Origin: Accumulibacter sp.
GTDB lineage: Bacteria; Pseudomonadota; Gammaproteobacteria; Burkholderiales; Rhodocyclaceae
DNA: 64,000 bases
Reading direction: 5' to 3'
NCBI GenBank assembly: GCA_024235695.1
Contig: JACKLX010000011.1
Coordinates: 1-64,000 of the forward strand
Below are positions 1 through 64,000 of this stretch, in pieces. The notes beneath the pieces were generated by a model, which worked only from the letters and a program-made list of their open reading frames with translations, did not search any database and had not been told where the DNA came from. Each line of letters opens with the position of its first letter. The stretch's first letter is position 1. Position numbers and translations under genes: made by a program.

Positions 1-1
1 T

Positions 2-208
2 GGTGCGCGCGTCGGCGATCTGTTCATGAGCCTGATTCATACCGCGGAACTGCACCAGATCGAGCCGTTCGACTACCTCGTCACCCTGCAGCGCCATGTG
101 GCGACCGTTGCGCTTGAACCGTCGGCGTGGATGCCTTGGAACTATACCGAGGCGCTGGCTCGCGCCGAGGCTGCCGCCGCCAACGAGGCTGAAGCGCCGC
201 CGGACTGA
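2..208 (+). CDS. tnpC: IS66 transposase TnpC, C-terminal end (partial)
   Basis: This is the 3' end of an IS66 TnpC transposase cut by the window edge. The frame reads GARVGDLFMSLIHTAEL onward and ends EAEAPPD, the same C-terminus as the second copy at 21355-21561 apart from a few substitutions. It corresponds to the C-terminal extension after the DDE catalytic domain. The internal ATG at 26 is not a real start because the reading frame is open to the edge. Whether the complete gene is intact cannot be seen here. Confidence 0.85.
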   Translation, partial: GARVGDLFMSLIHTAELHQIEPFDYLVTLQRHVATVALEPSAWMPWNYTEALARAEAAAANEAEAPPD

Positions 209-313
209 GTCGCCGAGCGGCAGGGTCTCGCCGCTCTTCTTGCTCGCCCGAGCATCCTCCAGAAGCTAGATTGCCCCCGCGCTCGGGCGGCGTGCGCGCG
301 GTTGCGGCGGGTT

Positions 314-335
314 TGCAGCGTTGCCGAAAGCACAC
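314..335 (+). repeat. IS66 right terminal inverted repeat (IRR)
   Basis: These 22 bases differ at one position from the right inverted repeat of the complete IS66 copy (21667-21688). The element boundary is placed after ...GAAAGCACAC. The next eight bases (agaacacc) should be one half of the target duplication whose partner lies left of the window. Confidence 0.75.
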
Positions 336-1008
336 AGAACACCTCCACCGCTACCGGGCAGCCATCGGCGGCGCAGATCAGCCCAAAGACAATCTGCGGA
401 TCATCGCGCTTGCCGTCGCGCGAATGCCCGCGGGCGGCAAGCGGACAGCAACGGCCGGTGAGCCAGGTCGAGGTCAGGTCGTAGAGCACCAGGATACTAC
501 CGACCAGCTGCTTGCGCGCCAGGCGCCGCTCGATGTTCGGTTGCGCCGCGTGTAGCCAGTCGAGCGCACGATACAACTCCTCCGGTTCGACCTGCGCCAG
601 GCCCAGCACCCTTCCCAGCGAGTGTGCCGCCGTGTCGTCGCTGAGCATGCGGTGGGTGGCGAGCTTCGAAGCCGGCGACACGACGCGCGCAACGACCATT
701 GCCAGCAGTAGCTTGCGCAGCCGCTCGGGGGCGGCGGCAAACCAATCGCGCGCACCGCAGGTGATCGCGCTACCCAGTGCGGCCGCCACGTGGCCGTGCG
801 GCAACGAGCGCTCGACGGTAAAGACGTCCTCCGCACTGGGTACGGCCACACCGCCCTTGAGGAGAATCATCAGAACCTCGATGACATCCGCGCGCAAGCA
901 TGACAGGTTGGCCAGAGTGCGCTTCCTGACCTTGCCTTGCTCTCTGAAGGCTTCACGAAGCAGCACTGCCGGAGGCGAGTTGCGGTTGGGGACGGCTTCG
1001 ATATACAT
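336..1008 (-). pseudogene. IS1634-type transposase, N-terminal fragment disrupted by IS66
   Basis: The ATG at 1008 opens a transposase starting MYIEAVPNRNSPP, followed by GKVRKRTLANLS, which is characteristic of the N-terminus of IS1634-family (DDE, IS4-like) transposases. The reading reaches LYDLTSTWL and then GCPVAVEVF, where the family normally continues EGN. At that codon it runs into the IS66 inverted repeat at 335. About 224 residues of an expected 500 or more remain in the window. The missing C-terminal half should lie beyond the left edge, on the far side of the IS66 element. The gene is inactivated in its present form. Confidence 0.8.
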
Positions 1009-1257
1009 GGCGTCACCATGCTACAAAAAGAGACAAAAAAGCCGGGGATAATACGCCTATTTACATGGGTGCGCATTCGGCCGACAAAATAGCCAGAATC
1101 CGCATCACGCAAGGGTTCCAGCTAGTTCGGCGGGGCAAAGTTCGGGTTAGTTGGAGTGATCGGCGGCGCGAACCCGCGCCGGCGCGAAACGAGAACCTCG
1201 GCAGAGCTTGCGCGTTCCCGCAGGCAAGCCTACGATCGCAGTACCCCTGCCTCACTC

Positions 1258-1872
1258 GTGGAGACACACTTGTCCGCTGCGCAGGCGCGAATCGTCGCGT
1301 TGACCTTGGCTTTGAGCGTCGTCGTCGGTGCCTGGCTGCTTTTCGAGTATGGGGAAACGACAAACCAGCGTCAGACGGCGAGCCCGTACCAAAGGCCGCA
1401 CACCAGTTCGCCATCGCCGGTCGTCGCCCCGCCGCAATCATCAGGCAGCCCACGACCGGAGGTGACTTCTCCGGCAGACGTTCTTGCACGACCTCCAGCT
1501 TCTTCTATCTACCATTGCAGGGGGCCAAACGGTAGCGCATTCCGAGACCATCCCTGTGCGAACAATGAAACCGAAGTGCATGTCTCGCCTGCAGGTCCGA
1601 TATCGAGACCAGGCTACAGTCTAGCGCAGAGCAAGGCGATCGCCGACGAAATGGAAGCCGCAAGGCTGCGCGGGGAGGCCCAACAAAGATGGCGTCTGAG
1701 TCAACTTGACAGGCCAGCGCAGGGGTCCAGGAGCAGCGAGTGTGCGGTGATTGACCAGGCGATTGCTCGTGTCGATTCCCAACTCCGGGAGCCGCACTCC
1801 CCTTCGCAGGGTGATGCGTGGACAGCCGCACGCAGGGCCCTCACGGATCGTCGCTTTTCCATAGGCTGTTGA
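1258..1872 (+). CDS. DUF4124-like membrane-anchored protein
   Basis: The protein has about 204 residues. An N-terminal hydrophobic segment (about residues 10-30, ARIVALTLALSVVVGAWLL) probably anchors it. A Pro/Ser-rich linker follows, then a small Cys-containing module (IYHCRGPNGSAFRDHPCA) that resembles the DUF4124 domain of betaproteobacterial periplasmic proteins. The C-terminus ends with Cys after RRFSIGC, also seen in such proteins. The GTG at 1258 is preferred because the longer in-frame GTG at 1156 adds a low-complexity basic leader without protein-like character. No clear ribosome binding site precedes either start. The function is unknown. Confidence 0.55.
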   Translation: METHLSAAQARIVALTLALSVVVGAWLLFEYGETTNQRQTASPYQRPHTSSPSPVVAPPQSSGSPRPEVTSPADVLARPPASSIYHCRGPNGSAFRDHPCANNETEVHVSPAGPISRPGYSLAQSKAIADEMEAARLRGEAQQRWRLSQLDRPAQGSRSSECAVIDQAIARVDSQLREPHSPSQGDAWTAARRALTDRRFSIGC

Positions 1873-2016
1873 GTGGTGAGAGGAACCGTGCCAGGGAACC
1901 ATCATCCGATTCTTCGTCTGGTTTGCCATGATGGAAATCTAGCTTTCTACGCTAATTGGTCAGGGTTAGGTGTCTCAGGTCATATCGGCACAGGGGGCGG
2001 ACCATCCACAAGAGGA

Positions 2017-3554
2017 TCATAGGCGATCCAGCGAGCTGCGTAGTTCGTCTGCCCGCTCCTGCAACGAACGCCTTGTCGCTTCATCCATCCTTGCCAACTG
2101 CCGATAGACCATGCCGAGACGCGGATTGGTCGAGAGTTTGCCGGCGTTGCGCGCAAAGAAGTCCCAGTAAAGCGAATTGTAGGGGCAGGCTCGCTCGCCG
2201 GTGCGCAGCTTTTTGTCGTAATGACAACCCTTGCAGTAGTCACTCATGCGATCGATGTAGGCGGCGCTGGATACGTACGGCTTGGTGGCCAGCAGTCCGC
2301 CGTCGGCGAACTGGCTCATGCCGAGGGTGTTGGGGAGTTCGACCCACTCGAAAGCGTCGACGTAGACGCCGAGATACCAGCGATGCACCGCCGCGGGCTC
2401 CAGTCCGGCCAGCAGCGCAAAATTGCCGATCACCATCAGTCGCTGGATGTGGTGGGCGTAGGCCTGTTCGAGAGACTGGCCGATGGCGTGGGCAAGGCAG
2501 CGCATCCTGGTCTGACCGTTCCAGAACCATCGCGGCAACGCCCGAGCGTGGCCGAACAGGTTTTGCTCGACATATTCCGGCATGTGCGCCCAGTAGAAGC
2601 CACGAATGTACTCGCGCCAGCCGATAATCTGCCGGATGAAGCCCTCGGCGGTTGCCAGGGATACCACCCCGCGCGCCAGGCGGCGTCGGCCTTGGCCACG
2701 ACCTCGCGCGGATCGAGCATCTTGGTGTTCAGGGCAAATGACAAGAGCGAGTGAAACATTCGCCAGGCGCGATGGCTCATCGCGTCCTGGAAGTCGCCGA
2801 AGTGTGGCAACGCCTTTTCGATGAAGGCGTCGAGTTGCTGCAAGGCTTCGGTGCGATTGAGCGGCCAGGCCAACTGTGCCGCGTTGGCCTGACCGAAGCT
2901 GTTAACGCCCGCGGAGACGATCGTCTTCCAGAGCGCCGTTTGGTCGTGAGCGGCGCGGAAGTCTGCGGGTTCGGACGGTAGCCCTGGCCAGGGCTTGCGG
3001 TTGTCGTGGTCGAAGTTCCACTGGCCGCCGACCGGTCGGCTAGCGCCGTTGATGAGCACGCGATGTTGCACCCGCATGTGACGGTAAAAGTGCTCCATCA
3101 ACCATTGCCGACGTGTCGAAAACAGCCGCCCAGCCTCGTCGCGCAAGGTATAGAAGTGCTCGCTTTCCACCACTCGGCAGGGGATGGATTGACGCCGAGC
3201 ATAGTCGGCCAGTTGCGCGTCGAGTCGCCATTCGTCGGGTGCCTGATATTCGAAGGCCCGGACGTTGAACCGAAGCATCAGCGTATCGAGGTTGTCCGGC
3301 AGCGACTGCCGGCTGTCCGGATCATCGATCGTCAGGTAGTGCACGCAGTGTCCGGCCGCACGCAGCTGACGGGCCAACTCGCGCATCGCGGCAAAGATGG
3401 CGAGGATTTTCTGCGCGTGGTGAAGCACGTAGTCGGTTTCCTGGCGCAGTTCCATCAAGACGTACAGCACATCGTTGCGCCGCCGCTCGAACCAGGTGTG
3501 CCGTGGATTGAGCTGGTCCCCGAGAATCAGCCGAAGAGTTGTGCCGGGACTCAT
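2017..3554 (-). pseudogene. FeS-type (6-4) photolyase / cryptochrome-related protein, frameshifted
   Basis: Two overlapping frames together give about 512 residues, the normal length of the iron-sulfur bacterial cryptochrome/photolyase (PhrB, COG3046) family. The first frame runs from ATG 3554 (MSPGTTLRLILGDQLNP) to about 2668. The second resumes at about 2667 (SLATAEGFIRQIIGWREYIRG) and ends at 2017. The C-terminal part retains the FeS ligand region CKGCHYDKK...ACPYNSLYW. Known members repair (6-4) photoproducts using FAD and a [4Fe-4S] cluster. The break lies in a run of four G on the coding strand; one more G restores AGVVSLATAEG. It is therefore either a real single-base deletion or a homopolymer assembly error. 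Confidence 0.8.
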
Positions 3555-3678
3555 GGGGTTTTCTCGTAAAGCCCCCTGCGCTGGCGTTGCGGCAAGCCGT
3601 GCTGCCGCTCCAGGCCGGGCAAGCGGTACGTCAGAGGGAAAGGTTCGTGGCAGGGCCGCGACTCACTAGATCCGGCCG

Positions 3679-4671
3679 TCAGCATCCCGCGAACGACCGC
3701 AACACCTGTTCGGCCAGCGTCCGGCCGCTGAGCCAGGCACCCTCTACTTTGCCGCCGTTTAGCCAGTCTCCGCAAAGGCCCAGGCCAATGTCTGGACGCC
3801 AGGCGCAACCCTCGTGGAGGGCCGGTTCGGTGTCGGCGTAACGCCAGCGATGGACAGTCCAGTCCCGTGGGGCCGGACCACCGAGTTGGCCAAAGGCGGA
3901 TAGCAGGGCGACGGCGACGCTCTCGGAATCTTCTTCCAGATGTGCCTCACTCCAGTCCGCGCAGGCGTGCAGCAGCCAGGTTTCCTCGCCGCTGCGGCCC
4001 GCCTTGCTGCTGTTGCGGGCGAGCCAGCGCAGTGGGCCGTGATTGACGAAGGCGGCATCGAACGGCAGTTCGACCGGCGCAGCAAAGCGCAGCATCAGCG
4101 CCCAACAGCCGCGCATCACGGCGCCGCCGGCCAGGTCCGCCAGGTCGGGGGCGGCTTGCTGCAATAGTGGTACCGCCTGCGGCGCTGGTACCGCCAGCAG
4201 GACGGCCGCAAAACGCGTCTCCAGCCAGCCCTGTTCAGCCGAAAATATCTGCCAGCCGTGCGCCTGATGCCTGAGTTGCTCGATGTTCGTTCGCGCGTGC
4301 ACGGCCAGAGTGCTGGCCAGATACCGGGCAGGCGCGGTCATGGTCGGAATACCGACAAAGCGCTCGACCGTCGACTCGCGTTGGTCTGGCGAATCGCCAT
4401 CAAACATCGATATCTTGGGAGCCCACAGGCCGGCGACCCCGGCCTGCTGCCAGCGCCCTACTTCGGCACGGAATTCGGCGTGGCGAGCGGTGAAATATTG
4501 GGCGCCGTGGTCGCATTGCCAGTCGTCGCCTCGACGGGTGCTCATACGTCCGCCGGGGCCGCGACTCTTGTCGAACAGAATGACTTCGAGGCCAGCCTGT
4601 TGCAGTGCCGTGGCGCAGGACAGGCCGGCGATGCCGGCACCGATCAGCGCAATATGCGAAGAGGGATTCAT
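3679..4671 (-). CDS. NAD(P)/FAD-dependent amine-oxidase-like oxidoreductase
   Basis: This is a 330-residue flavoprotein. It opens with a Rossmann dinucleotide site (IALIGAGIAGLSCATALQ), then an FAD-contact stretch DKSRGPGGRMSTRR and DHGAQYFTAR, which is typical of the renalase-like/COG3380 amine oxidoreductases. The C-terminal segment GLGLCGDWLNGGKVEGAWLSG is the second FAD-binding motif. The ATG at 4671 is preferred over the upstream in-frame start at 4689 because AAGGA lies just in front of it. Its substrate is unknown. It follows the photolyase gene in the same direction order, a pairing often seen in light- or singlet-oxygen-responsive clusters. Confidence 0.8.
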   Translation of the reverse strand: MNPSSHIALIGAGIAGLSCATALQQAGLEVILFDKSRGPGGRMSTRRGDDWQCDHGAQYFTARHAEFRAEVGRWQQAGVAGLWAPKISMFDGDSPDQRESTVERFVGIPTMTAPARYLASTLAVHARTNIEQLRHQAHGWQIFSAEQGWLETRFAAVLLAVPAPQAVPLLQQAAPDLADLAGGAVMRGCWALMLRFAAPVELPFDAAFVNHGPLRWLARNSSKAGRSGEETWLLHACADWSEAHLEEDSESVAVALLSAFGQLGGPAPRDWTVHRWRYADTEPALHEGCAWRPDIGLGLCGDWLNGGKVEGAWLSGRTLAEQVLRSFAGC

Positions 4672-4729
4672 GGTTTCCTTGTCAATCATCGATCCGACGA
4701 GCCTGCGCGCAAATTCCTCCCGGCACGAG

Positions 4730-5017
4730 TCATTGCCAGCCTTGTAGCCAACGCTTGCCGTCGGTTAGATCACGCCAGGACAGCGAAAACACCCGTCGAG
4801 AGTACACGGCTTCCAGTTCGATGCTCTCGATTCGACTGGCCGGGAACTCCGGCTGAATCACCGCGGTAACGATGAAGTGCTTCTCCCCGTCATGCGGGGT
4901 AGCCGCCGTCCACTTGCTGGGCAGCAGCTTCTTCGGGGTCGGCCGGCGAGTCGCCTGTGAACCAAACGCCTGTACTTCGGACCCGGGTGCGGAAGATGAT
5001 CTCACGGCTTTACTCAT
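4730..5017 (-). CDS. TIGR02450-type small Trp-rich protein
   Basis: This 95-residue protein has the signature of the short Trp-rich family: LLPSKWTAATP, EKHFIVTAVI, LEAVYSRR, SWRDLTDGKRWLQGWQ. The function of the family is not known to me. The ATG at 5017 is chosen because AGGA precedes it at a normal distance; an in-frame ATG lies 15 bases upstream at 5032. It is probably transcribed with the FAD oxidoreductase and photolyase downstream on the minus strand. A 13-bp dyad (5020-5032) covers its translation start region and recurs upstream of the P-type ATPase gene. Confidence 0.75.
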   Translation of the reverse strand: MSKAVRSSSAPGSEVQAFGSQATRRPTPKKLLPSKWTAATPHDGEKHFIVTAVIQPEFPASRIESIELEAVYSRRVFSLSWRDLTDGKRWLQGWQ

Positions 5018-5019
5018 TG

Positions 5020-5032
5020 TTGTCCTAGACAA
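5020..5032. promoter_or_regulatory. 13-bp motif TTGTCCTAGACAA shared with 16767-16779
   Basis: TTGTCCTAGACAA is a near-perfect palindrome lying immediately upstream of the Trp-rich protein start. Its exact reverse complement occurs at 16767-16779, inside an 11-bp inverted repeat upstream of the P-type ATPase. A 13-bp match between two promoter-proximal sites suggests a common operator. The binding protein is not identifiable here. Confidence 0.35.
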
Positions 5033-5208
5033 GTCATAGAGTTGCGCGTATTGTAGTGCCTAACATACGTGTATTTGACGATTATTTTATCATCCGTCTA
5101 GAACAGTGAACGCTCCAGATCGGTCAATCTGATGATTTCACTGGCGCCCAGGGGAATCCCCCAGGGGAATCCCTTTCTTACGAGCAGTTGAGCCGGAGAA
5201 TAGATGTC

Positions 5209-5949
5209 ATGGAAAAAGTAGCCCTAGTCACTGGAGCAGCAGGCGGGCTGGGTCAATCGGTAGCGGCCAGGCTGGCAGAGGCAGGCTGGAGACTACTGGT
5301 GACCAGCCGGGAGGGTGAGCGCTTGACCCACAGCTACGGCGACAGCCACATGCAGGTGGTCGCTGACTGCTCCAGCGTTGCTGGAGCACGCCACATTTTC
5401 GAGGTCGCCAAAGCGCACCAGCTGCTGCCCACGGCATTCGCACACTGCGTCGGCAACATTCGCCTGGGCGCACTGCATCGCATGTCCGACGCCGACTTTG
5501 CGGCCTGCCTCAACGCCAATCTGATCAGCGCCTTCCATACACTGGCGGCTTTCGTTGGCGCCTTACGCGACGCCAAGTGCCCGGGATCGGCGGTGCTGGT
5601 CTCGTCGGCGGCTGCACGGATAGGCACTCCCAATCACGAGGCGGTAGCGGCAGCGAAAGCCGGTGTCGAAGGACTGGTACGCAGCGCGGCGGCGACCTAT
5701 GCGAGTAATGGCATCCGGATCAACGCCGTCGCCCCCGGCATCATGGACACGCCGGCCTCCAGCGCCGTTCTCGGCAGCGCGATGGGCCGCGACGCGGCGG
5801 CTCGCCAGTACCCCTTGCCGGGCATTGGTTCCCCCGAAGAACTGGCCGAACTGATGGTCTGGCTGCTGTCGGACAAGGCGGCCCGGGTGACCGGCCAAGT
5901 GTGGTCGATGGATGCCGGCTTTTCCAGCATTCGACCGTTGGTCAGGTAG
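5209..5949 (+). CDS. SDR-family protein lacking the catalytic Tyr
   Basis: This is a 246-residue short-chain dehydrogenase/reductase fold protein. The cofactor loop TGAAGGLG (residues 9-16) and the active-site Ser region VLVSSAAARIG are present. The position of the catalytic Tyr in the YxxxK motif is Val146 (NHEAVAAAK, with Lys150 kept), and the NNAG motif reads AHCVGN. The C-terminal TGQVWSMDAGFS is typical of SDRs. The ATG at 5209 has GGAGA upstream and starts MEKVALVTG; an in-frame TTG at 5188 is less likely. The protein may be catalytically altered or may bind rather than reduce a substrate. DUF3429 follows after 6 bases, so the two are cotranscribed. Confidence 0.8.
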   Translation: MEKVALVTGAAGGLGQSVAARLAEAGWRLLVTSREGERLTHSYGDSHMQVVADCSSVAGARHIFEVAKAHQLLPTAFAHCVGNIRLGALHRMSDADFAACLNANLISAFHTLAAFVGALRDAKCPGSAVLVSSAAARIGTPNHEAVAAAKAGVEGLVRSAAATYASNGIRINAVAPGIMDTPASSAVLGSAMGRDAAARQYPLPGIGSPEELAELMVWLLSDKAARVTGQVWSMDAGFSSIRPLVR

Positions 5950-5955
5950 GACTCG

Positions 5956-6414
5956 ATGGACCAATCACTGCCCAATCCCATTCCGCGCAGCGTTGTCTGG
6001 CTCGGTTACGGAGGACTGCTGCCGTTTCTCGTCCTGGCCCCCGCCAGTCTCTTCGACCCACACCACGCAACGATCTGGAGCGATGCGCTGTTTGCCTACG
6101 GTGCGCTGATCCTGACCTTCGTCGGCGCTCTGCATTGGGGATTCGCCATGACCTTGACGGATCTGAGCGCAAGCCAGCGGACCTGGTGCTTCGTCTGGAG
6201 TGTCGTCCCGACGCTTATCGCCTGGTCGGCATTGCTTTTCTCGCCGATGCCGGCGAGTGTTCTCTTGGTGACCGGGTTTCTGGCCCACTACTGGCAGGAT
6301 AGATTTCTGATCGCAGCCAGCCATTTGCCGGCCTGGTACCTGCCGTTGCGCTTCCGGCTGACTAGCGTGGCCTGCCTTTGCCTGACCGCAGGAGCTTTCG
6401 CTGAAAGCTGGTAA
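5956..6414 (+). CDS. DUF3429 membrane protein
   Basis: This is a 152-residue protein with about five hydrophobic segments and the DUF3429 hallmarks: GYGGLLPFLVLA near the start, ALHWGFAM in the middle and LVTGFLAHYWQDRFL toward the end. It is predicted to sit in the inner membrane. The function of this family is unknown. It starts 6 bases after the SDR stop codon. The SDR / DUF3429 / redox-gene neighbourhood is seen in other proteobacteria near photolyase genes, from my general knowledge of such clusters. Confidence 0.8.
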   Translation: MDQSLPNPIPRSVVWLGYGGLLPFLVLAPASLFDPHHATIWSDALFAYGALILTFVGALHWGFAMTLTDLSASQRTWCFVWSVVPTLIAWSALLFSPMPASVLLVTGFLAHYWQDRFLIAASHLPAWYLPLRFRLTSVACLCLTAGAFAESW

Positions 6415-6446
6415 TCGTTCAACACCCATCGCGAAAAGGAGGCCCG

Positions 6447-6806
6447 ATGAACGCCTTCAACAGACTTCCGGGATTCGTGCAGACGCCGGCTGGTCGCGAA
6501 CGCGTCGTGCTCCGTCTATTACCCCGCGTGCTCGTTTTCGGCACGCTGCTTCTGGCCCTGCCGTCGCTTGTGGCGAGAATCTTTCTCGGCGGCGGGGATG
6601 CAGTGGAAGCCTCGACTCGCCTTCAGATGGTCGACATTCTTGCGCTCGGTATCGCGGTCCTGCACTGGACGGCGGTGCTCACGGCAGCGATTGCTGCATT
6701 CATCGTCATGGTGATGAAAGGTCCCGCTTACGTGGCGGATGCCTATCCGCTCGAGGATTCGGAAACCCCGGATTCTCCCGATTGCCGGCAGCCGGCTTCT
6801 TACTGA
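6447..6806 (+). CDS. Small two-helix membrane protein, unknown
   Basis: The gene encodes 119 residues. The ATG at 6447 has a strong ribosome binding site (AAAAGGAGG, spacing 4). There are two hydrophobic helices (about 24-48, LLPRVLVFGTLLLALPSLVARIF, and about 63-90, ILALGIAVLHWTAVLTAAIAAFIVMVM) with a polar, acidic C-terminal tail. No family is recognised. The spacing suggests it belongs to the SDR-DUF3429 transcription unit. Confidence 0.65.
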   Translation: MNAFNRLPGFVQTPAGRERVVLRLLPRVLVFGTLLLALPSLVARIFLGGGDAVEASTRLQMVDILALGIAVLHWTAVLTAAIAAFIVMVMKGPAYVADAYPLEDSETPDSPDCRQPASY

Positions 6807-6863
6807 AGAATTGTTCGCCAAGTGTTCCGGGCTACGGTCGGATCAGATGGAAAGCGAGGCCAC

Positions 6864-8213
6864 ATGCTCGACGATGATCGAAGCAAACGCGACGCAAGCA
6901 CCGCGGCCGTTCCCGGCGGACGGTGGTCCAGGCTTGCCCGACTGGGTGTTCTCGCCAGCGGTGTTGCCGGCAGTATGCTGGTACAAGGCACAAGACAGTT
7001 GGCCCAAGGCAAGCGTCCGCGAATTGGCGACTTGCTGCTGGGGTCTGCGAACGCTTACCGCGTTGCCGATCAGCTTGCCCGGCTGCGCGGTGCTGCGATG
7101 AAGTTCGGGCAACTGTTGTCCATGGATGCAGGCGATCTGTTGCCGCCGGAGTTTGCCGCTATCCTGGCGCGCTTGCGCGCCGACGCCAGAGCCATGCCAA
7201 TGAGCCAGTTGGTGAGTGTGCTCGACGCCAACTGGGGGCGTGGCTGGAACCGTCATTTCCGGCAGTTCTCCTTCACGCCGATGGCGGCAGCGTCGGTCGG
7301 CCAGGTCCATTCGGCGCAGACGAAGGACGGGCGGCGCCTGGCCATAAAAGTCCAGTACCCCGGTGTCCGCCAAAGTATCGACAGCGACGTCGATAATGTC
7401 GCCACCCTGCTGCGTGTTTCTGGACTGCTGCCCCGTGGACTGGATGTCAGACCGCTGCTGCGGGAATCGAAACGTCAGTTGCACGCCGAAGCGGATTATC
7501 TCGGGGAGGGCGCATGGCTCAGCCGCTACGCCGGACTGCTTGCCGACGCGCCCGAGTTCATGCTGCCCGAGGTGCACGCCGCACTGACGACGGAAGACGT
7601 CCTGGCGATGTCCTGCATGGGAGGCGTGCCGGTCGAATCCTTGCTGCGAGCCCCGCAAGCCGAGCGAGATCGCGTGGCAGAACTGCTGTTCAGGCTATTT
7701 TTCCGGGAAGTTTTCGAATTCCGATTGGTCCAGACCGACCCCAATTTTGCCAACTACCGCTTCGACAACGCCAGCCGCCAACTGATTCTGCTCGACTTTG
7801 GCGCCACCCGCCCCTACCCGGCAGCCGTCGTCGACGCCTATCGCCGGCTGATGGCAAGTGCCGTCGTCGGCGACCGGCAGGAAATGAGCAGGGCCGCCAG
7901 CGCCATCGGCTACTTTCGGGCTGACATCGGGGAGCGGCAGCGGCAACTCGTCCTTGATGTCTTCCTGCACGCCTGCGAACCCTTGCGCCACGCCGGCGCC
8001 TACGATTTCGGGAATTCGGGTCTGCCAGCGCGAATCCGCGACGCTGGCCTGGCGTTGAGCACCGAAAGGGATTCCTGGCATACGCCACCGGCGGATGCTC
8101 TGTTCTTGCACCGCAAGGCAGGCGGTCTTTACCTGCTGGCGGCAAAGCTCAAGGCGCGGGTCGATATTGGCGCCTTGTTCCTGCCTTACGCGTCGAGGCA
8201 GGTGCCGACATGA
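6864..8213 (+). CDS. ABC1/UbiB-family atypical kinase
   Basis: This 449-residue protein has the ADCK/UbiB hallmarks in order: the KxGQ motif (LRGAAMKFGQLLSMD), the Ala-rich nucleotide loop (MAAASVGQVHSA), the LAIKVQYPGV lysine, the acidic residue in EADYLGEGA, the catalytic loop (VQTDPNFANYRF, where many members have DPHPGN) and the metal motif LLDFGATR. Family members act on or near quinone biosynthesis through an atypical ATPase/kinase. The ATG at 6864 (MLDDDRSKR) has an AAGCGAGG upstream; an in-frame GTG at 6822 is less likely. Lying in a cluster of membrane and redox genes, it may support quinone or lipid homeostasis; this is inference. Confidence 0.85.
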   Translation: MLDDDRSKRDASTAAVPGGRWSRLARLGVLASGVAGSMLVQGTRQLAQGKRPRIGDLLLGSANAYRVADQLARLRGAAMKFGQLLSMDAGDLLPPEFAAILARLRADARAMPMSQLVSVLDANWGRGWNRHFRQFSFTPMAAASVGQVHSAQTKDGRRLAIKVQYPGVRQSIDSDVDNVATLLRVSGLLPRGLDVRPLLRESKRQLHAEADYLGEGAWLSRYAGLLADAPEFMLPEVHAALTTEDVLAMSCMGGVPVESLLRAPQAERDRVAELLFRLFFREVFEFRLVQTDPNFANYRFDNASRQLILLDFGATRPYPAAVVDAYRRLMASAVVGDRQEMSRAASAIGYFRADIGERQRQLVLDVFLHACEPLRHAGAYDFGNSGLPARIRDAGLALSTERDSWHTPPADALFLHRKAGGLYLLAAKLKARVDIGALFLPYASRQVPT

Positions 8214-8331
8214 GCCGGCAGCGAGATACTGAATGCTCAGGCCTGCCGTCCAATCGTCGCCGTGCGTCGTTCCGGGCAGGGGTTGGCAGAGGCAGATGGC
8301 TACCTGCTTTCGATAGACCAGGGCAGCAAGC

Positions 8332-8832
8332 ATGACGACTCCGATTTTCCGATTCGATACTCCCGAAGCCGTCGCCGACTGGTATGCCATCGACGATCGC
8401 GTCATGGGCGGGATCTCGGCCAGCAGGATGGCTTTTCATAGCGAAGGGCATGCCGCCTTCTCGGGATCGCTTTCTGTTACCAACAACGGCGGCTTTGCGT
8501 CCGTCCGCTCACCGGTGATAGTGTCCGCTAGCGTGGGCGGCTCAGCCTGTTTGCTCACCGTGCGCGGTGACGGCAAACGCTACAAGTTCAGCATCCGGAC
8601 TGGCGCCGAGCTCGACGGCGTCAGTTACCAGGCGGCCTTTCAGCCACCGGCTGAGGAGTGGACCATGATCGAACTGGCTGCAGCCGATTTTATCCCGACC
8701 TGGCGAGGGCGCGTCCTCGACCACCTGCCTCCGCTTGCCATCTCATTGGCAAAACAAGTGGGCCTTCTGATCGCCGATCGACAAATGGGTCCGTTCAAGC
8801 TCGATCTGCGCGCGATCGAACTTGTCGGCTGA
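8332..8832 (+). CDS. CIA30-family protein
   Basis: This is a 166-residue single-domain protein matching the complex I intermediate-associated protein 30 (CIA30) family: FRFDTPEAVADWYAIDDRVMGGISASRM, NNGGFASVRS, YKFSIRTG and the closing FKLDLRAIELV. The family has a galactose-binding-like beta sandwich. In mitochondria it assists complex I assembly; the role of bacterial single-domain members is not established. It lies 118 bases after the ABC1 kinase and 13 bases before the histidine phosphatase. Confidence 0.85.
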   Translation: MTTPIFRFDTPEAVADWYAIDDRVMGGISASRMAFHSEGHAAFSGSLSVTNNGGFASVRSPVIVSASVGGSACLLTVRGDGKRYKFSIRTGAELDGVSYQAAFQPPAEEWTMIELAAADFIPTWRGRVLDHLPPLAISLAKQVGLLIADRQMGPFKLDLRAIELVG

Positions 8833-8845
8833 AGGAAGGAGAAGA

Positions 8846-9427
8846 ATGCGCAAGCTGCTCATCCTTGCACTGGTGGTCATGTCATGGTCGTTTCCGGCGT
8901 GGGCCGATGATCCGGCTTTACCGCTCGGCGAACTCGCCAAGCCGGGCCGTGTGCTGATGCTGCGGCATGCCCGCGCGCCGGGGTTCGGCGACCCGCCGAA
9001 TTTCGTCATCGGCGATTGTTCCACGCAGCGGAATCTTGACGCCAGCGGCCGGGCTCAGGCACGGCAGTTGGGCGCCCGTCTGCGTGCGGTCGGTTTGACC
9101 AATGCACGAGTCCTTTCCAGCCAGTGGTGCCGTGCGCTCGAAACGGCCCACCTACTGGACCTTGGCCCGGTTGAGTCCTTGCCGGCGCTGAATTCCTTCT
9201 TCGGGCGGCCGGACGATCGGGAAAGAACTCTCGACGCCTTGCGATCGTTTCTCGCCACCTTGCCGGTTGATGGTCGGCCGGTGATCCTGGTCACCCATCA
9301 AGTGGTGGTGAACGCCTTCACCGAGGCAACGCCGCCTGCCGGCGGCGGCAGCGTTTTTCAGAGCAATGGAACGCAGATGCCGGTATGGCTTGGGGTCATT
9401 CCCGTCGAAGAACGAGAAGGTTCATGA
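8846..9427 (+). CDS. Secreted histidine phosphatase family protein
   Basis: This 193-residue protein has an N-terminal signal peptide (MRKLLILALVVMSWSFPAWA). The phosphohistidine motif appears as VLMLRHARAPG, and the second catalytic His is probably that of VILVTHQVVVNAFT. The family includes phosphoglycerate mutase-like and lipopolysaccharide or polyphosphate-type phosphatases. Here export to the periplasm is likely and the substrate is unknown. The ATG at 8846 follows GAAGGAAGGAGAAGA, a strong ribosome binding site. The stop codon overlaps the next ATG (ATGA). Confidence 0.85.
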   Translation: MRKLLILALVVMSWSFPAWADDPALPLGELAKPGRVLMLRHARAPGFGDPPNFVIGDCSTQRNLDASGRAQARQLGARLRAVGLTNARVLSSQWCRALETAHLLDLGPVESLPALNSFFGRPDDRERTLDALRSFLATLPVDGRPVILVTHQVVVNAFTEATPPAGGGSVFQSNGTQMPVWLGVIPVEEREGS

Positions 9428-9834
9428 GCATGACCTCCATTCGACGCATCTGCTCCGCCTTCAGCTCGCTTCGCTGCTCCATTGTTTCCCCCAAACGCCT
9501 GCAATGGGGACCGAGTTTCAGCAATGGCATAGCGGCGTCGAACGCGGTAGCGGCTCGCTGGAGGTCCATTACGCCGTATTCTGCCTTGAAATACGAGGTG
9601 GCAGAGAGGCAACGACGCGTGTTCGCTGGGAGGCCAGTATCAGATACAACGAGGCACCGCTTGGTGCGTGACCTGTTTCAGGATTGGCTGGTGATCGTCG
9701 CCAGGGGCGGCAAGACCAATCGTCTTGGTGCGCTCCGGAGTCTCTGCGCATCAAGCGAAGCGGAAGACATGAAAATGATCGCGGCCTTGGAGAAGGTCAG
9801 AGTTCGCCGCGGATACGTTCGGGTGCCTTCCTGA
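9424..9834 (+). CDS. WGR-domain-like protein
   Basis: The gene encodes 136 residues and starts at an ATG overlapping the previous stop codon (ATGA), which suggests coupled translation. The C-terminal half (about residues 75-136: RDLFQDWLVIVARGGKTNRLGA ... ALEKVRVRRGYVRV) resembles a WGR domain, with ARGGKTNRLG standing where WGR proteins have REWGRIGRPG. The N-terminal half is basic, low in complexity and unrecognised, and could be out of register. It may be a degraded WGR gene rather than a functional protein. Confidence 0.4.
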   Translation: MSMTSIRRICSAFSSLRCSIVSPKRLQWGPSFSNGIAASNAVAARWRSITPYSALKYEVAERQRRVFAGRPVSDTTRHRLVRDLFQDWLVIVARGGKTNRLGALRSLCASSEAEDMKMIAALEKVRVRRGYVRVPS

Positions 9835-9965
9835 CTCATTGAACGAATCTCACCGGTCATCGATCGTTGTGCTTAAACCCACAGCGCAGCATACCGGATT
9901 GGTGTCTGCAGCCATCCGTGTGCAGCGGTGAGCACGCCGCGTTTTCGCGCTTGCGGCGCTGGCAA

Positions 9966-10385
9966 CTACCTCTCGGGCACTTCGATATAGTGCGCGGCGA
10001 GCCACTCACAATCAAGTTCCCAGCGCGCGTCCTTGATCCCGGGCTGCGCGAGGCCGATCGCGCGCGCTTCGGCCTGCACTTCGCCGAGCAGCGTTTGCGC
10101 GGCGATGAACGCCGGATCGTTGGCGTTCTTGGTATTGATTTCCGGTTGGAGAACGGCCAGCGCCTTGAGCGCCGGTACCTGGACGTTGCGCGGCGTACTG
10201 ATGAACGCCGTTTCGCCAGTGACTTTCAGGATCCGGAACTGGTAGGGGTAGCTCTTCAGCTTCGCGCTGCCCTGCGCAGCAATGACTGCCGTCAGCTGGC
10301 GAGAACGCGAATCGGGGGCGCGGATTACCCAGTCGAGGCCAACGAGCAACAGCAGGATGATGCTTATCCAGTAGCGCCTCTTCAC
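9966..10385 (-). CDS. Membrane-anchored hypothetical protein
   Basis: This 139-residue protein has an N-terminal signal anchor (MKRRYWISIILLLLVGLDWVI) and a soluble domain with LKSYPYQFRILKVTGETAFISTPRN. No family is recognised. The start ATG overlaps the stop of the upstream alpha/beta hydrolase gene by 4 bases, so the two form an operon. The intact frame next to a decayed partner suggests that it may persist on its own. Confidence 0.55.
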   Translation of the reverse strand: MKRRYWISIILLLLVGLDWVIRAPDSRSRQLTAVIAAQGSAKLKSYPYQFRILKVTGETAFISTPRNVQVPALKALAVLQPEINTKNANDPAFIAAQTLLGEVQAEARAIGLAQPGIKDARWELDCEWLAAHYIEVPER

Positions 10386-11161
10386 CTTGCATCTTCTGTT
10401 GTTGGTTGCGAGAGTTCTTTGCCGTGCCGGTCGGCAAGTGGTCTTGTGGCACCGTCCAGAAAGTCGATCACCGTTTCGAAGTGTTGCTCAATTTCCGCGT
10501 ACTGATCGTGGTTGCCAGGGATCAGCAGCAAGCGTACCCGCTCATCACGGCGCCTTGCGCAAATTTCCTGCGCTTCGCTGACCGGTACCGTTTCGTCGTT
10601 CGTGCCGTGTACGAGCAGCACGGGGCAGCTTGCCGCGCAGATGGTGTGGCAGGGTGCGATGTCCGCAAGACGATGGCCGATGACGTGCTGGACGTCGTAC
10701 AGAATCTAGGCCCCCAGCGGCCAATAGGGAATCCGCTGCGCTTTCAGCCAGCGCCGCATGATCGCTGCCGGATCGGCGAAAGCGGCCAGCGTCACGGCGG
10801 CGACCAGGTCCTGTCGTTGGCTGGCGAGCAGCAAAGCCGCCGCCGCCCCTACGGAATGCCCGATGACACCAACTCGGTGTGCATCGACTTCCGCCTGGGC
10901 GCACAGCCAATCCACCGCGTGCGCCAGATCTTCGGCACAGCGCGGCAGTAAAGCAAAGCTCTCGGCAACGCGTGGCGCGGCCAGGCTACAGCGAATCAAG
11001 TGATTGAGGCGACCAGGGTGACGACCGCGACCGACAGCAGGGGGAGCGCCGCAGAGATGCCTCCTCAGGTGCCTGCATCGCGCATGCTGGTCGGCGCTGC
11101 CCGATGGCCCGACCGCATTGCCGCTGACGGCCGGGCTAGCCGACCTCAATCGCGTCTTCAT
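10382..11161 (-). pseudogene. Alpha/beta hydrolase interrupted by an in-frame TAG
   Basis: Two pieces lie in the same reading frame. The upstream piece carries the nucleophile elbow VGVIGHSVGAAAALLL. The downstream piece carries the acid-His part VLLVHGTNDETVPVSEA and LLIPGNHDQY. Between them a TAG at 10706-10708 interrupts ...RIPYWPLGA and ILYDVQHVIGHRLAD. The N-terminal region before VAESFALLPRCAEDL does not look like a hydrolase core, so further frame damage there is likely. Without the stop this would be a dienelactone-hydrolase-like serine hydrolase. Confidence 0.65.
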
Positions 11162-11425
11162 GGTGGCAAGAGCCGCAATCGCACCCCTGCGGCCGCGCCC
11201 GGTTTTGCCCCCGCGCCTGCTCGCCAGTGGAATGAGAGGATGGAGCGTCTCCAGAAGAAACTGGCTCCCCCTCCCCCTGCTTGCTTAATCACCGTCGAAT
11301 GCTGACGGCAAGGAGAATTTCTTGATTGACTTCGGCCATGGCGGTTAAGGATACTTCGGCATGTGGCTTCGGAGTACGCATTCTCACCAGGTCAGCATTC
11401 AACCAACGGTCAAGGGGCCATCAAC

Positions 11426-11893
11426 ATGTCAGAGGACAACGGGTCGGCGCTTCACGACGATCATCTTTCGGAGCAACACGACGACCCATTGATACGGGGG
11501 TTGCATCGAATCATCCGTCAAGCTATTCGCTTGCTGGCCGTCTTGATGACAATGGTAATCCTGTGGTGCGTTGCCGATGTGGTGCTGGAGCTCTACAAGG
11601 CGTTGTCAAGCCCGCCCGTGCTGCTTCTTAACCTCAACGATATCTTTGTCGTCTTCGCGGCCTTTTTGGCCGTACTGATCGCCATCGAAATCCTGGTCAA
11701 TATCACCCTCTACCTACGCGACGACGTCATCCACGTCCAGCTTGTCGTCGCGACTGCACTGATGGCCATCGCCCGTAAGGTGATCGTGCTTGACCTGAGC
11801 ACCTTGAAAGCCGAATATCTCTACGGCATGGCAGGGATTCTGCTGGCGCTCGGTGTTACCTACTGGCTGGTCTCTTCGCAGATCAAGAAGTGA
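11426..11893 (+). CDS. PsiE-family (phosphate-starvation-inducible) membrane protein
   Basis: This is a 155-residue protein with four hydrophobic segments (LLAVLMTMVILWCVADVV; DIFVVFAAFLAVLIAIEILV; VHVQLVVATALMAIARKVIV-like; MAGILLALGVTYWLVS) and the LRDDVIHVQLV loop characteristic of PsiE proteins. The ATG at 11426 has AAGGGG upstream. In E. coli psiE is controlled by PhoB and cAMP-CRP; its biochemical role is unknown. It lies on the opposite strand to the nqr relic that follows it. Confidence 0.8.
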   Translation: MSEDNGSALHDDHLSEQHDDPLIRGLHRIIRQAIRLLAVLMTMVILWCVADVVLELYKALSSPPVLLLNLNDIFVVFAAFLAVLIAIEILVNITLYLRDDVIHVQLVVATALMAIARKVIVLDLSTLKAEYLYGMAGILLALGVTYWLVSSQIKK

Positions 11894-11959
11894 GCGAACT
11901 GGTTCAAGTGCTTCCCGACGGGTCACGCACGGCCGCTGGTGGTGCCGACTTACCGGATG

Positions 11960-12100
11960 CAGGCTGACATCGCGCAGGTTTTTTCCGGTTGCACACGCAC
12001 AGGCGCCACTCGCCAGACCACCACAACTTCCACGCGGTGACGGACGGCCGAAGAGCATGCCGAGTGACAGCCCCAATCCGGCCAGGAATATGATGGCCAA
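11960..12100 (-). pseudogene. nqrM: nqrM remnant (Na+-NQR maturation protein)
   Basis: From ATG 12100 the minus strand reads MAIIFLAGLGLSLGMLFG, RPSPRGSCGGLASGACAC. This is the signature of NqrM: one hydrophobic helix followed by GxCGGL and further cysteines. NqrM is needed for assembly of the membrane iron centre of the Na+-translocating NADH:quinone reductase. The frame then runs open with unrelated sequence into the antisense of the PsiE gene, so the C-terminal end is lost. It lies just downstream of an nqrF remnant, as in intact nqr operons. Confidence 0.6.
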
Positions 12101-12172
12101 CGTCGCGACGGCGATCGGCCAGAAAGCGTCGAAAAGCGTCGTGTTTCTCCTTTGCGGCGCCTGTGGTGCTGT

Positions 12173-12430
12173 TCAGCCAGCGACATCGTCGAGCGAGATG
12201 CTTTCGCGTGCGACGCCGAGATCGGTCAGCCTCCGTATCACTGCACTGCTGATCATCGGCGAGCCACAAAGATAGATCACCGGGTTTGCGGCCGAACGCG
12301 CAAGAAGACAGCTTGCTCGGCGGAATGTTGTCGCTGCCGGGTGTTGGCGTCGCGATACACATGCTGGATTTGATGAGCCCTCTGTTCCGGATAGTTGGCC
12401 ATCGGATAGGCGAGGATCGTCTATTCGCCC
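12173..12430 (-). pseudogene. nqrF: nqrF remnant with frameshift and internal deletion
   Basis: Three short NqrF-like stretches lie in order on the minus strand but in different frames: LAYPMANYPEQ (about 12385-12418), CIATPTPGSDNIPPSKLSS...GRKPGD (about 12270-12360) and NPVIYLCGSPMISSAVIRRLTDLGV...SLDDVAG ending at 12173. In intact NqrF these correspond to the flavin domain start, its IATPPP...PGQMSSYIWSLKPGD segment and the C-terminal CGPPMMNAAVIKML...LLDDFG tail. The NADH-binding core between the second and third pieces is deleted. The gene is dead, and the remainder of the nqr operon is not in the window. Confidence 0.65.
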
Positions 12431-12558
12431 ATGCATTGCCCGATGGTCAGCTCATGTAGTCGAAAGCGGAACCCGATCAGCGCTCCGGCGTCCGGCCAGG
12501 GAGCGCTTGATCGAAGCCGTGACGGGCGCCTTTCTTGCCCATCTTGCTGTTCAGGCAA

Positions 12559-13029
12559 TCAGGCTTCAGCCAGCTGAGGCTGCCCCGGATCTATCGGCGA
12601 CAAGTGCTTCGCCTTGCGCACCTCGATGTGTGTCACCCGCTGCAGTTCAAGTCCCCAGCGACTCATCGCCTGCGATATCAGAATCGCTTCTCCAGAGTTT
12701 AGGGTAGCGTCCGCATTGACGATGTCCACAATCGCGGTCAAGGCCTTTTTTTGCAGCTCAGGCGACTGAATGTCATCCAGAAGGTGATCAACCAATTGCA
12801 CGTCGAGCTCGATCTGTCCGATATTCGGCGCTCGGGCGGTTTGCATCAGGTCATTACAGAATTCATGTATGACTCGCTCAAGGGTGTCGGCGGGGAGGTC
12901 CAGATTCTCGCGAAGTTCGTGCTTTTCGAGTGCCGCGACTTCGCTATGGTCGAGCGCGCCGTCAGCGAGCAGGGCGAGGGCGACGATCCGTGCCATGGCT
13001 TCCGTACTATCGACGGGATAATTCCGCAT
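12559..13029 (-). CDS. TerB-like (tellurite resistance family) protein
   Basis: This 156-residue, mostly helical acidic protein begins MRNYPVDSTEAMARIVALALLADGALDHSEVAALEKH, the pattern of TerB/DjlA-N domains with their acidic metal-binding loop (ADGALDHSE). A second such loop appears as ADATLNSGEAILIS. The ATG at 13029 is preceded by AAGGAGAAAAGAA; a longer frame to 13134 exists without support. TerB-like domains occur in stress and envelope-linked signalling systems. No other ter genes are seen nearby, so the role is open. Confidence 0.7.
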   Translation of the reverse strand: MRNYPVDSTEAMARIVALALLADGALDHSEVAALEKHELRENLDLPADTLERVIHEFCNDLMQTARAPNIGQIELDVQLVDHLLDDIQSPELQKKALTAIVDIVNADATLNSGEAILISQAMSRWGLELQRVTHIEVRKAKHLSPIDPGQPQLAEA

Positions 13030-13210
13030 TTCTTTTCTCCTTGTTGGAACGGTTAAGAATTTATTTTCTGAGCACGCCAAGGACCCCCTTGGCCAGAACA
13101 AAGTTCCGTCGAGCATGACGGCGGCTCGCACCACGGCTCGACCGGTCGCTGCCGGCTGGCAGAGATGGCGTCAAATGGTCATGAGAGCCTCCCGGCGATT
13201 GCGACAGACG

Positions 13211-13819
13211 TCATTGGCGCAGCCTCAACCAGATCTCGTTGCGGCGCAGGAACCACGGCATGAAGGGAGGGTTGTAGCGCGCCAGGACTGGCTCGCCTAG
13301 CCAGCCCACCTCTGCCGTACGCAAGGCGGTTTCGAGTTCGGCGAGGTGCTGATCGTAATTGGCCTGGGTCCAGAAGCCCGAGTAGCGGAGCACCGCGACG
13401 GTGCTTGCCGGCACTTCGCGCAGTTGCACCCTGGCGTCGTCTGGTTCGGGCGCCAGAGCGAGTGTCACGTCGCGCGGCAATACGAACTGCACGCGATAGC
13501 CACCCGGGGCAGCGGCCTGGGTCACCGGCGAGGTCATTTCGAGTCGCGTGGGCTCTGGAGCCAGGGTCACCGGTGCGGTCATGGCGAACTTCGTCAAGCC
13601 CTTGTTCTTGCCGAAGATGTAGCCGGCAAGGATCGGAAACGCTTCACCGCCTGCGTCCTCGGCCGGCGCGTTGATGACCACCTCCGCTACGACGTACGGC
13701 GCGTAGCGCCTGACCTCGACTTCGCCGATCCTTCGCTTTATTTCATAGAAGGGTTCTTCGATGGCGCTCGACAGGCCTGGTGCTGCTGCGATGGCCAGGG
13801 AAAGCAAGAACTTGCGCAT
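13211..13819 (-). CDS. SOUL-family heme-binding protein, exported
   Basis: This 202-residue protein starts MRKFLLSLAIAAAPGLSSA, a signal peptide. The mature part matches the SOUL/HBP fold: FYEIKRRIGEVEVRRYAPYVVAEV near the start, FAMTAPVTLAP in the middle, FVLPRD, VAVLRYSGFWTQANY and the final ARYNPPFMPWFLRRNEIWL. SOUL proteins bind heme or other tetrapyrroles. The start at 13819 is supported by the signal peptide; the open frame further upstream is not protein-like. It is not tightly linked to its neighbours. Confidence 0.85.
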   Translation of the reverse strand: MRKFLLSLAIAAAPGLSSAIEEPFYEIKRRIGEVEVRRYAPYVVAEVVINAPAEDAGGEAFPILAGYIFGKNKGLTKFAMTAPVTLAPEPTRLEMTSPVTQAAAPGGYRVQFVLPRDVTLALAPEPDDARVQLREVPASTVAVLRYSGFWTQANYDQHLAELETALRTAEVGWLGEPVLARYNPPFMPWFLRRNEIWLRLRQ

Positions 13820-13923
13820 AGGAGTCCGTCCAGTTGGGGCGACGACCGGGCGCCGAGCGACCGACCCAGAACAAGCCGCGTTGATTGATGATGGGTACGC
13901 CACCTGGCAGTTGGTCGAGCAGT

Positions 13924-16653
13924 TCATCGCAGCTGTCGCGTGGATCGTGACAGAGCCGCGCTGCGTCGCCGGTAAGTCTTCTCGAGCTCCATGGCCAGAT
14001 AGATCGTCAGTCCGACAGCACTGATCGGCAACCAGTCGAAGGCGGCAATCGGTGCAGTGTGGAAGAGGCGGTTGAACAGTGGCAGGTAGGTGAATGCGAG
14101 CTGGGCGAGCATCATGGTGCCGATGCCGGCCCAGATCCATGGGTTGCTCAGCAAGCCGAGATGGAACATCGACCAGCGCAGCGAGCGACAGTTGAGCAGG
14201 TAGAAGGACTGCCCGACCGCAAACACATTGACCGCGATGGTACGCGCCTGCTCTTCACTGGCGCCGCGTAGCAGGGCCCACTCGAACAGCCCGAAGGCGC
14301 CGCCCAGGAGCATCACGCCGACCATCGCGATACGCAGCGCCAGTTCGCCGTTCAGGATCGGCGAGCCGGGAGCGCGTGGCGGACGGTTCATGAGATTTGG
14401 CTCCTTCGGTTCGAAGGCCAGCGCCAGCCCGAGGAACACCGCCGTGGTCATGTTGATCCACAGCGCCTGCACGGGCAGGACCGGCAGCGGTTGGGCGAGC
14501 AGGATCGCGACGATGATCACCAGTCCCTGGCCAGCGTTGGTCGCCAGGATCCAGGTGATGAACTTGGTCAGATTGTCGAAGACCCCTCGTCCCTCTTCGA
14601 CGGCGGCGGCGATGGTGGCGAAGTTATCATCGGTGAGCACCATGTCCGAGGCTTCCTTGGCCACCTCGGTGCCGGTGATTCCCATCGCCACGCCGATGTC
14701 TGCCCGGCGCAGGGCGGGTGCGTCATTGACCCCGTCGCCGGTCATCGCCACCACCTCGCCGCGTGCTTGCAGCGCCTGCACCAAGCGCAACTTCTGCTCG
14801 GGAGTGACGCGCGCAAACACCGCCGTATCGTTCGCTGCCGCGGTCAATTCGCTGTCGGAAAGCGTGGCCAGTTGCGTGCCGGTCAGCGCCGCCGGAGCGG
14901 CGCCCGGGCCGGCGCGCTGGTCGAGGCCGATCTGGCTGGCTATGGCGGCTGCAGTGACGGCATGGTCGCCGGTGATCATCTTTACGCGAATGCCGGCGTC
15001 GCGACACGCCGAGACCGCCCTGATCGCTTCCTCGCGTGGCGGGTCGATCATTCCCTGCAGGCCGACGAAGGTCATTTCCTCGGCCAGGTCCTGATGGTCG
15101 AGCGTCTCCTGATCGTTGCTCGCGGAGCGCTGGGCGAAAGCAAGCACGCGCAGCCCTGCCGCGGCCATTGCGTCCACCTGTGCGAGCACCACCTCGGGCT
15201 CGAGCGTCACCGTCTGCCCCCCGGCGTCCAGCGCGCCGTTGCAGCGCGCCAGCACGCTCTCCACCGAGCCCTTCATGTAAATCATTCGCGACTCGCCGGC
15301 GTGCAGGCTCGCCATGTACTGATGCTGCGATTCGAAAGGCACCGCATCGAGGCGCGGCGCGCTGGCCAGGGCCTCCTGAGTATCCAGACCTGCCTTGCAC
15401 GCCGCAACCAGCAGCGCGCCCTCGGTGGGGTCACCCTCGACCTGCCAGTTGCCATCTCTTTCGCGCAGCAGCGAGTCGTTGCAGAGCAGGCCGGCGCGCA
15501 GCAGCGCCAGCAGGGCCGGATGATTGCCGAGGTCGACGGCCAGCCCTTGCTGCTGCAGGCCACCTTCAGGGCCGTAACCCACGCCGGTCAGGTCGAAGTG
15601 AGCCCCCCCCGCGGACAGCTTCTGTACGGTCATCTCGTTTCGTGTCAGGGTACCTGTCTTGTCCGAACAGATCACGGTCGTGCTGCCCAGTGTCTCAACC
15701 GCCGGCAGGCGGCGGATAATCGCGTGGCGCTGCGCCATGCGCCCGACGCCGATAGCCAGGGTGATGGTGAGCACCGCCGGCAGGCCCTCTGGGATCATCG
15801 CCACCGCCAGTGCGACAGTCGCCATGAACATCGACACCCAGGATTCCCCGTGCATGAGTCCGACCACGAAGGTCAAGGCTGCCAGGGCCAGGATAAGGTA
15901 GAGCAGATAATGGCTGAAGCGCCCGACCTGTCGCGTCAGCGGAGTATCCAGCTGCTGCGTGCTGGCGATCAGACCCGAGATGTTGCCGATCTCGGTGCCG
16001 TCACCAATGGCGGTGACCACTCCGGTCGCCGTGCCATAGGTCACCAAGGTCGAGGTGTAGGCCATGTTCCGGCGATCGGCGAGCGCCGCGTCGTGCGCCA
16101 GTTCGCCGGCCTGTTTGGCGACCGGAACCGATTCACCGGTCAGGGCGGACTCGTCGACCTGCAGGTCGCGGACCTGCAGCAGGCGCAGGTCTGCCGGCAC
16201 TTTGTCGCCAGAAGCCAGCATCACCAGATCGCCCGGAACCAGGTCGCGAGCGTTGATCCGCTGTTTATTCCCAGCGCGCACTACCGTTGCCTCGGTGGTC
16301 AGCGCGCGCGACAGCGCAGCGAGGGCGTTCAAGGCCTTGTTTTCCTGAGCGAAGCCAAGAACGGCGTTGAGCAGGACCACGGCGAAAATCACAGCCGCAT
16401 CGACATAGCCACCCAGGGCCAGCTTGACCACGATCGCAACCACCAGGATATACACCAGCGCCTGGTTGAACTGTTGGACAAAGCGCTGCAAAGCGCTCTT
16501 GCCCTTGGCAGGGGTCAGCGCATTCGCACCGAATCGTTCCTGGCGCCCAGTAACTTCGAATTGATCGAGCCCGCTTTCGCCACTGGTATCGAGCAGGTCG
16601 ATCACCTCGCTTGCCGGCAGGTGGTGCCAGTGTTTTTCCAAGAGGTCTTGCAC
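13924..16653 (-). CDS. P2-type cation-transporting ATPase
   Basis: This 909-residue ATPase carries the P-type motifs in order: an N-terminal cation-ATPase domain (LLEKHWHHLPASEVIDLL), the actuator TGES, the membrane PEGL (AVAMIPEGLPAVLTITLA), the phosphorylation site CSDKTGTLTRNEMT, the P-domain TGDHAVTA and GDGVNDAPALRRADIGVAMG, and four C-terminal helices. The layout fits P2A/PMA1-like Ca2+ or monovalent-cation pumps; the substrate cannot be read off safely. The GTG at 16653 is chosen because AGGAG lies 8 bases upstream. A strong inverted repeat (16763-16794) lies about 110 bases upstream and may regulate it. Confidence 0.85.
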   Translation of the reverse strand: MQDLLEKHWHHLPASEVIDLLDTSGESGLDQFEVTGRQERFGANALTPAKGKSALQRFVQQFNQALVYILVVAIVVKLALGGYVDAAVIFAVVLLNAVLGFAQENKALNALAALSRALTTEATVVRAGNKQRINARDLVPGDLVMLASGDKVPADLRLLQVRDLQVDESALTGESVPVAKQAGELAHDAALADRRNMAYTSTLVTYGTATGVVTAIGDGTEIGNISGLIASTQQLDTPLTRQVGRFSHYLLYLILALAALTFVVGLMHGESWVSMFMATVALAVAMIPEGLPAVLTITLAIGVGRMAQRHAIIRRLPAVETLGSTTVICSDKTGTLTRNEMTVQKLSAGGAHFDLTGVGYGPEGGLQQQGLAVDLGNHPALLALLRAGLLCNDSLLRERDGNWQVEGDPTEGALLVAACKAGLDTQEALASAPRLDAVPFESQHQYMASLHAGESRMIYMKGSVESVLARCNGALDAGGQTVTLEPEVVLAQVDAMAAAGLRVLAFAQRSASNDQETLDHQDLAEEMTFVGLQGMIDPPREEAIRAVSACRDAGIRVKMITGDHAVTAAAIASQIGLDQRAGPGAAPAALTGTQLATLSDSELTAAANDTAVFARVTPEQKLRLVQALQARGEVVAMTGDGVNDAPALRRADIGVAMGITGTEVAKEASDMVLTDDNFATIAAAVEEGRGVFDNLTKFITWILATNAGQGLVIIVAILLAQPLPVLPVQALWINMTTAVFLGLALAFEPKEPNLMNRPPRAPGSPILNGELALRIAMVGVMLLGGAFGLFEWALLRGASEEQARTIAVNVFAVGQSFYLLNCRSLRWSMFHLGLLSNPWIWAGIGTMMLAQLAFTYLPLFNRLFHTAPIAAFDWLPISAVGLTIYLAMELEKTYRRRSAALSRSTRQLR

Positions 16654-16762
16654 GGTTTTTGCTCCTGTACGGTTGTTTTTTCGGTCGCGTGTACAAGCTG
16701 AACTTCTGGAACCACAGCCACGCCTATCGATGCGCCCACGACTGGAATCAAGACGCCGCATT

Positions 16763-16794
16763 CTTTTTGTCTAGGACAAAGTATAGACAAAAAG
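16763..16794. promoter_or_regulatory. 11-bp perfect inverted repeat upstream of the P-type ATPase
   Basis: CTTTTTGTCTA (16763-16773) and TAGACAAAAAG (16784-16794) are perfect inverted repeats separated by 10 bases. The internal TTGTCTAGGACAA is the exact reverse complement of the motif at 5020-5032. The shape suits a dimeric regulator of the MerR or similar type, but no regulator gene is adjacent. Alternatively it could be a fragment of a mobile element end, as an IS66 remnant begins 72 bases further on. Confidence 0.4.
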
Positions 16795-16865
16795 TTCAGA
16801 AGTTGCCAGCAAAGGCGGCCGGATGATGGGTCGAGCGCTTGAAGACTTGACAAGCATCGGAACGG

Positions 16866-17919
16866 GCCGACAGGTACGGCCGATACGGACCCGCGGCGCG
16901 AGAAGAAGAAGCGCTCCGGGCACGGCCGCAACGGCGCCGAGGACTATCCCCGCGCGCCGCGCATCGCGGTCGCCCATGCCCGCTTGAAACACGGCGATCG
17001 CTGCCCCGAGCCGGGTTGTGAGGGTCGCTTGTACGTGCAACGACGAGCGCCGGCGCTGCTGGTTCGCGTGACCGGGGTGGCGCCTCTGGCGGCGCAGGTC
17101 TATGAACTGGAACGGTTGCGCTGCGGACTCTGTGGCACGGTGTTCACGGCCGAGCCACCGGCAGGGGTCGGCGAGACGAAATACGACGAGACCGCCGCGG
17201 CGATGATCGCGCTTCTGAAGTACGGCTGCGGTTTGCCGTTCCACCGCATTCAGCGGCTCGAGAAGGCGTTGGCCATCCCCTTGCCGGCGGCGACCCAGTG
17301 GGAGGTCGTGCAGCAGGCGGCGGCACGTCTGACGCCGGCCTTTGCGGAACTGGCCGAGCAGGCGGCCGAGGGGTCGGTGCTCTACAACGACGATACGACG
17401 ATGCGCATCCTGAACTTCACCCAGGAGGCGCGCAGCGAGGCGCTGCCGCCGGGCGCTCGCGCGGATCGCACCGGGGTGTTCACTTCCGGGCTGGTCGCCG
17501 AGACGGCACACGGTCCGATCGCCTTGTTCAAGACCGGGCCCTGCCATGCCGGGGAACACCTCGCCGAGGTGCTCGACCGCCGCGAGGCGCCGGACCCGCC
17601 GATCCAGATGTCCGATGGCTTGTCTCGCAACAAGCCGGGCGATCATCCGACCCAGGCGGCTTCCTGTCTTCCGCATGCGCGACGCAAGTATGTCGACGTG
17701 GCCAACGCCTTTCCCGACGAAGTCGCCTTCGTCCTCAAGATGCTGCGCGAGGTCTTCCGCACCGACCAGCAGGCGCGGCGGGAAGGTCTTTCGCCACCGG
17801 ATCGCCTGCTCCTGCACCAGCAGGAGAGCGCCCCGCGCATGCAGGCGCTCGAGGACTGGATGGCCAGCCAGTTCGCGGAACACATCGTGGAGCCTCACTC
17901 GGGGCTCGGGCAGGCGATC
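16866..17919 (+). pseudogene. tnpC: IS66 tnpC internal fragment
   Basis: This stretch repeats 20160-21213 of the complete IS66 copy with only scattered substitutions, including the zinc-finger-like CPEPGCEG/CGLCG region and the catalytic-core sequence LYNDDTTMRILN. It lacks both the N-terminal part and the C-terminal part of TnpC. At 17920 the match stops and an unrelated frame continues to a stop at 17953-17955. It is a dead second copy. Its near identity to the other copy makes recombination between the two possible. Confidence 0.85.
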
Positions 17920-18060
17920 GTGCGCGTCACCGGGAGTCACCTGTGTGCGGTCTAAATCGCCCCGAGTCTTGCGGAGGCTCTATCTCTTTAGGCGATGGAG
18001 CCATGAAGAGATCAACGAGGTTTTCACCCAAAATCGTCGAGCGCGCGGTGCGCACGGTGT

Positions 18061-18068
18061 TCGAGGCC
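18061..18068. repeat. Target site duplication, left copy (tcgaggcc)
   Basis: The eight bases directly left of the IS66 left inverted repeat are repeated exactly at 21689-21696 directly right of the right inverted repeat. Eight bases is the usual duplication length for IS66, so these bases fix both ends of the element. Confidence 0.95.
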
Positions 18069-18090
18069 GTGTCCTTTCGGCAAAGCTGCA
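18069..18090 (+). repeat. IS66 left terminal inverted repeat (IRL)
   Basis: The sequence begins GTGTCCTTTCGGCAA and matches the reverse complement of 21667-21688 at 19 of 22 positions. Confidence 0.9.
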
Positions 18091-18153
18091 TGAAATCGCC
18101 GAGGCGGTCTGGTAGCGTGGTAGGCCCGTATTCACTGATCCAGAGGCCTCCCG

Positions 18154-18579
18154 ATGCCGCCGTCCCTAACCGTGTCCGACCCCCAGCTGGCCGCTGCCGC
18201 GGCCGCCCTGGCCGAATGGCGGAAGACCCGCCAGCGCAGTTCGCGTATCCCGGAAGACCTCTGGTCGCGAGCGATCGAACTCGCCGAGCGGTACGGCATC
18301 GCCAAGGTCGCCGTTGCCCTGAAACTCGACTACACCAGCCTGAAGCGCCGGCTGGCCAGCACCGCCGCGACCACAGCCAAGCGACCCGCCGCCGGCGTGC
18401 GCTCATCGTCGCCGTCACGCGACTTCGTCGAACTCGACTTCGACCTGCCGCTGGCCCCGTCGCCCTGCATCCTGGTTCTCTCTGACCGGCACGGCCGGGC
18501 GCTGCGTATCGAACTGCCGGGTGCGGCCAGCAGCGACATCGCCGAGGTCGCGCGCAGCCTGTGGCAGACAGGGCCGTGA
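18154..18579 (+). CDS. tnpA: IS66 TnpA (Orf1)
   Basis: This 141-residue protein has an N-terminal helical DNA-binding part (LAEWRKTRQRSSRIPEDLWSRA; AIELAERYGIAKVAVALKLD; YTSLKRRL) and a beta-rich C-terminal part, FVELDFDL...LRIELPG, typical of IS66 Orf1. TnpA is required for IS66 transposition but is not the catalytic subunit. It starts 85 bases inside the left end of the element. Its stop overlaps the tnpB GTG (GTGA), so translation is coupled. Confidence 0.85.
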   Translation: MPPSLTVSDPQLAAAAAALAEWRKTRQRSSRIPEDLWSRAIELAERYGIAKVAVALKLDYTSLKRRLASTAATTAKRPAAGVRSSSPSRDFVELDFDLPLAPSPCILVLSDRHGRALRIELPGAASSDIAEVARSLWQTGP

Positions 18580-18923
18580 TCGCGCTGACCCCGCGCCTGC
18601 GCGTCTGGGTCGCTGCCGAGCCGGCCGACTTTCGCTGCGGCATCGACGGTCTGGCCCGGCGCGTGCGCCAGGTCCTGGCCGAAGACCCGTTCAGCGGCGC
18701 CCTGTTCGTCTTTCGCAACCGCCGGCACACGGCGGTCAAGCTCCTGGTCTATGACGGTCAAGGCTTCTGGCTGTGTCAGAAGCGCCTGTCGCAGGGCCGC
18801 TTCCGGTTCTGGCCCGGGGACTCGCCGGGACAGGTGCTCGCCCCGCACGCCCTGGCGGTACTGCTCTCGGGAGGCGATTACGCGGCGGCCGGAGGGATGC
18901 CGCCGTGGCGGGTACTCGCCTGA
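18576..18923 (+). CDS. tnpB: IS66 accessory protein TnpB
   Basis: This 115-residue protein matches IS66 Orf2 throughout: VWVAAEPADFRCGIDGLA, DPFSGALFVFRNRR, VKLLVYDGQGFWLCQKRLSQGRF. The GTG at 18576, overlapping the tnpA stop, is preferred; a GTG at 18561 is in frame as well. TnpB is essential for IS66 transposition, with an unknown biochemical role. The usual hallmark is complete, so it is probably functional. Confidence 0.9.
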   Translation: MIALTPRLRVWVAAEPADFRCGIDGLARRVRQVLAEDPFSGALFVFRNRRHTAVKLLVYDGQGFWLCQKRLSQGRFRFWPGDSPGQVLAPHALAVLLSGGDYAAAGGMPPWRVLA

Positions 18924-18962
18924 CGCTTGCGTTCCACGCCCGGAGCCGGTATAACGGTCGGC

Positions 18963-19841
18963 GTGTCCACGATCCTTTGCTACCGCGGCCGCACGGTCAC
19001 TGCCGGCGACCTCGAAACCATCCGCGCGCTGCTCAAAGCGCATCCCGACGCCAGCCGCCGGGCGTTCTCGCAACGCCTGTGCGAACACTGGGACTGGCGT
19101 CAGCCCAATGGCGCGCTGCGCGACATGGTCTGCCGCAGCCTGCTGCTCGCCCTGCACCGGGCCGAGCACATCTGCCTGCCAGCAGTCCGCCACCGCCCAC
19201 CGAACAACGCCATTGTCCGCCGCCGGCCGCCGCCGGTGGCAGTGGACCGCTCGCCGCTGGAACAGCCTCTTCGCGCCTTGCGCCCCGTCGAACTGGTGGC
19301 GGTCCGCCGCACGCCACTGGAAGGACTCTTCGATCACCTGATCGCCGAGGCGCACTACCTCGGCCCGATGCAGGGCGTCGGCGAACAGCTCAAGTACCTG
19401 GCCTTCGGTCAGGGGCGACCGCTCGCCTGTCTGGGCTTCACCTCGGCGCCCCGCCACCTCGCGCCCCGTGACCGCTTCATCGGCTGGTCGCCGGCCGTGC
19501 GCCGGGCGCATGTGCATGAGATCGCCTACCAGAGCCGCTTCCTGATCCTGCCGTGGGTGCGGGTCCCGCATCTGGCCTCGCACCTCCTCGGCCGAGTCGC
19601 GCACCGGATTGGCGCCGACTGGCAGATGCTCTATGGCCATCCGGTGCATTATCTGGAGAGCTTCGTCGATCCCGAGCGCTACGCGGGGACCTGTTACCGG
19701 GCGGCCAACTGGCAGGAACTGGGCCTGACCACCGGTCGCGGCAAGGACGACCTGAGCCATCGCCCGAACCGTTCCCGCAAGCAAGTCCTCGGTTACCCGC
19801 TGCACGCGGACTTCCGTCGCCGCCTCGGGGCTTTGGCATGA
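18963..19841 (+). CDS. DUF4338 / DruA-like protein carried inside IS66
   Basis: The 292-residue protein opens VSTILCYRGRTVTAGDLETI and continues with LEGLFDHLIAEAHYLGP, LKYLAFGQGRPLACLGF, RDRFIGWS, NAxFLILPWVRVPHLASHLLGR-type sequence (here QSRFLILPWVRVPHLASHL) and YLESFVDPERYAGTCYRAANW. This is the pattern of DUF4338, the domain of DruA in Druantia anti-phage systems. DUF4338 proteins are also known as solitary passengers of transposons. The GTG at 18963 fits the family start; an ATG at 18927 adds 12 residues. Its 3' end overlaps tnpC by 4 bases (ATGA), so it is embedded in the transposition operon. Confidence 0.8.
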   Translation: MSTILCYRGRTVTAGDLETIRALLKAHPDASRRAFSQRLCEHWDWRQPNGALRDMVCRSLLLALHRAEHICLPAVRHRPPNNAIVRRRPPPVAVDRSPLEQPLRALRPVELVAVRRTPLEGLFDHLIAEAHYLGPMQGVGEQLKYLAFGQGRPLACLGFTSAPRHLAPRDRFIGWSPAVRRAHVHEIAYQSRFLILPWVRVPHLASHLLGRVAHRIGADWQMLYGHPVHYLESFVDPERYAGTCYRAANWQELGLTTGRGKDDLSHRPNRSRKQVLGYPLHADFRRRLGALA

Positions 19842-21561
19842 GCCGGCGCCGGCAGAAGCCGCCCCGGCGGCTGCAGATCCCGATTCAGGAGCTCAACGCC
19901 ATTGTCGAGCGCACCCGCGACGGTGCATTGCCCGAGGCCGAGCAGGCCACCCTCAGGGCGGCGGTGGACACCCTCGCGCGGGTGACCGCCGAGCTCGAGT
20001 CGACGCAGACCACGCTGGCGCGGGTGCAGCGGATCGTCTTCGGCTCGCCGAGCGAGCGCACGGCCGCGGTTCTCGGGGAAGCGAAGACGGGCGAGCGTCC
20101 ACCGGCCAACGCCCGACGAGTCCGCCGGCAGCGGCCGGCGAAACGGACCCCGGTGGTGCGCCGACAGGTACGGCCGATCCGGACCCGCGACGCGAGAAGA
20201 AGAAGCGCCCCGGGCACGGTCGCAACGGCGCCGAGGACTATCCCCGCGCGCCGCGCATCGCGGTCGCCCATGCCCGCTTGAAACACGGCGATCGCTGCCC
20301 CGAGCCGGGTTGTGAGGGTCGCTTGTACGTGCAACGACGAGCGCCGGCGCTGCTGGTTCGCGTGACCGGGGTGGCGCCCCTGGCGGCGCAGGTCTATGAA
20401 CTGGAACGGCTGCGCTGCGGACTCTGTGGCACGGTGTTCACGGCCGAGCCACCGGCCGGGGTCGGCGAGACGAAATACGACGAGACCGCCGCGGCGATGA
20501 TCGCGCTTCTGAAGTACGGCTGCGGTTTGCCGTTCCACCGCATCCAGCGGCTCGAGAAGGCGTTGGCCATCCCCTTGCCGGCGGCGACCCAGTGGGAGGT
20601 CGTGCAGCAGGCGGCGGCACGCCTGACGCCGGCCTTTGCGGAACTGGCCGAGCAGGCGGCCGAGGGGACGGTGCTCTACAACGACGATACGACGATGCGC
20701 ATCCTGAACTTCACCCAGGAGGCGCGCAGCGAGGCGCTACCGCCGGGCGCTCGCGCGGATCGCACCGGGGTGTTCACTTCCGGGCTGGTCGCCGAGACGG
20801 CACACGGTCCGATTGCCTTGTTCAAGACCGGGCCCTGTCATGCCGGCGAACACCTCGCCGAGGTGCTCGACCGCCGCGAGGCGCCGGATCCGCCGATCCA
20901 GATGTCCGATGGCTTGTCTCGCAACAAGCCGGGCGATCATCCGACCCAGGCGGCTTCCTGTCTTCCGCATGCGCGACGCAAGTATGTCGACGTGGCCAAC
21001 GCCTTTCCCGACGAAGTCGCCTTCGTCCTCAAGACGCTGCGCGAGGTCTTCCGCACCGACCAGCAGGCGCGGCGGGAAGGTCTTTCGCCACCGGATCGCC
21101 TGCTCCTGCACCAGCAGGAGAGCGCCCCGCGCATGCAGGCGCTCGAGGACTGGATGGCCAGGCAGTTCGCGGAACACACCGTGGAGCCTCACTCGGGGCT
21201 CGGGCAGGCAATCTCGTACATGCAGAACCACTGGCAGAAGCTGACGCTCTTCCTGCGCGTGCCGGGCGCCCCGATTGACAACAACATTTGCGAGAGAATC
21301 CTCAAGAAGGCGATCCTGCATCGGAAGAACGCGTTGTTCTATCGCACCTTGAACGGTGCGCGCGTCGGCGATCTGTTCATGAGCCTGATTCATACCGCGG
21401 AACTGCACCAGATCGAGCCGTTCGACTACCTCGTCACCCTGCAGCGCCATGTGGCGACCGTTGCGCTCGATCCGTCGGCGTGGATGCCTTGGAACTACAC
21501 CGAGGCGTTGGCCCGCGCCGAGGCAGCCGCCGCCAACGAGGCTGAAGCGCCGCCGGACTGA
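19838..21561 (+). pseudogene. tnpC: IS66 transposase TnpC with a single-base frameshift
   Basis: The N-terminal part (ATG 19838, MSRRRQKPPRRLQIPIQELNA; leucine-zipper-like region to RVQRIVFGSPSERTAA) and the C-terminal part (from about 20162: GTADPDPRREKKKRPGHGRNG, the CPEPGCEGRL zinc-finger region, the DDE core LYNDDTTMRIL, final EAEAPPD) lie in different frames. The span is 1724 bases, not a multiple of three, and the switch occurs between about 20040 and 20165. No obvious slippery heptamer is seen, so this looks like a mutation or an assembly error rather than programmed shifting. The full-length product would have about 574 residues. Confidence 0.85.
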
Positions 21562-21666
21562 GTCGCACAGCGGCAGGGTCTCGCCGCTCTTCTTGCTCGC
21601 CCGAGCATCCTCCAGGAGCTGGATCGCCCCCGTGCTGGGGCGGCTTGCGTCCGGTGGCCGGGGCTT

Positions 21667-21688
21667 TGCAGCGTTACCGAAAGCACAC
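21667..21688 (+). repeat. IS66 right terminal inverted repeat (IRR)
   Basis: This is the partner of 18069-18090 (19/22 identity as inverted repeat) and matches the IRR of the partial copy at 314-335 at 21 of 22 positions. Confidence 0.9.
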
Positions 21689-21696
21689 TCGAGGCC
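21689..21696. repeat. Target site duplication, right copy (tcgaggcc)
   Basis: It is identical to 18061-18068 and directly abuts the right inverted repeat. Confidence 0.95.
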
Positions 21697-21970
21697 AAGG
21701 ATCAGTACGATTCGCAGTGGGCGGCAATCGTATCCATTGCTGGCAAGATTGGTTGCACGTCCGAAACCTTGCGTCGCTGGGCTCGCCAGCATGAGCACAA
21801 CACCGGCCGTCCGCGCCATGTGCCGGCAACGGCCGCTCCGGCCGAGAATTGAACCGACAGCGAACAGATCCGGGCGACGGGTTCCGGATCAGTTAGCCGA
21901 CGTTCGCGCCTGGCGATTTTTCGCCGCCTCTACGTCTCTTGATGGCCGTAACCCGCCCGGCGCCGAATGC

Positions 21971-22330
21971 TCAGGCTGCCGTAGCCATGTGCATATTGAC
22001 ATGGATGTCACAAAACGGACAGCGCAAAGCGCCGGCCTCGGTGCGCTCGATCAGCCCCAATTTAACCAGTTCTGCTGCATCCTCGTGCACACGTTTCACG
22101 TCACGCCCAAGACGGCGTGCAAGTTCGCGAACCCCGACCGTGCCGCCGTCGTGCTGCAAGGCCTGCACGATGGCCCAGCGCCGTTCGGTCAACCTTCCAA
22201 AGAAGGCTGCTGGCGTTTCGAAGTTCAGGGTCTCTCCCTCATAGGTCGAGGCTGTCGCTGCCTGTCCAGCCTGGCGCAGGGCCGCTCGCCAGTCTGAACC
22301 TAGCGTGATTGCCAGTCTGCGTTTGCTCAT
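21971..22330 (-). CDS. HVO_A0114-type HTH antitoxin (TumA-like)
   Basis: This 119-residue protein has a winged-helix core (RRWAIVQALQHDGGTVGVRELARRLGRDVKRVHEDAAELVKLGLIER), as in MarR/ArsR-like HVO_A0114 family regulators, and a short C-terminal Cys/His tail (CPFCDIHVNMH). Its start overlaps the end of the upstream DUF6516 toxin gene by 4 bases. In TumE-TumA pairs the HTH protein is the antitoxin and normally represses its own operon. A candidate operator lies at 22641-22658, in front of the toxin gene. Confidence 0.75.
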   Translation of the reverse strand: MSKRRLAITLGSDWRAALRQAGQAATASTYEGETLNFETPAAFFGRLTERRWAIVQALQHDGGTVGVRELARRLGRDVKRVHEDAAELVKLGLIERTEAGALRCPFCDIHVNMHMATAA

Positions 22331-22623
22331 CGCGTTCTCCGTTTATCCACTTCCCTGATGAAGTCCTCGATCAGCTGATCGATCGTAGAGAAGCGATAGG
22401 GAAACTCATTGCCGTCAAGATGGCAGTGATCGCCCTTGCCTCTCTCGTTGTCAAAGCCGACGACACGGGCTCCATCGACGACATACACGAGCCGGTACTT
22501 AAAGCCATGCGCCGTTGGCGGCACGGGTACAGGCAGGCGCCAAACAATCATCTGAATGATGCTATCGTCTTCGGAGACATCCTTGAATTCAGTAATGAGG
22601 GTTGCCTTCATGTTGGCGATCAT
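22327..22623 (-). CDS. DUF6516 toxin (TumE-like)
   Basis: This 98-residue protein begins MIANMKATLITEFKDVSEDD, continues IIQMIVWRLPVPVPPTAHGFKYRLVYV and DNERGKGDHCHLDGNEFPYRFSTIDQLIEDF, the pattern of the DUF6516/TumE toxin family. The conserved GKGDH...PY segment probably forms the active surface. The start may be the ATG at 22623 or the one at 22611; neither has a strong ribosome binding site. It is followed by the HTH antitoxin in an ATGA overlap, i.e. the toxin-first order of TumE-TumA modules. Confidence 0.75.
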   Translation of the reverse strand: MIANMKATLITEFKDVSEDDSIIQMIVWRLPVPVPPTAHGFKYRLVYVVDGARVVGFDNERGKGDHCHLDGNEFPYRFSTIDQLIEDFIREVDKRRTR

Positions 22624-22640
22624 GACATCGCCAGATGTTC

Positions 22641-22658
22641 GTTGTCAATCTTGACAAC
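22641..22658. promoter_or_regulatory. Palindromic operator candidate of the toxin-antitoxin pair
   Basis: GTTGTCAA and TTGACAAC form a perfect 8-bp inverted repeat with a 2-base centre, 18 bases upstream of the toxin ATG. Outer flanks agatgtt (22633-22639) and aacatct (22656-22662) extend the symmetry in a second register. The position fits autoregulation by the HTH antitoxin. Confidence 0.6.
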
Positions 22659-22662
22659 ATCT

Positions 22663-23217
22663 AGTCTCCACTACACCTCAGCGTTGAGTGGTGACTATGA
22701 GCGAATTGCCGCTAATCAAACGTCCACGTCAGTGGACGGAGGAACGGCAGTTCATGGCCGGGAGGGTTGGTTCGCAAGAGTGCCAGTAGGCGGCCGTTGG
22801 CCTCAACAACGTTCTTGGCAACGGCAACCTTGGACCGCGACGCTCACAGGGTGGTCCCGGCCAATTGCTGTCGTTCGATGATTCCGGCAAGCAGCCATCT
22901 GAACGGCTGCTGTACTTCGCAAGCTGCCAGAGGGCCAATGCACACAATTCCCTCTTATGCAAAGCTTTGCATAAGGCCGACGACCAGGCGAAGTGCGCCT
23001 CGTTCCAAATGCCCGCTTCAAAGCAGGTAGCCGACACTGATTGTTGTCGCTCCGCCGACACTCATCGCCGCCAAGTTCCGCCGCTGATTCGTGCCACCAA
23101 GTTTGTACGGCATCACTTCCCGCTAACAGACCGGCAGATCCGGCCGAACTGCCGACGATCGGGCAAAGATTGACGACTTTGGGCGGTAGTGGCGCCTACC
23201 CCTTCACGCCCACCAGC
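22663..23217. other. Stretch without a supported gene
   Basis: No convincing gene is seen. A 28-codon frame starting at 22696 (MSELPLIKRPRQWTEERQF, TAG end) is too short to support. The stretch holds a perfect 22-bp palindrome at 22954-22975. The composition and scattered short frames suggest decayed accessory DNA. Confidence 0.5.
22954..22975. repeat. Perfect 22-bp palindrome
   Basis: CTTATGCAAAG (22954-22964) is followed directly by its reverse complement CTTTGCATAAG (22965-22975), with a HindIII site at the centre. It lies far from any gene start and has no T-run, so it is not an intrinsic terminator. It could be a recombination or protein-binding site, or the end of a small non-autonomous element. 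Confidence 0.6.
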
Positions 23218-23874
23218 CTAATGTCGGGGCAACATCAAGGGCGATGTTTGCGAGACCCGCTTTCTCGCCACGATGAAGACGGCCTTGTTCTTGCCTGGCG
23301 ACCAGCAATGCTCGATCTCGAGTTCGGCGTGTTCCAGCTCCTCCGTCAACTGGCTTAGCGTGAGTGAAAAAACGCTGGGCAGCAACGGCAATGCGCGAAA
23401 TACCGGTGCCACCGCACGCATCTGCCAAGAGCCATCCCCGATGCAGATGGTACTGGAGATGAACAGGCCGCCCGGCTTGAGCAATTCCTTCACCCGGGTC
23501 AAGGTCTGCGCCCGATCAGGCAACAGGTGGAGGATGTTCATCGCCAGGATCACGTCCCAGCTGCCCGCAGGGCTTTCAAGCTCGGCAAGCGAGCCCTGTG
23601 CAAAGCTCACGTTGCTCGCCCCGGCCGCCCGAGCCTTCTCGCGTGCGATGTCGAGCATTCGGGCTGAATAGTCGATGGCAAGGATATGCGCCACATGCGG
23701 AGCAAGCCAGATGGCGGTCGAACCCGTGCCGCAACCGAACTCCAGCATCCGGCTATTCGGCCTTAGCAGGGCCCGGGTCTTCTCCAGCTTGGTTTCATAG
23801 GACGCCTGATCGACAATCGGCATCCTGGCGTAGCGTTTGGCCAGCCGATCCCAGAACCAGGAACGCTGCATCAT
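23218..23874 (-). CDS. Class I SAM-dependent methyltransferase
   Basis: This 218-residue protein has a Rossmann methyltransferase core: motif I MLEFGCGTGSTAIWLAP, the acidic residue after strand 2 in AIDYSARMLDIAREKA, GSLAELESPAGSWDVILAMNILHLLP and the motif ELLKPGGLFISST. The layout resembles UbiE/Methyltransf_11 enzymes acting on small molecules; the substrate is unknown. The start is placed at the ATG at 23874 (MMQRSWFWDRLAKRYA) because GGGAGG lies 8 bases upstream; a longer frame to 23895 exists. It stands alone on the minus strand. Confidence 0.8.
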   Translation of the reverse strand: MMQRSWFWDRLAKRYARMPIVDQASYETKLEKTRALLRPNSRMLEFGCGTGSTAIWLAPHVAHILAIDYSARMLDIAREKARAAGASNVSFAQGSLAELESPAGSWDVILAMNILHLLPDRAQTLTRVKELLKPGGLFISSTICIGDGSWQMRAVAPVFRALPLLPSVFSLTLSQLTEELEHAELEIEHCWSPGKNKAVFIVARKRVSQTSPLMLPRH

Positions 23875-24143
23875 GATCGATCCCTCCCTGCTCATCGAAG
23901 TGCAATTGCGATCGGCCGCAGGGGCGCGGCATCGCCACCGCGCCGCTTGAGCGAGCCGCCGATGACAGCAAAATCATAGACTTAGTCGCGTGCCAAATCC
24001 CCGATATACGGACACGCTGCACGACTCAAGCGTAGTGATCGGCGGCGAATAGCGGATGGCAGCATGACTTGGCGCAAGCATTGACCGCCATCCGCCCGAT
24101 CGCGGTCATGTGACCGTGAAAAAGCAACGGTGATCGAGCCAAA

Positions 24144-24170
24144 CGCCCCCGCAAAGAGGGGCGGTTTTTT
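24144..24170 (+). terminator. Intrinsic terminator without an upstream gene
   Basis: A 6-bp GC stem (CGCCCC / GGGGCG) with an 8-base loop is followed by GTTTTTT on the plus strand. No plus-strand gene ends upstream within a kilobase; the methyltransferase is on the other strand. It may end a small RNA or be left over from a lost gene. Confidence 0.6.
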
Positions 24171-25065
24171 GAAGAAAGAGCGGCGCAAAGATCACCTCAC
24201 GGCTTTCGGCCACGCCCCGGTTCTTGTGGCGCCACCATCGGCGGTGATGGCGACGCTGTAGACGCGATTTTCATCATCCAGGGTGGCTACCGTCAACAGC
24301 CACGACCGTTAGTACAGCAGCCAGGCTGACCGTTCCGGCCGCCATCCAGACCGTCGTCGAGCCACACCAAGCGGCAGGTCTTCGGCCAATCCGGTCAGTG
24401 TGGCCGATCGGTGTGGACGGGCCGCGTGCGCTGCCCGACTACCGCTCGAGAGTGCCCAGAGAAGGCTGGGGCGATTCGTTCTATCCTCTGCCGCACCGGG
24501 CATGCGCACGCGGTCTCGTCCAGCGTGCAGGCTCAGCCGGGGGCACGGCAGTGCAGCCTGTTGCCAGGCAATGTCTGGTCGTCGCCACCGCAAATGCGTA
24601 CGTTGCTGCGAGCCGATCGAGGCGCACCGTTTGGCGCCCGTGCCGCGAGTGTTGCCCGCAGCGGCCCCCTGACCGGACCGACTGCGGCTGCCAGGGTGGC
24701 GCGGCAAGCGCCTGCGCTCCTTCCCGACTGCCGGACGGGCAGCAAATGTGCGACGTGTCGGTCGAGCAGTAGCGCCAGAAAGCCGCCTTGAGCGCCGGGT
24801 CGGCAAGCCACCGTATTGCCGACAAAGCGCCTGGTTGAGCTTCCATTGCTGGATGAAGGTAGCGGCAATCCGTTCCCGGGGCGCCGAATCCTCGCGGCTC
24901 TCGGTGACAGGTTACCGCTTGTGCTCCGTTTGCCCCCCTGAATGAACGCCGAGAAGGCCTCGATAGCGTGCCGCACGGACAATTTTTGTCAGGCAGGTGA
25001 CGGAAATGGACTCCTTCGACCGCTGTTGCGCGCGCAGGTCCGCGCGTTTGCGTCCTTCTAGCCGC

Positions 25066-25081
25066 TGGCACGGAAATTGAT
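25066..25081 (+). promoter_or_regulatory. Sigma-54-like promoter upstream of the pilin relic
   Basis: TGGCACGGAAATTGAT resembles the -24/-12 consensus TGGCAC-N5-TTGCW, with GG and the -12 element at the right spacing but GA instead of GC. It lies 51 bases before the pilin ATG. Type IV pilin genes are commonly sigma-54 dependent, which supports the call. Confidence 0.35.
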
Positions 25082-25132
25082 CTCAGCAAAGGCGAGGGAT
25101 TGTCGACTAACTCACTGGCAGAAGTTCGGACC

Positions 25133-25339
25133 ATGCAGAAGCAGTAGCAGGGCTTCACCCTGATCGAGTTGATGATCGTCGTCGCGATCATCGGCATTCT
25201 CGCTGCCATCGCGATCCCGAAGCTCACCGAGTGCGCCCAATTGGGCGAAGGCAAGGCGGGGCGATCCGACGCACTCGCTGCTGACGGCCAGAATTGCCTA
25301 CTCGACCCGGTAAACCAATTTCCCGATCGGAGATTTGTC
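25133..25339 (+). pseudogene. Type IV pilin N-terminus with an amber codon in the leader
   Basis: From ATG 25133 the frame reads MQKQ-stop-QGFTLIELMIVVAII, GILAAIAIPKLTE. This is the classic type III (prepilin) leader and N-methylated hydrophobic helix of PilA/PilE-like pilins, with cleavage expected between G and F. The TAG at 25145-25147 replaces what would probably be CAG. After about residue 35 the pilin sequence is lost and the open frame runs directly into the next secreted-protein gene in the same phase. It is thus both nonsense-mutated and truncated. Confidence 0.75.
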
Positions 25340-25711
25340 GTGAAAAGCACCCGAATGAAAAGCGCCATCGTGGGCTCGGTTCTGGCCGTGGCCGCGGGCA
25401 CCCCTCTGTCCGCCAACGCCGCTCCACAGTCGGTTTGCAGTGCCGGGATCGCCGGCGATGGCGCGGTCATCGCTGCCGGTAACAACTTCATCAAGGTGGC
25501 CTTCACGCCGAAATGTTCGACAAATGTCGTCCTGAATGCGGAAGACGCTTCGGCATTTCTTTACCGTGTTGGCGCGGTATCGGTCAAGGGGAAGAACAAG
25601 TTCGCTGGCTCGAGCGTTGGTGGCGCGGTCAGCAATATGGGTACCTGCAGCAATACCCCTTGTGACGCCGCCGATGCCACCGCCGGGCTGAATGCCGCGC
25701 CGTCGTCCTGA
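25340..25711 (+). CDS. Small secreted protein with paired Cys
   Basis: This 123-residue protein starts at GTG 25340 (GGAGA 6 bases upstream) or at ATG 25355. The N-terminus MKSAIVGSVLAVAAGTPLSANA is a signal peptide with cleavage after SANA. The mature part is Gly/Ala/Ser-rich with Cys in QSVCSAG, TPKCSTN and MGTCSNTPCDA, which could form disulfides. I do not know a named family, though similar small exported proteins occur next to pilin genes in betaproteobacteria. It is in frame with the pilin relic upstream, which could also produce a fusion if the amber codon were read through. Confidence 0.6.
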   Translation: MKSTRMKSAIVGSVLAVAAGTPLSANAAPQSVCSAGIAGDGAVIAAGNNFIKVAFTPKCSTNVVLNAEDASAFLYRVGAVSVKGKNKFAGSSVGGAVSNMGTCSNTPCDAADATAGLNAAPSS

Positions 25712-26137
25712 CGCCAGCCTTTTCTTTGCACGACGGAAGGCATCTGCGTCAGTTCGGGCTGACCGAGAAGCTTGCCCGGAACGTAGTTGCCTTGGCGCTC
25801 CCCGGAACTGACCCGCTCTTGCTCACCAAAGCTGGCCCACCAGACGTCACCCAGTGAGCCGCGGTTGAGGTCTGCAGCGATTTCCGGAGGCCGAACCTCG
25901 TGACCCCTCAAGCGTGCACAGTAGGCCGCGCCGGTTGGCCATGCAGCAGCGCGCGTAGCGCCGAGTTCTTGCCCTTCCGATCGCGCGGTCGAGTCTCCTT
26001 CGCCAGGCTCGCCGCGTCCGCCCCGTTCGCCCGCCGCAACAGGTTGCGGACAGCCCGCGCAAGATCTGTCGCGCCGCGACAGGAATCCCTGCATAACCCC
26101 GATCTTCCCGCACGACGTCGTGTGGGGAGAAGCCGTC
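25712..26137. other. Stretch without a supported gene
   Basis: Open frames exist on both strands, but none has family-like sequence or a plausible start. I see no terminator, repeat or promoter worth naming. Confidence 0.5.
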
Positions 26138-26353
26138 ATGGAGTACCGGCAGTGCAAGTCCTGTCGTCAGCCTTTTCCGCCCCGTCCGCAGAACCCCGAT
26201 CAATGCTCTTGTTTCGCCGCCGCCTGCCAGCGAGAACGGCGACGGCGTTGGCGAGCGACCAAGCGCCAGAGCGATCCCGACTATCGTGATAACTGGAAGC
26301 GCGCGCAGAAAGCCTGGGAAGTGCGACCGAATCACGCCTCGGCGGCCTGGTGA
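26138..26353 (+). CDS. CxxC zinc-finger-like small protein, C-terminally truncated
   Basis: This 71-residue protein starts MEYRQCKSCRQPFPPRPQNPDQCSC, with AACQRERRRRWRATKRQSDPDYRDNWKRAQKAW following. The CxxC plus CxC...C pattern and the RPQNPDQxYC / CQRERRR / SDPDYRDN blocks match a family of hypothetical proteins found near mobile elements, whose members normally continue with a longer basic, Tyr/Trp-rich C-terminus. Here it ends soon after KAWEVRP, at the junction with a MocR fragment. GGGAGA precedes the ATG. Confidence 0.5.
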   Translation: MEYRQCKSCRQPFPPRPQNPDQCSCFAAACQRERRRRWRATKRQSDPDYRDNWKRAQKAWEVRPNHASAAW

Positions 26354-26640
26354 GCACCACTGGCCGCCTCGCCGCCCTGCACCCGCCCTACTTCTTCAAC
26401 CAGCCGCTGGACGACGTCGCTCTCTCGCAGCAAGTGCTCGACGCCGGCATGGTGCTGTGGCCGCTCTCGCTGCATTACGCCGACGCCCGGCGCAGTCGCT
26501 CGGGGAGCTTGTTCGGCTTTGCCGCGGTTGACGCAGCCAGCATCGAAGCGGCCACCGACCGCTTGTGCCGCATCGTCGAACGCCGGCTCGAGCGCGAGCA
26601 ACGCGCCCCCCGGCGTCGTTCAGGCCTCGACCGCGCGCCT
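26350..26640 (+). pseudogene. MocR/GntR-type regulator, C-terminal fragment of the aminotransferase domain
   Basis: The frame contains LDDVALSQQVLDAGMVLWPLSLHYA, SGSLFGFAAVDAASIEAATDRLCRIV, the C-terminal subdomain of the fold-type I aminotransferase part of MocR regulators (compare DDVALSARALAAGVALRPLSRYY...GLLLGYAAV). The DNA-binding winged helix and the PLP-lysine region are absent. The 5' junction with the zinc-finger-like gene at about 26341 marks a deletion or rearrangement. Sequence after about 26640 no longer resembles the family. Confidence 0.65.
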
Positions 26641-26724
26641 GCCGAACGGTCATGCGTTGGACTGACCCAGCGGCGTCGCGGTCGCCGAAATTGGCATGGC
26701 CGGACCGCCGAAGCGCAGTCGCTT

Positions 26725-28161
26725 TCATGACGTGGCGAAAAGCGGCACACGAGGAGCCGTCTTTTTTCCGACCCGGACGGAGGCCCGCTTACGCATCAAG
26801 AGGAGCAGACCAGTGACCACCAGCAGGCCACTCGAAGGGATAGGGACGTCACCGCCGCCATCGGCGGGCTTGTAGAGAAACACGTCTCCAGAGAACGGAT
26901 CGATAACGCCGATAAAGGCTTTTTCGTCCTCAAGATACATCCACTTTCCGTAGACGCCCGTGTAGTCCCTGGCTGGAATTGTCGGACCGTTGCCGCTCGG
27001 AAATAGATGCGCCGGCGTGAAATAGCCGTGCAGCGCGGCAATGCCGCCATCGTTGGCACTGGTATCGTCCAGACTGAGGAGGTCGTCGACATCCACCAGC
27101 CAGAGATCTTGGCCGCCAGCCCACATGACGATCTGATCGCCAAGCGGATCGTAGCTCATGCCCAGATAGTCCGAATCGGGCAGCGAGATACCGAGCGAGG
27201 GATCCAGCAGAACGCTGAGGGCACGGTTGGTGGGGCCGGGCTGATCCAGGCTGGTGAATTGCAGCACACCGCCGAGCGATGAAGGCGAGCGCGCGGCGCG
27301 CACAAAGACATTGCGCGACTGGATGAAAATGCCGGCGCTTCCGGCAGATTGCCCCGACAAAGGTCGGATTCCAACGTTTTCCCAGGTGTCGTAAGTACCG
27401 CCGCGGGGATCGACGGTATAGCGCCAAAGACTTCCGGTGCTGTCCGAAAAATAGACGACGTCCTGACCATTGCTATTGACGTACTCGGCCGAACCGTTGG
27501 TTCCCGATCGGGGGTTCGGCCGGCCGAGCTCATAATAGTTGTCGCGGTTCTCCCACATCTGCCCCCCTCGAGAGGACGGATCCACACCCGTACCGTCCGA
27601 GCCCGACACCAGGAGCGGATTGGCTTTCGATGGATCCCAGAAGTATGGACCGGTCGATCGGCCGGTTTCGTCGCGGAAGGTGTACCCCTCGCGGCTAACG
27701 GCCATGATCGCCAAGCGGTCGGCGTTCTCGAGGTACACCAGATTGTCAAAAGTTTCACCCGACACCGGAGCATCGTTGGCGCCACCGACCGTGGTGGTAA
27801 TGCCGCTGTCAATGACGATCTGACTGGGCAAGGATCCGCGATCCCACAGCCCGGTCTCGGCATGAAAGATATAGACTTCGTTGCCCTGCTCGTTGCCGAT
27901 ATCGCCGCCGTAGATCAGCAAGTCGCGCCGCCTGGAATCCCAGGCGGCGCCACTCCAGGCGCTGATATTGCTTGCCGGGCTGTCGGGAGTTGGCCGCAGC
28001 GCCAGTGGCGTCCAGACATCCTGGAACTGGTTGACGTTGATCTTCTGCCAACTGTTCGCCGACATGCTGTTCAATGCAAGGTCAATGACTGTTGCCGACG
28101 TCGAAAAGGGGATCGCGAGCAGTACAGTCGCGAGCACCGTGTACGCGTTGCGGAAAATCAT
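26725..28161 (-). CDS. PEP-CTERM-type exported protein
   Basis: This 478-residue protein has an N-terminal signal (MIFRNAYTVLATVLLAIPFSTSA) and a beta-rich body with repeated W/Y-containing blocks (LLIYGGDIGNEQGNEVYIFH, LWRYTVDPRGGTYDTWENV, DYLGMSYDPLGDQIVMWAGG) that suggests a propeller of Kelch type. The C-terminus VPIPSSGLLVVTGLLLLMRKR is a sorting signal of PEP-CTERM type in which the core reads PIPSS rather than PEPS. An exosortase (not in the window) would remove it. The ATG at 28161 has AAGGAT upstream. No neighbour in the same operon is seen. Confidence 0.7.
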   Translation of the reverse strand: MIFRNAYTVLATVLLAIPFSTSATVIDLALNSMSANSWQKINVNQFQDVWTPLALRPTPDSPASNISAWSGAAWDSRRRDLLIYGGDIGNEQGNEVYIFHAETGLWDRGSLPSQIVIDSGITTTVGGANDAPVSGETFDNLVYLENADRLAIMAVSREGYTFRDETGRSTGPYFWDPSKANPLLVSGSDGTGVDPSSRGGQMWENRDNYYELGRPNPRSGTNGSAEYVNSNGQDVVYFSDSTGSLWRYTVDPRGGTYDTWENVGIRPLSGQSAGSAGIFIQSRNVFVRAARSPSSLGGVLQFTSLDQPGPTNRALSVLLDPSLGISLPDSDYLGMSYDPLGDQIVMWAGGQDLWLVDVDDLLSLDDTSANDGGIAALHGYFTPAHLFPSGNGPTIPARDYTGVYGKWMYLEDEKAFIGVIDPFSGDVFLYKPADGGGDVPIPSSGLLVVTGLLLLMRKRASVRVGKKTAPRVPLFATS

Positions 28162-30445
<2,284 letters not shown>

Positions 30446-30449
<4 letters not shown>

Positions 30450-30721
30450 CCGACCGCGACCGCTTGCTCGAGGACACCAGCAAGGATGTGCGCCGCCTCG
30501 AGAAACATGAGCAGGCACCGGCGACCTGGGTCGGCATCGCCTTTTACGGCGGCACCGTCGGGCTACTGTTCGTCGTGCCGATCGTCGGCGGCGCCTATCT
30601 CGGCCGTTGGCTGGACTCGCTGGCCGCCGGTTACTCGGTGCGCTGGACGGTGAGCCTGATCGTTCTCGGCATCGCGCTGGGTGCCTATAACGCCTACCAT
30701 TTCATGAGGGGACGCCAATGA
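30446..30721 (+). CDS. atpQ: AtpI/AtpQ-like small membrane subunit
   Basis: This 91-residue protein has a basic/acidic N-terminus and two membrane helices (TWVGIAFYGGTVGLLFVVPIVGGAYLGRWLD; VRWTVSLIVLGIALGAYNAYHF). The GAYLGRWLD motif is that of AtpI/AtpZ-type proteins, which correspond to AtpQ in N-ATPase operons and are thought to assist c-ring assembly or Mg2+ supply. Its stop overlaps the atpB start; the atpR gene normally found at this point is missing. Confidence 0.8.
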
Positions 30722-31464
30722 GCGGCAGCGAACTGGCCGGCGGCGTGCTGTTTCATCTCGGGCCGCTGGCGATCACCGACACCGTCGCCACCACCTGGGG
30801 CGTGATGCTCTTTCTGGCGATCGCCGCCCGGCTGTTGACCTACCGGCTGGCGCCACGACCGAGCCGCCGGCAGACCATCGCCGAAGGCGTCGTCGCGGTC
30901 GTCGAGCGCGCCATCGGCGAGGCCGTACCAGCGGGCGCGGTGCGACGCGTGCTGCCCTTCGTCGCCAGCTTGTGGATCTTCGTCCTCGCCGCCAACCTTG
31001 CCGGCCTGATCCCAGGGGTGCACGCACCCACCCGAGACCTCTCCGCCACCGCTGCCCTGGCGGCGCTGGTGTTCGCCTCGACCCACTGGTACGGCATACG
31101 CGCCAGGGGCCTGCGTGCCTACCTGCGGCACTACACCAAGCCCAGCCCGATCCTGCTGCCGTTCCACATCATCAGCGAATTGACGCGCACCCTGGCGCTC
31201 GCCATCCGCCTCTTCGGCAACATCATGAGCCTGGAAATGGCGGCCCTGCTGGTGCTGCTGATCGCCGGCTTCCTGGTGCCGGTGCCGCTGCTGATGTTGC
31301 ATGTCATCGAAGCGGTGGTGCAGGCCTACATCTTCGGCGTGCTGGCGCTGATCTACATCGGCGGCGCGATCGAGCCGGGCGAAACCGATGAAGCCGAACC
31401 ATCGCGCGCCGTCTCGCCGGCGGCAGCGGGCGCCGAAAACTCGAACGACAAGGAGGAATCATGA
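30718..31464 (+). CDS. atpB: N-type ATPase subunit a
   Basis: This 248-residue membrane protein keeps the subunit a core: LWIFVLAANLAGLIPGV, then PILLPFHIISELTRTLALAIRLFGNIMSLEMAALLVLL, which contains the essential Arg of the ion channel (in LALAIRLFGN), and VIEAVVQAYIFGVLALIYIGGAI. A charged tail (GETDEAEPSRAVSP...) closes the protein. It works with the c-ring in ion translocation. It overlaps both neighbours by 4 bases. Confidence 0.95.
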   Translation: MSGSELAGGVLFHLGPLAITDTVATTWGVMLFLAIAARLLTYRLAPRPSRRQTIAEGVVAVVERAIGEAVPAGAVRRVLPFVASLWIFVLAANLAGLIPGVHAPTRDLSATAALAALVFASTHWYGIRARGLRAYLRHYTKPSPILLPFHIISELTRTLALAIRLFGNIMSLEMAALLVLLIAGFLVPVPLLMLHVIEAVVQAYIFGVLALIYIGGAIEPGETDEAEPSRAVSPAAAGAENSNDKEES

Positions 31465-31727
31465 ACGAATTGCACCTTTTCAGCATGCTGTCGACCATCG
31501 TCGCCGGCGTTGTGATCGCGCTCGGCACCATGCTGCCGGCGGTTGCCATGGGTCGCGCCATCGCCAGCGCGCTGGAGGCACTGTCGCGCCAGCCCGAAGC
31601 GGAGAAGACGATCACCCGTACGCTGTTCATCGGCCTGGCGATGATCGAGTCACTTGCCATCTACTGCCTGGTGATTGCGCTGATCGTGCTGTTCCGCAAT
31701 CCCTTGTTGGAATACTTTCTGAAATAG
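31461..31727 (+). CDS. atpE: N-type ATPase subunit c
   Basis: This 88-residue hairpin has two helices, FSMLSTIVAGVVIALGTMLPA..., and LFIGLAMIESLAIYCLVIALIVLF, joined by the RQPEA loop. The ion-binding Glu is E63, followed by S64 and Y68, as in Na+ c-subunits. Aligned to Ilyobacter tartaricus, P28 is kept (P26) but Gln32 is Met30, and no second carboxylate appears in helix 1. The Na+ signature is thus incomplete, and coupling to Na+ or H+ is open. atpF follows after 9 bases. Confidence 0.95.
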   Translation: MNELHLFSMLSTIVAGVVIALGTMLPAVAMGRAIASALEALSRQPEAEKTITRTLFIGLAMIESLAIYCLVIALIVLFRNPLLEYFLK

Positions 31728-31736
31728 GGACCCGCC

Positions 31737-32489
31737 ATGCAATTCGATTGGACGACCTTCGTTCTCGAAGTCCTCAATTTCCTTGTCCTGGTGTGGATTC
31801 TCAAGCGCTTTCTCTACCAGCCGGTGCTCACGGTGCTCGATTCGCGGCAGGCGCGGATCGAGTCGGAAATGGCGCAAGCCGCCCGATTGCAGCAGGAGGG
31901 CGCGAGCCTGCGGCAGCAGTACGCGGAACGCCTGGCGCAGTGGGCGGAGGAACGCGAGCAATTGCGACAACAATTGCAGCAGGAGCTGGGGCAGCTGCGC
32001 GCCGCCGGCATGGAGAAGATCAGACAGTCGCTGGCCGACGAAGACGGCAAGGCGCGGGTGCGAAACGCCGCCGCGACCGCCAGCCACGAGGCGGGCCTGA
32101 TCCGGCTGGCGGCCAGCGAGGCCTACCGGAACGTCGCCGCGATGCTCCGGCGCCTGGCCTCGCCAATGCTGACGGCAAGCATCGTGCAGTTGCTGCTCGA
32201 AGACCTGGCGGCATTGCCCGAAGAGCAGCGCGCGGTGCTGCGCAGCGCCGCCGAAAAGCTCGCTGCCGATGGCCAGGCCGAAGTCGCTTCGGCGCACCCG
32301 CTGGACGACGGCACGCGGCAGCAGATCGCGCGCGGCGTTTCGGCGGCCGCCGGACGAAGCCTGCCGGTCACGGTCAGCGCGGACGCGGCGCTGATTGCCG
32401 GCGTGCGTGTCGCCGTCGGCGAATGCCTGCTGCACGCCAACCTGCTCGACGAACTGGCCTTCTTCAGGCGACAGAATGGCCGTGCCTGA
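31737..32489 (+). CDS. atpF: N-type ATPase subunit b with delta-like C-terminus
   Basis: This 250-residue protein has one N-terminal membrane helix ([24 protein letters not shown]), a long charged coiled coil (about residues 40-130, rich in QQEL/AQW/EEREQL) and a C-terminal globular part ending [25 protein letters not shown], which resembles the end of subunit delta. N-ATPases lack a separate delta gene and have this extended b subunit; the length fits. Its end overlaps the likely atpA start by 14 bases. Confidence 0.9.
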
Positions 32490-33936
32490 AGGCGTCGTGA
32501 GCATGGCAAAAGAAGACTATCGTTTTGCCCTGCGCCTGTCCGAACGCGGCGAGGTGGTCGGCATTGGCGACGGTATCGCCTGGATACGCGGGCTGCCGTC
32601 GGTACGGCTCGACGAGCTGATCGCTTTCGGCGACGGCAGCACCGGTCTGGTCTTTCAGCTCGGCCGTGAACTGCTGGGCGCCATTCTGCTGGCGCAGAAG
32701 CACGGCGTCACTGCCGGCATGGCCGTCACCCACGCCGGCCGCAACCTGGCCATCGGCGTCGGCGACGCCCTGCTCGGGCGGGTGGTGGACCCGCTCGGCA
32801 ATCCACTCGACGCCCTGCCGCCTTGCGAGACCGCCGAATTCCGCTGCCTCGACGCCGCCGCACCAGCGATCATCGAGCGCGACTTCGTCAGCCAGCCGCT
32901 GTACACCGGCTGCAAGATCGTCGACACGCTGATCCCGATCGGCAAGGGGCAGCGGCAGCTGATCATCGGCGACGACGGCCTCGGCAAATCGTCGCTGGCG
33001 CTTGACGCGGTGCTCAGCCAGCGCGGTCGCAACGTCCTCTGCGTCGTTGTCCTGATCGGTCAGCCGCGCTCGGCAGTCGCCGGCACCGTCGAGGCGCTGC
33101 GGCGTGCCGGCGCGCTCGACTACACCGCGGTGGTGGTCGCCGAGGCGAACGCGCTGCCGGGCTTTCGCTACCTCGCACCCTTCGCCGGCTGCGCCCTGGC
33201 CGAGCACTGGATGCGCGCCGGCCGCGACGTGCTGGTGGTCTACGACGACCTCAGCCGCCACGCCCAATCGTACCGCGAGCTTTCCCTGCTGCTGCAGCGG
33301 CCGCCCGGACGCGAGGCCTTTCCCGGCGACATCTTCTACCTCCATTCGCGCCTGCTGGAACGGTCGACGGTGCTGCTGCCCAAATTCGGCGGCGGCAGCA
33401 TGACCGCGCTGCCGATCATCGAAACGCGGCAGGGCGAGTTGTCGGCGTACATCCCGACCAACCTGATTTCGATCACCGACGGCCAGATCTACTTCGACGC
33501 CAGGCTGTTCGCCGCGGGCATGCTGCCGGCCATCGACATCGGCCGCTCGGTATCGCGCATCGGCGGCAAGGCGCAGCATCCGGCGATCAAGACCGCGTCG
33601 GCGCGGATTCGCCTTGACTACCTGCAGTTCCTCGAACTCGAGCTCTTCGCCCGCTTCGGCACGCGGCTCGATGCCGCCGTCGAGGAGAAACTGCGGCGCG
33701 GCCGGCAACTGCGCGTGCTGCTCAAGCAGGACCGGCTGGCGCCGCTGTCCGAACTGGCGCATCTGGCCTGGCTGCTGGCCTACGGCGACGGGCTGCTCGA
33801 CAGCCTTTCACCGCCGGCCGCCGGCGACCTGTTGCCGACGCTCTTCGCAGCCGTCGCCGACGCCGGCCTGACCCTCGAGGACGCACGCGAACGCTGGCTG
33901 ACAACGCTCGCCGCCAGCCTGGCGGTAGCGCCATGA
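32476..33936 (+). CDS. atpA: N-type ATPase alpha subunit
   Basis: This is a 486-residue non-catalytic nucleotide-binding subunit. The order is a beta barrel ([17 protein letters not shown]), [28 protein letters not shown] (P-loop reads GDDGLGKS instead of the usual GDRQTGKT), [43 protein letters not shown], and the conserved [13 protein letters not shown] and [16 protein letters not shown]. The ATG at 32476 overlaps atpF; an ATG at 32503 (MAKEDYRF) with GAAGG upstream is a good alternative. The 3' end overlaps atpG by 4 bases. Confidence 0.9.
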
Positions 33937-34733
33937 GCCAGCGACGCGAGATCGAGGCACGGCTGGCACTTTATGGTGACCTCGCCGGCATCCTCGGGGC
34001 GATGCGCAGCTTTGCGCTCGCCGAGCTGCACCGCGTCAGCCGTCGCGAGGAGGCGCAGCAACAGGTGGTACGCGTTCTCGGCCAATCGCTGCAGGAGGTC
34101 TCCCCGTTCCTGCCGCCGCAGGAGCCCGCAGCCGCCGACGTCTGGCTGCTGCTCGGTTCGGTACGCGGCTTCTGCGGCAGCTTCAACGAGGATATCGTGC
34201 GCGCCTGGCGGGGCGTCGCTGACGCCCGGCAAGCGGTCATCGTCGTTGGCCAACGCCTGCAGGCGACGATGGCCGAAGAGCTGCGTACGGTGCCGGTGGC
34301 AGGTGCGGACGGAGGTCTCGACGCCGCTGCCGCCATCGACCGCATTCTCGCAGCCATCACGCTGACCCGCCGCCGCGTTGGGCAAGCGTCCGGCCTGATC
34401 GCCTGCGTGCACGACGAGGATGGCGTTCGCCGGCAACGTCTGCTGCCGCTGCCGGTGACCACCGCTGGTGCCGCCCTGCCGCCGCTGACCAACGAACCGC
34501 CGGCAATGGTCGCGGCGGGCGTCGCCGAGCATTTCCTCTTCCACCAACTGCTCGCCCTGCTGCTGCGCTCGATTCGCGTCGAGAATCGCCAGCGGCTGAT
34601 GCAGATGGAAAACGCCCTGCACCACCTCGAACAAGGCAGCGACGAACTCGCGCGCCAGCGCAACCGGCTGCGGCAAGAGGAAATTGTCGAGGAGATCGAG
34701 GTGATTACCGGCATCCGCGGCGGCATGCACTGA
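33933..34733 (+). CDS. atpG: N-type ATPase gamma subunit
   Basis: This 266-residue rotor subunit has an N-terminal helix ([28 protein letters not shown]), the [15 protein letters not shown] segment and the C-terminal helix with [24 protein letters not shown]...[19 protein letters not shown], which pairs with the N-terminal one as in all gamma subunits. It is the last gene of the operon. No clear terminator follows before the convergent TIR-WD40 gene. Confidence 0.9.
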
Positions 34734-35114
34734 AGGGCCACAACAGGCGCAAACGGACCTTTCTGCCGAGTTCGACGCCCACCGCGGAAGCGGTCGATTT
34801 CCCTTCCCTGTCCTGCCACTGGCAATCCGCAGCCGCACGGCAGCGCATGTTGGGGGGAGTCGTGCGATGGTCAGCTTTCAAGATTCTTTGGAAACAGCCG
34901 AAACGGTGGTCTGCGCCCGTTTGCTGTCGCTGCCGTTTGCGCGTTTGCCGGTTGGCGCCGTTCCGCTTGCGCCCTTGGCGTTCCTTTCGCTGCCAGGCAA
35001 TAGCCTGCTCGAAAGCGGCCTGCCAAGCGATGGCAAGAACCGCCGCGCGGGATCGCCAGCCCGGGCAGACTTTCCCGCCGCGCTTGACAGCCAGCGCACT
35101 GAAGGCGCGAGAGA
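34734..35114. other. Convergent intergenic stretch
   Basis: No supported gene lies between atpG and the TIR-WD40 gene that ends here from the other strand. Frames on both strands (for example 34867-35166 plus) have no family-like sequence. I see no T-run terminator. Confidence 0.45.
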
Positions 35115-37985
35115 TCAGCTCGTGCCTGCCGGCGGCAAAGGAAGCTTCGGACACGCCGGCAGGTAAGGCGCCTTGCCAAGGAAGCGCTGCCAATCGGACG
35201 CCGCGATGTTGCGGGTCAGCCGCGAGCACGCCTCGACCAGCAGATCGTCCGGTCGCAGCAGCCAGGCGCGCAGCGTGCCGTCGTGTTCAAGCGTCGCGAG
35301 ATACCTGCCGCCGGGGCTGAACTGCAGCGCCGTCGGGGCCACGACGTGTTCGAGGCGGGCCACCTCGGTCTGGGCGGCGATTTCCCAGATGCGCACGCTG
35401 TCTTCGGCACCGGTCACGGCGAGGTACAGGCCATCGGCGCTGAACGCGCACTGGCGTCCGCCACGCGCCTCGTCGACCGTACCGATGTCCCTGCCAGTGC
35501 TGCTCTCGCGCACCGTTACGGCGGTGTCCGCGGTATTGATCGCGACCAGACGGGTATCGGCGCTCAGGGCGCAAACGCTTCCGGTCAGACCGCTGCGCTC
35601 GGCGCCGACGCGCCGGGTGGCGATTTCCGACAGAGCGGGGGCGCTCCAGACGCGGAGGCTGAGCGGTACGCCGATCCGGCCGGCGCTGCCGTGGGTGACC
35701 GCGACCACCTGCCCGTCCGTGGCGACGGCGAGCTGCTTGTCGACCACCGGCTCGGCCAGCGCGATCGTCGCCAGGAGCTGCGGCGGCTCGACCTGCCACA
35801 GTTGCAGCGTGTCGCGGTCGCTGGCGCCGGCCAGGTAGCGCGCATCGGGACTCAGCGCCAGCGCCGTCGCCTCGCCGTCGAGCGCAAAGCTGCGGCGGGT
35901 CTTGCCAGAGCTGGCGTCGATGACCCGGACCTGCCCACCGGCCGCCAGCGCCAGCACCTTGCCGTCGGCGCTGAGCGCGAACCGCGAGGCGGCCGGAGCG
36001 AGATCGACCAGAGCGCGAGCGCCGCTGCCCGCCAGTTCCCAGGTGTTCGCCGTGACCCTCGCCGCCGATCCGTCAGCGTCACGTTCGAGCACGCCGAAGC
36101 GCGTCTCGTCGGCGCTGAACAGCAGCGCAAAGGCCTGTTCGCTGGCGGCGTGGCGCGCGACATCGCTGCCGTGGCCCAGGATGCGCCAGACATCGATGCC
36201 CTTGCCGGAGGCAATCGCGACATCGCCTCCGTCGGGGCTGAAGGCCAGCGCCGGAAAGTCGGATTCGGAGGTGAACCGCGCGACGTCGCGATCGCTGCCG
36301 GTATCGACGATCCGCACGCCGTAACCATGACCGTAGCCGCTGTCGTCGTCGCGCAGCGCCAGGTAGCGCGCGCCCGGCCCGAGCGCCAGCGGGAACTCGC
36401 GCCGGAGTTCCCGCAGCAGCTTCCAGTCCTTGACCGTCCAGATCCCGACCCTGCCCGGATTCTCGCCAAAGTGAATCGCCAGCTGCGTCCCGTCGGCGCT
36501 GAACAGCGGCGCGCGAGCCAGCGGCGCGGCCACCGCCAGCGACACCAGCGGCGCTACCTGACCCTGCCGCAGCCGGGCCATCGCCCAGATAACCGGCTGA
36601 TCGTCGCCGACCAACCCGGCAAGATGGGCGCCATCGCGGCTGAACGACGGCCAGAGAACGCGTGGCAGGCGCGCGATCTCGCGCCCGCCGGGCAACTCCA
36701 CGATACGCGTCAAGCCCCGCTCCCGGCCGCCTGTGGCGTCGTAGCGGCTGCTGGTCACCACCAGCTGGCCACCGCCGGGCGCGATGGCGATCCCCTGCAC
36801 GCGTCCCGTGTCGCGAAGGCTCGCGAAAGGCGCCGCGGCGCCGATCCGCCAGACGTCGATCGCCCCTTCGAGGTCGCCCGGCTCGATCGTCACCAGGAAC
36901 TGCCCATCGCTGCTGAGTACCACCGAATTGGCGCTGACCGCTCGTTGTCGCCCACCGGCCGGCTGAAAGCTGCCGCTGTCCCAGATGCTGGTCGTCGACA
37001 GAAACCGGCTCGCGGCGATCAGCTGCCCGCCGGCGCCGAAGACGATGTCGTCGAAGCGTTCGGCGGGCTGCGCGATGGCCTCGAGTCGGGCGATCCGCTG
37101 CGGCATGGTTGCCAGCGCCCGCCGCAACGCCAGGTCGGCTTCGAGCGCGCGCGCGCCGACTGCCGAGAGGCGCCGTACCGCCTCCGCCGCGAGCTGGACG
37201 CTGACTTCGACCGGCGAGCTGGCCGATCCCGGCGCCGGCCGCTGCTCGCGCACCCGCTCCGACGCCGACGACAGCCGGCGCGCGACGGCGTTCGCCTCCT
37301 GCCGCGCCGACTCCTGGCGCTGGAAGTGGAACAGCGTCGCCAGGATCGCGATCGCCACCAGCGACACGGCCGCGGCGCCGAGCAGCAGAAAGCGGCGGTT
37401 GGTCGCCTGCCGACGACTGTCGATGATGTAGCGCGTCTGCAATTCGGTCGGCTGCGGCGCCTTGCGCGGACCCAGCGTCAGCCACTGCTCGGCCGCTTTC
37501 AGGTCGCCGCCACGTAGGGCCAGGCTGCCGTCGCGGCCTTTCGCTTCCCATTCACGCGATCGCAGCAACAGGCGCGTATGCGCCTGCAGCCAGTCGAGGT
37601 CGGTATCCACAGCCGACAACAGGGTCTGCAGCGCGGTTTCGAAATCGTCTTCCTCGCGGAAGAAAATCCAGTTCAGCCTGGCCAGCGCCGGCGGCACCTG
37701 AGCGGCGTCGGCTTGACGCCAGACGAGCGGGATAACCCGCTTGTTCTGCGCATCGGCATGGTCGAGCTCGCGCCGGCAAACCGTCGAGGCGAGAGACTCC
37801 GGGCTCAGGACGAAGGCGAAGGCCTCGGCCGCGTCGATCGCGGCCTCGATCTGCTTCATCCAGTCAGCGGTCGGCGGAATGCCTTCCCAATCCACCCAGG
37901 TCTCACGGTCGCGCGAAAGAAGGCCCCGATGCAGGCGGCGGACGAAATCCGAGTCCTGCCGCGAATAGGAGATGAAGATTGGCAT
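35115..37985 (-). CDS. TIR-TM-WD40 repeat protein
   Basis: This 956-residue protein has an N-terminal TIR domain (about residues 1-115: IFISYSRQDSDFVRRLHRGL, WVDWEGIPPTADW, FVLSPESLASTVCRREL with the putative NADase Glu73, IPLVWR), a linker, one hydrophobic segment (199-221, LLLGAAAVSLVAIAILATLF) and a C-terminal region of about 630 residues built of WD40-like blades (e.g. LVTIEPGDLEGAIDVWRIG, LAFSPDGGDVAIASGKGIDVWRI, LALSPDARYLAGASDRDTLQLWQV, CAFSADGLYLAVTGAEDSVRIWEI). If the helix spans the membrane, the propeller is outside and the TIR inside. The ATG at 37985 starts the TIR fold, with a weak ribosome binding site. It follows the STAND gene by 227 bases. Confidence 0.85.
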   Translation of the reverse strand: MPIFISYSRQDSDFVRRLHRGLLSRDRETWVDWEGIPPTADWMKQIEAAIDAAEAFAFVLSPESLASTVCRRELDHADAQNKRVIPLVWRQADAAQVPPALARLNWIFFREEDDFETALQTLLSAVDTDLDWLQAHTRLLLRSREWEAKGRDGSLALRGGDLKAAEQWLTLGPRKAPQPTELQTRYIIDSRRQATNRRFLLLGAAAVSLVAIAILATLFHFQRQESARQEANAVARRLSSASERVREQRPAPGSASSPVEVSVQLAAEAVRRLSAVGARALEADLALRRALATMPQRIARLEAIAQPAERFDDIVFGAGGQLIAASRFLSTTSIWDSGSFQPAGGRQRAVSANSVVLSSDGQFLVTIEPGDLEGAIDVWRIGAAAPFASLRDTGRVQGIAIAPGGGQLVVTSSRYDATGGRERGLTRIVELPGGREIARLPRVLWPSFSRDGAHLAGLVGDDQPVIWAMARLRQGQVAPLVSLAVAAPLARAPLFSADGTQLAIHFGENPGRVGIWTVKDWKLLRELRREFPLALGPGARYLALRDDDSGYGHGYGVRIVDTGSDRDVARFTSESDFPALAFSPDGGDVAIASGKGIDVWRILGHGSDVARHAASEQAFALLFSADETRFGVLERDADGSAARVTANTWELAGSGARALVDLAPAASRFALSADGKVLALAAGGQVRVIDASSGKTRRSFALDGEATALALSPDARYLAGASDRDTLQLWQVEPPQLLATIALAEPVVDKQLAVATDGQVVAVTHGSAGRIGVPLSLRVWSAPALSEIATRRVGAERSGLTGSVCALSADTRLVAINTADTAVTVRESSTGRDIGTVDEARGGRQCAFSADGLYLAVTGAEDSVRIWEIAAQTEVARLEHVVAPTALQFSPGGRYLATLEHDGTLRAWLLRPDDLLVEACSRLTRNIAASDWQRFLGKAPYLPACPKLPLPPAGTS

Positions 37986-38212
37986 GGCATCACTCGTCTG
38001 GGCCGCTGCAGCGCTCTCGCGCGGCGCCTGCAAACAGCACTGGTTCTGGCAAAAGCGCGCCTGCTGCACGGCCCTCGCCCGGACCGTTCGAGCGGCAACA
38101 TGCGATGCGCCATGGCGTGCCATGCAAAGAAGATGGCCGCACTGCGCGAACCGTTGGCCGCCGCAATTTCCATCCGACCTCTTTCAGCGCTGGCCCACGG
38201 CAAGGTCACCTG

Positions 38213-40372
38213 CTATCGGCCGAGCGCCTCGCACATGTCGTAGGAGGTGACATCGGGCGGTCTTTCGGGATCGGCGTATTCGACCAGGACATAGACCACA
38301 GTCAGGCATCCCCATCCCTGATAGGACGCGGCGAATCCGTTTGCCGGTCCGGCCGTGAGGAGCTTTTCGCGGAAGGTCTCGTGCGCCATGTAGTAACTGA
38401 TCTGGCTTGCCGAGGCGAGTGGCCCGGCCAGGCTTGCCGGCGTCGGATAGAGCTCGTAGCGATAGATCGGTTTGCCGTCCGACGCCTTCCAGCCGGACGC
38501 CGTCTTGGTCGCACCGAACTGCATCTCCAGCGACTTGCCCGCGGCCCTGGCGAGCTGCCGGATGGCCTCGATGTCGCCGGTCAGGAAGGCGCGCTTGGTC
38601 CGCTCGGAGTTGGTCAGCCGTTCGAGAAGTTGCGCCGTCCGGTCTGCTTCGGCGCGAGCCACTTCCTGCGCGGCGATCGCCGCCTGGACGGCCCGATCCT
38701 TGGCCTTCGCCTCGTCCTTGGCAATTTTCATCTGCCACCCCGCCCCGATGGCGGCGGCGAGGAGAAGCGGCACAAGCACGGCGATTGCCGACAGAAAGCG
38801 TTTGTGGTTTCGCAGGGCGGTGTTCTCCGCCTTCAGCCTTTCCTGCTCGGATTCTCTGGTCTTGCGCGCGATTTGCTGCTCCTGTTCGAGTGCCGCCGCT
38901 TCCTGCTGACGCCTCTGTTCCTCGCTCCAGGCCTGCTCGCTGGCGCGGAGAAAAGCGATGGTGCCTGCGAACTCCTCCTCGCTGCCGTAGCGCTTCGCCC
39001 ACGCCGAGAAAGGCCGCTCCTGCGCCAGCCATTGCAGCGCCCGCTCCAGGCCGGGATTGCGCAGCAGGGCTTCCTCGCCTTGCTGCCACAGCCGTGCGGT
39101 GACTTTCAAGCGCTGGTAGAGCGACGCGCAAGTGGCCTCCTGCTCGACCCAGTCGCCAAGTGTGCGCCATTGCCGAATCAGGCTCTCGTGCCCGATGTCG
39201 AGGAGCGTCGATGGCGTCAGCGGTCTGCCGCTTGGCGGTACGATGAAGCTGCGGTCGGGGCGACGAAAAGCCTCGACGACCGGATAGACGTCCTGCGCTG
39301 TCACGCCGGCGACGCTGGCCACATCGGCCAGGATCGCCGGCGAGCGCGTGTCGCGCCTGCCCATTCCGCGCTCGGTGAGGCAGCGGAACATCACCTCGGC
39401 GATGGCGCGTTGTGCGGCCGGGAGTTCGCCAAGCACCTCGTCGGCATGATTCGAGAGCGCGCGCGCCAGACCACCGAGCGCCGTGTAGTCTGCCTGCGTA
39501 AGAAGCGGTGGCTGACCCGTATTTTCGGCGCGCGCGCGGGCACGCTGCCACATCCGCATCAGCGCGTGCTGCAGCAGCGGCAACTGGTCCGGGTCGGGGC
39601 CGAAGTCGTTGAGCAGACGATTGACCAGATGCGGCTCGACGCTGCCACCGAACACCCGCGCCGGACCGACGATCGCCAGCTGGCACTGCTCGCGGGTGAT
39701 CCGCGGTGTCAGGTACTGACTGTCGTTGATCGCTTCGGGCAGCCCGCTGAACACCGCGCATTCGCCGAGGAAATCCGAGCGCATGGTGATCACCACGTAG
39801 ATCGGCAGCTCGCGTTGCGCCGTCGATGCGAGCAGGAGCGAAACGAAAGCGTCGGCCTCGTCGCGGTCGCCCTTCTCCCAATAGCGAAAGATCTCCTCGA
39901 ACTGGTCCACCACCAGCAGCAGGTTGCCGTGCGCGGCGAGCCGGGTTTCGCGCACCAGATCGATCAGGCCCAGGGGCCCACTGCGCAACGCCGCTGCGGT
40001 CAGGGGCGTCGGCAGGTCGCCGCTCTCGTCGCCGCGCTGTCGGCCCTCGCTGCCGCTGCGTTCGCCTTGTGCCGACAGACATGCGGCGAGGCGGTCGAGC
40101 GGATGGTCGCCCGGAGTCATCGTCAGGACGCGCCATTCGGCGCCGGCATCGGCCATGAAACCCGTCTCCAGCGCCGGAATCATGCCCGCTCGCACCAACG
40201 ACGACTTGCCGCAGCCGGATGGGCCGACCACCGCCAGGAAGCGTCTCTGCTGCAGGCGACCAAGAAGCGCGTCGACCTGCGCTTCGCGACCGAAGTAGAT
40301 GTCGGCCTCGTCGGGGCGGAACGGCCGCAGCCCGGGATACGGCGCATCGCTGAAATCGATCCGACTGCCCAC
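38213..40372 (-). CDS. STAND-type NTPase (nSTAND1-like) with membrane segment
   Basis: This 719-residue protein opens PYPGLRPFRPDEADIYFGRE, the entry signature of nSTAND1 P-loop NTPases. Walker A is GPSGCGKSSLVRAG (50-63) and Walker B LLLVVDQFEEIF (151-162), with MRSDFLGECA and DQLPLLQHALMRMW after. A coiled coil (about 480-520) leads to a membrane helix (526-547, LSAIAVLVPLLLAAAIGAGW) and a C-terminal domain of unknown fold ending at CEALGR. STAND proteins act as signal-responsive switches. The GTG at 40372 has GAAGG upstream and lies 3 bases after the TIR gene stop, so the two are cotranscribed and probably coupled. Confidence 0.85.
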   Translation of the reverse strand: MGSRIDFSDAPYPGLRPFRPDEADIYFGREAQVDALLGRLQQRRFLAVVGPSGCGKSSLVRAGMIPALETGFMADAGAEWRVLTMTPGDHPLDRLAACLSAQGERSGSEGRQRGDESGDLPTPLTAAALRSGPLGLIDLVRETRLAAHGNLLLVVDQFEEIFRYWEKGDRDEADAFVSLLLASTAQRELPIYVVITMRSDFLGECAVFSGLPEAINDSQYLTPRITREQCQLAIVGPARVFGGSVEPHLVNRLLNDFGPDPDQLPLLQHALMRMWQRARARAENTGQPPLLTQADYTALGGLARALSNHADEVLGELPAAQRAIAEVMFRCLTERGMGRRDTRSPAILADVASVAGVTAQDVYPVVEAFRRPDRSFIVPPSGRPLTPSTLLDIGHESLIRQWRTLGDWVEQEATCASLYQRLKVTARLWQQGEEALLRNPGLERALQWLAQERPFSAWAKRYGSEEEFAGTIAFLRASEQAWSEEQRRQQEAAALEQEQQIARKTRESEQERLKAENTALRNHKRFLSAIAVLVPLLLAAAIGAGWQMKIAKDEAKAKDRAVQAAIAAQEVARAEADRTAQLLERLTNSERTKRAFLTGDIEAIRQLARAAGKSLEMQFGATKTASGWKASDGKPIYRYELYPTPASLAGPLASASQISYYMAHETFREKLLTAGPANGFAASYQGWGCLTVVYVLVEYADPERPPDVTSYDMCEALGR

Positions 40373-40375
40373 CGC

Positions 40376-41809
40376 TCAGGCCTTCACGTCGTGCACCACG
40401 GTCTGCAGGCATTCGTCGAGTTTCCCGGAGCGACAGTCGATCCACTGCCAACCGGGGATCTCGATGCCGACTCCCGCCTGTTCGTGCGGCGCCCCGTCGA
40501 ATACCGCCAGCGCCACCGGTGGATCGGCACGCTGGCTGACGATCTTGCGACACCAGCGCAATTTGCTGCGCACCCAGTTGAGGCTCGCCGCGCCGTACAC
40601 CAGCATCAGCCCGTCGCATTCCCTGAGATTGTCTTCGAGGTCCTTGCGGATGTCTTCCGGGCTGCCCTCCTGAAGCGCCAGCGAATAGCCGATTCCCTGG
40701 GCAAAGAGGTACTTGCCGACTCGCTCGGCCAGGGCCCGGTCAACGGCATCGGTGTCGAGAAACAGCAGCAGGTCCGTGCTTGCCCTCGGTTTTGCCGGCG
40801 GTGGTTCGCGCCTGGCTTCCGCCAGCACGGCCGTCTTGAATTCCTCGAGGCCGCAGGCACGTACGCTGGCCCCCTGCAGCAGTTCCCGTTGCTCGGCGTC
40901 GGCGACCTCATCGACAGCCAGATCGCGCGCGCGCCATTGCACGATCGGCAGGCCGGAGCGCAACGCGAGAGTGTGCTGGAGCGCCGGGAAGGCACTCGCC
41001 GAATCATTCGGCCGGCGGCCGACGACGCCGCTCAGCAATTGCACGAAGACCTTGCACTGGCCGAGATCGGCGGTCATCGCCTGCGCGAAGGTCTGCGCGC
41101 TGTCGCGCGGGTAATAGCTGGTCGGCAGAATCCGCAGTCCCATCTGCGCCAGGTAGCGGCGCAATTCTTCCCGTCGCGGCTCCAGGTCGTCGGTCACCTC
41201 GGCGAGGAACACCGCCGGCCCGGGAGAAGCGGCCGGCGGGTGATCGGCTTCGGCGAGGCGCTGCAGTTCCTGCGCGATTTCGAGCGCGAGCTGATTCACC
41301 CGGCTGTAGTACTCGGGCTCGTTTGCGGTTGGCACCGGCAGGCCAAGCGTGCGCGGCGTGCGCGCCGGCCCGTCTTCGATCCACATCCGGTAGGGAAGCA
41401 AATCGCCGAACTCGGGGGGAATACGCCGGCGATCGTCGATATGATCGAGTTCGACGACAAAGACACGCGAGCCGGCACGCTGCTTGTGCTGCACTTCGCA
41501 GCGAAAGGCTTCACGCTCGCGGCGGCACCAGTCGGAGGCGAGGTAAGCCGGCGACATGATCACCAGCAGGCTGGCGGTGTTTTTCACCGATTGCGCGATG
41601 TCGGCGCTGAACGGGCGATTGCCCGCCAGTTCGTGGTCCACCCACAAGGCGAAGTCGCGCGGCCGGTCGAACAGCTTGCGCCGGACAACCGACTCGACGT
41701 CGCGGACGAACGTCGAAACCCAACCCTGCTGTGCGCCCGAGAGCGGCTCGTTGTCGATGTGGGCGTAACTGACGAAGATGTCGTGCTCACAGCCGGGGAC
41801 GAAAGCCAA
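40376..41809 (-). CDS. TIR domain protein with further alpha/beta domains
   Basis: The 477-residue protein begins at a TTG (41809) with GGGAGAGG 3 bases upstream: LAFVPGCEHDIFVSYAHIDN. The N-terminal TIR domain (about 9-135) includes DFALWVDHELAGNRPFSADI and LLVIMSPAYLASDWCRREREAF with the candidate catalytic Glu98. A central domain (about 190-300: AVFLAEVTDDLEPRREELRRYL, GQCKVFVQLLSGVVGRRP) resembles DUF4062-like stress/NTPase-associated domains. The C-terminal part (about 345-460: LLLFLDTDAVDRALAERVGKYL, CDGLMLVYGAASLNWVRSKLRWCRKI) is another Rossmann- or TIR-like domain. It leads the operon and is therefore the likely first product. Confidence 0.8.
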   Translation of the reverse strand: MAFVPGCEHDIFVSYAHIDNEPLSGAQQGWVSTFVRDVESVVRRKLFDRPRDFALWVDHELAGNRPFSADIAQSVKNTASLLVIMSPAYLASDWCRREREAFRCEVQHKQRAGSRVFVVELDHIDDRRRIPPEFGDLLPYRMWIEDGPARTPRTLGLPVPTANEPEYYSRVNQLALEIAQELQRLAEADHPPAASPGPAVFLAEVTDDLEPRREELRRYLAQMGLRILPTSYYPRDSAQTFAQAMTADLGQCKVFVQLLSGVVGRRPNDSASAFPALQHTLALRSGLPIVQWRARDLAVDEVADAEQRELLQGASVRACGLEEFKTAVLAEARREPPPAKPRASTDLLLFLDTDAVDRALAERVGKYLFAQGIGYSLALQEGSPEDIRKDLEDNLRECDGLMLVYGAASLNWVRSKLRWCRKIVSQRADPPVALAVFDGAPHEQAGVGIEIPGWQWIDCRSGKLDECLQTVVHDVKA

Positions 41810-42235
41810 GTTCCTCTCCCTGTTCAAGGTGCCTCGGTACAGGTAAGCGACGCCTGCCGCCAAGTCAGCCTGATAACAGAATAAGCGCTGCCCGAGCGCT
41901 TGCCAACCCTTGTCGGCGGTTGCCCTCTCCCTTTGGCGCAGAATCACTCGGGCCTGCTCGCGCCGGTTAGCGCGCGCGTCGTAACAGCGCCGCCGGACGC
42001 AAGCGTTGCAGCCCCGCGTCCGCAAGCGAGGACGGGCCCCACGGACAGTTCTTCAAAGCAGTGCAAGAAAGGCCAGAAAACCCGACAGAGAGGTCTCTGG
42101 CCCGTTCTTCGTCTGGCACCTTTGCCGGGTCGCCGCCCGGCTTGCCCGGCGTTCAGCTAGCCATACCAGCTGAGTTCCCCCGGGTGAACAAGGGTGGCCC
42201 CGGAAATCGCACCTCGAATCCTGAACCACCGAAAC
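41810..42235. other. Intergenic region upstream of the TIR operon
   Basis: No gene is supported. It should contain the promoter of the TIR/STAND operon on the minus strand and the 3' end of the PEP-CTERM gene transcript. The only structure is a hairpin at 42071-42102. Confidence 0.45.
42071..42102 (-). terminator. Hairpin downstream of the PEP-CTERM gene
   Basis: GGCCAGA (42071-42077) and TCTGGCC (42096-42102) form a 7-bp perfect stem around an 18-base loop. There is only a short T/A-rich tail, so if it terminates transcription from the minus-strand PEP-CTERM gene (ending 42236) it is a weak intrinsic terminator. Confidence 0.35.
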
Positions 42236-44149
42236 TCACAGCACCATCTTTGGTCGTGGCCCAACGATCCAAGCTGCCATGGCGATGAGCAGCAGGAGGA
42301 TCGTGCCTGGCTCGGGAACCGTCGGTGCTGGCGGCACGACGAAGGGCCGATAACCGGGCTCGTAGCCCAGGCTGGTCAGGCGATCGGTCGCCGTCGCCAG
42401 GCTCTCGTCGCCGACAGCCAACAGCATTGGCGTCACCAGGCTCTCCTCGTCGAAGAAGAAGAACTCCGCATCGTTGTCTTCCCCAAGAACGCGTCGACTC
42501 GTCTGTCCGAAAAGGCGCGCCATGGTGTCGTCACAGGTCCGCGTGAGCAGCGTTTCGGCTGTGCATCTGGCAATGTCGTCAACGTGAAACACATCATACG
42601 CGAACATCTGCACGGGATCGGGCGGGCCCGGTGGGCCATCTGGCGGGAAGAAGAGCTGTGGTTTCATGACGAAACCAGTATTGGAGCAACCGCCAGCGAC
42701 AAGCAGGCAAATATCCAGAATCTCGTTCGGTTGTTGTTCGCTAAATGGCAGCAGATGGTCAAAATCGAGCTTGAAGACCTTGCCTGCCGCCGTCGAGAAG
42801 TGGAGGTCGAAGGCCTTGTCAAAGACATTGAACGTATGCAGATCGGCGGACGTGTTCTTCTTGACGATCGGTCCCAGATCCTTGCCCAGGATACTGGCCC
42901 CGAGGGCCTCCAACCAGACGTCCCCGGTCAGAATGAGGTCGGTCGTGTTGCGCACCGTGCCACCGAGCGAAAAGGTCGGGAACACACCCACCGATGTCGC
43001 CGCCGAGGCACTCCGGAGGGTAATGGATTGGCCGGCCAGGAACTCGACGGAGGTTGTCGCAGGCCCCAGCGACCCGTCCAGCCCTTGCACGCGAACCGCA
43101 CTCGAGAACTCCAGCATCGTCGTCAGTTTTGGTTCGAAGCTGAAATGCTGTTCGATGTCCAGCCCGAGGCCCGCGTTGACACTGAGCGCGTTGTAACTGA
43201 TCGGGCCAATTGTTCCACTCAAGGGTGGAAAGCCAAGGAGATCGGTCACCAGCTTGTCGACGTCCAGCGCCAGCATGCCAAGATCATCGCGAACCCCGGA
43301 CATCAGCTTGAAACCGGCGAGTCCGCCTTTGACCTGGGAATCGGAATTCAGATTCGGCGGCAGCACTGTCGCGGTCACCGGGCCAGCCGTCACATTCACA
43401 CCATAACCCTGTGACTGCCCCAGGAGTTTCAACTGCCCACTGTTGTTGCGATTGATGGAAAACACCTCATACGTATGCTTCTCATCGAGAATCTGGCCGC
43501 CACCACTGATGCATGCGGCGACGCAGGTCTCTCCGCTTACCGACGCCACGATGTTGGCGACCAGATCGAGGTAGGTTGAGAAGTGCGGACCGGTCGTTTT
43601 CAGGGAAGCGGGCGCGGAAAACTTCGGCCCGCTCTCGGAGAGGAACTTGAAGCCGTCGGCCAGCGGTGTAAACGATGAGCCGATCGTAAAGGGATCGCCT
43701 GACAATACCGATTGAGTAGGCGTTGCGAGATTGACCTGCACGGGATACTGGACGGCCAGAGACCCGGTGGACATGTTGAGGCCATAGTTCAGGCCCAGCT
43801 TGCCATCGGTGTGGCCGCTCAGTTCCGCCCCACCGCAAACCTTGAAATCGCCAACGCCTGTACAGTAGACCTTGCCAGCATTGCCGGTCTCATCCCACGG
43901 AAACCCGAAAAATTCGTTCAAATTGACAGGCGACGAAGTACCACCACCCCACGGGTTCTGGTTCGCCGCCGCAAAACCTACCGTGTAGGTTACGGCCCTG
44001 GCCGAAAACGGCACCGATACCAGGAACCCCAGGAGAAACAACTCGGCCAGGACTGTCCGGGGATGCCACCGAAGGCGAGCCTGGCGGTGTGAGCGAATGG
44101 ACGCCTGAACTTGTCGATGCGCCGAAACGCAATGAAGGTACGCGATCAT
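42236..44149 (-). CDS. PEP-CTERM-sorted large exported protein
   Basis: This 637-residue protein starts at ATG 44149 (AGGGGGG upstream). The N-terminal region contains a signal-like helix (TVLAELFLLGFLVSVPFSARA), then a secreted body with NQNPWGGGTSSPVNLNEFFGF, paired Cys (YCTGVGDFKVCGG, CVAACISGGG) and many Ser/Thr/Gly-rich strands. The C-terminus TVPEPGTILLLLIAMAAWIVGPRPK is a PEP-CTERM sorting signal: the motif PEPG, a membrane helix and a basic end. Function beyond surface or matrix location is unknown. The much longer open frame upstream of 44149 lacks protein-like sequence. Confidence 0.8.
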   Translation of the reverse strand: MIAYLHCVSAHRQVQASIRSHRQARLRWHPRTVLAELFLLGFLVSVPFSARAVTYTVGFAAANQNPWGGGTSSPVNLNEFFGFPWDETGNAGKVYCTGVGDFKVCGGAELSGHTDGKLGLNYGLNMSTGSLAVQYPVQVNLATPTQSVLSGDPFTIGSSFTPLADGFKFLSESGPKFSAPASLKTTGPHFSTYLDLVANIVASVSGETCVAACISGGGQILDEKHTYEVFSINRNNSGQLKLLGQSQGYGVNVTAGPVTATVLPPNLNSDSQVKGGLAGFKLMSGVRDDLGMLALDVDKLVTDLLGFPPLSGTIGPISYNALSVNAGLGLDIEQHFSFEPKLTTMLEFSSAVRVQGLDGSLGPATTSVEFLAGQSITLRSASAATSVGVFPTFSLGGTVRNTTDLILTGDVWLEALGASILGKDLGPIVKKNTSADLHTFNVFDKAFDLHFSTAAGKVFKLDFDHLLPFSEQQPNEILDICLLVAGGCSNTGFVMKPQLFFPPDGPPGPPDPVQMFAYDVFHVDDIARCTAETLLTRTCDDTMARLFGQTSRRVLGEDNDAEFFFFDEESLVTPMLLAVGDESLATATDRLTSLGYEPGYRPFVVPPAPTVPEPGTILLLLIAMAAWIVGPRPKMVL

Positions 44150-44628
44150 GGCAACCCCCCCTACAAGGCACGGCTTGCGGTCCGAGCCATTCGAAGTTGT
44201 TGCCGTGAACACACGGCAGGACCCAGGATCGCCCAAGCCAGTCAAGCCAATTCGACCAATCGAACAAAACCAGGCGTATGGCTTTGCCCTCCAGCCTACC
44301 GAGTGACACCCGCTGCTTCTCGTGTCGTGCAGCACATTTCCCAAAGCAATATTCATACCCCTGTTATTAAGTATCTGTATTTGCCCGATTAGCAGTCGGA
44401 GTGCGGCTTTCTGCCAAGCCCAGCTGTAAGAATTGCCGACAGAAAAACCGGGTGAGCTTTTCCCGAAATCCTGTCCACCAATGGTGGCATGGAATTGACG
44501 TCGCTCTTGCAAGGTGAGAAATGCAATAGCGAAACAGGCCGACACGATCGAGTTCAGGGAACCGGCGGTCAGACGGATCAAGGACAGGCAAAGGACAGGG
44601 TTCGATGACTTCGAGCAGCGCCCGCGTC
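44150..44628. other. Stretch without a supported gene
   Basis: Nothing gene-like is seen. AT-rich sequence around 44330-44400 (tattaagtatctgtattt) may hold the promoter of the PEP-CTERM gene on the minus strand. Confidence 0.45.
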
Positions 44629-45240
44629 TCATCGATGAAGCGCCTCGTCGTCCTGGCGCCTGTTCGCCGGCTCGCCGGTGTGAGCGCCGGCAGCGTGTGA
44701 TACCCACCGCAACCCGTCTGACCGCTCGGTCCGGCCTCGATTCCTCGTTCGCACGAGGTCGTCGAGCGGATTGACGTTCGTTGATCGGCGCGACGGGAAG
44801 CGAGCCGACGGAAACCGGGGCCTGGCCCCGGTTTGCCGCCCGTTTGCCCGCATGCCTTTCCGCGCGCAGTCCATCGCCGCCGCCCAAGCGCGATTCATTC
44901 GCCTGCGCGAAACAGCAGCGGCAAGGGCTACCAAGGCAAGCAAGGCAGACGTAGAACACGGCTCGGGAACGATCGACAATGCCGGAAACCCATTGTCTGT
45001 CCCGACGGCACCACTGGCTCGGCAAGGACCAGCTACAAAGTTACAGGTGGCTGCAGTTGCGCCCATGGCGAACCCGAAGGCATCGACATCCTGGGTGAAA
45101 TCCGGGTGCACGTCCTGAGTCGAGATGTTGGTTGCGAAGTCATGGGGAACGAAATCCGCCGCGGTCGCTGCTGCCGTCGATTGAGGTACCAATCGACCAC
45201 ACTCCGTAGCGAAGCAAGTTGAATGCCATTTAACTGACAC
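44629..45240 (-). pseudogene. PEP-CTERM protein remnant with run-on C-terminus
   Basis: The frame of 203 codons contains a sorting signal IVPEPCSTSALLALVALAAAVSRRRM at about residues 90-116. The sorting signal should end the protein, but here the frame continues for about 85 residues of basic, low-complexity sequence, so the normal stop codon has been lost or shifted. Before it, residues 1-90 are short for such proteins (HDFATNISTQDVHPDFTQDVDAFGF) and lack a signal peptide, implying a truncated 5' end. I read it as the C-terminal remnant of a larger exported protein. Confidence 0.55.
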
Positions 45241-45383
45241 GATGTAAGATCAACAAGGTATCGAACGGCAGGAGCTCGATGCGGCAGCTTGTGCAAGGCA
45301 GGCCGACTCGCCCAAATCGGTGATGCATGGCAGCGAAGCGGTCTGCGAGCCGAGCTTTCGCAGCGCACGCCGGGCCGCACCCA

Positions 45384-46253
45384 TCAGCCAGCGGCGTCGC
45401 GCCGAAAACGCGTCAGGCGCACGTCCACCGTGAGCGACAGAGCCGTCAGCTCGGCGGCCCGTGCCCGGCGCGCGCTGCTGGCACGATATAAATGCGGCGT
45501 CATTGCCAGCAGGTCGGCGATCGGCTGGCTGCCGATGAGGTCGAGAGCGTAGGCGATGGTCTTGGTGGACAGACGGCTGAATCCTGCCGGGGCCGGCTGG
45601 TCGGTGCTGCGGTCGGGCTTCAGCGTGGGATAGACGATTTCGCGCAGTTCGCGCAGATGATTCGGCCCGGCGTCAAGCTGCAGTAACTCACCGCCCGACT
45701 TGATCACCCGGGCGAACTCGGCGTGCACGGGAAAGCCGAACACACACAGCAGCCGATCGATCGTTGCCGGCAGCACCGGCAGCCTGGCGTTGCTGCCGAC
45801 GACCCAGCTCACCTGCCGACCCGGCTCGTGGTGCTGGCCGCGCTTCGCTGCGGCCAGCACCGCCCACTTGGAGATATCCAGCCCGAGCAGCGCAAGCGCT
45901 GGCCCGTCCACGGCAGCCGCTGCCAACTGGCGCAGATAGTAGCCCTCACCGCAACCGGCATCCAGGCACGCAGCGCTGGCCGTGGCTGGCAGGTCCGCCA
46001 GCGCTGCCTGGCTGACCACCACGGCAATCGCCTGGTAGTGGCCAGCGTCGAGGAAGCGTCGGCGGGCAGCGACCATCTCCTTGCTGTCGCCGGGGTCGCG
46101 CGAGCGCTTGTTCTGCACCGGCAGCAAGTTCGTATAGCCCTGACCGGCAATGTCGAAACAATGACCGGCAGGGCAGCGCCAGGTCGAGCCGTGGCGCTGC
46201 AGGGGCCCGCCGTCGAGCGGGCAGGCCAGTTCCTGGAATGGCGTGACGGTCAT
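45384..46253 (-). CDS. rlmA: 23S rRNA (guanine745-N1)-methyltransferase
   Basis: This 289-residue protein begins MTVTPFQELACPLDGGPLQRHGSTWRCPAGHCFD, the Cys4/CxxH zinc finger of RlmA, then GYTNLLPVQNKRSRDPGDSKEMVAARRRFLDAGHY, which is diagnostic. The SAM motif is CLDAGCGEGYYLRQL, followed by GLDISKWAVLAAAKR and GSNARLPVLPATIDRLLCVFG. The enzyme methylates G745 in helix 35 of 23S rRNA. It stands alone; its start region overlaps a decayed divergent ene-reductase. Confidence 0.9.
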   Translation of the reverse strand: MTVTPFQELACPLDGGPLQRHGSTWRCPAGHCFDIAGQGYTNLLPVQNKRSRDPGDSKEMVAARRRFLDAGHYQAIAVVVSQAALADLPATASAACLDAGCGEGYYLRQLAAAAVDGPALALLGLDISKWAVLAAAKRGQHHEPGRQVSWVVGSNARLPVLPATIDRLLCVFGFPVHAEFARVIKSGGELLQLDAGPNHLRELREIVYPTLKPDRSTDQPAPAGFSRLSTKTIAYALDLIGSQPIADLLAMTPHLYRASSARRARAAELTALSLTVDVRLTRFRRDAAG

Positions 46254-46501
46254 GAACCTTGCGTCCTTACGGCCCGACGAACGGGATCTGGCGATGGCGG
46301 CAAGCGCACGAAGTCCGTGGATCGACGAGCGCCTGCCTGATCGAATCGAAGCGCCGCCCGGACGGCGACAGCGGCGATTCTACGCGCGCTTCACGCGCAA
46401 TTATCTCGGCGCAGTGTCCGGGGTCCCGATCTGGCGGCAAGCGCTGCAGGCAAAGCATCGCATCGCCGAGTCCGGCCACCCCTCGCAATGACGACCTTTG
46501 C

Positions 46502-47212
46502 CCACAGTTTATCGGTCGCAAGCGCGGCCGGATCTTCCTGCAGATCTGGCACGGCGGGCGCGCCTGTCATCCCTCGCTCAACGGCGGCGCGCAGCCGGTC
46601 GCGACGAGCCCAGTGGCGATCACCGGCGACCAGGTACAACCGCCCGCGGGCAAGAAGCCCTACGTGCTGCCCCGCGAACTGCTCGACGAGTTCCTGCGCG
46701 ATGGCGCGAACCAGCGCGTCGGCCCCTACGGTGGCCCCCTGGAGAACCGGGCACGCCTGCTGTTCGAGGTTATCGCTGCAGTCAGCGAGGTCCGGGGCAG
46801 CCATCGCGTCGGCCTGCGGATTTCGCCGCTGAACAGCTACAACAGCATCATCGACAGCGATCCGATCGCCCTCGCGCGCTGGCTGGCCGGGCGCCTCAAC
46901 GACTTTGATCTGGCCTATCGCCATTTGCTGCGAGCCGATTTTTTCCGGCAGCAAAAGGGGGACCTGGTAACGCCGGTGCGGGAAAACTACCGCGGCGTGT
47001 TGATCGGCAATATGGGCTATGGCGCGGACGAGGCGGCACAGGCGGTCGCCACGGGGAAACTCGACGCTGTCGCTTTCGGAACCAGTTTCCTGGCCAATCC
47101 AGATCTTCCCGCGCGGATCAGGCGCGGCGCAACGCTGAACCCTGCCAATCCGGCCACGTTCTACACACGAGGTGCCGCAGGCTATACCGACCATCCGGCA
47201 TTGAACGCCTGA
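46502..47212 (+). pseudogene. Old yellow enzyme-type alkene reductase, broken
   Basis: The frame contains GRIFLQIWHGGRACHPSLNGG, PVAITGDQVQPPAGKKPYVLPRELLDEF, then directly LRDGANQRVGPYGGPLENRARLLFEV, GLRISPLNSYNSI and the C-terminal YRGVLIGNMGYGADEAAQAVATGKLDAVAFGTSFLANPDLPAR. In NemA-like enzymes the stretch with GFDGVEIHGANGYL stands between LLDEF and LRDG; it is deleted here in frame, and the N-terminal FMN-binding part (APLTR segment) is also missing. About 235 of 360 residues remain, so it cannot fold as an active flavoprotein. Confidence 0.75.
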
Positions 47213-47372
47213 CCGTCCGCTGTTTCAAACCAGGGTACGTCACGCTCCTCGCGGCGATCGGTGGCGGACCCGGCTGCGGCGACCCTGGCGACAACGTACC
47301 GGCATGCAAGGACTCGTCAAGACCGCCGCAGTGCACTAGACTCACGCCTGCAATGACCAGACCGCGAAACCC

Positions 47373-48200
47373 ATGAGCCCTCCCCCGGCGGCATCCCCGG
47401 CGCCGAGTCCAGCGGTGAACGTCGTCCCCCTGTCCGCGCCGCTGCAATGGCTGGCCCTGGGTTGGCGCGACCTGCTTCGTTGCGGCTGCCTGAGCCTGGC
47501 GCACGGAGCCGCACTGGCGGCCTTCGGCCTGGCCCTGACGGCCGTGGCGTACTCACATTTCTGGCTGCTGGCTGGCGCCTTTTCGGGATTCCTGGTGGTG
47601 GCGCCGGTACTGGCGACCAGTCTGTACGCGATGAGTCGCGCCATCGAGCACGGTGGCACGATCGGCTGGCAGCTGTTGCGCGACACCTGGCTGAGCTGGC
47701 AGCAATCCCGTTTCATGGAATCGGGCGGTTACTGGTGTCTGGTGCGCTTCGGACTGCTCCTGGCGCTGGCCGGCACGGGATGGGTAATGACCTCGGCGGC
47801 ACTGATCACTCTGCTGGCGCCGGCGCCGGTCAACTCGCCGGTGGACTTCTTGCGCCATGTCGTGGCGGCGCACGACAATTACCTTTTCGAGGCCTGGCTG
47901 GCGATGGGTGGCGTGTTGGCGGCGCCGATCTTCGCCTCCAGTATCGTCGCCATGCCGCTGCTGCTCGACCGCCGTGCCAACCTGCTGCTGGCGGTCCTGA
48001 CCAGCTGGCGCGTGGTACTCGCCAACCCCGGCGCGATGGCTCTCTGGGCAACACTGATCATGCTGCTGGTGCTGATCGGTTTTTCAACGGCGCTGCTCGG
48101 TCTGGTGGTGGTCATACCGGTCCTCGGCCACGCCAGCTGGCACGCCTACCGCGCGCTGGTCGATGTCAGTCGATTGCCGGAACGTCCACGGGCTGATTGA
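47373..48200 (+). CDS. DUF2189 membrane protein
   Basis: This 275-residue protein has about six hydrophobic segments and the DUF2189 pattern: WLALGWRDLLRCGCLSLAHGAALAAFGLAL near the start, HFWLLAGAFSGFLVVAPVLATSLYAMSRAIEHGG in the middle and GLVVVIPVLGHASWHAYRALVD at the end. It is an inner-membrane protein of unknown function that is common in betaproteobacteria. It is followed after 8 bases by the DUF2788 gene. Confidence 0.8.
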   Translation: MSPPPAASPAPSPAVNVVPLSAPLQWLALGWRDLLRCGCLSLAHGAALAAFGLALTAVAYSHFWLLAGAFSGFLVVAPVLATSLYAMSRAIEHGGTIGWQLLRDTWLSWQQSRFMESGGYWCLVRFGLLLALAGTGWVMTSAALITLLAPAPVNSPVDFLRHVVAAHDNYLFEAWLAMGGVLAAPIFASSIVAMPLLLDRRANLLLAVLTSWRVVLANPGAMALWATLIMLLVLIGFSTALLGLVVVIPVLGHASWHAYRALVDVSRLPERPRAD

Positions 48201-48208
48201 GCGAAGCC

Positions 48209-48421
48209 ATGCTTGGTTTTTCCGAGGAACAGATTGCCGGGTTTGGCCTGACCTTCGGCGTCGGCGCGTTCATGCTTTACATGTTGTTCATCATCGGGCA
48301 CCTGGCATGGGAGTCCAAGGCCGGCAAGTTCGGGACTTTCGTGCTCTTCCTGGGCCTCGCCTTCGGCATGCTCGGCTTCGTCGCCAAGTACCTGATTCAG
48401 TGGGCGCTCGACATCAAGTGA
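48209..48421 (+). CDS. DUF2788 small membrane protein
   Basis: This 70-residue protein (MLGFSEEQIAGFGLTFGVGA, FMLYMLFIIGHLAWESKAGKFGTFVLFLGLAFGMLGFVAKYLIQW) has two membrane helices and matches DUF2788, a small family with no known function. The ATG at 48209 is used; an in-frame TTG at 48197 overlapping the previous stop is possible. It is cotranscribed with the DUF2189 gene. Confidence 0.85.
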   Translation: MLGFSEEQIAGFGLTFGVGAFMLYMLFIIGHLAWESKAGKFGTFVLFLGLAFGMLGFVAKYLIQWALDIK

Positions 48422-48437
48422 GCCGCCACGCGGCGAT

Positions 48438-49016
48438 TCAGCCGAAGGGCTGAACGCCGAACAGCAGGCCGTGCAGCCAGAACGCGAACACCGCCCACGC
48501 AAGGCCCCCGACGACGACCGTCAGCACCGTCGGCCGAACGCTCCCCGGCAGATAAACGGTAGCCGCCACGCGGTCGCGCCGACGCGCTGCCGCGAAGCTC
48601 AACACGGCCCAGACCAGGAAGGCCCCGAACAGCACGACGTCCGCGGCGTTGCCGTTGGCCAGCAAGTGCGCCAGGGCCCAGACCTTGACGGCAAGGACCA
48701 TCGGATGGTGCAGGCGCGCCTTGATCGCGTTGCCGGGAACATAGGTGGCGACCAGCAGCACGAAGGCGAACAGGATCAGCAGTGACGCCAGGTGCCGCAT
48801 CGCCAGCGGCGGGCTCCACAGCGGCAGTGGCTCGGAGCGCGCCAGCGAAAAACCCCAGACGATCAAACCGAGGCCGATCAGCGAGATCAGCGAGTAAGCG
48901 CCCTTCCAGGCCTGCGCGCCGATGCGCGCGATCGTCCGCGTGCGCCAGTCGTCGGCGACGATGCGAACCGAGTGCGCCGCGAGAAACACCACCAGCCCCA
49001 ATAGCAGAACGGTCAT
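48438..49016 (-). CDS. NnrU-family membrane protein
   Basis: This 192-residue protein has about five helices and the NnrU signatures VVFLAAHSVRIVADDWRTRTIARIGAQAWKGAYSLISLIGLGLIVWGF, RHLASLLILFAFVLLVATYVPGNAIKARLHHPMVLAVKVWALAHLLANG and the late SVRPTVLTVVVGG. NnrU is linked to nitric-oxide/nitrite metabolism in denitrifiers and resembles isoprenylcysteine carboxyl methyltransferases; its role is unclear. The ATG at 49016 has GGAGG 9 bases upstream; a longer frame to 49067 is unlikely. Confidence 0.85.
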   Translation of the reverse strand: MTVLLLGLVVFLAAHSVRIVADDWRTRTIARIGAQAWKGAYSLISLIGLGLIVWGFSLARSEPLPLWSPPLAMRHLASLLILFAFVLLVATYVPGNAIKARLHHPMVLAVKVWALAHLLANGNAADVVLFGAFLVWAVLSFAAARRRDRVAATVYLPGSVRPTVLTVVVGGLAWAVFAFWLHGLLFGVQPFG

Positions 49017-49236
49017 TCGAGAAGTCCTCCAGAGCATGCGAGCGGTGACGGAAGATGCCTCATTCACGCCCGCTGCGCCTCTTGCCGGCGCGTCCGCCGA
49101 TGGTACAACACCCTGCCCGGCGGTGGAGGCGGTAGCTCGGGCGCTCCAGCGTCGGCAATGCGCATCCCGGCCGCGGCTGAGTTATCCTGCGAGGGCTGCG
49201 GATTCAACCCACGAACGAATTTCATGGCGCCACCAC

Positions 49237-50079
49237 ATGTCTTCTACTGACTCCGTCTGGCTGGTCACCGGTTGCTCGACCGGTTTCGGCCGCGAACTCG
49301 CACGCCTCCTGCTTCGGCGTGGCCGCCGCGTGCTGGTGACCGCACGAGATCCGGCAACGCTGGCCGAATTTTCGGCTGCCGCCAACGCGCTGGTGGCGAC
49401 CCTGGACGTCACCGTGCCGGCGCAGATCGCCGACGTCGTCCGGCAAGCCGGAGTCCGCTTTGGTGGAATCGACGTGCTGGTCAATAACGCCGGCTACGGC
49501 TACCTCTCGGCGATCGAGGAAGGCGAGGACAAGGAAGTTCGGGCGATCTTCGAGACCAACGTCTTCGGCCTGGCCAACATGACCAGGGCGGTGCTTCCCG
49601 GGATGCGCGAGCGCCGTCGCGGCCACATCGTCAACATCTCTTCGATGAGCGGTCTGATCGGCTTGCCGGGCATCGGCTACTACAACGCCACGAAGTTCGC
49701 CGTCGAGGGCATGTCGGAAGCGCTGGCCAAGGAAGTCGCGCCGCTCGGCATCAGGGTCACCATCGTCGAGCCGGGGCCGTTTCGCACCGATTGGGCCGGC
49801 CGCTCGCTGAAGACGCCGCCGACCGCAATCGCCGACTATGCGCCGTCCGCCGGTGCCCGGCGCGCTGCGGTGCAGGCCTACAGCGGCCGCCAGCCAGGCG
49901 ACCCGGTGCGCGCCGCCGAAGCGATCATCGAGGCCGTTGAATCGCCCGAACCGCCACTCCACCTGCTACTCGGGCGGCCCGCGTACGAAATGACCGCCGC
50001 GAAGTTGAAAGAGTTCTCGGCCGAAATGGAGAAATGGCGGGAACTGTCGCTGGGCGCCGACTTTCCTGACGCCGACTGA
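49237..50079 (+). CDS. Classical SDR oxidoreductase
   Basis: This 280-residue protein has all SDR landmarks: TGCSTGFGRELARLL (cofactor), DVLVNNAGYGYL, the Ser of VNISSMSGLIGLPGIGYYNATKF with catalytic Tyr/Lys in GYYNATK, and the VEPGPFRTDWAG loop. It belongs to the SDR subgroup with oxidoreductase/retinol-dehydrogenase-like length. The substrate is unknown. It appears to be a monocistronic gene; no strong ribosome binding site is seen at the ATG. Confidence 0.85.
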   Translation: MSSTDSVWLVTGCSTGFGRELARLLLRRGRRVLVTARDPATLAEFSAAANALVATLDVTVPAQIADVVRQAGVRFGGIDVLVNNAGYGYLSAIEEGEDKEVRAIFETNVFGLANMTRAVLPGMRERRRGHIVNISSMSGLIGLPGIGYYNATKFAVEGMSEALAKEVAPLGIRVTIVEPGPFRTDWAGRSLKTPPTAIADYAPSAGARRAAVQAYSGRQPGDPVRAAEAIIEAVESPEPPLHLLLGRPAYEMTAAKLKEFSAEMEKWRELSLGADFPDAD

Positions 50080-50311
50080 CCGGCGACCGGCCAGACCGGC
50101 AGCTGGCGTCGCCGACCCGAGCGGCCGCCAGCCGCCATTCAGGCGGCATTCGCGCGCCCCGAAGCGACCCCGGGCGGCACTCCTCACTTGCCAGCCCGGA
50201 CGATCTGGCGTCTAATCGGTGGTCATTTCTTGCGGGGCGGCTGACTGGCCCCGACGCCCTGCCCAATGACGGCGCGCAGTCGTCGCCTGTGGGCCTGCCG
50301 AGGAGCACGAG

Positions 50312-50758
50312 ATGTTTTCACCGGAATGGTGGCACTGGCTGGTCCTCGGGCTGGCGTTGACCATGGCCGAACTCGCCGTCCCCGCTTTCTTCGTCGTCTG
50401 GTTCGGGATCGCCGCGGCCGCCGTCGGACTGGTCCTGCTGGCCGCTCCCGAGCTCGCGCTGTCGACCCAGTTGCTGCTGTGGACCGCTTTCTCGGCGGCA
50501 CTGGTCTGGATCTGGTTTCGCCATCTCCGGCCGCGCACGATGACCGCCGTCGGCACGTCGGCGGCGACGGTCGCCGGCGAAGTCGGCGTGCTGGTCGCCG
50601 ATATCACACCCGACAGCCGCGGTCAGGTCCGTTTCCAGAAGCCGATTCTTGGCGCCGACGCCTGGGAGGCCTACGCCGACACCGCGATCGCCGCCGGCGA
50701 AAGGGTCCGCGTCGTCGCCGTCGAAGGCAGTTACGTCAAAGTGGAGAAAGCAAAATGA
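50312..50758 (+). CDS. NfeD-family membrane protein
   Basis: This 148-residue protein has N-terminal helices (WWHWLVLGLALTMAELAVPAFFVVWFGIAAAAVGLVLL; TQLLLWTAFSAALVWIWF) and a C-terminal OB fold with GVLVADITPDSRGQVRF, WEAYADTAIAAGERVRVVAVEGSYVKV. It is the truncated (NfeD1b-type) partner of SPFH/stomatin-like proteins. Its stop overlaps the start of the SPFH gene (ATGA), the standard pair that builds membrane microdomains. Confidence 0.9.
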   Translation: MFSPEWWHWLVLGLALTMAELAVPAFFVVWFGIAAAAVGLVLLAAPELALSTQLLLWTAFSAALVWIWFRHLRPRTMTAVGTSAATVAGEVGVLVADITPDSRGQVRFQKPILGADAWEAYADTAIAAGERVRVVAVEGSYVKVEKAK

Positions 50759-51636
50759 TCAGCGGCATCAACGGCTTCACCGTGTTTTCCATGGTTCTCC
50801 TGGTTTTTGTCGTGGTGACCGTCGCCAACGGCGTGCGGATCATACCGCAGGGTGAGGAGTGGATCGTCCAGCGTCTCGGCAAGTACCGCACGACGCTGCT
50901 CCCGGGGCTGCGCTTCATCATTCCCTACATCGACACGATCTCCTACAAGGTGACCACCAAGGACATCATTCTCGACGTCCAGGAGCAGGAGGTGATCACC
51001 CGCGACAACGCGGTAATCGTCGTCAACGCCATCGCTTTCATCAAGGTCACCGACCCGGTGAAAGCCGTGTACGGCGTCGAGGACTACGCCGAAGCGATTC
51101 GCAACATGATCATGACCACGCTGCGCTCGATTGTCGGCGACATGGAACTCGACGGCGCGCTGTCGTCACGCGACATGATCAAGGCGCGCCTGAAGGCCGG
51201 CGTTGCCGACGAGGCACTCGACTGGGGCCTGACCGTCAAGTCGGTCGAAATCCAGGACATCAAGCCCTCGCCTTCGATGCAGCGCGCGATGGAAATGCAG
51301 GCATCGGCCGAGCGCGAACGCAAGGCGATGGTCACCCGCGCCGAAGGCGAAAAGCAGTCGATGATCCTCAGTGCCGAAGCGCGGCTGGAATCTGCCAAAC
51401 GCGACGCCGTCGCGCAGGTCACCCTCGCCGAGGCTTCGTCGCAGGCAATCAAGAAGGTCAACAGCGCTTTCGGCGACAACGAACTGCCGATGCTTTACCT
51501 GCTCGGCGAAAAGTACATCACCAGTCTCGGCAAGATCTCCGAGTCCGAGAACGCCAAGCTGGTGCTCCTGCCGGCCGACCTGCAAAGCACGCTGCGCGGG
51601 CTGTTCCAGCGGGTCAACAAGACCGGCCAGGCGTAG
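50755..51636 (+). CDS. SPFH/band 7 (stomatin/paraslipin-like) protein
   Basis: This 293-residue protein has a membrane helix (FSMVLLVFVVVTVANGVRI), followed by the SPFH domain: IPQGEEWIVQRLGKYRTTLLPGLRFIIPYIDTI, the DVQEQEVITRDNAVIVVNAIAF motif, VYGVEDYAEAIRNMIMTTLRSIVGDMELD. The C-terminal part is a coiled coil with AEGEKQSMILSAEARLESAKRDAV and a final domain LLPADLQSTLRGLFQR. Such proteins are the QmcA/stomatin scaffold of membrane domains. It is coupled to nfeD upstream and followed by a 48-residue membrane peptide. Confidence 0.9.
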   Translation: MISGINGFTVFSMVLLVFVVVTVANGVRIIPQGEEWIVQRLGKYRTTLLPGLRFIIPYIDTISYKVTTKDIILDVQEQEVITRDNAVIVVNAIAFIKVTDPVKAVYGVEDYAEAIRNMIMTTLRSIVGDMELDGALSSRDMIKARLKAGVADEALDWGLTVKSVEIQDIKPSPSMQRAMEMQASAERERKAMVTRAEGEKQSMILSAEARLESAKRDAVAQVTLAEASSQAIKKVNSAFGDNELPMLYLLGEKYITSLGKISESENAKLVLLPADLQSTLRGLFQRVNKTGQA

Positions 51637-51653
51637 GCCGGGGGCAGCACGAC

Positions 51654-51800
51654 ATGAGCGCCGGCTGGATCGTCTTCGGCATCTGTATCGTCTTCGTGGT
51701 CGGCGCCGCGCTGCCGTTGATCAGCAAGCGCGGCGCCAACAGCACGCCACCGGTGCCACGCAAGGAAACGCTGCGCGACTGGCGCAACGAAAAGAAGTAA
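51654..51800 (+). CDS. 48-residue single-helix membrane protein
   Basis: MSAGWIVFGICIVFVVGAAL PLISKRG... gives one N-terminal helix (about residues 4-24) and a basic, polar tail ending LRDWRNEKK. It starts 17 bases after the SPFH stop. It is not long enough for family assignment; I recall similar short genes after nfeD-SPFH pairs in betaproteobacteria, so it may be a small partner of the complex. Confidence 0.6.
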   Translation: MSAGWIVFGICIVFVVGAALPLISKRGANSTPPVPRKETLRDWRNEKK

Positions 51801-51815
51801 GCGGCAGCGCGGTCA

Positions 51816-52850
51816 TCAGTCGACCTCCGGGCTGTCCATCCGCCGCGCCGAAACCTTCGGCCAGCTGGCGCCGATCAACCCGTAGCGCGCCGCCAGGTCG
51901 GCCGCCTGATCGAGCAGATCGGCCCGGCGCGAGCGGATTCCCGGCCACGACAGCGGGTCGACGCCGAAGCCCAAGCCGTACGGATTGCCGCGCAAGGTGC
52001 CGTAGATCTCCATGCGCACCGTCCGCTGTGGCGACACGCTGCGTGCGTGGAAGCCGTGCGTGTCCGCGACGACCAGGGTGTTGGCGGCGACGACGACCTT
52101 GATCGCCGGCCCCAGGCCGAGGCCTTCGAGGTCTTCCGGCGGCATCCTGAACGACCCCCGCGCGTGATAGACGTTCGCCGCAGTCGCCGCGCTCAGCGAC
52201 TGCGCATGCTCCCAGGCGCGCAGCCGCTCGCTCAGCCGATGCGATCCGGGCACGTACATGAACGGCCCATCGTCCTCGCCGACGTCGTGCAGGAACAGCC
52301 ACGACTTGGCGATCGAATGGAAGGTGTCGCGGTGCAGCACGGTCTGCGGATCCTGCTCGCCCCGCCCGGGATCGACGACGATGATCTGCAGGTACATCAG
52401 TGGCACGGCATCGTGCGCCGCGACGTAACGCATCAGTCGATCGAGACGTGGGTCGTTGGCCGCCGCCACGCAGCCCGGCAGCTGCGCCGCGTCGGCCAGG
52501 TCGAGCGTCACCCGCCGGGTGACGGCGCGGCCCTGGCGCATCTCGCGTGCCTCCGAAACGTGCGCCGCCGCCTCGTCGCGCAGCCGCGCGAACAGCTCCG
52601 CCGGCAGGAAGTCGCGTTTGATCACGAAACCGTCGCGCGCGTAGGCCTCGCGCTCGTCGGCCGACAGCACCCGCCCCAGGCGCCGGCGGCGAGCCCAGGC
52701 GGTGCGGTCGGCCAGCGCGATGCGTTGGCGATGCAGACCGTGCTGGTTGAGCCATGGCGAGCCGATCAGCGGATTGCCGACAAACGACTTCGCCTTGCCG
52801 GCCAGCGCCAACAGATGCAGCGGCATCTTCAGCAGATCGAGCGCTTTCAA
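51816..52850 (-). CDS. Phytanoyl-CoA dioxygenase (PhyH) family protein
   Basis: This 344-residue Fe(II)/2-oxoglutarate oxygenase-like protein begins with a domain leading to LSADEREAYARDGFVIKRDFLPAELF. Metal ligands are likely HRD in VLHRDTFHSIAK and the distal His of TLVVADTHGFHARS; the R of RTVRMEIYG fits 2OG binding. The substrate is unknown. Its start overlaps the HIT-family gene end by 4 bases, so the two form one operon. Confidence 0.85.
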   Translation of the reverse strand: MKALDLLKMPLHLLALAGKAKSFVGNPLIGSPWLNQHGLHRQRIALADRTAWARRRRLGRVLSADEREAYARDGFVIKRDFLPAELFARLRDEAAAHVSEAREMRQGRAVTRRVTLDLADAAQLPGCVAAANDPRLDRLMRYVAAHDAVPLMYLQIIVVDPGRGEQDPQTVLHRDTFHSIAKSWLFLHDVGEDDGPFMYVPGSHRLSERLRAWEHAQSLSAATAANVYHARGSFRMPPEDLEGLGLGPAIKVVVAANTLVVADTHGFHARSVSPQRTVRMEIYGTLRGNPYGLGFGVDPLSWPGIRSRRADLLDQAADLAARYGLIGASWPKVSARRMDSPEVD

Positions 52851-53290
52851 GTCGCTTGCAGCGCCTCACGAATCCGCGGCAGCAGACCCTCGACGCCTGT
52901 GTGCTGGCTTTCGCCAAGTGCCGGCAAGGCCGGCCAGCCCGAATCGAGCCAGTCCAGGCCGGCAAAACGGCGCACCTCCCGATACCTGGGGATGACATGA
53001 AAATGGACATGATGATCGACCATCATCAGCATCAGGTAGTTGATGGCCTGATAATCGAAAGCCGCCTTGAGCGACTTCTCGACGCGGCCGACCAGTTCCG
53101 CCAACTCGCTCATCTCGGCGGCACTGACATGCGAAAAACAGGCGGCATGGCGATTCAGCGACAGCACGCCGGCGCCGAGTGTCGCCTGAGCGGGTCGTAG
53201 CGACCACGACCAGGCCGATGTCGCGGCAACCAGCAACTGGTCTACCTGAAACTTGCTGCGAAACTCCGCCAACAACCTGGACTCTTCCAT
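52847..53290 (-). CDS. HIT-family protein
   Basis: This 147-residue protein carries the histidine triad at HHVHFHVIPRYREV (residues about 88-101), preceded by GVLSLNRHAACFSHVSAAEMSELAELV as in HIT proteins. HIT enzymes hydrolyse nucleotide-phosphoramidate or -polyphosphate bonds. The ATG at 53290 has GGAGGAAGGAAG upstream. It is translated just ahead of the PhyH-type oxygenase in an overlapping pair. Confidence 0.85.
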   Translation of the reverse strand: MEESRLLAEFRSKFQVDQLLVAATSAWSWSLRPAQATLGAGVLSLNRHAACFSHVSAAEMSELAELVGRVEKSLKAAFDYQAINYLMLMMVDHHVHFHVIPRYREVRRFAGLDWLDSGWPALPALGESQHTGVEGLLPRIREALQAT

Positions 53291-53538
53291 CTTCCTTCCT
53301 CCATCGAAGTCCTGCAACGACGGCCACGACGACCGATCCTCCGGTCACCGCCGGCCCGACAGCTCGATCCGCAGCCGGTCAGCGGCACGGCCGCGCAGCG
53401 CAACTTAGCACAGGATGGCGGCCGGCCGCCGTTCGAGCACTTGCCGACGACGTCTCGGCAGACGAAAATGTGTCACACTTGCCTGCGGGCTGGCGCTCGG
53501 CCGGCCGCTCATCGGCAGACAGCGGGGAGGAACCTGGC

Positions 53539-54510
53539 ATGACCAGATACGGTTTTGTCGCATCGGGTGGCGGCTATCGGAGCTTCTACACCGAGGGCGT
53601 GCTGGTATGGCTGAAGCGCAACGAGTTGCCGGTGGTGCATATCGCCTCGACCAGCTCGGGCAACAACATCGTCATCGATTACCTGCTGTGGGATGACCAG
53701 AACGAGGAACTGCCGCCGGTCCTGACACGCACGGTCAGACTCAGCGTCACCGACGTCTTCCACATCTTTTCCAATTTCCTCGGCCTGCGGCCGAAGTTGC
53801 TGCCGACCGGTACGCATCTGTTCAGCGTCGACAAGGACAGCTGCCGCAAGTCGCTGCTGCTCGACGACCCCGAACGCCGCGCAATCCTCGCCAGGCACCT
53901 CGAGGCGCTGCGCTGGGACATTCGCGCGACCAACCTCAGCAAACGGCAGGGGCACTTCTTCAAGGTCAACGAGATCCTCGCGAAGATCGACGACGCCAGC
54001 CTCGACGTCTTCATGGACGCCTTCCTCGCCGGCATCACCACCATCCCCTACTTCAAGGCGATCACCATCGACGGCGACTACTATATCGAGGGCGGCTACC
54101 TCGACAACACGCCGCTGCGGACGCTGTTCGAGGACGACGAGGTCGACGAGATCATCGCCGTCGATTTCACCGACTACGACTATCACCGGGAGCTTGAGAA
54201 ACTCTACAGCTCGAGCACCTTCAGCCTGCCGTTCACCAGCATCGACACCCACCTGCTGGTCAGCGACATGCAGCTTTCGCTGCCCAATGCGCGGGTGTTC
54301 ACGCAAGCGAAGCTGATCAACGAGATGCTCGCAGCGATGGGCAAGAAGAGCGCCGAGATCGATGGCAAGCGCTACTACGCCAAGCCGCTGCATGTGCTGC
54401 GGCCGAAAGACCTGGAGAGCATGACCATATCGCTCAAGGACAGCAGCGCCCAGAAACGCTATTTCGAACTCGGCCTGCAGGAAGCGGCAACGCTGTTTCC
54501 GACGCTCTAG
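53539..54510 (+). CDS. Patatin-like phospholipase family protein
   Basis: This 323-residue protein begins MTRYGFVASGGGYRSFYTEGVL, where GGGYRS fits the oxyanion-hole glycine loop. The nucleophile is probably the Ser in HIASTSSGNNIVIDYL (GxSxG-like with the first Gly replaced), and the catalytic Asp is in the DG/EGGYLDNTPL segment, typical of patatins. The ATG at 53539 has GGGGAGG upstream. The substrate class would be a lipid acyl ester. The divergence from the textbook GxSxG and DGG motifs makes activity uncertain. Confidence 0.75.
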   Translation: MTRYGFVASGGGYRSFYTEGVLVWLKRNELPVVHIASTSSGNNIVIDYLLWDDQNEELPPVLTRTVRLSVTDVFHIFSNFLGLRPKLLPTGTHLFSVDKDSCRKSLLLDDPERRAILARHLEALRWDIRATNLSKRQGHFFKVNEILAKIDDASLDVFMDAFLAGITTIPYFKAITIDGDYYIEGGYLDNTPLRTLFEDDEVDEIIAVDFTDYDYHRELEKLYSSSTFSLPFTSIDTHLLVSDMQLSLPNARVFTQAKLINEMLAAMGKKSAEIDGKRYYAKPLHVLRPKDLESMTISLKDSSAQKRYFELGLQEAATLFPTL

Positions 54511-54553
54511 CCGGGCTTGGCACGGCCGGCCAGTGCCTTCGCCGCTGCCGCCG

Positions 54554-55426
54554 TCAGGCCGGTCGGCGAATCGCCAGGCTGAGGCCCGCGGCGCCGATCA
54601 CGAGCATCCCGGCGATCGCCGGCAGGTCAGGGAAATGGTCAAAAACCAGCCAGCCGAGCAGCGTCGCCCAGACCAGTTGGCTGTAGAGCAGCGGTGCCAA
54701 CAGCGACGCCGGGCTTTCGCGGAAGGCGCGGATCAGCAGGAAGTGACCGACGCCGCCGTAGACGCCGAGCGAGACGATCAATAGTCCCTGCGTCGGCGTC
54801 GGCCACTGGCCGTGCCAGAATACCGGCAGCACCGGCGACATCGCCAGCGTGCCGAGCAGCGCGGTATAGAACAGCAGGCGCAGTGGATGTTCGGTGGCCG
54901 CCAGCTTGCGCGTCAGGATCTGGTACGCCGCATAACTCAGCGCTGCGCCGAGCGCGTAGGCGACGCCGGCGCCGGCCAGGCTGCCGCCCGGCCGCGCGAT
55001 CAGCAGCACGCCGGCGAAGCCGGCGATGGTCGCCAGCCAGGTCCGCATGCGCACCTGCTCGCCGAGCAGCGGCGCGGCAAACAGCGCCACCAGCAAGGGC
55101 GAAACGAAGACCAGCGCCGTCGTTTCGGCCAGCGGCAGGGTCTTCAGCGCCAGTTGCCCGAGCAGCGTGACGGCAACCAGTGTCAGCCCGCGCAAGCTCA
55201 TCAACCACGGCCGCCGGGTGACGATCAACTGGCGCCCGAGGCTCGGGGCGACGGCGACCAGCATGATCAGCAGATGTACCAGGTAGCGCGCCCAGACCAG
55301 CAGCGGCACGGCGACGAAGGCGCTGAGGTGTTTGGCGGTGGCGTCCAGCGCGGCGAAGAACAGCAGGGCGGTGAGCAGCAGCAGGGTGCCTTGCAGCGGC
55401 AGCGCCGCCGCCGGGCTAGCGGCCAT
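54554..55426 (-). CDS. EamA-type DMT family transporter
   Basis: This 290-residue protein has about ten hydrophobic helices arranged as two EamA repeats; the first includes LLTALLFFAALDATAKHLSAFVAVPLLVWARYLVHLL, the second ALGAALSYAAYQILTRKLAATEHPLRLLFYTALLG. Such proteins export or import small metabolites. The ATG at 55426 lies within the last codons of nnr, so it is coupled to that gene; an upstream frame reaches 55474. The substrate is unknown. Confidence 0.85.
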   Translation of the reverse strand: MAASPAAALPLQGTLLLLTALLFFAALDATAKHLSAFVAVPLLVWARYLVHLLIMLVAVAPSLGRQLIVTRRPWLMSLRGLTLVAVTLLGQLALKTLPLAETTALVFVSPLLVALFAAPLLGEQVRMRTWLATIAGFAGVLLIARPGGSLAGAGVAYALGAALSYAAYQILTRKLAATEHPLRLLFYTALLGTLAMSPVLPVFWHGQWPTPTQGLLIVSLGVYGGVGHFLLIRAFRESPASLLAPLLYSQLVWATLLGWLVFDHFPDLPAIAGMLVIGAAGLSLAIRRPA

Positions 55427-56918
55427 GCGCGATCCAGCGGTTGAGGCAGGCGCGCGCGTTGTCGATGATTTCACCGGCGGTCAGGCCGACCGGCCCATGG
55501 CCATCGGCGACGCTGTCGTCGGCCGCCGCACCGTGCAGGTGCACGCCGGCCAACGCCGCCTCAAGTGCCGGCCAGGCCTGCGCCAGCAGGGCGACGATCA
55601 GGCCACTGAGGACGTCACCGGTACCGGCCGAAGCCAGGCCGGGATTGCCGGTGGTGTTGACGAACCAGCGCCCATCGGGCGTCGCGACGATGGTGCCGCA
55701 ACCCTTGAGCACCACCACCGCCTGGTAGCGGGCGGCGATCGCCAGCGCCGCGCCGCCGCGATCGGTCTGCACGTCGGCGGTGTCGCACGCCAGCAGTCGA
55801 GCGGCCTCGCTGGGATGCGGCGTCAGCAGCGTCGCCACTCGCCGCGCCGCCACCGTTTGCTGCAGCCGACTGTCGGCGGCGAGCAGATTCAGCGCGTCGG
55901 CGTCGAACAGCAGCGGGATATCCAGCGTGCACGCTTGCTCGAGCAGCGCCCGCGCCGCGTCGCCACGGCCCATCCCCGGACCGCAGGCCAGCGCGGTCAA
56001 GGCGGTAGCCAACAGGGCATCGCCCCGGCGCAGCATCAGTTCGGGCTGTAGCGGGTCGATCGCCGGCGCCTGCGGATCGATCAGACCGAGATAGACGCGG
56101 CCGCTGCCCAGCCTGAGCGCCGCTCGTCCGGCCAGGAAAGCGGCGCCGACCATGCTGCTCGCGCCGCCAAGCACGCCGGCGCTGCCGTTGCTGCCCTTGT
56201 GGGTGTTCCTGGCGCGGGCGTGCAGACAGCTGGCAAAAAGGTCGCTGCCGATGCTGCGGGCGGCAGCCGGCGCCAGGTGCTCGGCGTCGAGGTCGAGCGC
56301 CGCCACCGAGATGACGCCACAGTGGTCCGGACCGTCGGCGGTGTACAGCCCCGGCTTGCCGGCGATGAAGGTCAGCGTGTGACTGGCGCGAACCGCCACG
56401 CCGCACAGCTTGCCGGTGTCGGCGTCGAGACCGCTCGGGCAGTCGAGCGCCAGCAGCGGGCAATGGTCACGCCGCGCCAGCGCATTGATCGCCGACACCA
56501 GCTCGGCATAACGACCGCCGATCGGCCTCTGCAGGCCGATACCGAACAAGCCGTCGACGATCAGCGACCAGCGCGGTCCCGAGGGGATGCTGCTCAGGGC
56601 GCTGCCGCCGTCGTCGTCGAAACGCCGGTAGGCGACCGCGGCATCCTGCGGCAGCCGGTCTTGATCGCCGGTGAAAACGACGCTGACGGCGAAGCCGCGC
56701 TGCCGCAGCAGGCGGCCGGCGACGAAAGCGTCGCCGCCGTTGTTGCCCGGTCCGGCGAGGATCAACACCGCGCCGCCCTGCGAGCGGCAGAGCGAGCCAC
56801 CAAGGTCGGCGGCGGCCAGGCCGGCGCGCTCCATCAGCGGCTGCTCGGCGGCGAGCAGTTCGATTTGTCGCAGCTCGGCGGCGCGATAGAGCGGTTCGGA
56901 GCGGAATGGAGTGGTCAT
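55416..56918 (-). CDS. nnr: Bifunctional NAD(P)H-hydrate repair enzyme
   Basis: This 500-residue fusion starts with an epimerase domain (AEQPLMERAGLAAADL; LILAGPGNNGGDAFVAGRLL; LDCPSGLDADTGKLCG). The C-terminal ribokinase-like dehydratase domain has GSNGSAGVLGGASSMVGAAFLAGRAALRLGSG, LLTPHPSEAARLL, ILKGxGTI-like VVLKGCGTIVAT and the ATP/ADP site NTTGNPGLASAGTGDVLSGLI. Together they repair hydrated NAD(P)H. It lies 10 bases downstream of the HDAC-like gene and overlaps the transporter, forming one operon. Confidence 0.9.
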   Translation of the reverse strand: MTTPFRSEPLYRAAELRQIELLAAEQPLMERAGLAAADLGGSLCRSQGGAVLILAGPGNNGGDAFVAGRLLRQRGFAVSVVFTGDQDRLPQDAAVAYRRFDDDGGSALSSIPSGPRWSLIVDGLFGIGLQRPIGGRYAELVSAINALARRDHCPLLALDCPSGLDADTGKLCGVAVRASHTLTFIAGKPGLYTADGPDHCGVISVAALDLDAEHLAPAAARSIGSDLFASCLHARARNTHKGSNGSAGVLGGASSMVGAAFLAGRAALRLGSGRVYLGLIDPQAPAIDPLQPELMLRRGDALLATALTALACGPGMGRGDAARALLEQACTLDIPLLFDADALNLLAADSRLQQTVAARRVATLLTPHPSEAARLLACDTADVQTDRGGAALAIAARYQAVVVLKGCGTIVATPDGRWFVNTTGNPGLASAGTGDVLSGLIVALLAQAWPALEAALAGVHLHGAAADDSVADGHGPVGLTAGEIIDNARACLNRWIAHGR

Positions 56919-56927
56919 CGCCGGAGT

Positions 56928-57914
56928 CTAGCCGAGAAGAGGGGGAACAGGATCGAAGAGGCGCCGGGCGGTGAGCACCGTCCGGCCGTGGATGCGAACC
57001 GTGTCGTCGATCTGGCGCGCGTAGCCGCCGGCCATGGCGACCGCCACCGGCACCCGCCGGTCCCGGCACGCCGTGAGCACCATCTCGTCGCGCGCGGCAA
57101 GGCCGTCGAAGCTCAGCGCCAGGCGCCCGAGGCGGTCGTCGTGGAAGGGGTCGGCTCCGGCCAGGTAAATCACCAGTTCGGGACGGCCGCGCGCGAAGAC
57201 CTGCTCGAGCGCCGCCGCGAGCTGCTGCAGGTAGTCGGCATCTTCGGTACCGTCGGGCAGTTCGATGTCGAGGTCGCTGGCGGTCTTGGTGAACGGAAAG
57301 TTGCGCGCGCCGTGCATCGAAAAGGTGAAGATCTGCGCGTCACCGGCGCAGATGCTGGCCGTGCCGTTGCCCTGGTGGACGTCGCAATCGACCACCGCCA
57401 CGCGCTCGATCAGGCCCTCGGCCAGCAACACGCGCGCCGCCACCGCCGCGTCGTTGAAGACACAGAAACCTTCGCCATGCGCGGCGTGCGCGTGGTGCGT
57501 GCCACCGGCCAGATTGACCGCGCAGCCGTCGTCCAGTGCCGCCCGGCAGGCGGCGATCGTCGCCCCCGCCGAGCGCCGCGAGCGTTCGACCATCTCCCGG
57601 CTCCAGGGAAAGCCGATGCGCCGAACCTCGGCCGCGCTCAGCTCGCCAGCGCTGACCCGCGCCACGTAGCGCGCATCGTGCGCGCGGCAGAGCTGCTCGC
57701 TGCTCGCCGCCACCGGCGTCGCGAAATCGCTGGCAGCGAATTCCCCGGAGGCCTGCAGGCGCTCGCGCAGGCGGGCGTATTTCGCCATCGGAAAGCGATG
57801 GCCGGCGGGCAGCGGCAGGACGAAAACGTCGGTGTAGAACAATTTCACGGCAATGACGAGGGCCAGGACCAGGCCGATTCTAGCGGACCTGGGGCAGCGC
57901 CGCAGCCATCGCAT
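56928..57914 (-). CDS. Histone deacetylase-family (acetylpolyamine amidohydrolase-like) protein
   Basis: This 328-residue protein has the deacetylase motifs [36 protein letters not shown] and VAMAGGYAR; the paired His, the Asp/His of DCDVH and a further Asp form the Zn2+ centre and charge relay. Bacterial members deacetylate polyamines, acetoin-related or small amides. The start is uncertain: ATG 57914 follows AAGGAGG closely and adds a hydrophobic N-terminus ([13 protein letters not shown]), while a GTG at 57848 would give the usual [20 protein letters not shown] start. Confidence 0.85.
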
Positions 57915-57982
57915 CATCCTCCTTGTTCGCTGCCGGCCGTGTCCTGGGCTGCGTGCCTGACAGCTCTGGCGCCGCGGTCGGC

Positions 57983-57988
57983 TATAAT
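57983..57988 (+). promoter_or_regulatory. Perfect -10 box TATAAT upstream of purL
   Basis: TATAAT lies 79 bases before the purL ATG. A possible -35, CTGACA at 57957-57962, is 20 bases upstream, a wider spacing than normal. Divergent placement from the HDAC operon supports a promoter here. Confidence 0.5.
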
Positions 57989-58066
57989 CGCGGCTCCCGG
58001 GCCATTCTTTCCTGGCGTCCTTTCCCGAACGCAGTCTCGCCTGCCCATCTCTGCAGCCCACCCACC

Positions 58067-61000
58067 ATGGCCGACATCCTCCTTCTCCGCGGTGCCGCCG
58101 CGTTTTCGTCTTTCCGCCTGCAGGGTCTGCAGCGACGCGTCGCGGCGGCGGTACCGCGAGCACGCATCGCCTCCGCCGAGTACTGGCACTTCGTCGCGAC
58201 GCGCAGGGCGCTGAGCGATGCCGAACGCCGGCAAATCGCGGTGCTGCTCGAGGAACGCGCGGACGCCGGCGACGGCCATGGTGGCGATGGCACGCTGTTC
58301 CTGGCAACACCGCGCCTGGGAACGATCTCGCCGTGGTCGTCGAAAGCGACCGACATCGCCTGGAACAGCGGCCTGCGGGCGATCGAGCGCATCGAGCGCG
58401 GCATCGCCTACCGGCTCGACGCCGGCCCGCGCCCGCTGGCGGCGACCGAGCTGGAGGAGATTGCCGCCCTGCTCCACGACCGGATGCTCGAAACCATGCT
58501 CGACGACTTCGCACGGACCGCCGAGCTGTTCCGCCACTTTCCACCGGCGCCGCTGCGCCGCGTCGACCTGCTGGCCGGCGGTCGCACGGCGCTGACCGAC
58601 GCCAACGCAACGCTCGGCCTGGCCTTGTCGGACGACGAGCTCGATTACCTCGTCAACCTGTTCACCCGGGCGCAGCGCAATCCGACCGACGTCGAGCTGA
58701 TGATGTTCGCGCAGGCCAATTCGGAACACTGCCGGCACAAGATCTTCAATGCCTCGTGGGTGATCGACGGGCAGCCGCGCGAGGAAACGCTGTTCGGCAT
58801 GATCCGCGAGACGCACCGGGCCCACCCCGCCGGCACCGTCGTCGCCTACTCCGACAACTCGTCGGTGATCGAGGGCGCCCGCGTGCCGCTGTTCTACGCC
58901 GGCGGCGATGGCCGTTATGCCTATCACCCAACGCCGACACACATTCTCGCCAAGGTCGAAACGCATAACCACCCGACGGCGATTTCGCCGTTTCCGGGCG
59001 CAGCGACCGGCTCCGGCGGCGAGATCCGCGACGAAGGCGCCACTGGCCGCGGCTCGAAACCGAAAGCCGGCCTGTGCGGCTTCTCGGTCTCCAACCTCAA
59101 CATCCCCGGCGCGCCGCAACCCTGGGAAGCCGCCACCGCCGGCTACGGTCGCCCGGCGCGCATCGCTTCGCCACTGGCGATCATGCTCGAGGGACCGATC
59201 GGCGCGGCCGCTTTCAACAACGAGTTCGGCCGCCCCAACCTGGCGGGTTATTTCCGCACCTACGAGCAGCTGACCGGCAGCGACCGCGAGACGCTGCTGC
59301 GCGGCTATCACAAACCGATCATGATCGCCGGCGGGGTCGGCAACATCGCCGCCAGCCAGGCGTTCAAGGCCGCCACCCTGCCCGCCGGCACCCTGCTGAT
59401 CCAGCTCGGCGGTCCGGGAATGCTGATCGGACTTGGCGGTGGCGCCGCCAGTTCGATGACCACCGGCAGCAATACCGAGGATCTCGACTTCGCCTCGGTG
59501 CAGCGCGGCAACCCGGAAATCCAGCGGCGCGCGCAGGAAGTGATCGACCGCTGCTGGCAGCTCGGCGCGCCCGCCGGCGACGGCTCGGCGGCCGGCGACG
59601 GCAACCCGATCCTGTCGCTACACGACGTCGGCGCCGGCGGCATTTCCAACGCCCTGCCCGAACTGGCGCACGGCGCCGGCTGCGGCGCGCGTTTCGAGTT
59701 GCGTGCGGTGAAGATCGAGGAACCGGGAATGTCGCCGGCCGAGATCTGGTGCAACGAAGCGCAGGAGCGCTACGTGCTGGCCATCGCGCCGGGCCGGCTG
59801 GCTGAATTCACGAAGCTCTGCGAGCGCGAGCGCTGTCCGTTCGCGGTCGTCGGCAGCACCACCAGCGACCATCGGCTGCTGGTCGCCGATCGCCACTTCG
59901 GCAACGACCCGGTCGACATGGACATGGACGCGCTGCTCGGCAAGCCGCCACGGATGACCCGCAGCGCGGCGCATCTGCCGCCGCTGACGGTGCCTTTCGA
60001 CGCCACTTCGGTGGAGCTCAAGGAAGCGGCGTTTCGCGTCCTGCGGCTGCCGGCGGTCGCCGACAAGGCCTTCCTGATCAGCATCGGCGACCGCTCGGTC
60101 GGCGGCCTGACGGCACGCGATCAGATGGTCGGACCGTGGCAGGTCGCCTGCGCCGACGTGGCGGTGACGCTGATGGCGTTTGACGGCTACCGCGGCGAAG
60201 CCTTCGCGATCGGCGAACGCGCGCCGCTGGCGGTGCTCGACGGCCCGGCGTCTGGGCGGATGGCGATCGGCGAGGCGCTGACCAACGTCGCCGCCGCCGA
60301 CGTGGCGACGCTCGCCGACGTCAAGCTGTCGGCCAACTGGATGGCCGCCGCCGGTTTTCCCGGCGAGGACGCGCGACTGTTCGACACCGTTCGCGCGGTC
60401 TCCGACCTCTGCCAGCAGATCGGCGTATCGATCCCGGTCGGCAAGGACTCGCTGTCGATGCGCACCGCCTGGCGGGAACGTGGCGGCTCGCAGGGCAGCG
60501 TTGAGAAGCAGGTCGTCGCGCCGCTGTCGCTGGTCGCCACCGCCTTCGCACCGGTCCACGACGCTCGCCGCACGCTGACCCCGCAACTGGTGCTCGATGC
60601 CGGTGAAACGGACCTGCTGCTGCTCGATCTCGGTGCCGGCCGCAACCGCCTCGGCGCCTCGGCACTGGCGCAGGTTTTCAACGCCACCGGCAACGAGGCT
60701 CCCGACGTCGACGATCCGCAGCGCCTGGTCGCCTTTTTCAACGCCGTGCGGCAGCTGGCCGGCGACGACCTGCTGCTTGCCTACCACGATCGCGCCGACG
60801 GCGGCCTCTTCGCCACGGTCTGCGAGATGGCCTTCGCCGCCCGCTGCGGCGTGTCGATCGACACCGACAGCCTGTGCTACGACCCGCTGAGCAACGACGT
60901 CGACGGCAACGAAAAGCGGCCCGACCTGCTCGCCGGCCGCTCCTTCGAACTGCTGATGCGCGCCCTGTTCAGCGAGGAGCTCGGCGCCGTGGTGCAGATT

Positions 61001-62095
61001 CGCCGCGCCCAGCGCCACCGGGTGATGGACGTTCTGCGCGCCGCCGGGCTGGGCGCCTGCACGCAGTTCATCGGCGCACCCAATCCCTGGGACCAGATCC
61101 GCATCATCCGCAACGCCCGCGCGGTACTCAGCGAGCAGCGCAGCGACCTGCAGCGCGCCTGGTCGGAAACCAGTTTCCGCATGCAGCAGCTGCGCGACAA
61201 CCCGGCGTGCGCCCAGCAGGAGTACGACCGCATTCTCGACACCACCGACACCGGCCTGTCGGTCACTCTCACTTTCGACCCCGGCGACGATGTCGCCGCG
61301 CCGCTGCTCAACACCGGCGCTCGGCCGCGCGTCGCGATCCTCCGCGAACAGGGCGTCAACGGACACGTCGAGATGGCGGCGGCCTTCGATCGGGCGGGTT
61401 TTGCCGCCGTCGACGTGCACATGAGCGACATTCTCGCCGGCCGCGTCGCGCTCGCCGACTTCAAGGGCGCCGTCGCCTGCGGTGGCTTCTCCTACGGCGA
61501 CGTGCTTGGCGCCGGCCTGGGCTGGGCCAGGACGATCCTCTTCAACGAGCGCGCGCGCGACAACTTCTCCGCCTTCTTCGCGCGCCCGGATACCTTCGCA
61601 CTGGGCGTCTGCAACGGCTGCCAGATGATGAGTGCGCTCAAGGAGATGATCCCCGGTGCCGACGCCTGGCCGCGTTTCGAGCGCAACCGCGTCGAACAGT
61701 TCGAAGCGCGCTTTTCGATGGTCGACGTGCCCGCGTCGCCGTCGATCTTCTTCACCGACATGGCCGGCAGCCGACTGCCGGTGGTGATTTCACACGGCGA
61801 GGGACGCGCCGCTTTTGCCTCGCCCGAGCAGCAGGCGAAGGCGCTGATCGCCCTGCGCTACATCGACCACAGCGGCCAGGCAAGCGAAGTGTATCCGTAC
61901 AACCCGAACGGCTCGCCGGCCGGCATCACCGCCGTCACCACCGCCGACGGTCGCTTCTCGATCATGATGCCGCACCCGGAACGTGTCTTTCGCAGCGTCC
62001 AGATGTCCTGGCACCCGGCCGACTGGGAGGCGCGCGGCTGGCACGATTCGCCGTGGCTGCGGATCTTTCGCAACGCGCGGCGCTGGGTGAGCTGA
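58067..62095 (+). CDS. purL: Phosphoribosylformylglycinamidine synthase
   Basis: This is the 1342-residue large PurL form used by gammaproteobacteria and betaproteobacteria. It converts FGAR, glutamine and ATP to FGAM in purine synthesis. Landmarks are [18 protein letters not shown] and the ATP/FGAR site [52 protein letters not shown], the [11 protein letters not shown] loop, and the C-terminal glutamine amidotransferase with [16 protein letters not shown], the catalytic Cys in [15 protein letters not shown], and the MPHPERVF end. The ATG at 58067 is in the family position. An intrinsic terminator lies 54 bases after the stop. Confidence 0.95.
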
Positions 62096-62148
62096 GCCTC
62101 GACGGAAGTCATCCGGCCGCGGCGGCAGTGCCCGTCGACCAGCAACAA

Positions 62149-62173
62149 GACGCCGGCCGAGCCGGCGTTTTTC
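62149..62173 (+). terminator. Intrinsic terminator of purL
   Basis: A perfect 7-bp GC stem (CGCCGGC / GCCGGCG) with a 3-base loop is followed by TTTTT. It lies 54 bases downstream of the purL stop codon. Confidence 0.9.
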
Positions 62174-62187
62174 TTATTTGGCGTCGC

Positions 62188-62988
62188 TCAATCGACGATC
62201 TTCGCCTTGGCGCGCAGGTCGCTCACCATCTTCTGAATCTGTTCCTGCTGCAAGCGCTGCGACAGCTGCTGCTGGATCTGGTCGAAAGGCGGCGGCGTCA
62301 GCGGCCGGCTGTCCTCAAGCAGGATCACGTGATAGCCGAAATCGGTCTTGACCGGGGTCTCGGTGTACTTGCCCTTGCTCAGCCCGGCGACCGCGTCGCC
62401 GAAGGGCTTGACGAAAGCGGCCGTGCTCGTCCAGCCAAGGTCACCGCCCTTCTCGCGCGATCCCGGATCCTTCGACTGCTTGGCCAGATCGTCGAATTTC
62501 TGCCCTTTCTTGAGGTTGACGATGATCTGCTTGGCGTCGTCTTCCTTCTCGACCAGAATATGACGCACCTTGTACTCGGTGCTGCCCATCTGCGCCTTCA
62601 GCCGATCGTAGGCCGCCTTGACCTGCTCCTCGCTGATCGGATGCTTCTTGACGTAATCCTGGACGAAGGCGCGGATGAAGATTGCCTGCCGGGCGAGGTC
62701 GGCTTGCGCCGCAACGTCGGGATTCTTGTCGAGACCCATCTTCTTCGCCTGCTGGGCGAGCAGTTCGCGACGGATCAGTTCCTCGCGGATCGCGTTCTTC
62801 AACTCGGGCGAATCGGCGGCGCCTTGCGCTTCCTGTTCGGCGAGGAAGGCATTGGCGACGGTCTGCGAAATGGCAACGCCGTTCACGGTGACCAGAGTGC
62901 CCGACTTGGCCTTGTCGGCGGCGACAGCCGGTAGCGAAATCAGCGCGCCGAGCAGAAGTGCGCCAGCCAGCTTGGAGAGATTTTGCAT
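62188..62988 (-). CDS. Exported parvulin-type peptidyl-prolyl isomerase
   Basis: This 266-residue protein has a signal peptide (MQNLSKLAGALLLGALISLPAVAA), a helical SurA-N-like part (TVNGVAISQTVANAFLAEQE; IREELIRRELLAQQAKKMGL) and a rotamase domain YKVRHILVEKEDDAKQIIVNLKKGQKFDDLAKQSKDPGSREKGGDLGWT...TDFGYHVILLED, with the conserved HIL, GGDLGW and FGYHVI motifs. It assists folding of exported proteins. The ATG at 62988 has AAGGAAAAGC upstream. It is the last gene of the yciB-yciI-bolA run, 134 bases after bolA, and may have its own promoter. Confidence 0.9.
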   Translation of the reverse strand: MQNLSKLAGALLLGALISLPAVAADKAKSGTLVTVNGVAISQTVANAFLAEQEAQGAADSPELKNAIREELIRRELLAQQAKKMGLDKNPDVAAQADLARQAIFIRAFVQDYVKKHPISEEQVKAAYDRLKAQMGSTEYKVRHILVEKEDDAKQIIVNLKKGQKFDDLAKQSKDPGSREKGGDLGWTSTAAFVKPFGDAVAGLSKGKYTETPVKTDFGYHVILLEDSRPLTPPPFDQIQQQLSQRLQQEQIQKMVSDLRAKAKIVD

Positions 62989-63122
62989 GTTTGCTTTTCC
63001 TTCAGTTGGGATGGGATGGGGTGAAGCGAAATATCTGAAAACGGGTGAAAGGGGTGACAGGGGTGACAAGGAGAAGGGGGAAGGGGCAGGCGACACCGGC
63101 CGCCGCGGGGCGGCCGCCTGGC

Positions 63123-63449
63123 TCAGGCCGCCGCCGACATGCTCGCGGTCGCTTCGTCGGGGCTCAGCGCCTTGATGCTCAGGGCGTGAATCCGCTCACG
63201 CATGAGGTCGCCAAGCGCATCGTGGACCATGCGATGACGTGCCAGACGACCCTGGCCGGCAAAAGCTGGCGAAACAATCAACAGGCGATAGTGAGCACCG
63301 CCGCCTTTGGCGCCCTGATGACCGGCGTGGCGCGCCGAATCGTCGATCAGCTCGATGCGATTCGGCGCCAGCACGGCGAGGCGTTGATGGATCAGTGCCT
63401 CGCGGTGGCCCTTGCCGTCGTCGACGGCGGTGAGCGGCGTTTCGCTCAC
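63123..63449 (-). CDS. BolA-family protein
   Basis: This 108-residue protein reads [67 protein letters not shown], with the BolA pattern including DDSARHAGH and the single conserved His in ARHRMVH. BolA proteins bind [2Fe-2S] together with monothiol glutaredoxins. The GTG at 63449 overlaps the stop codon of the yciI-like gene (GTGA) and fixes the start; the longer frame is not real. Confidence 0.85.
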
Positions 63450-63751
63450 GCCGGCAAGACCTTCTTGAACGGCTTGACGGTGACCGACTGGTAGACCCCG
63501 GCGGCAACGTAGGGATCGGCGTCGGCCCAGCTGGTGGCCGCTTCCAGCGACGCGAACTCGGCGACAATCAGGCTGCCCGAAAATCCCGCCGGGCCGGGAT
63601 CCGGCGAATCGATTGCCGGGAAGGGACCGGCCAGCAGCAAGCGGCCCTCGTCCTGCAGCGCCTGCAAGCGCTCGACGTGCGCCGGTCTGGCGGCAAGGCG
63701 ATCGTCGAGCGACTGCGGACGATCTTCGCCGACGATGGCGTAGAACATCAT
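63446..63751 (-). CDS. YciI-family protein
   Basis: This 101-residue protein reads [44 protein letters not shown], then [41 protein letters not shown]. It matches the YciI dimeric alpha+beta-barrel family; the His in ARPAHVERL and the Asp in ADADPY are the usual conserved polar pair. GGAGGAAAAGG precedes the ATG. The start overlaps the yciB stop by 4 bases and the end overlaps bolA. Confidence 0.85.
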
Positions 63752-63999
63752 TCCTTTTCCTCCATGTATTTGGACAGCACCAGCCCCTGGGCAAGGACGA
63801 AGACCAGCATCAGCCCGGTGGCTCCGAACAGCTTGAAATTGACCCAGGTGTCCTCGGAAAAATTGAGCGCCACGTAGAGGTTGGCGATCCCCATGAACAC
63901 GAAGAAACCGATCCACGCCCAGTTGAGCTGCGTCCAGGCGACCTCGGGCAGTTCCATCTGCTCGGACAGCAAGCTACGAATCAGGTTTTTCTTCAGTAA
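63748..63999 (-). CDS. yciB: Inner membrane septation protein A (YciB), C-terminal part
   Basis: The minus-strand frame is open from the window edge: [72 protein letters not shown] and the end YMEEKE. This is the C-terminal half of YciB/IspZ (septation protein A), an intracellular-septation-linked membrane protein. The N-terminal half lies outside the window. Overlap with the YciI gene shows that it leads this operon. Confidence 0.9.
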
Positions 64000-64000
64000 C

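Follow-up and report, generated by a model that had tools for sequence, protein, structure and literature searches.

Avs proteins are single cytosolic chains in which an effector, a STAND NTPase and a TPR-type sensor follow one another, Avs5 being a SIR2-STAND protein. In Thoeris, the TIR protein ThsB has ThsA (SIR2-SLOG/Macro) as its partner. To our knowledge, most bacterial STAND receptors characterised so far are single chains located in the cytosol. According to the available part of PMC7159879, N-terminal transmembrane segments occur in about 28% of iSTAND systems, and a NADase activity of TIR domains is quoted there. In the portion of PMC13174449 that was available, DUF4062 proteins are described as cleaving NAD+ and Swarozyc as stopping phages; TEP1 and NWD1 couple DUF4062 to NACHT and WD40, and their activation is still called speculative.

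The window (the whole stretch of DNA that was analysed, 64,000 nucleotides) belongs to contig 11 of a draft genome of 3.8 Mb, which is 83.7% complete. An original prediction, made from the letters alone, had described three minus-strand ORFs (41809-40376, 40372-38213 and 37985-35115) as one TIR/STAND/TIR-WD40 operon. An ORF check returned the same three frames, and the following features were used:

40376..41809, minus strand: gene 1 (P0001), 477 aa, TTG start
38213..40372, minus strand: gene 2 (P0002), 719 aa, GTG start, 3 nt after gene 1
38741..38797, minus strand: transmembrane helix of gene 2, residues 526-544, Kyte-Doolittle 2.48
38216..38539, minus strand: YEATS-fold sensor domain of gene 2, from structure model and fold search
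35115..37985, minus strand: gene 3 (P0003), 956 aa, judged to lie outside the conserved unit

The gap between genes 1 and 2 is 3 nt, and that between genes 2 and 3 is 227 nt. In the latter, only a 5-pair stem (38149-38137) and no strong terminator was found (6 terminator-like sites observed versus 5.0 in shuffles). The trio looks like two units, a tight pair of genes 1 and 2 and a separate gene 3. On the plus strand, large ORFs (37979-41884 and 35283-37517) overlap the three genes; they look like high-GC artefacts, because the minus-strand proteins have strong family matches. P0001 matched TIR_2 of Pfam (E 5.7e-18, 66 bits, cut-off 28). P0002 matched nSTAND1 (PF20703; E 2.7e-103, 347 bits, cut-off 27.1) and has an intact Walker A motif, GPSGCGKS, at residues 50-57, as expected from its description as a STAND P-loop NTPase. 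It consists of nSTAND1 (11-433), a coiled coil, the transmembrane helix, a second coiled coil and a YEATS fold (about 612-719).

The domain make-up, the pairing, the intact and lost catalytic positions, the transmembrane helix and the swapping of sensors and effectors can be seen in the sequence; topology, oligomerisation, NADase activity, trigger (phage or envelope events in the original prediction) and an anti-phage role are what we infer. We favour, with moderate confidence, the reading that genes 1 and 2 together encode a split alarm of NLR-like type. The STAND switch of gene 2 would be anchored in the inner membrane with its nSTAND1 NTPase facing the cytoplasm, and the C-terminal sensor, which is swappable and here has a YEATS fold, would probably be periplasmic, the support for this topology being moderate. 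Binding of a ligand would lead to nucleotide exchange and oligomerisation of the STAND protein, and the oligomer would cluster the gene 1 protein. The first TIR domain of the clustered protein would then cleave NAD+ or make an NAD-derived signal, and the cell would stop. The other two TIR-like domains of that protein, which are degenerate, may act as a scaffold that couples the first TIR to the STAND ring.

The pairing was surveyed in related genomes. Gene 1 was matched in 11 of 150 family genomes, in 6 of them beyond the first TIR, and gene 2 in 28 of the 150. A scan of the phylum (398 genomes) gave 50 gene-1 matches, nearly all to the TIR only, and was the source of L154 and L155. Eleven gene-1 relatives have a match extending past the first TIR (the window, L052-L057, L100, L101, L154 and L155; L100 is cut at a contig start), and each has an nSTAND1 gene directly downstream. 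The predicted link between genes 1 and 2 thus held in 11/11. It is also backed by the occurrence of TIR and nSTAND1 in one chain (five open frames in four genomes, judged by coordinates) and by a swap of the effector, two relatives having a SIR2-TIR fusion instead of the TIR gene. At three further loci (L058-L060) a shorter TIR protein is paired with nSTAND1.

The C-terminal part of the STAND protein is exchanged between loci. It is WD40 in L052, L053, L055-L057 and L154, TPR-like (below Pfam cut-offs) in L155, and YEATS in the window, L100 and L101; it is cut off in L054 and L060, and gave no Pfam match at E up to 0.01 in L058 and L059. A contig scan with the C-terminal domain yielded four loci (L100-L103) from 35 pattern matches. 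L100 and L101 are orthologous pairs, their gene 2 being 49-50% identical over residues 11-717 and 51% by a second comparison. In L102 (the same locus as L061, in G049) and L103, a SIR2_2+TIR_2 gene overlaps an nSTAND1 gene with a YEATS domain. Profile A2 matched only the window among 369 genomes of the class. Profile A6 matched 6 of 399 genomes of the order, namely the window, G1223 (the L100 locus), G1264 (YEATS part) and three others; the last three matched the coiled coil only and were dropped.

Gene 2 was matched in 169 plasmid records, and five of these loci were examined. A Caballeronia plasmid carries TIR + WD40-nSTAND1; on two Persicobacter, one Runella and one Nostocales plasmid there was no gene-1 match near the nSTAND1 gene. 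With a TIR neighbour at one of five loci, nSTAND1 itself is therefore not bound to TIR. Gene 1 was not found in the plasmids or viral contigs searched, nor was the C-terminal domain of gene 2 in the plasmids, phages or viral contigs searched.

L101 (2280-14423) carries two systems, TIR-DUF4062 + nSTAND1-YEATS and, about 3.7 kb beyond, SIR2-TIR + nSTAND1-WD40; an upstream AAA regulator there matches the AAA-HTH part of the PADLOC RtcR_PspF2 model (322 bits). The window's own genome has a second pair on contig 2, TIR-DUF4062-type + nSTAND1-WD40. Both in L056 (4501-5619, G079) and in that second copy (L057, 5011-6117), the gene after the TIR + nSTAND1-WD40 pair encodes a hydrophobic protein of 370 aa; the two are alike by eye, and the protein may be a real third partner of this WD40 subtype.

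The C-terminal fold of gene 2 had escaped the original prediction. The Foldseek matches listed were YEATS in 50 of 50 cases; no YEATS chain of the PDB was picked up by sequence profiles of the domain, only by the fold search. The sensor motifs are H664-E-T666-F667 and G686-W687-G688, and C689 and C714 are present. The pocket residues H-x-[ST]-[FY] and GWG take part in acyl-lysine binding in YEATS domains, and they are kept in 5/5 STAND proteins with a YEATS domain. GAS41 carries H-x-S-Y ... GWG, as seen in its sequence. The Pfam model pYEATS (PF20305, cut-off 26.9) gave 15.6, 16.8 and 21.9 bits, all below the cut-off; the match is weak in the window and somewhat stronger in L061 and L103, and at E up to 0.1 there is none in the closest orthologues, L100 and L101. 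Since a Pfam model of that name exists, prokaryotic YEATS domains are already recognised, and related domains were reportedly described in a 2020 study in J. Bacteriol.; in the open-access literature nothing relevant was found on prokaryotic YEATS with STAND or TIR, nor on pYEATS. A free-standing protein (L178, 7531-8256; G1264:C70) ends in the same YEATS-like domain after a transmembrane helix and a coiled coil (by eye). It keeps GWG only, not H-x-[ST]-F, and a short ORF after it (8616-8804) is similar to its C-terminal part. A more specific proposal, namely that an NLR-like receptor reads acyl-lysine through a YEATS domain on the opposite side of the membrane to its STAND switch and activates a separate TIR or SIR2-TIR NADase, is one that we consider doubtful.

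One clear hydrophobic helix each had been predicted for P0002 and P0003; they were located at residues 526-544 and 200-218, respectively. The data supported the idea that TIR and STAND make up a switch linked to the membrane, its sensor lying beyond one helix. In all 14 STAND proteins, K+R was higher in the 20 residues before the helix than in the 20 after it. Cysteine accounted for 71 of 6800 residues before the helix (at most 489 residues being taken per protein) and for 31 of 6088 after it (Fisher p = 6.5e-4, which is optimistic because the STAND proteins are related and the points not independent). It is the six WD40 versions that account for the depletion (0.27-0.30% Cys after the helix); the YEATS types, with 1.1-1.2%, have none. 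Exactly two cysteines follow the helix in 13 of the 14 proteins, and two are invariant in the YEATS versions (5/5). An N-in/C-out arrangement of gene 2, with the sensor outside the cytoplasm, in the periplasm, is favoured though not proven.

The helix could instead be a mere membrane anchor and the sensor cytoplasmic, with the YEATS domain recognising acylated lysines of phage or cytoplasmic proteins. Such an arrangement would suit the fact that YEATS readers of eukaryotes work on acyl-lysine inside the cell, as well as the conserved pocket motifs of the five STAND proteins and the undepleted cysteines of the YEATS types. However, a single helix beside a cytoplasmic NTPase, a charge bias towards N-in in 14/14 and the strong cysteine depletion of the WD40 versions argue for a sensor on the far side, and the free-standing G1264 protein likewise has a helix and coiled coil before the same domain (by eye). 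We therefore hold a cytoplasmic sensor to be rather unlikely.

No known-system model of PADLOC was convincingly matched by the three proteins, only weak partial matches being obtained. The defence-island enrichment proposed as a check gained no support: among 5 further window ORFs tested no island was visible, the one weak mad2 match being to a methyltransferase-like gene. The window's genome has 15 TIR_2 matches, 14 of them above the cut-off, in its 3.8 Mb. An ATP-synthase operon at 28666-34733 of the window starts with the beta and epsilon genes, an order that we take to be N-ATPase-like. When 28 genus genomes (the window's included) were searched for both flanks, a close ATPase operon (gamma 78-80% identical) was found in 3 of the other 27, and the trio was absent after it in all three; the other flank was not syntenic. 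Two plus-strand ORFs of the window (16984-17955 and 20278-21561) share the same first 40 residues and are probably copies of a mobile element.

The alarm proposed for genes 1 and 2 might also serve regulated death or stress not aimed at phages, with envelope damage, kin or contractile injection machinery as the occasion. TIR + nSTAND1-WD40 pairs adjoin phage-tail-sheath genes in L053 (G094:C40, by Pfam) and L052 (G133:C20, by eye), G133 and G094 belonging to the same genus, and on Persicobacter psychrovividus pPP2 (L182, 1-11359, by annotation) a cluster of sheath and DUF4255 genes includes an nSTAND1 gene; both observations, and the lack of a visible defence island among the 5 ORFs, would fit this. 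Against it, no tail genes were seen at the other pair loci, the window's included (neighbours were partly family-searched), and the SIR2-TIR swap and the TIR/SIR2/STAND toolkit are those of known anti-phage systems. A non-phage purpose is thus improbable, though a serious contender, and anti-phage use appears clearly the likelier of the two. Further contractile-tail-like genes were seen by eye in L185 (G094:C40), and a link of nSTAND1 switches with contractile injection machinery may merit a survey.

Gene 1 had been called a multi-domain TIR protein. The TIR assignment stood, and what had been missed is that three TIR-like domains follow in tandem, as seen by alignments, an AlphaFold2 model and VIA-align. 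The first (residues about 1-150, by Pfam and alignments) is a TIR with the catalytic Glu, E98, in the place predicted; it is conserved in 10/10 aligned sequences, the window's own included, and S92, W94 and C95 are equally invariant. The second (about 197-335) is DUF4062-like, that is TIR/NDT-like, lacks both motif glutamates and has an invariant Q278. The third (about 346-477) has Lys at the expected Glu position. In the window, domains 2 and 3 are thus without the catalytic Glu, whereas domain 1 keeps it. The DUF4062 match (PF13271, cut-off 24.7) was 20.7 bits in the window, below the cut-off, and above it in the orthologues L100 (33.3 bits) and L101 (33.0 bits). In the S-x-T-E-x-E motif, the second Glu is kept in 10/10 usable canonical DUF4062 rows and is Gln (Q278) in 9/9 gene-1 relatives; of the first, only L100 retains the Glu, and the window has Ala. 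Three loci were left out of this alignment, in which the L152 row was out of frame. The conserved catalytic Glu of active DUF4062/Swarozyc proteins (E97 of KpSwz, which is one or other of the motif glutamates) was sought in domain 2 of the window protein and was not found there.

The AlphaFold2 model of gene 1 had a mean pLDDT of 70.1, the first TIR being modelled at low confidence (about 45-73). Foldseek, run on the whole model, returned 1395 matches when E was allowed up to 10, of which none had E <=0.001. In VIA-align, domains 2 and 3 both matched TIR/NDT-like structures, response-regulator receivers scoring close to domain 3. The first TIR is probably a NADase, judging by its conserved residues. 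Loss of the Glu position in two of the three domains could be taken to mean that gene 1 is a TIR scaffold recruiting other proteins and not a NADase, but with S92, W94, C95 and E98 invariant in 10/10 sequences, and SIR2-TIR taking the place of gene 1 elsewhere, this seems quite unlikely.

P0003 proved to be the TIR-TM-WD40 protein predicted, with a TIR_2 match (E 2.1e-25, 90 bits, cut-off 28) and WD40 repeats in Pfam. It comprises a TIR (3-123), the helix at 200-218 and a WD40 propeller, within which lies a weaker hydrophobic stretch (477-495). E73 is in the expected place and is conserved in 5/5 aligned sequences, the window's included. Its first 303 residues were matched in 32/150 family genomes, mostly by TIR-only proteins, and P0003 in 23/28 genomes of its genus, mostly by TIR or WD40 pieces. 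Long relatives are L095 (44% over about 950 aa) and L096 (29%). The two best in the genus outside the window are L186 (G903:C324, a short contig; 24% over residues 4-941) and L187 (G901:C27; 32% over the TIR part, with WD40 in a second ORF).

No gene 1 or gene 2 match was present in the stretches fetched around these four. Conversely, a TIR-TM-WD40 gene was seen at 0/13 other pair loci (L052-L060, L100, L101, L154, L155), of which L054, L058 and L060 are uninformative downstream, their contigs ending within or just after the STAND gene; L100 and L101 have no gene-3-like gene within about 7 kb downstream. The three-gene system as a conserved unit was rejected on these two results, and with the 227-nt gap the single operon of the original prediction was not confirmed; its neighbourhood survey for co-occurrence of the trio instead finds gene 3 homologues occurring independently, an outcome that the original prediction had itself named as refuting. 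That all three genes make one membrane-linked immune system, with gene 3 as second receptor or co-effector, is very improbable: they share a strand with no strong terminator between them, and gene 3 shares the TIR, TM and sensor logic of the pair, but it was not seen beside the 13 other pairs, nor genes 1 and 2 around its four long relatives. We regard gene 3 as most likely a single-chain TIR receptor that stands on its own.

If the split alarm of genes 1 and 2 is real, it would represent a testable class of membrane-spanning NLR-like receptors: a gene of its own supplies the effector, TIR or SIR2-TIR, and behind a membrane helix lies a sensor that is YEATS, WD40 or another domain, depending on the locus. 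Bacterial YEATS domains would gain a job, as immune sensors, and the pair could illustrate how immune switches of bacteria sense across the membrane.

Compared with known systems, the domain of gene 2 has the same fold as the eukaryotic YEATS readers GAS41, Taf14 and AF9, a type of domain familiar chiefly from chromatin readers of human and yeast, and its H-x-[ST]-F and GWG correspond to the motifs of GAS41; here it is bacterial and sits on a STAND protein behind a transmembrane helix. Its best relative stays below the pYEATS cut-off of Pfam. The N-terminal TIR of gene 1 matches FxsC (NCBIfam NF040588) at 55.3 bits, below the cut-off of 130. The best ThsB-type matches were 16.1 bits (P0001) and 24.7 bits (P0003) and the partner is nSTAND1, unlike Thoeris. 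Avs/AVAST systems including Avs5, in the part of PMC12931631 available, likewise join a STAND NTPase, a NADase-type effector and a C-terminal sensor. No Avs model was among the P0002 matches at E up to 0.01 in PADLOC; the effector here is on a separate gene, and the STAND protein is an nSTAND1 with a TM helix and an exchangeable sensor. EACC1/EAD conflict systems, as far as described in the available parts of PMC8195603, PMC7159879 and PMC10907252, also have nSTAND1 as central switch and separate effector genes including TIR. Their sensors are FGS/CLec in those parts, whereas here they are YEATS/WD40 behind a TM helix, and no EAD or bDLD domain appeared in Pfam scans of the window and relatives. 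In the available portion of PMC13174449, Swarozyc/DUF4062 NADases and TEP1/NWD1 come close, with DUF4062 joined to a STAND-type NTPase (and WD40, as in six relatives here); the NAD+-cleaving fold and the switch logic proposed for TEP1 match the pair. The pair differs in that a canonical TIR carrying the Glu precedes DUF4062, whose two motif glutamates are lost in the window, and in being split over two genes with a membrane helix and a YEATS sensor. It would thus add, if our reading is right, a split bacterial counterpart to the animal DUF4062-NACHT-WD40 proteins TEP1 and NWD1.
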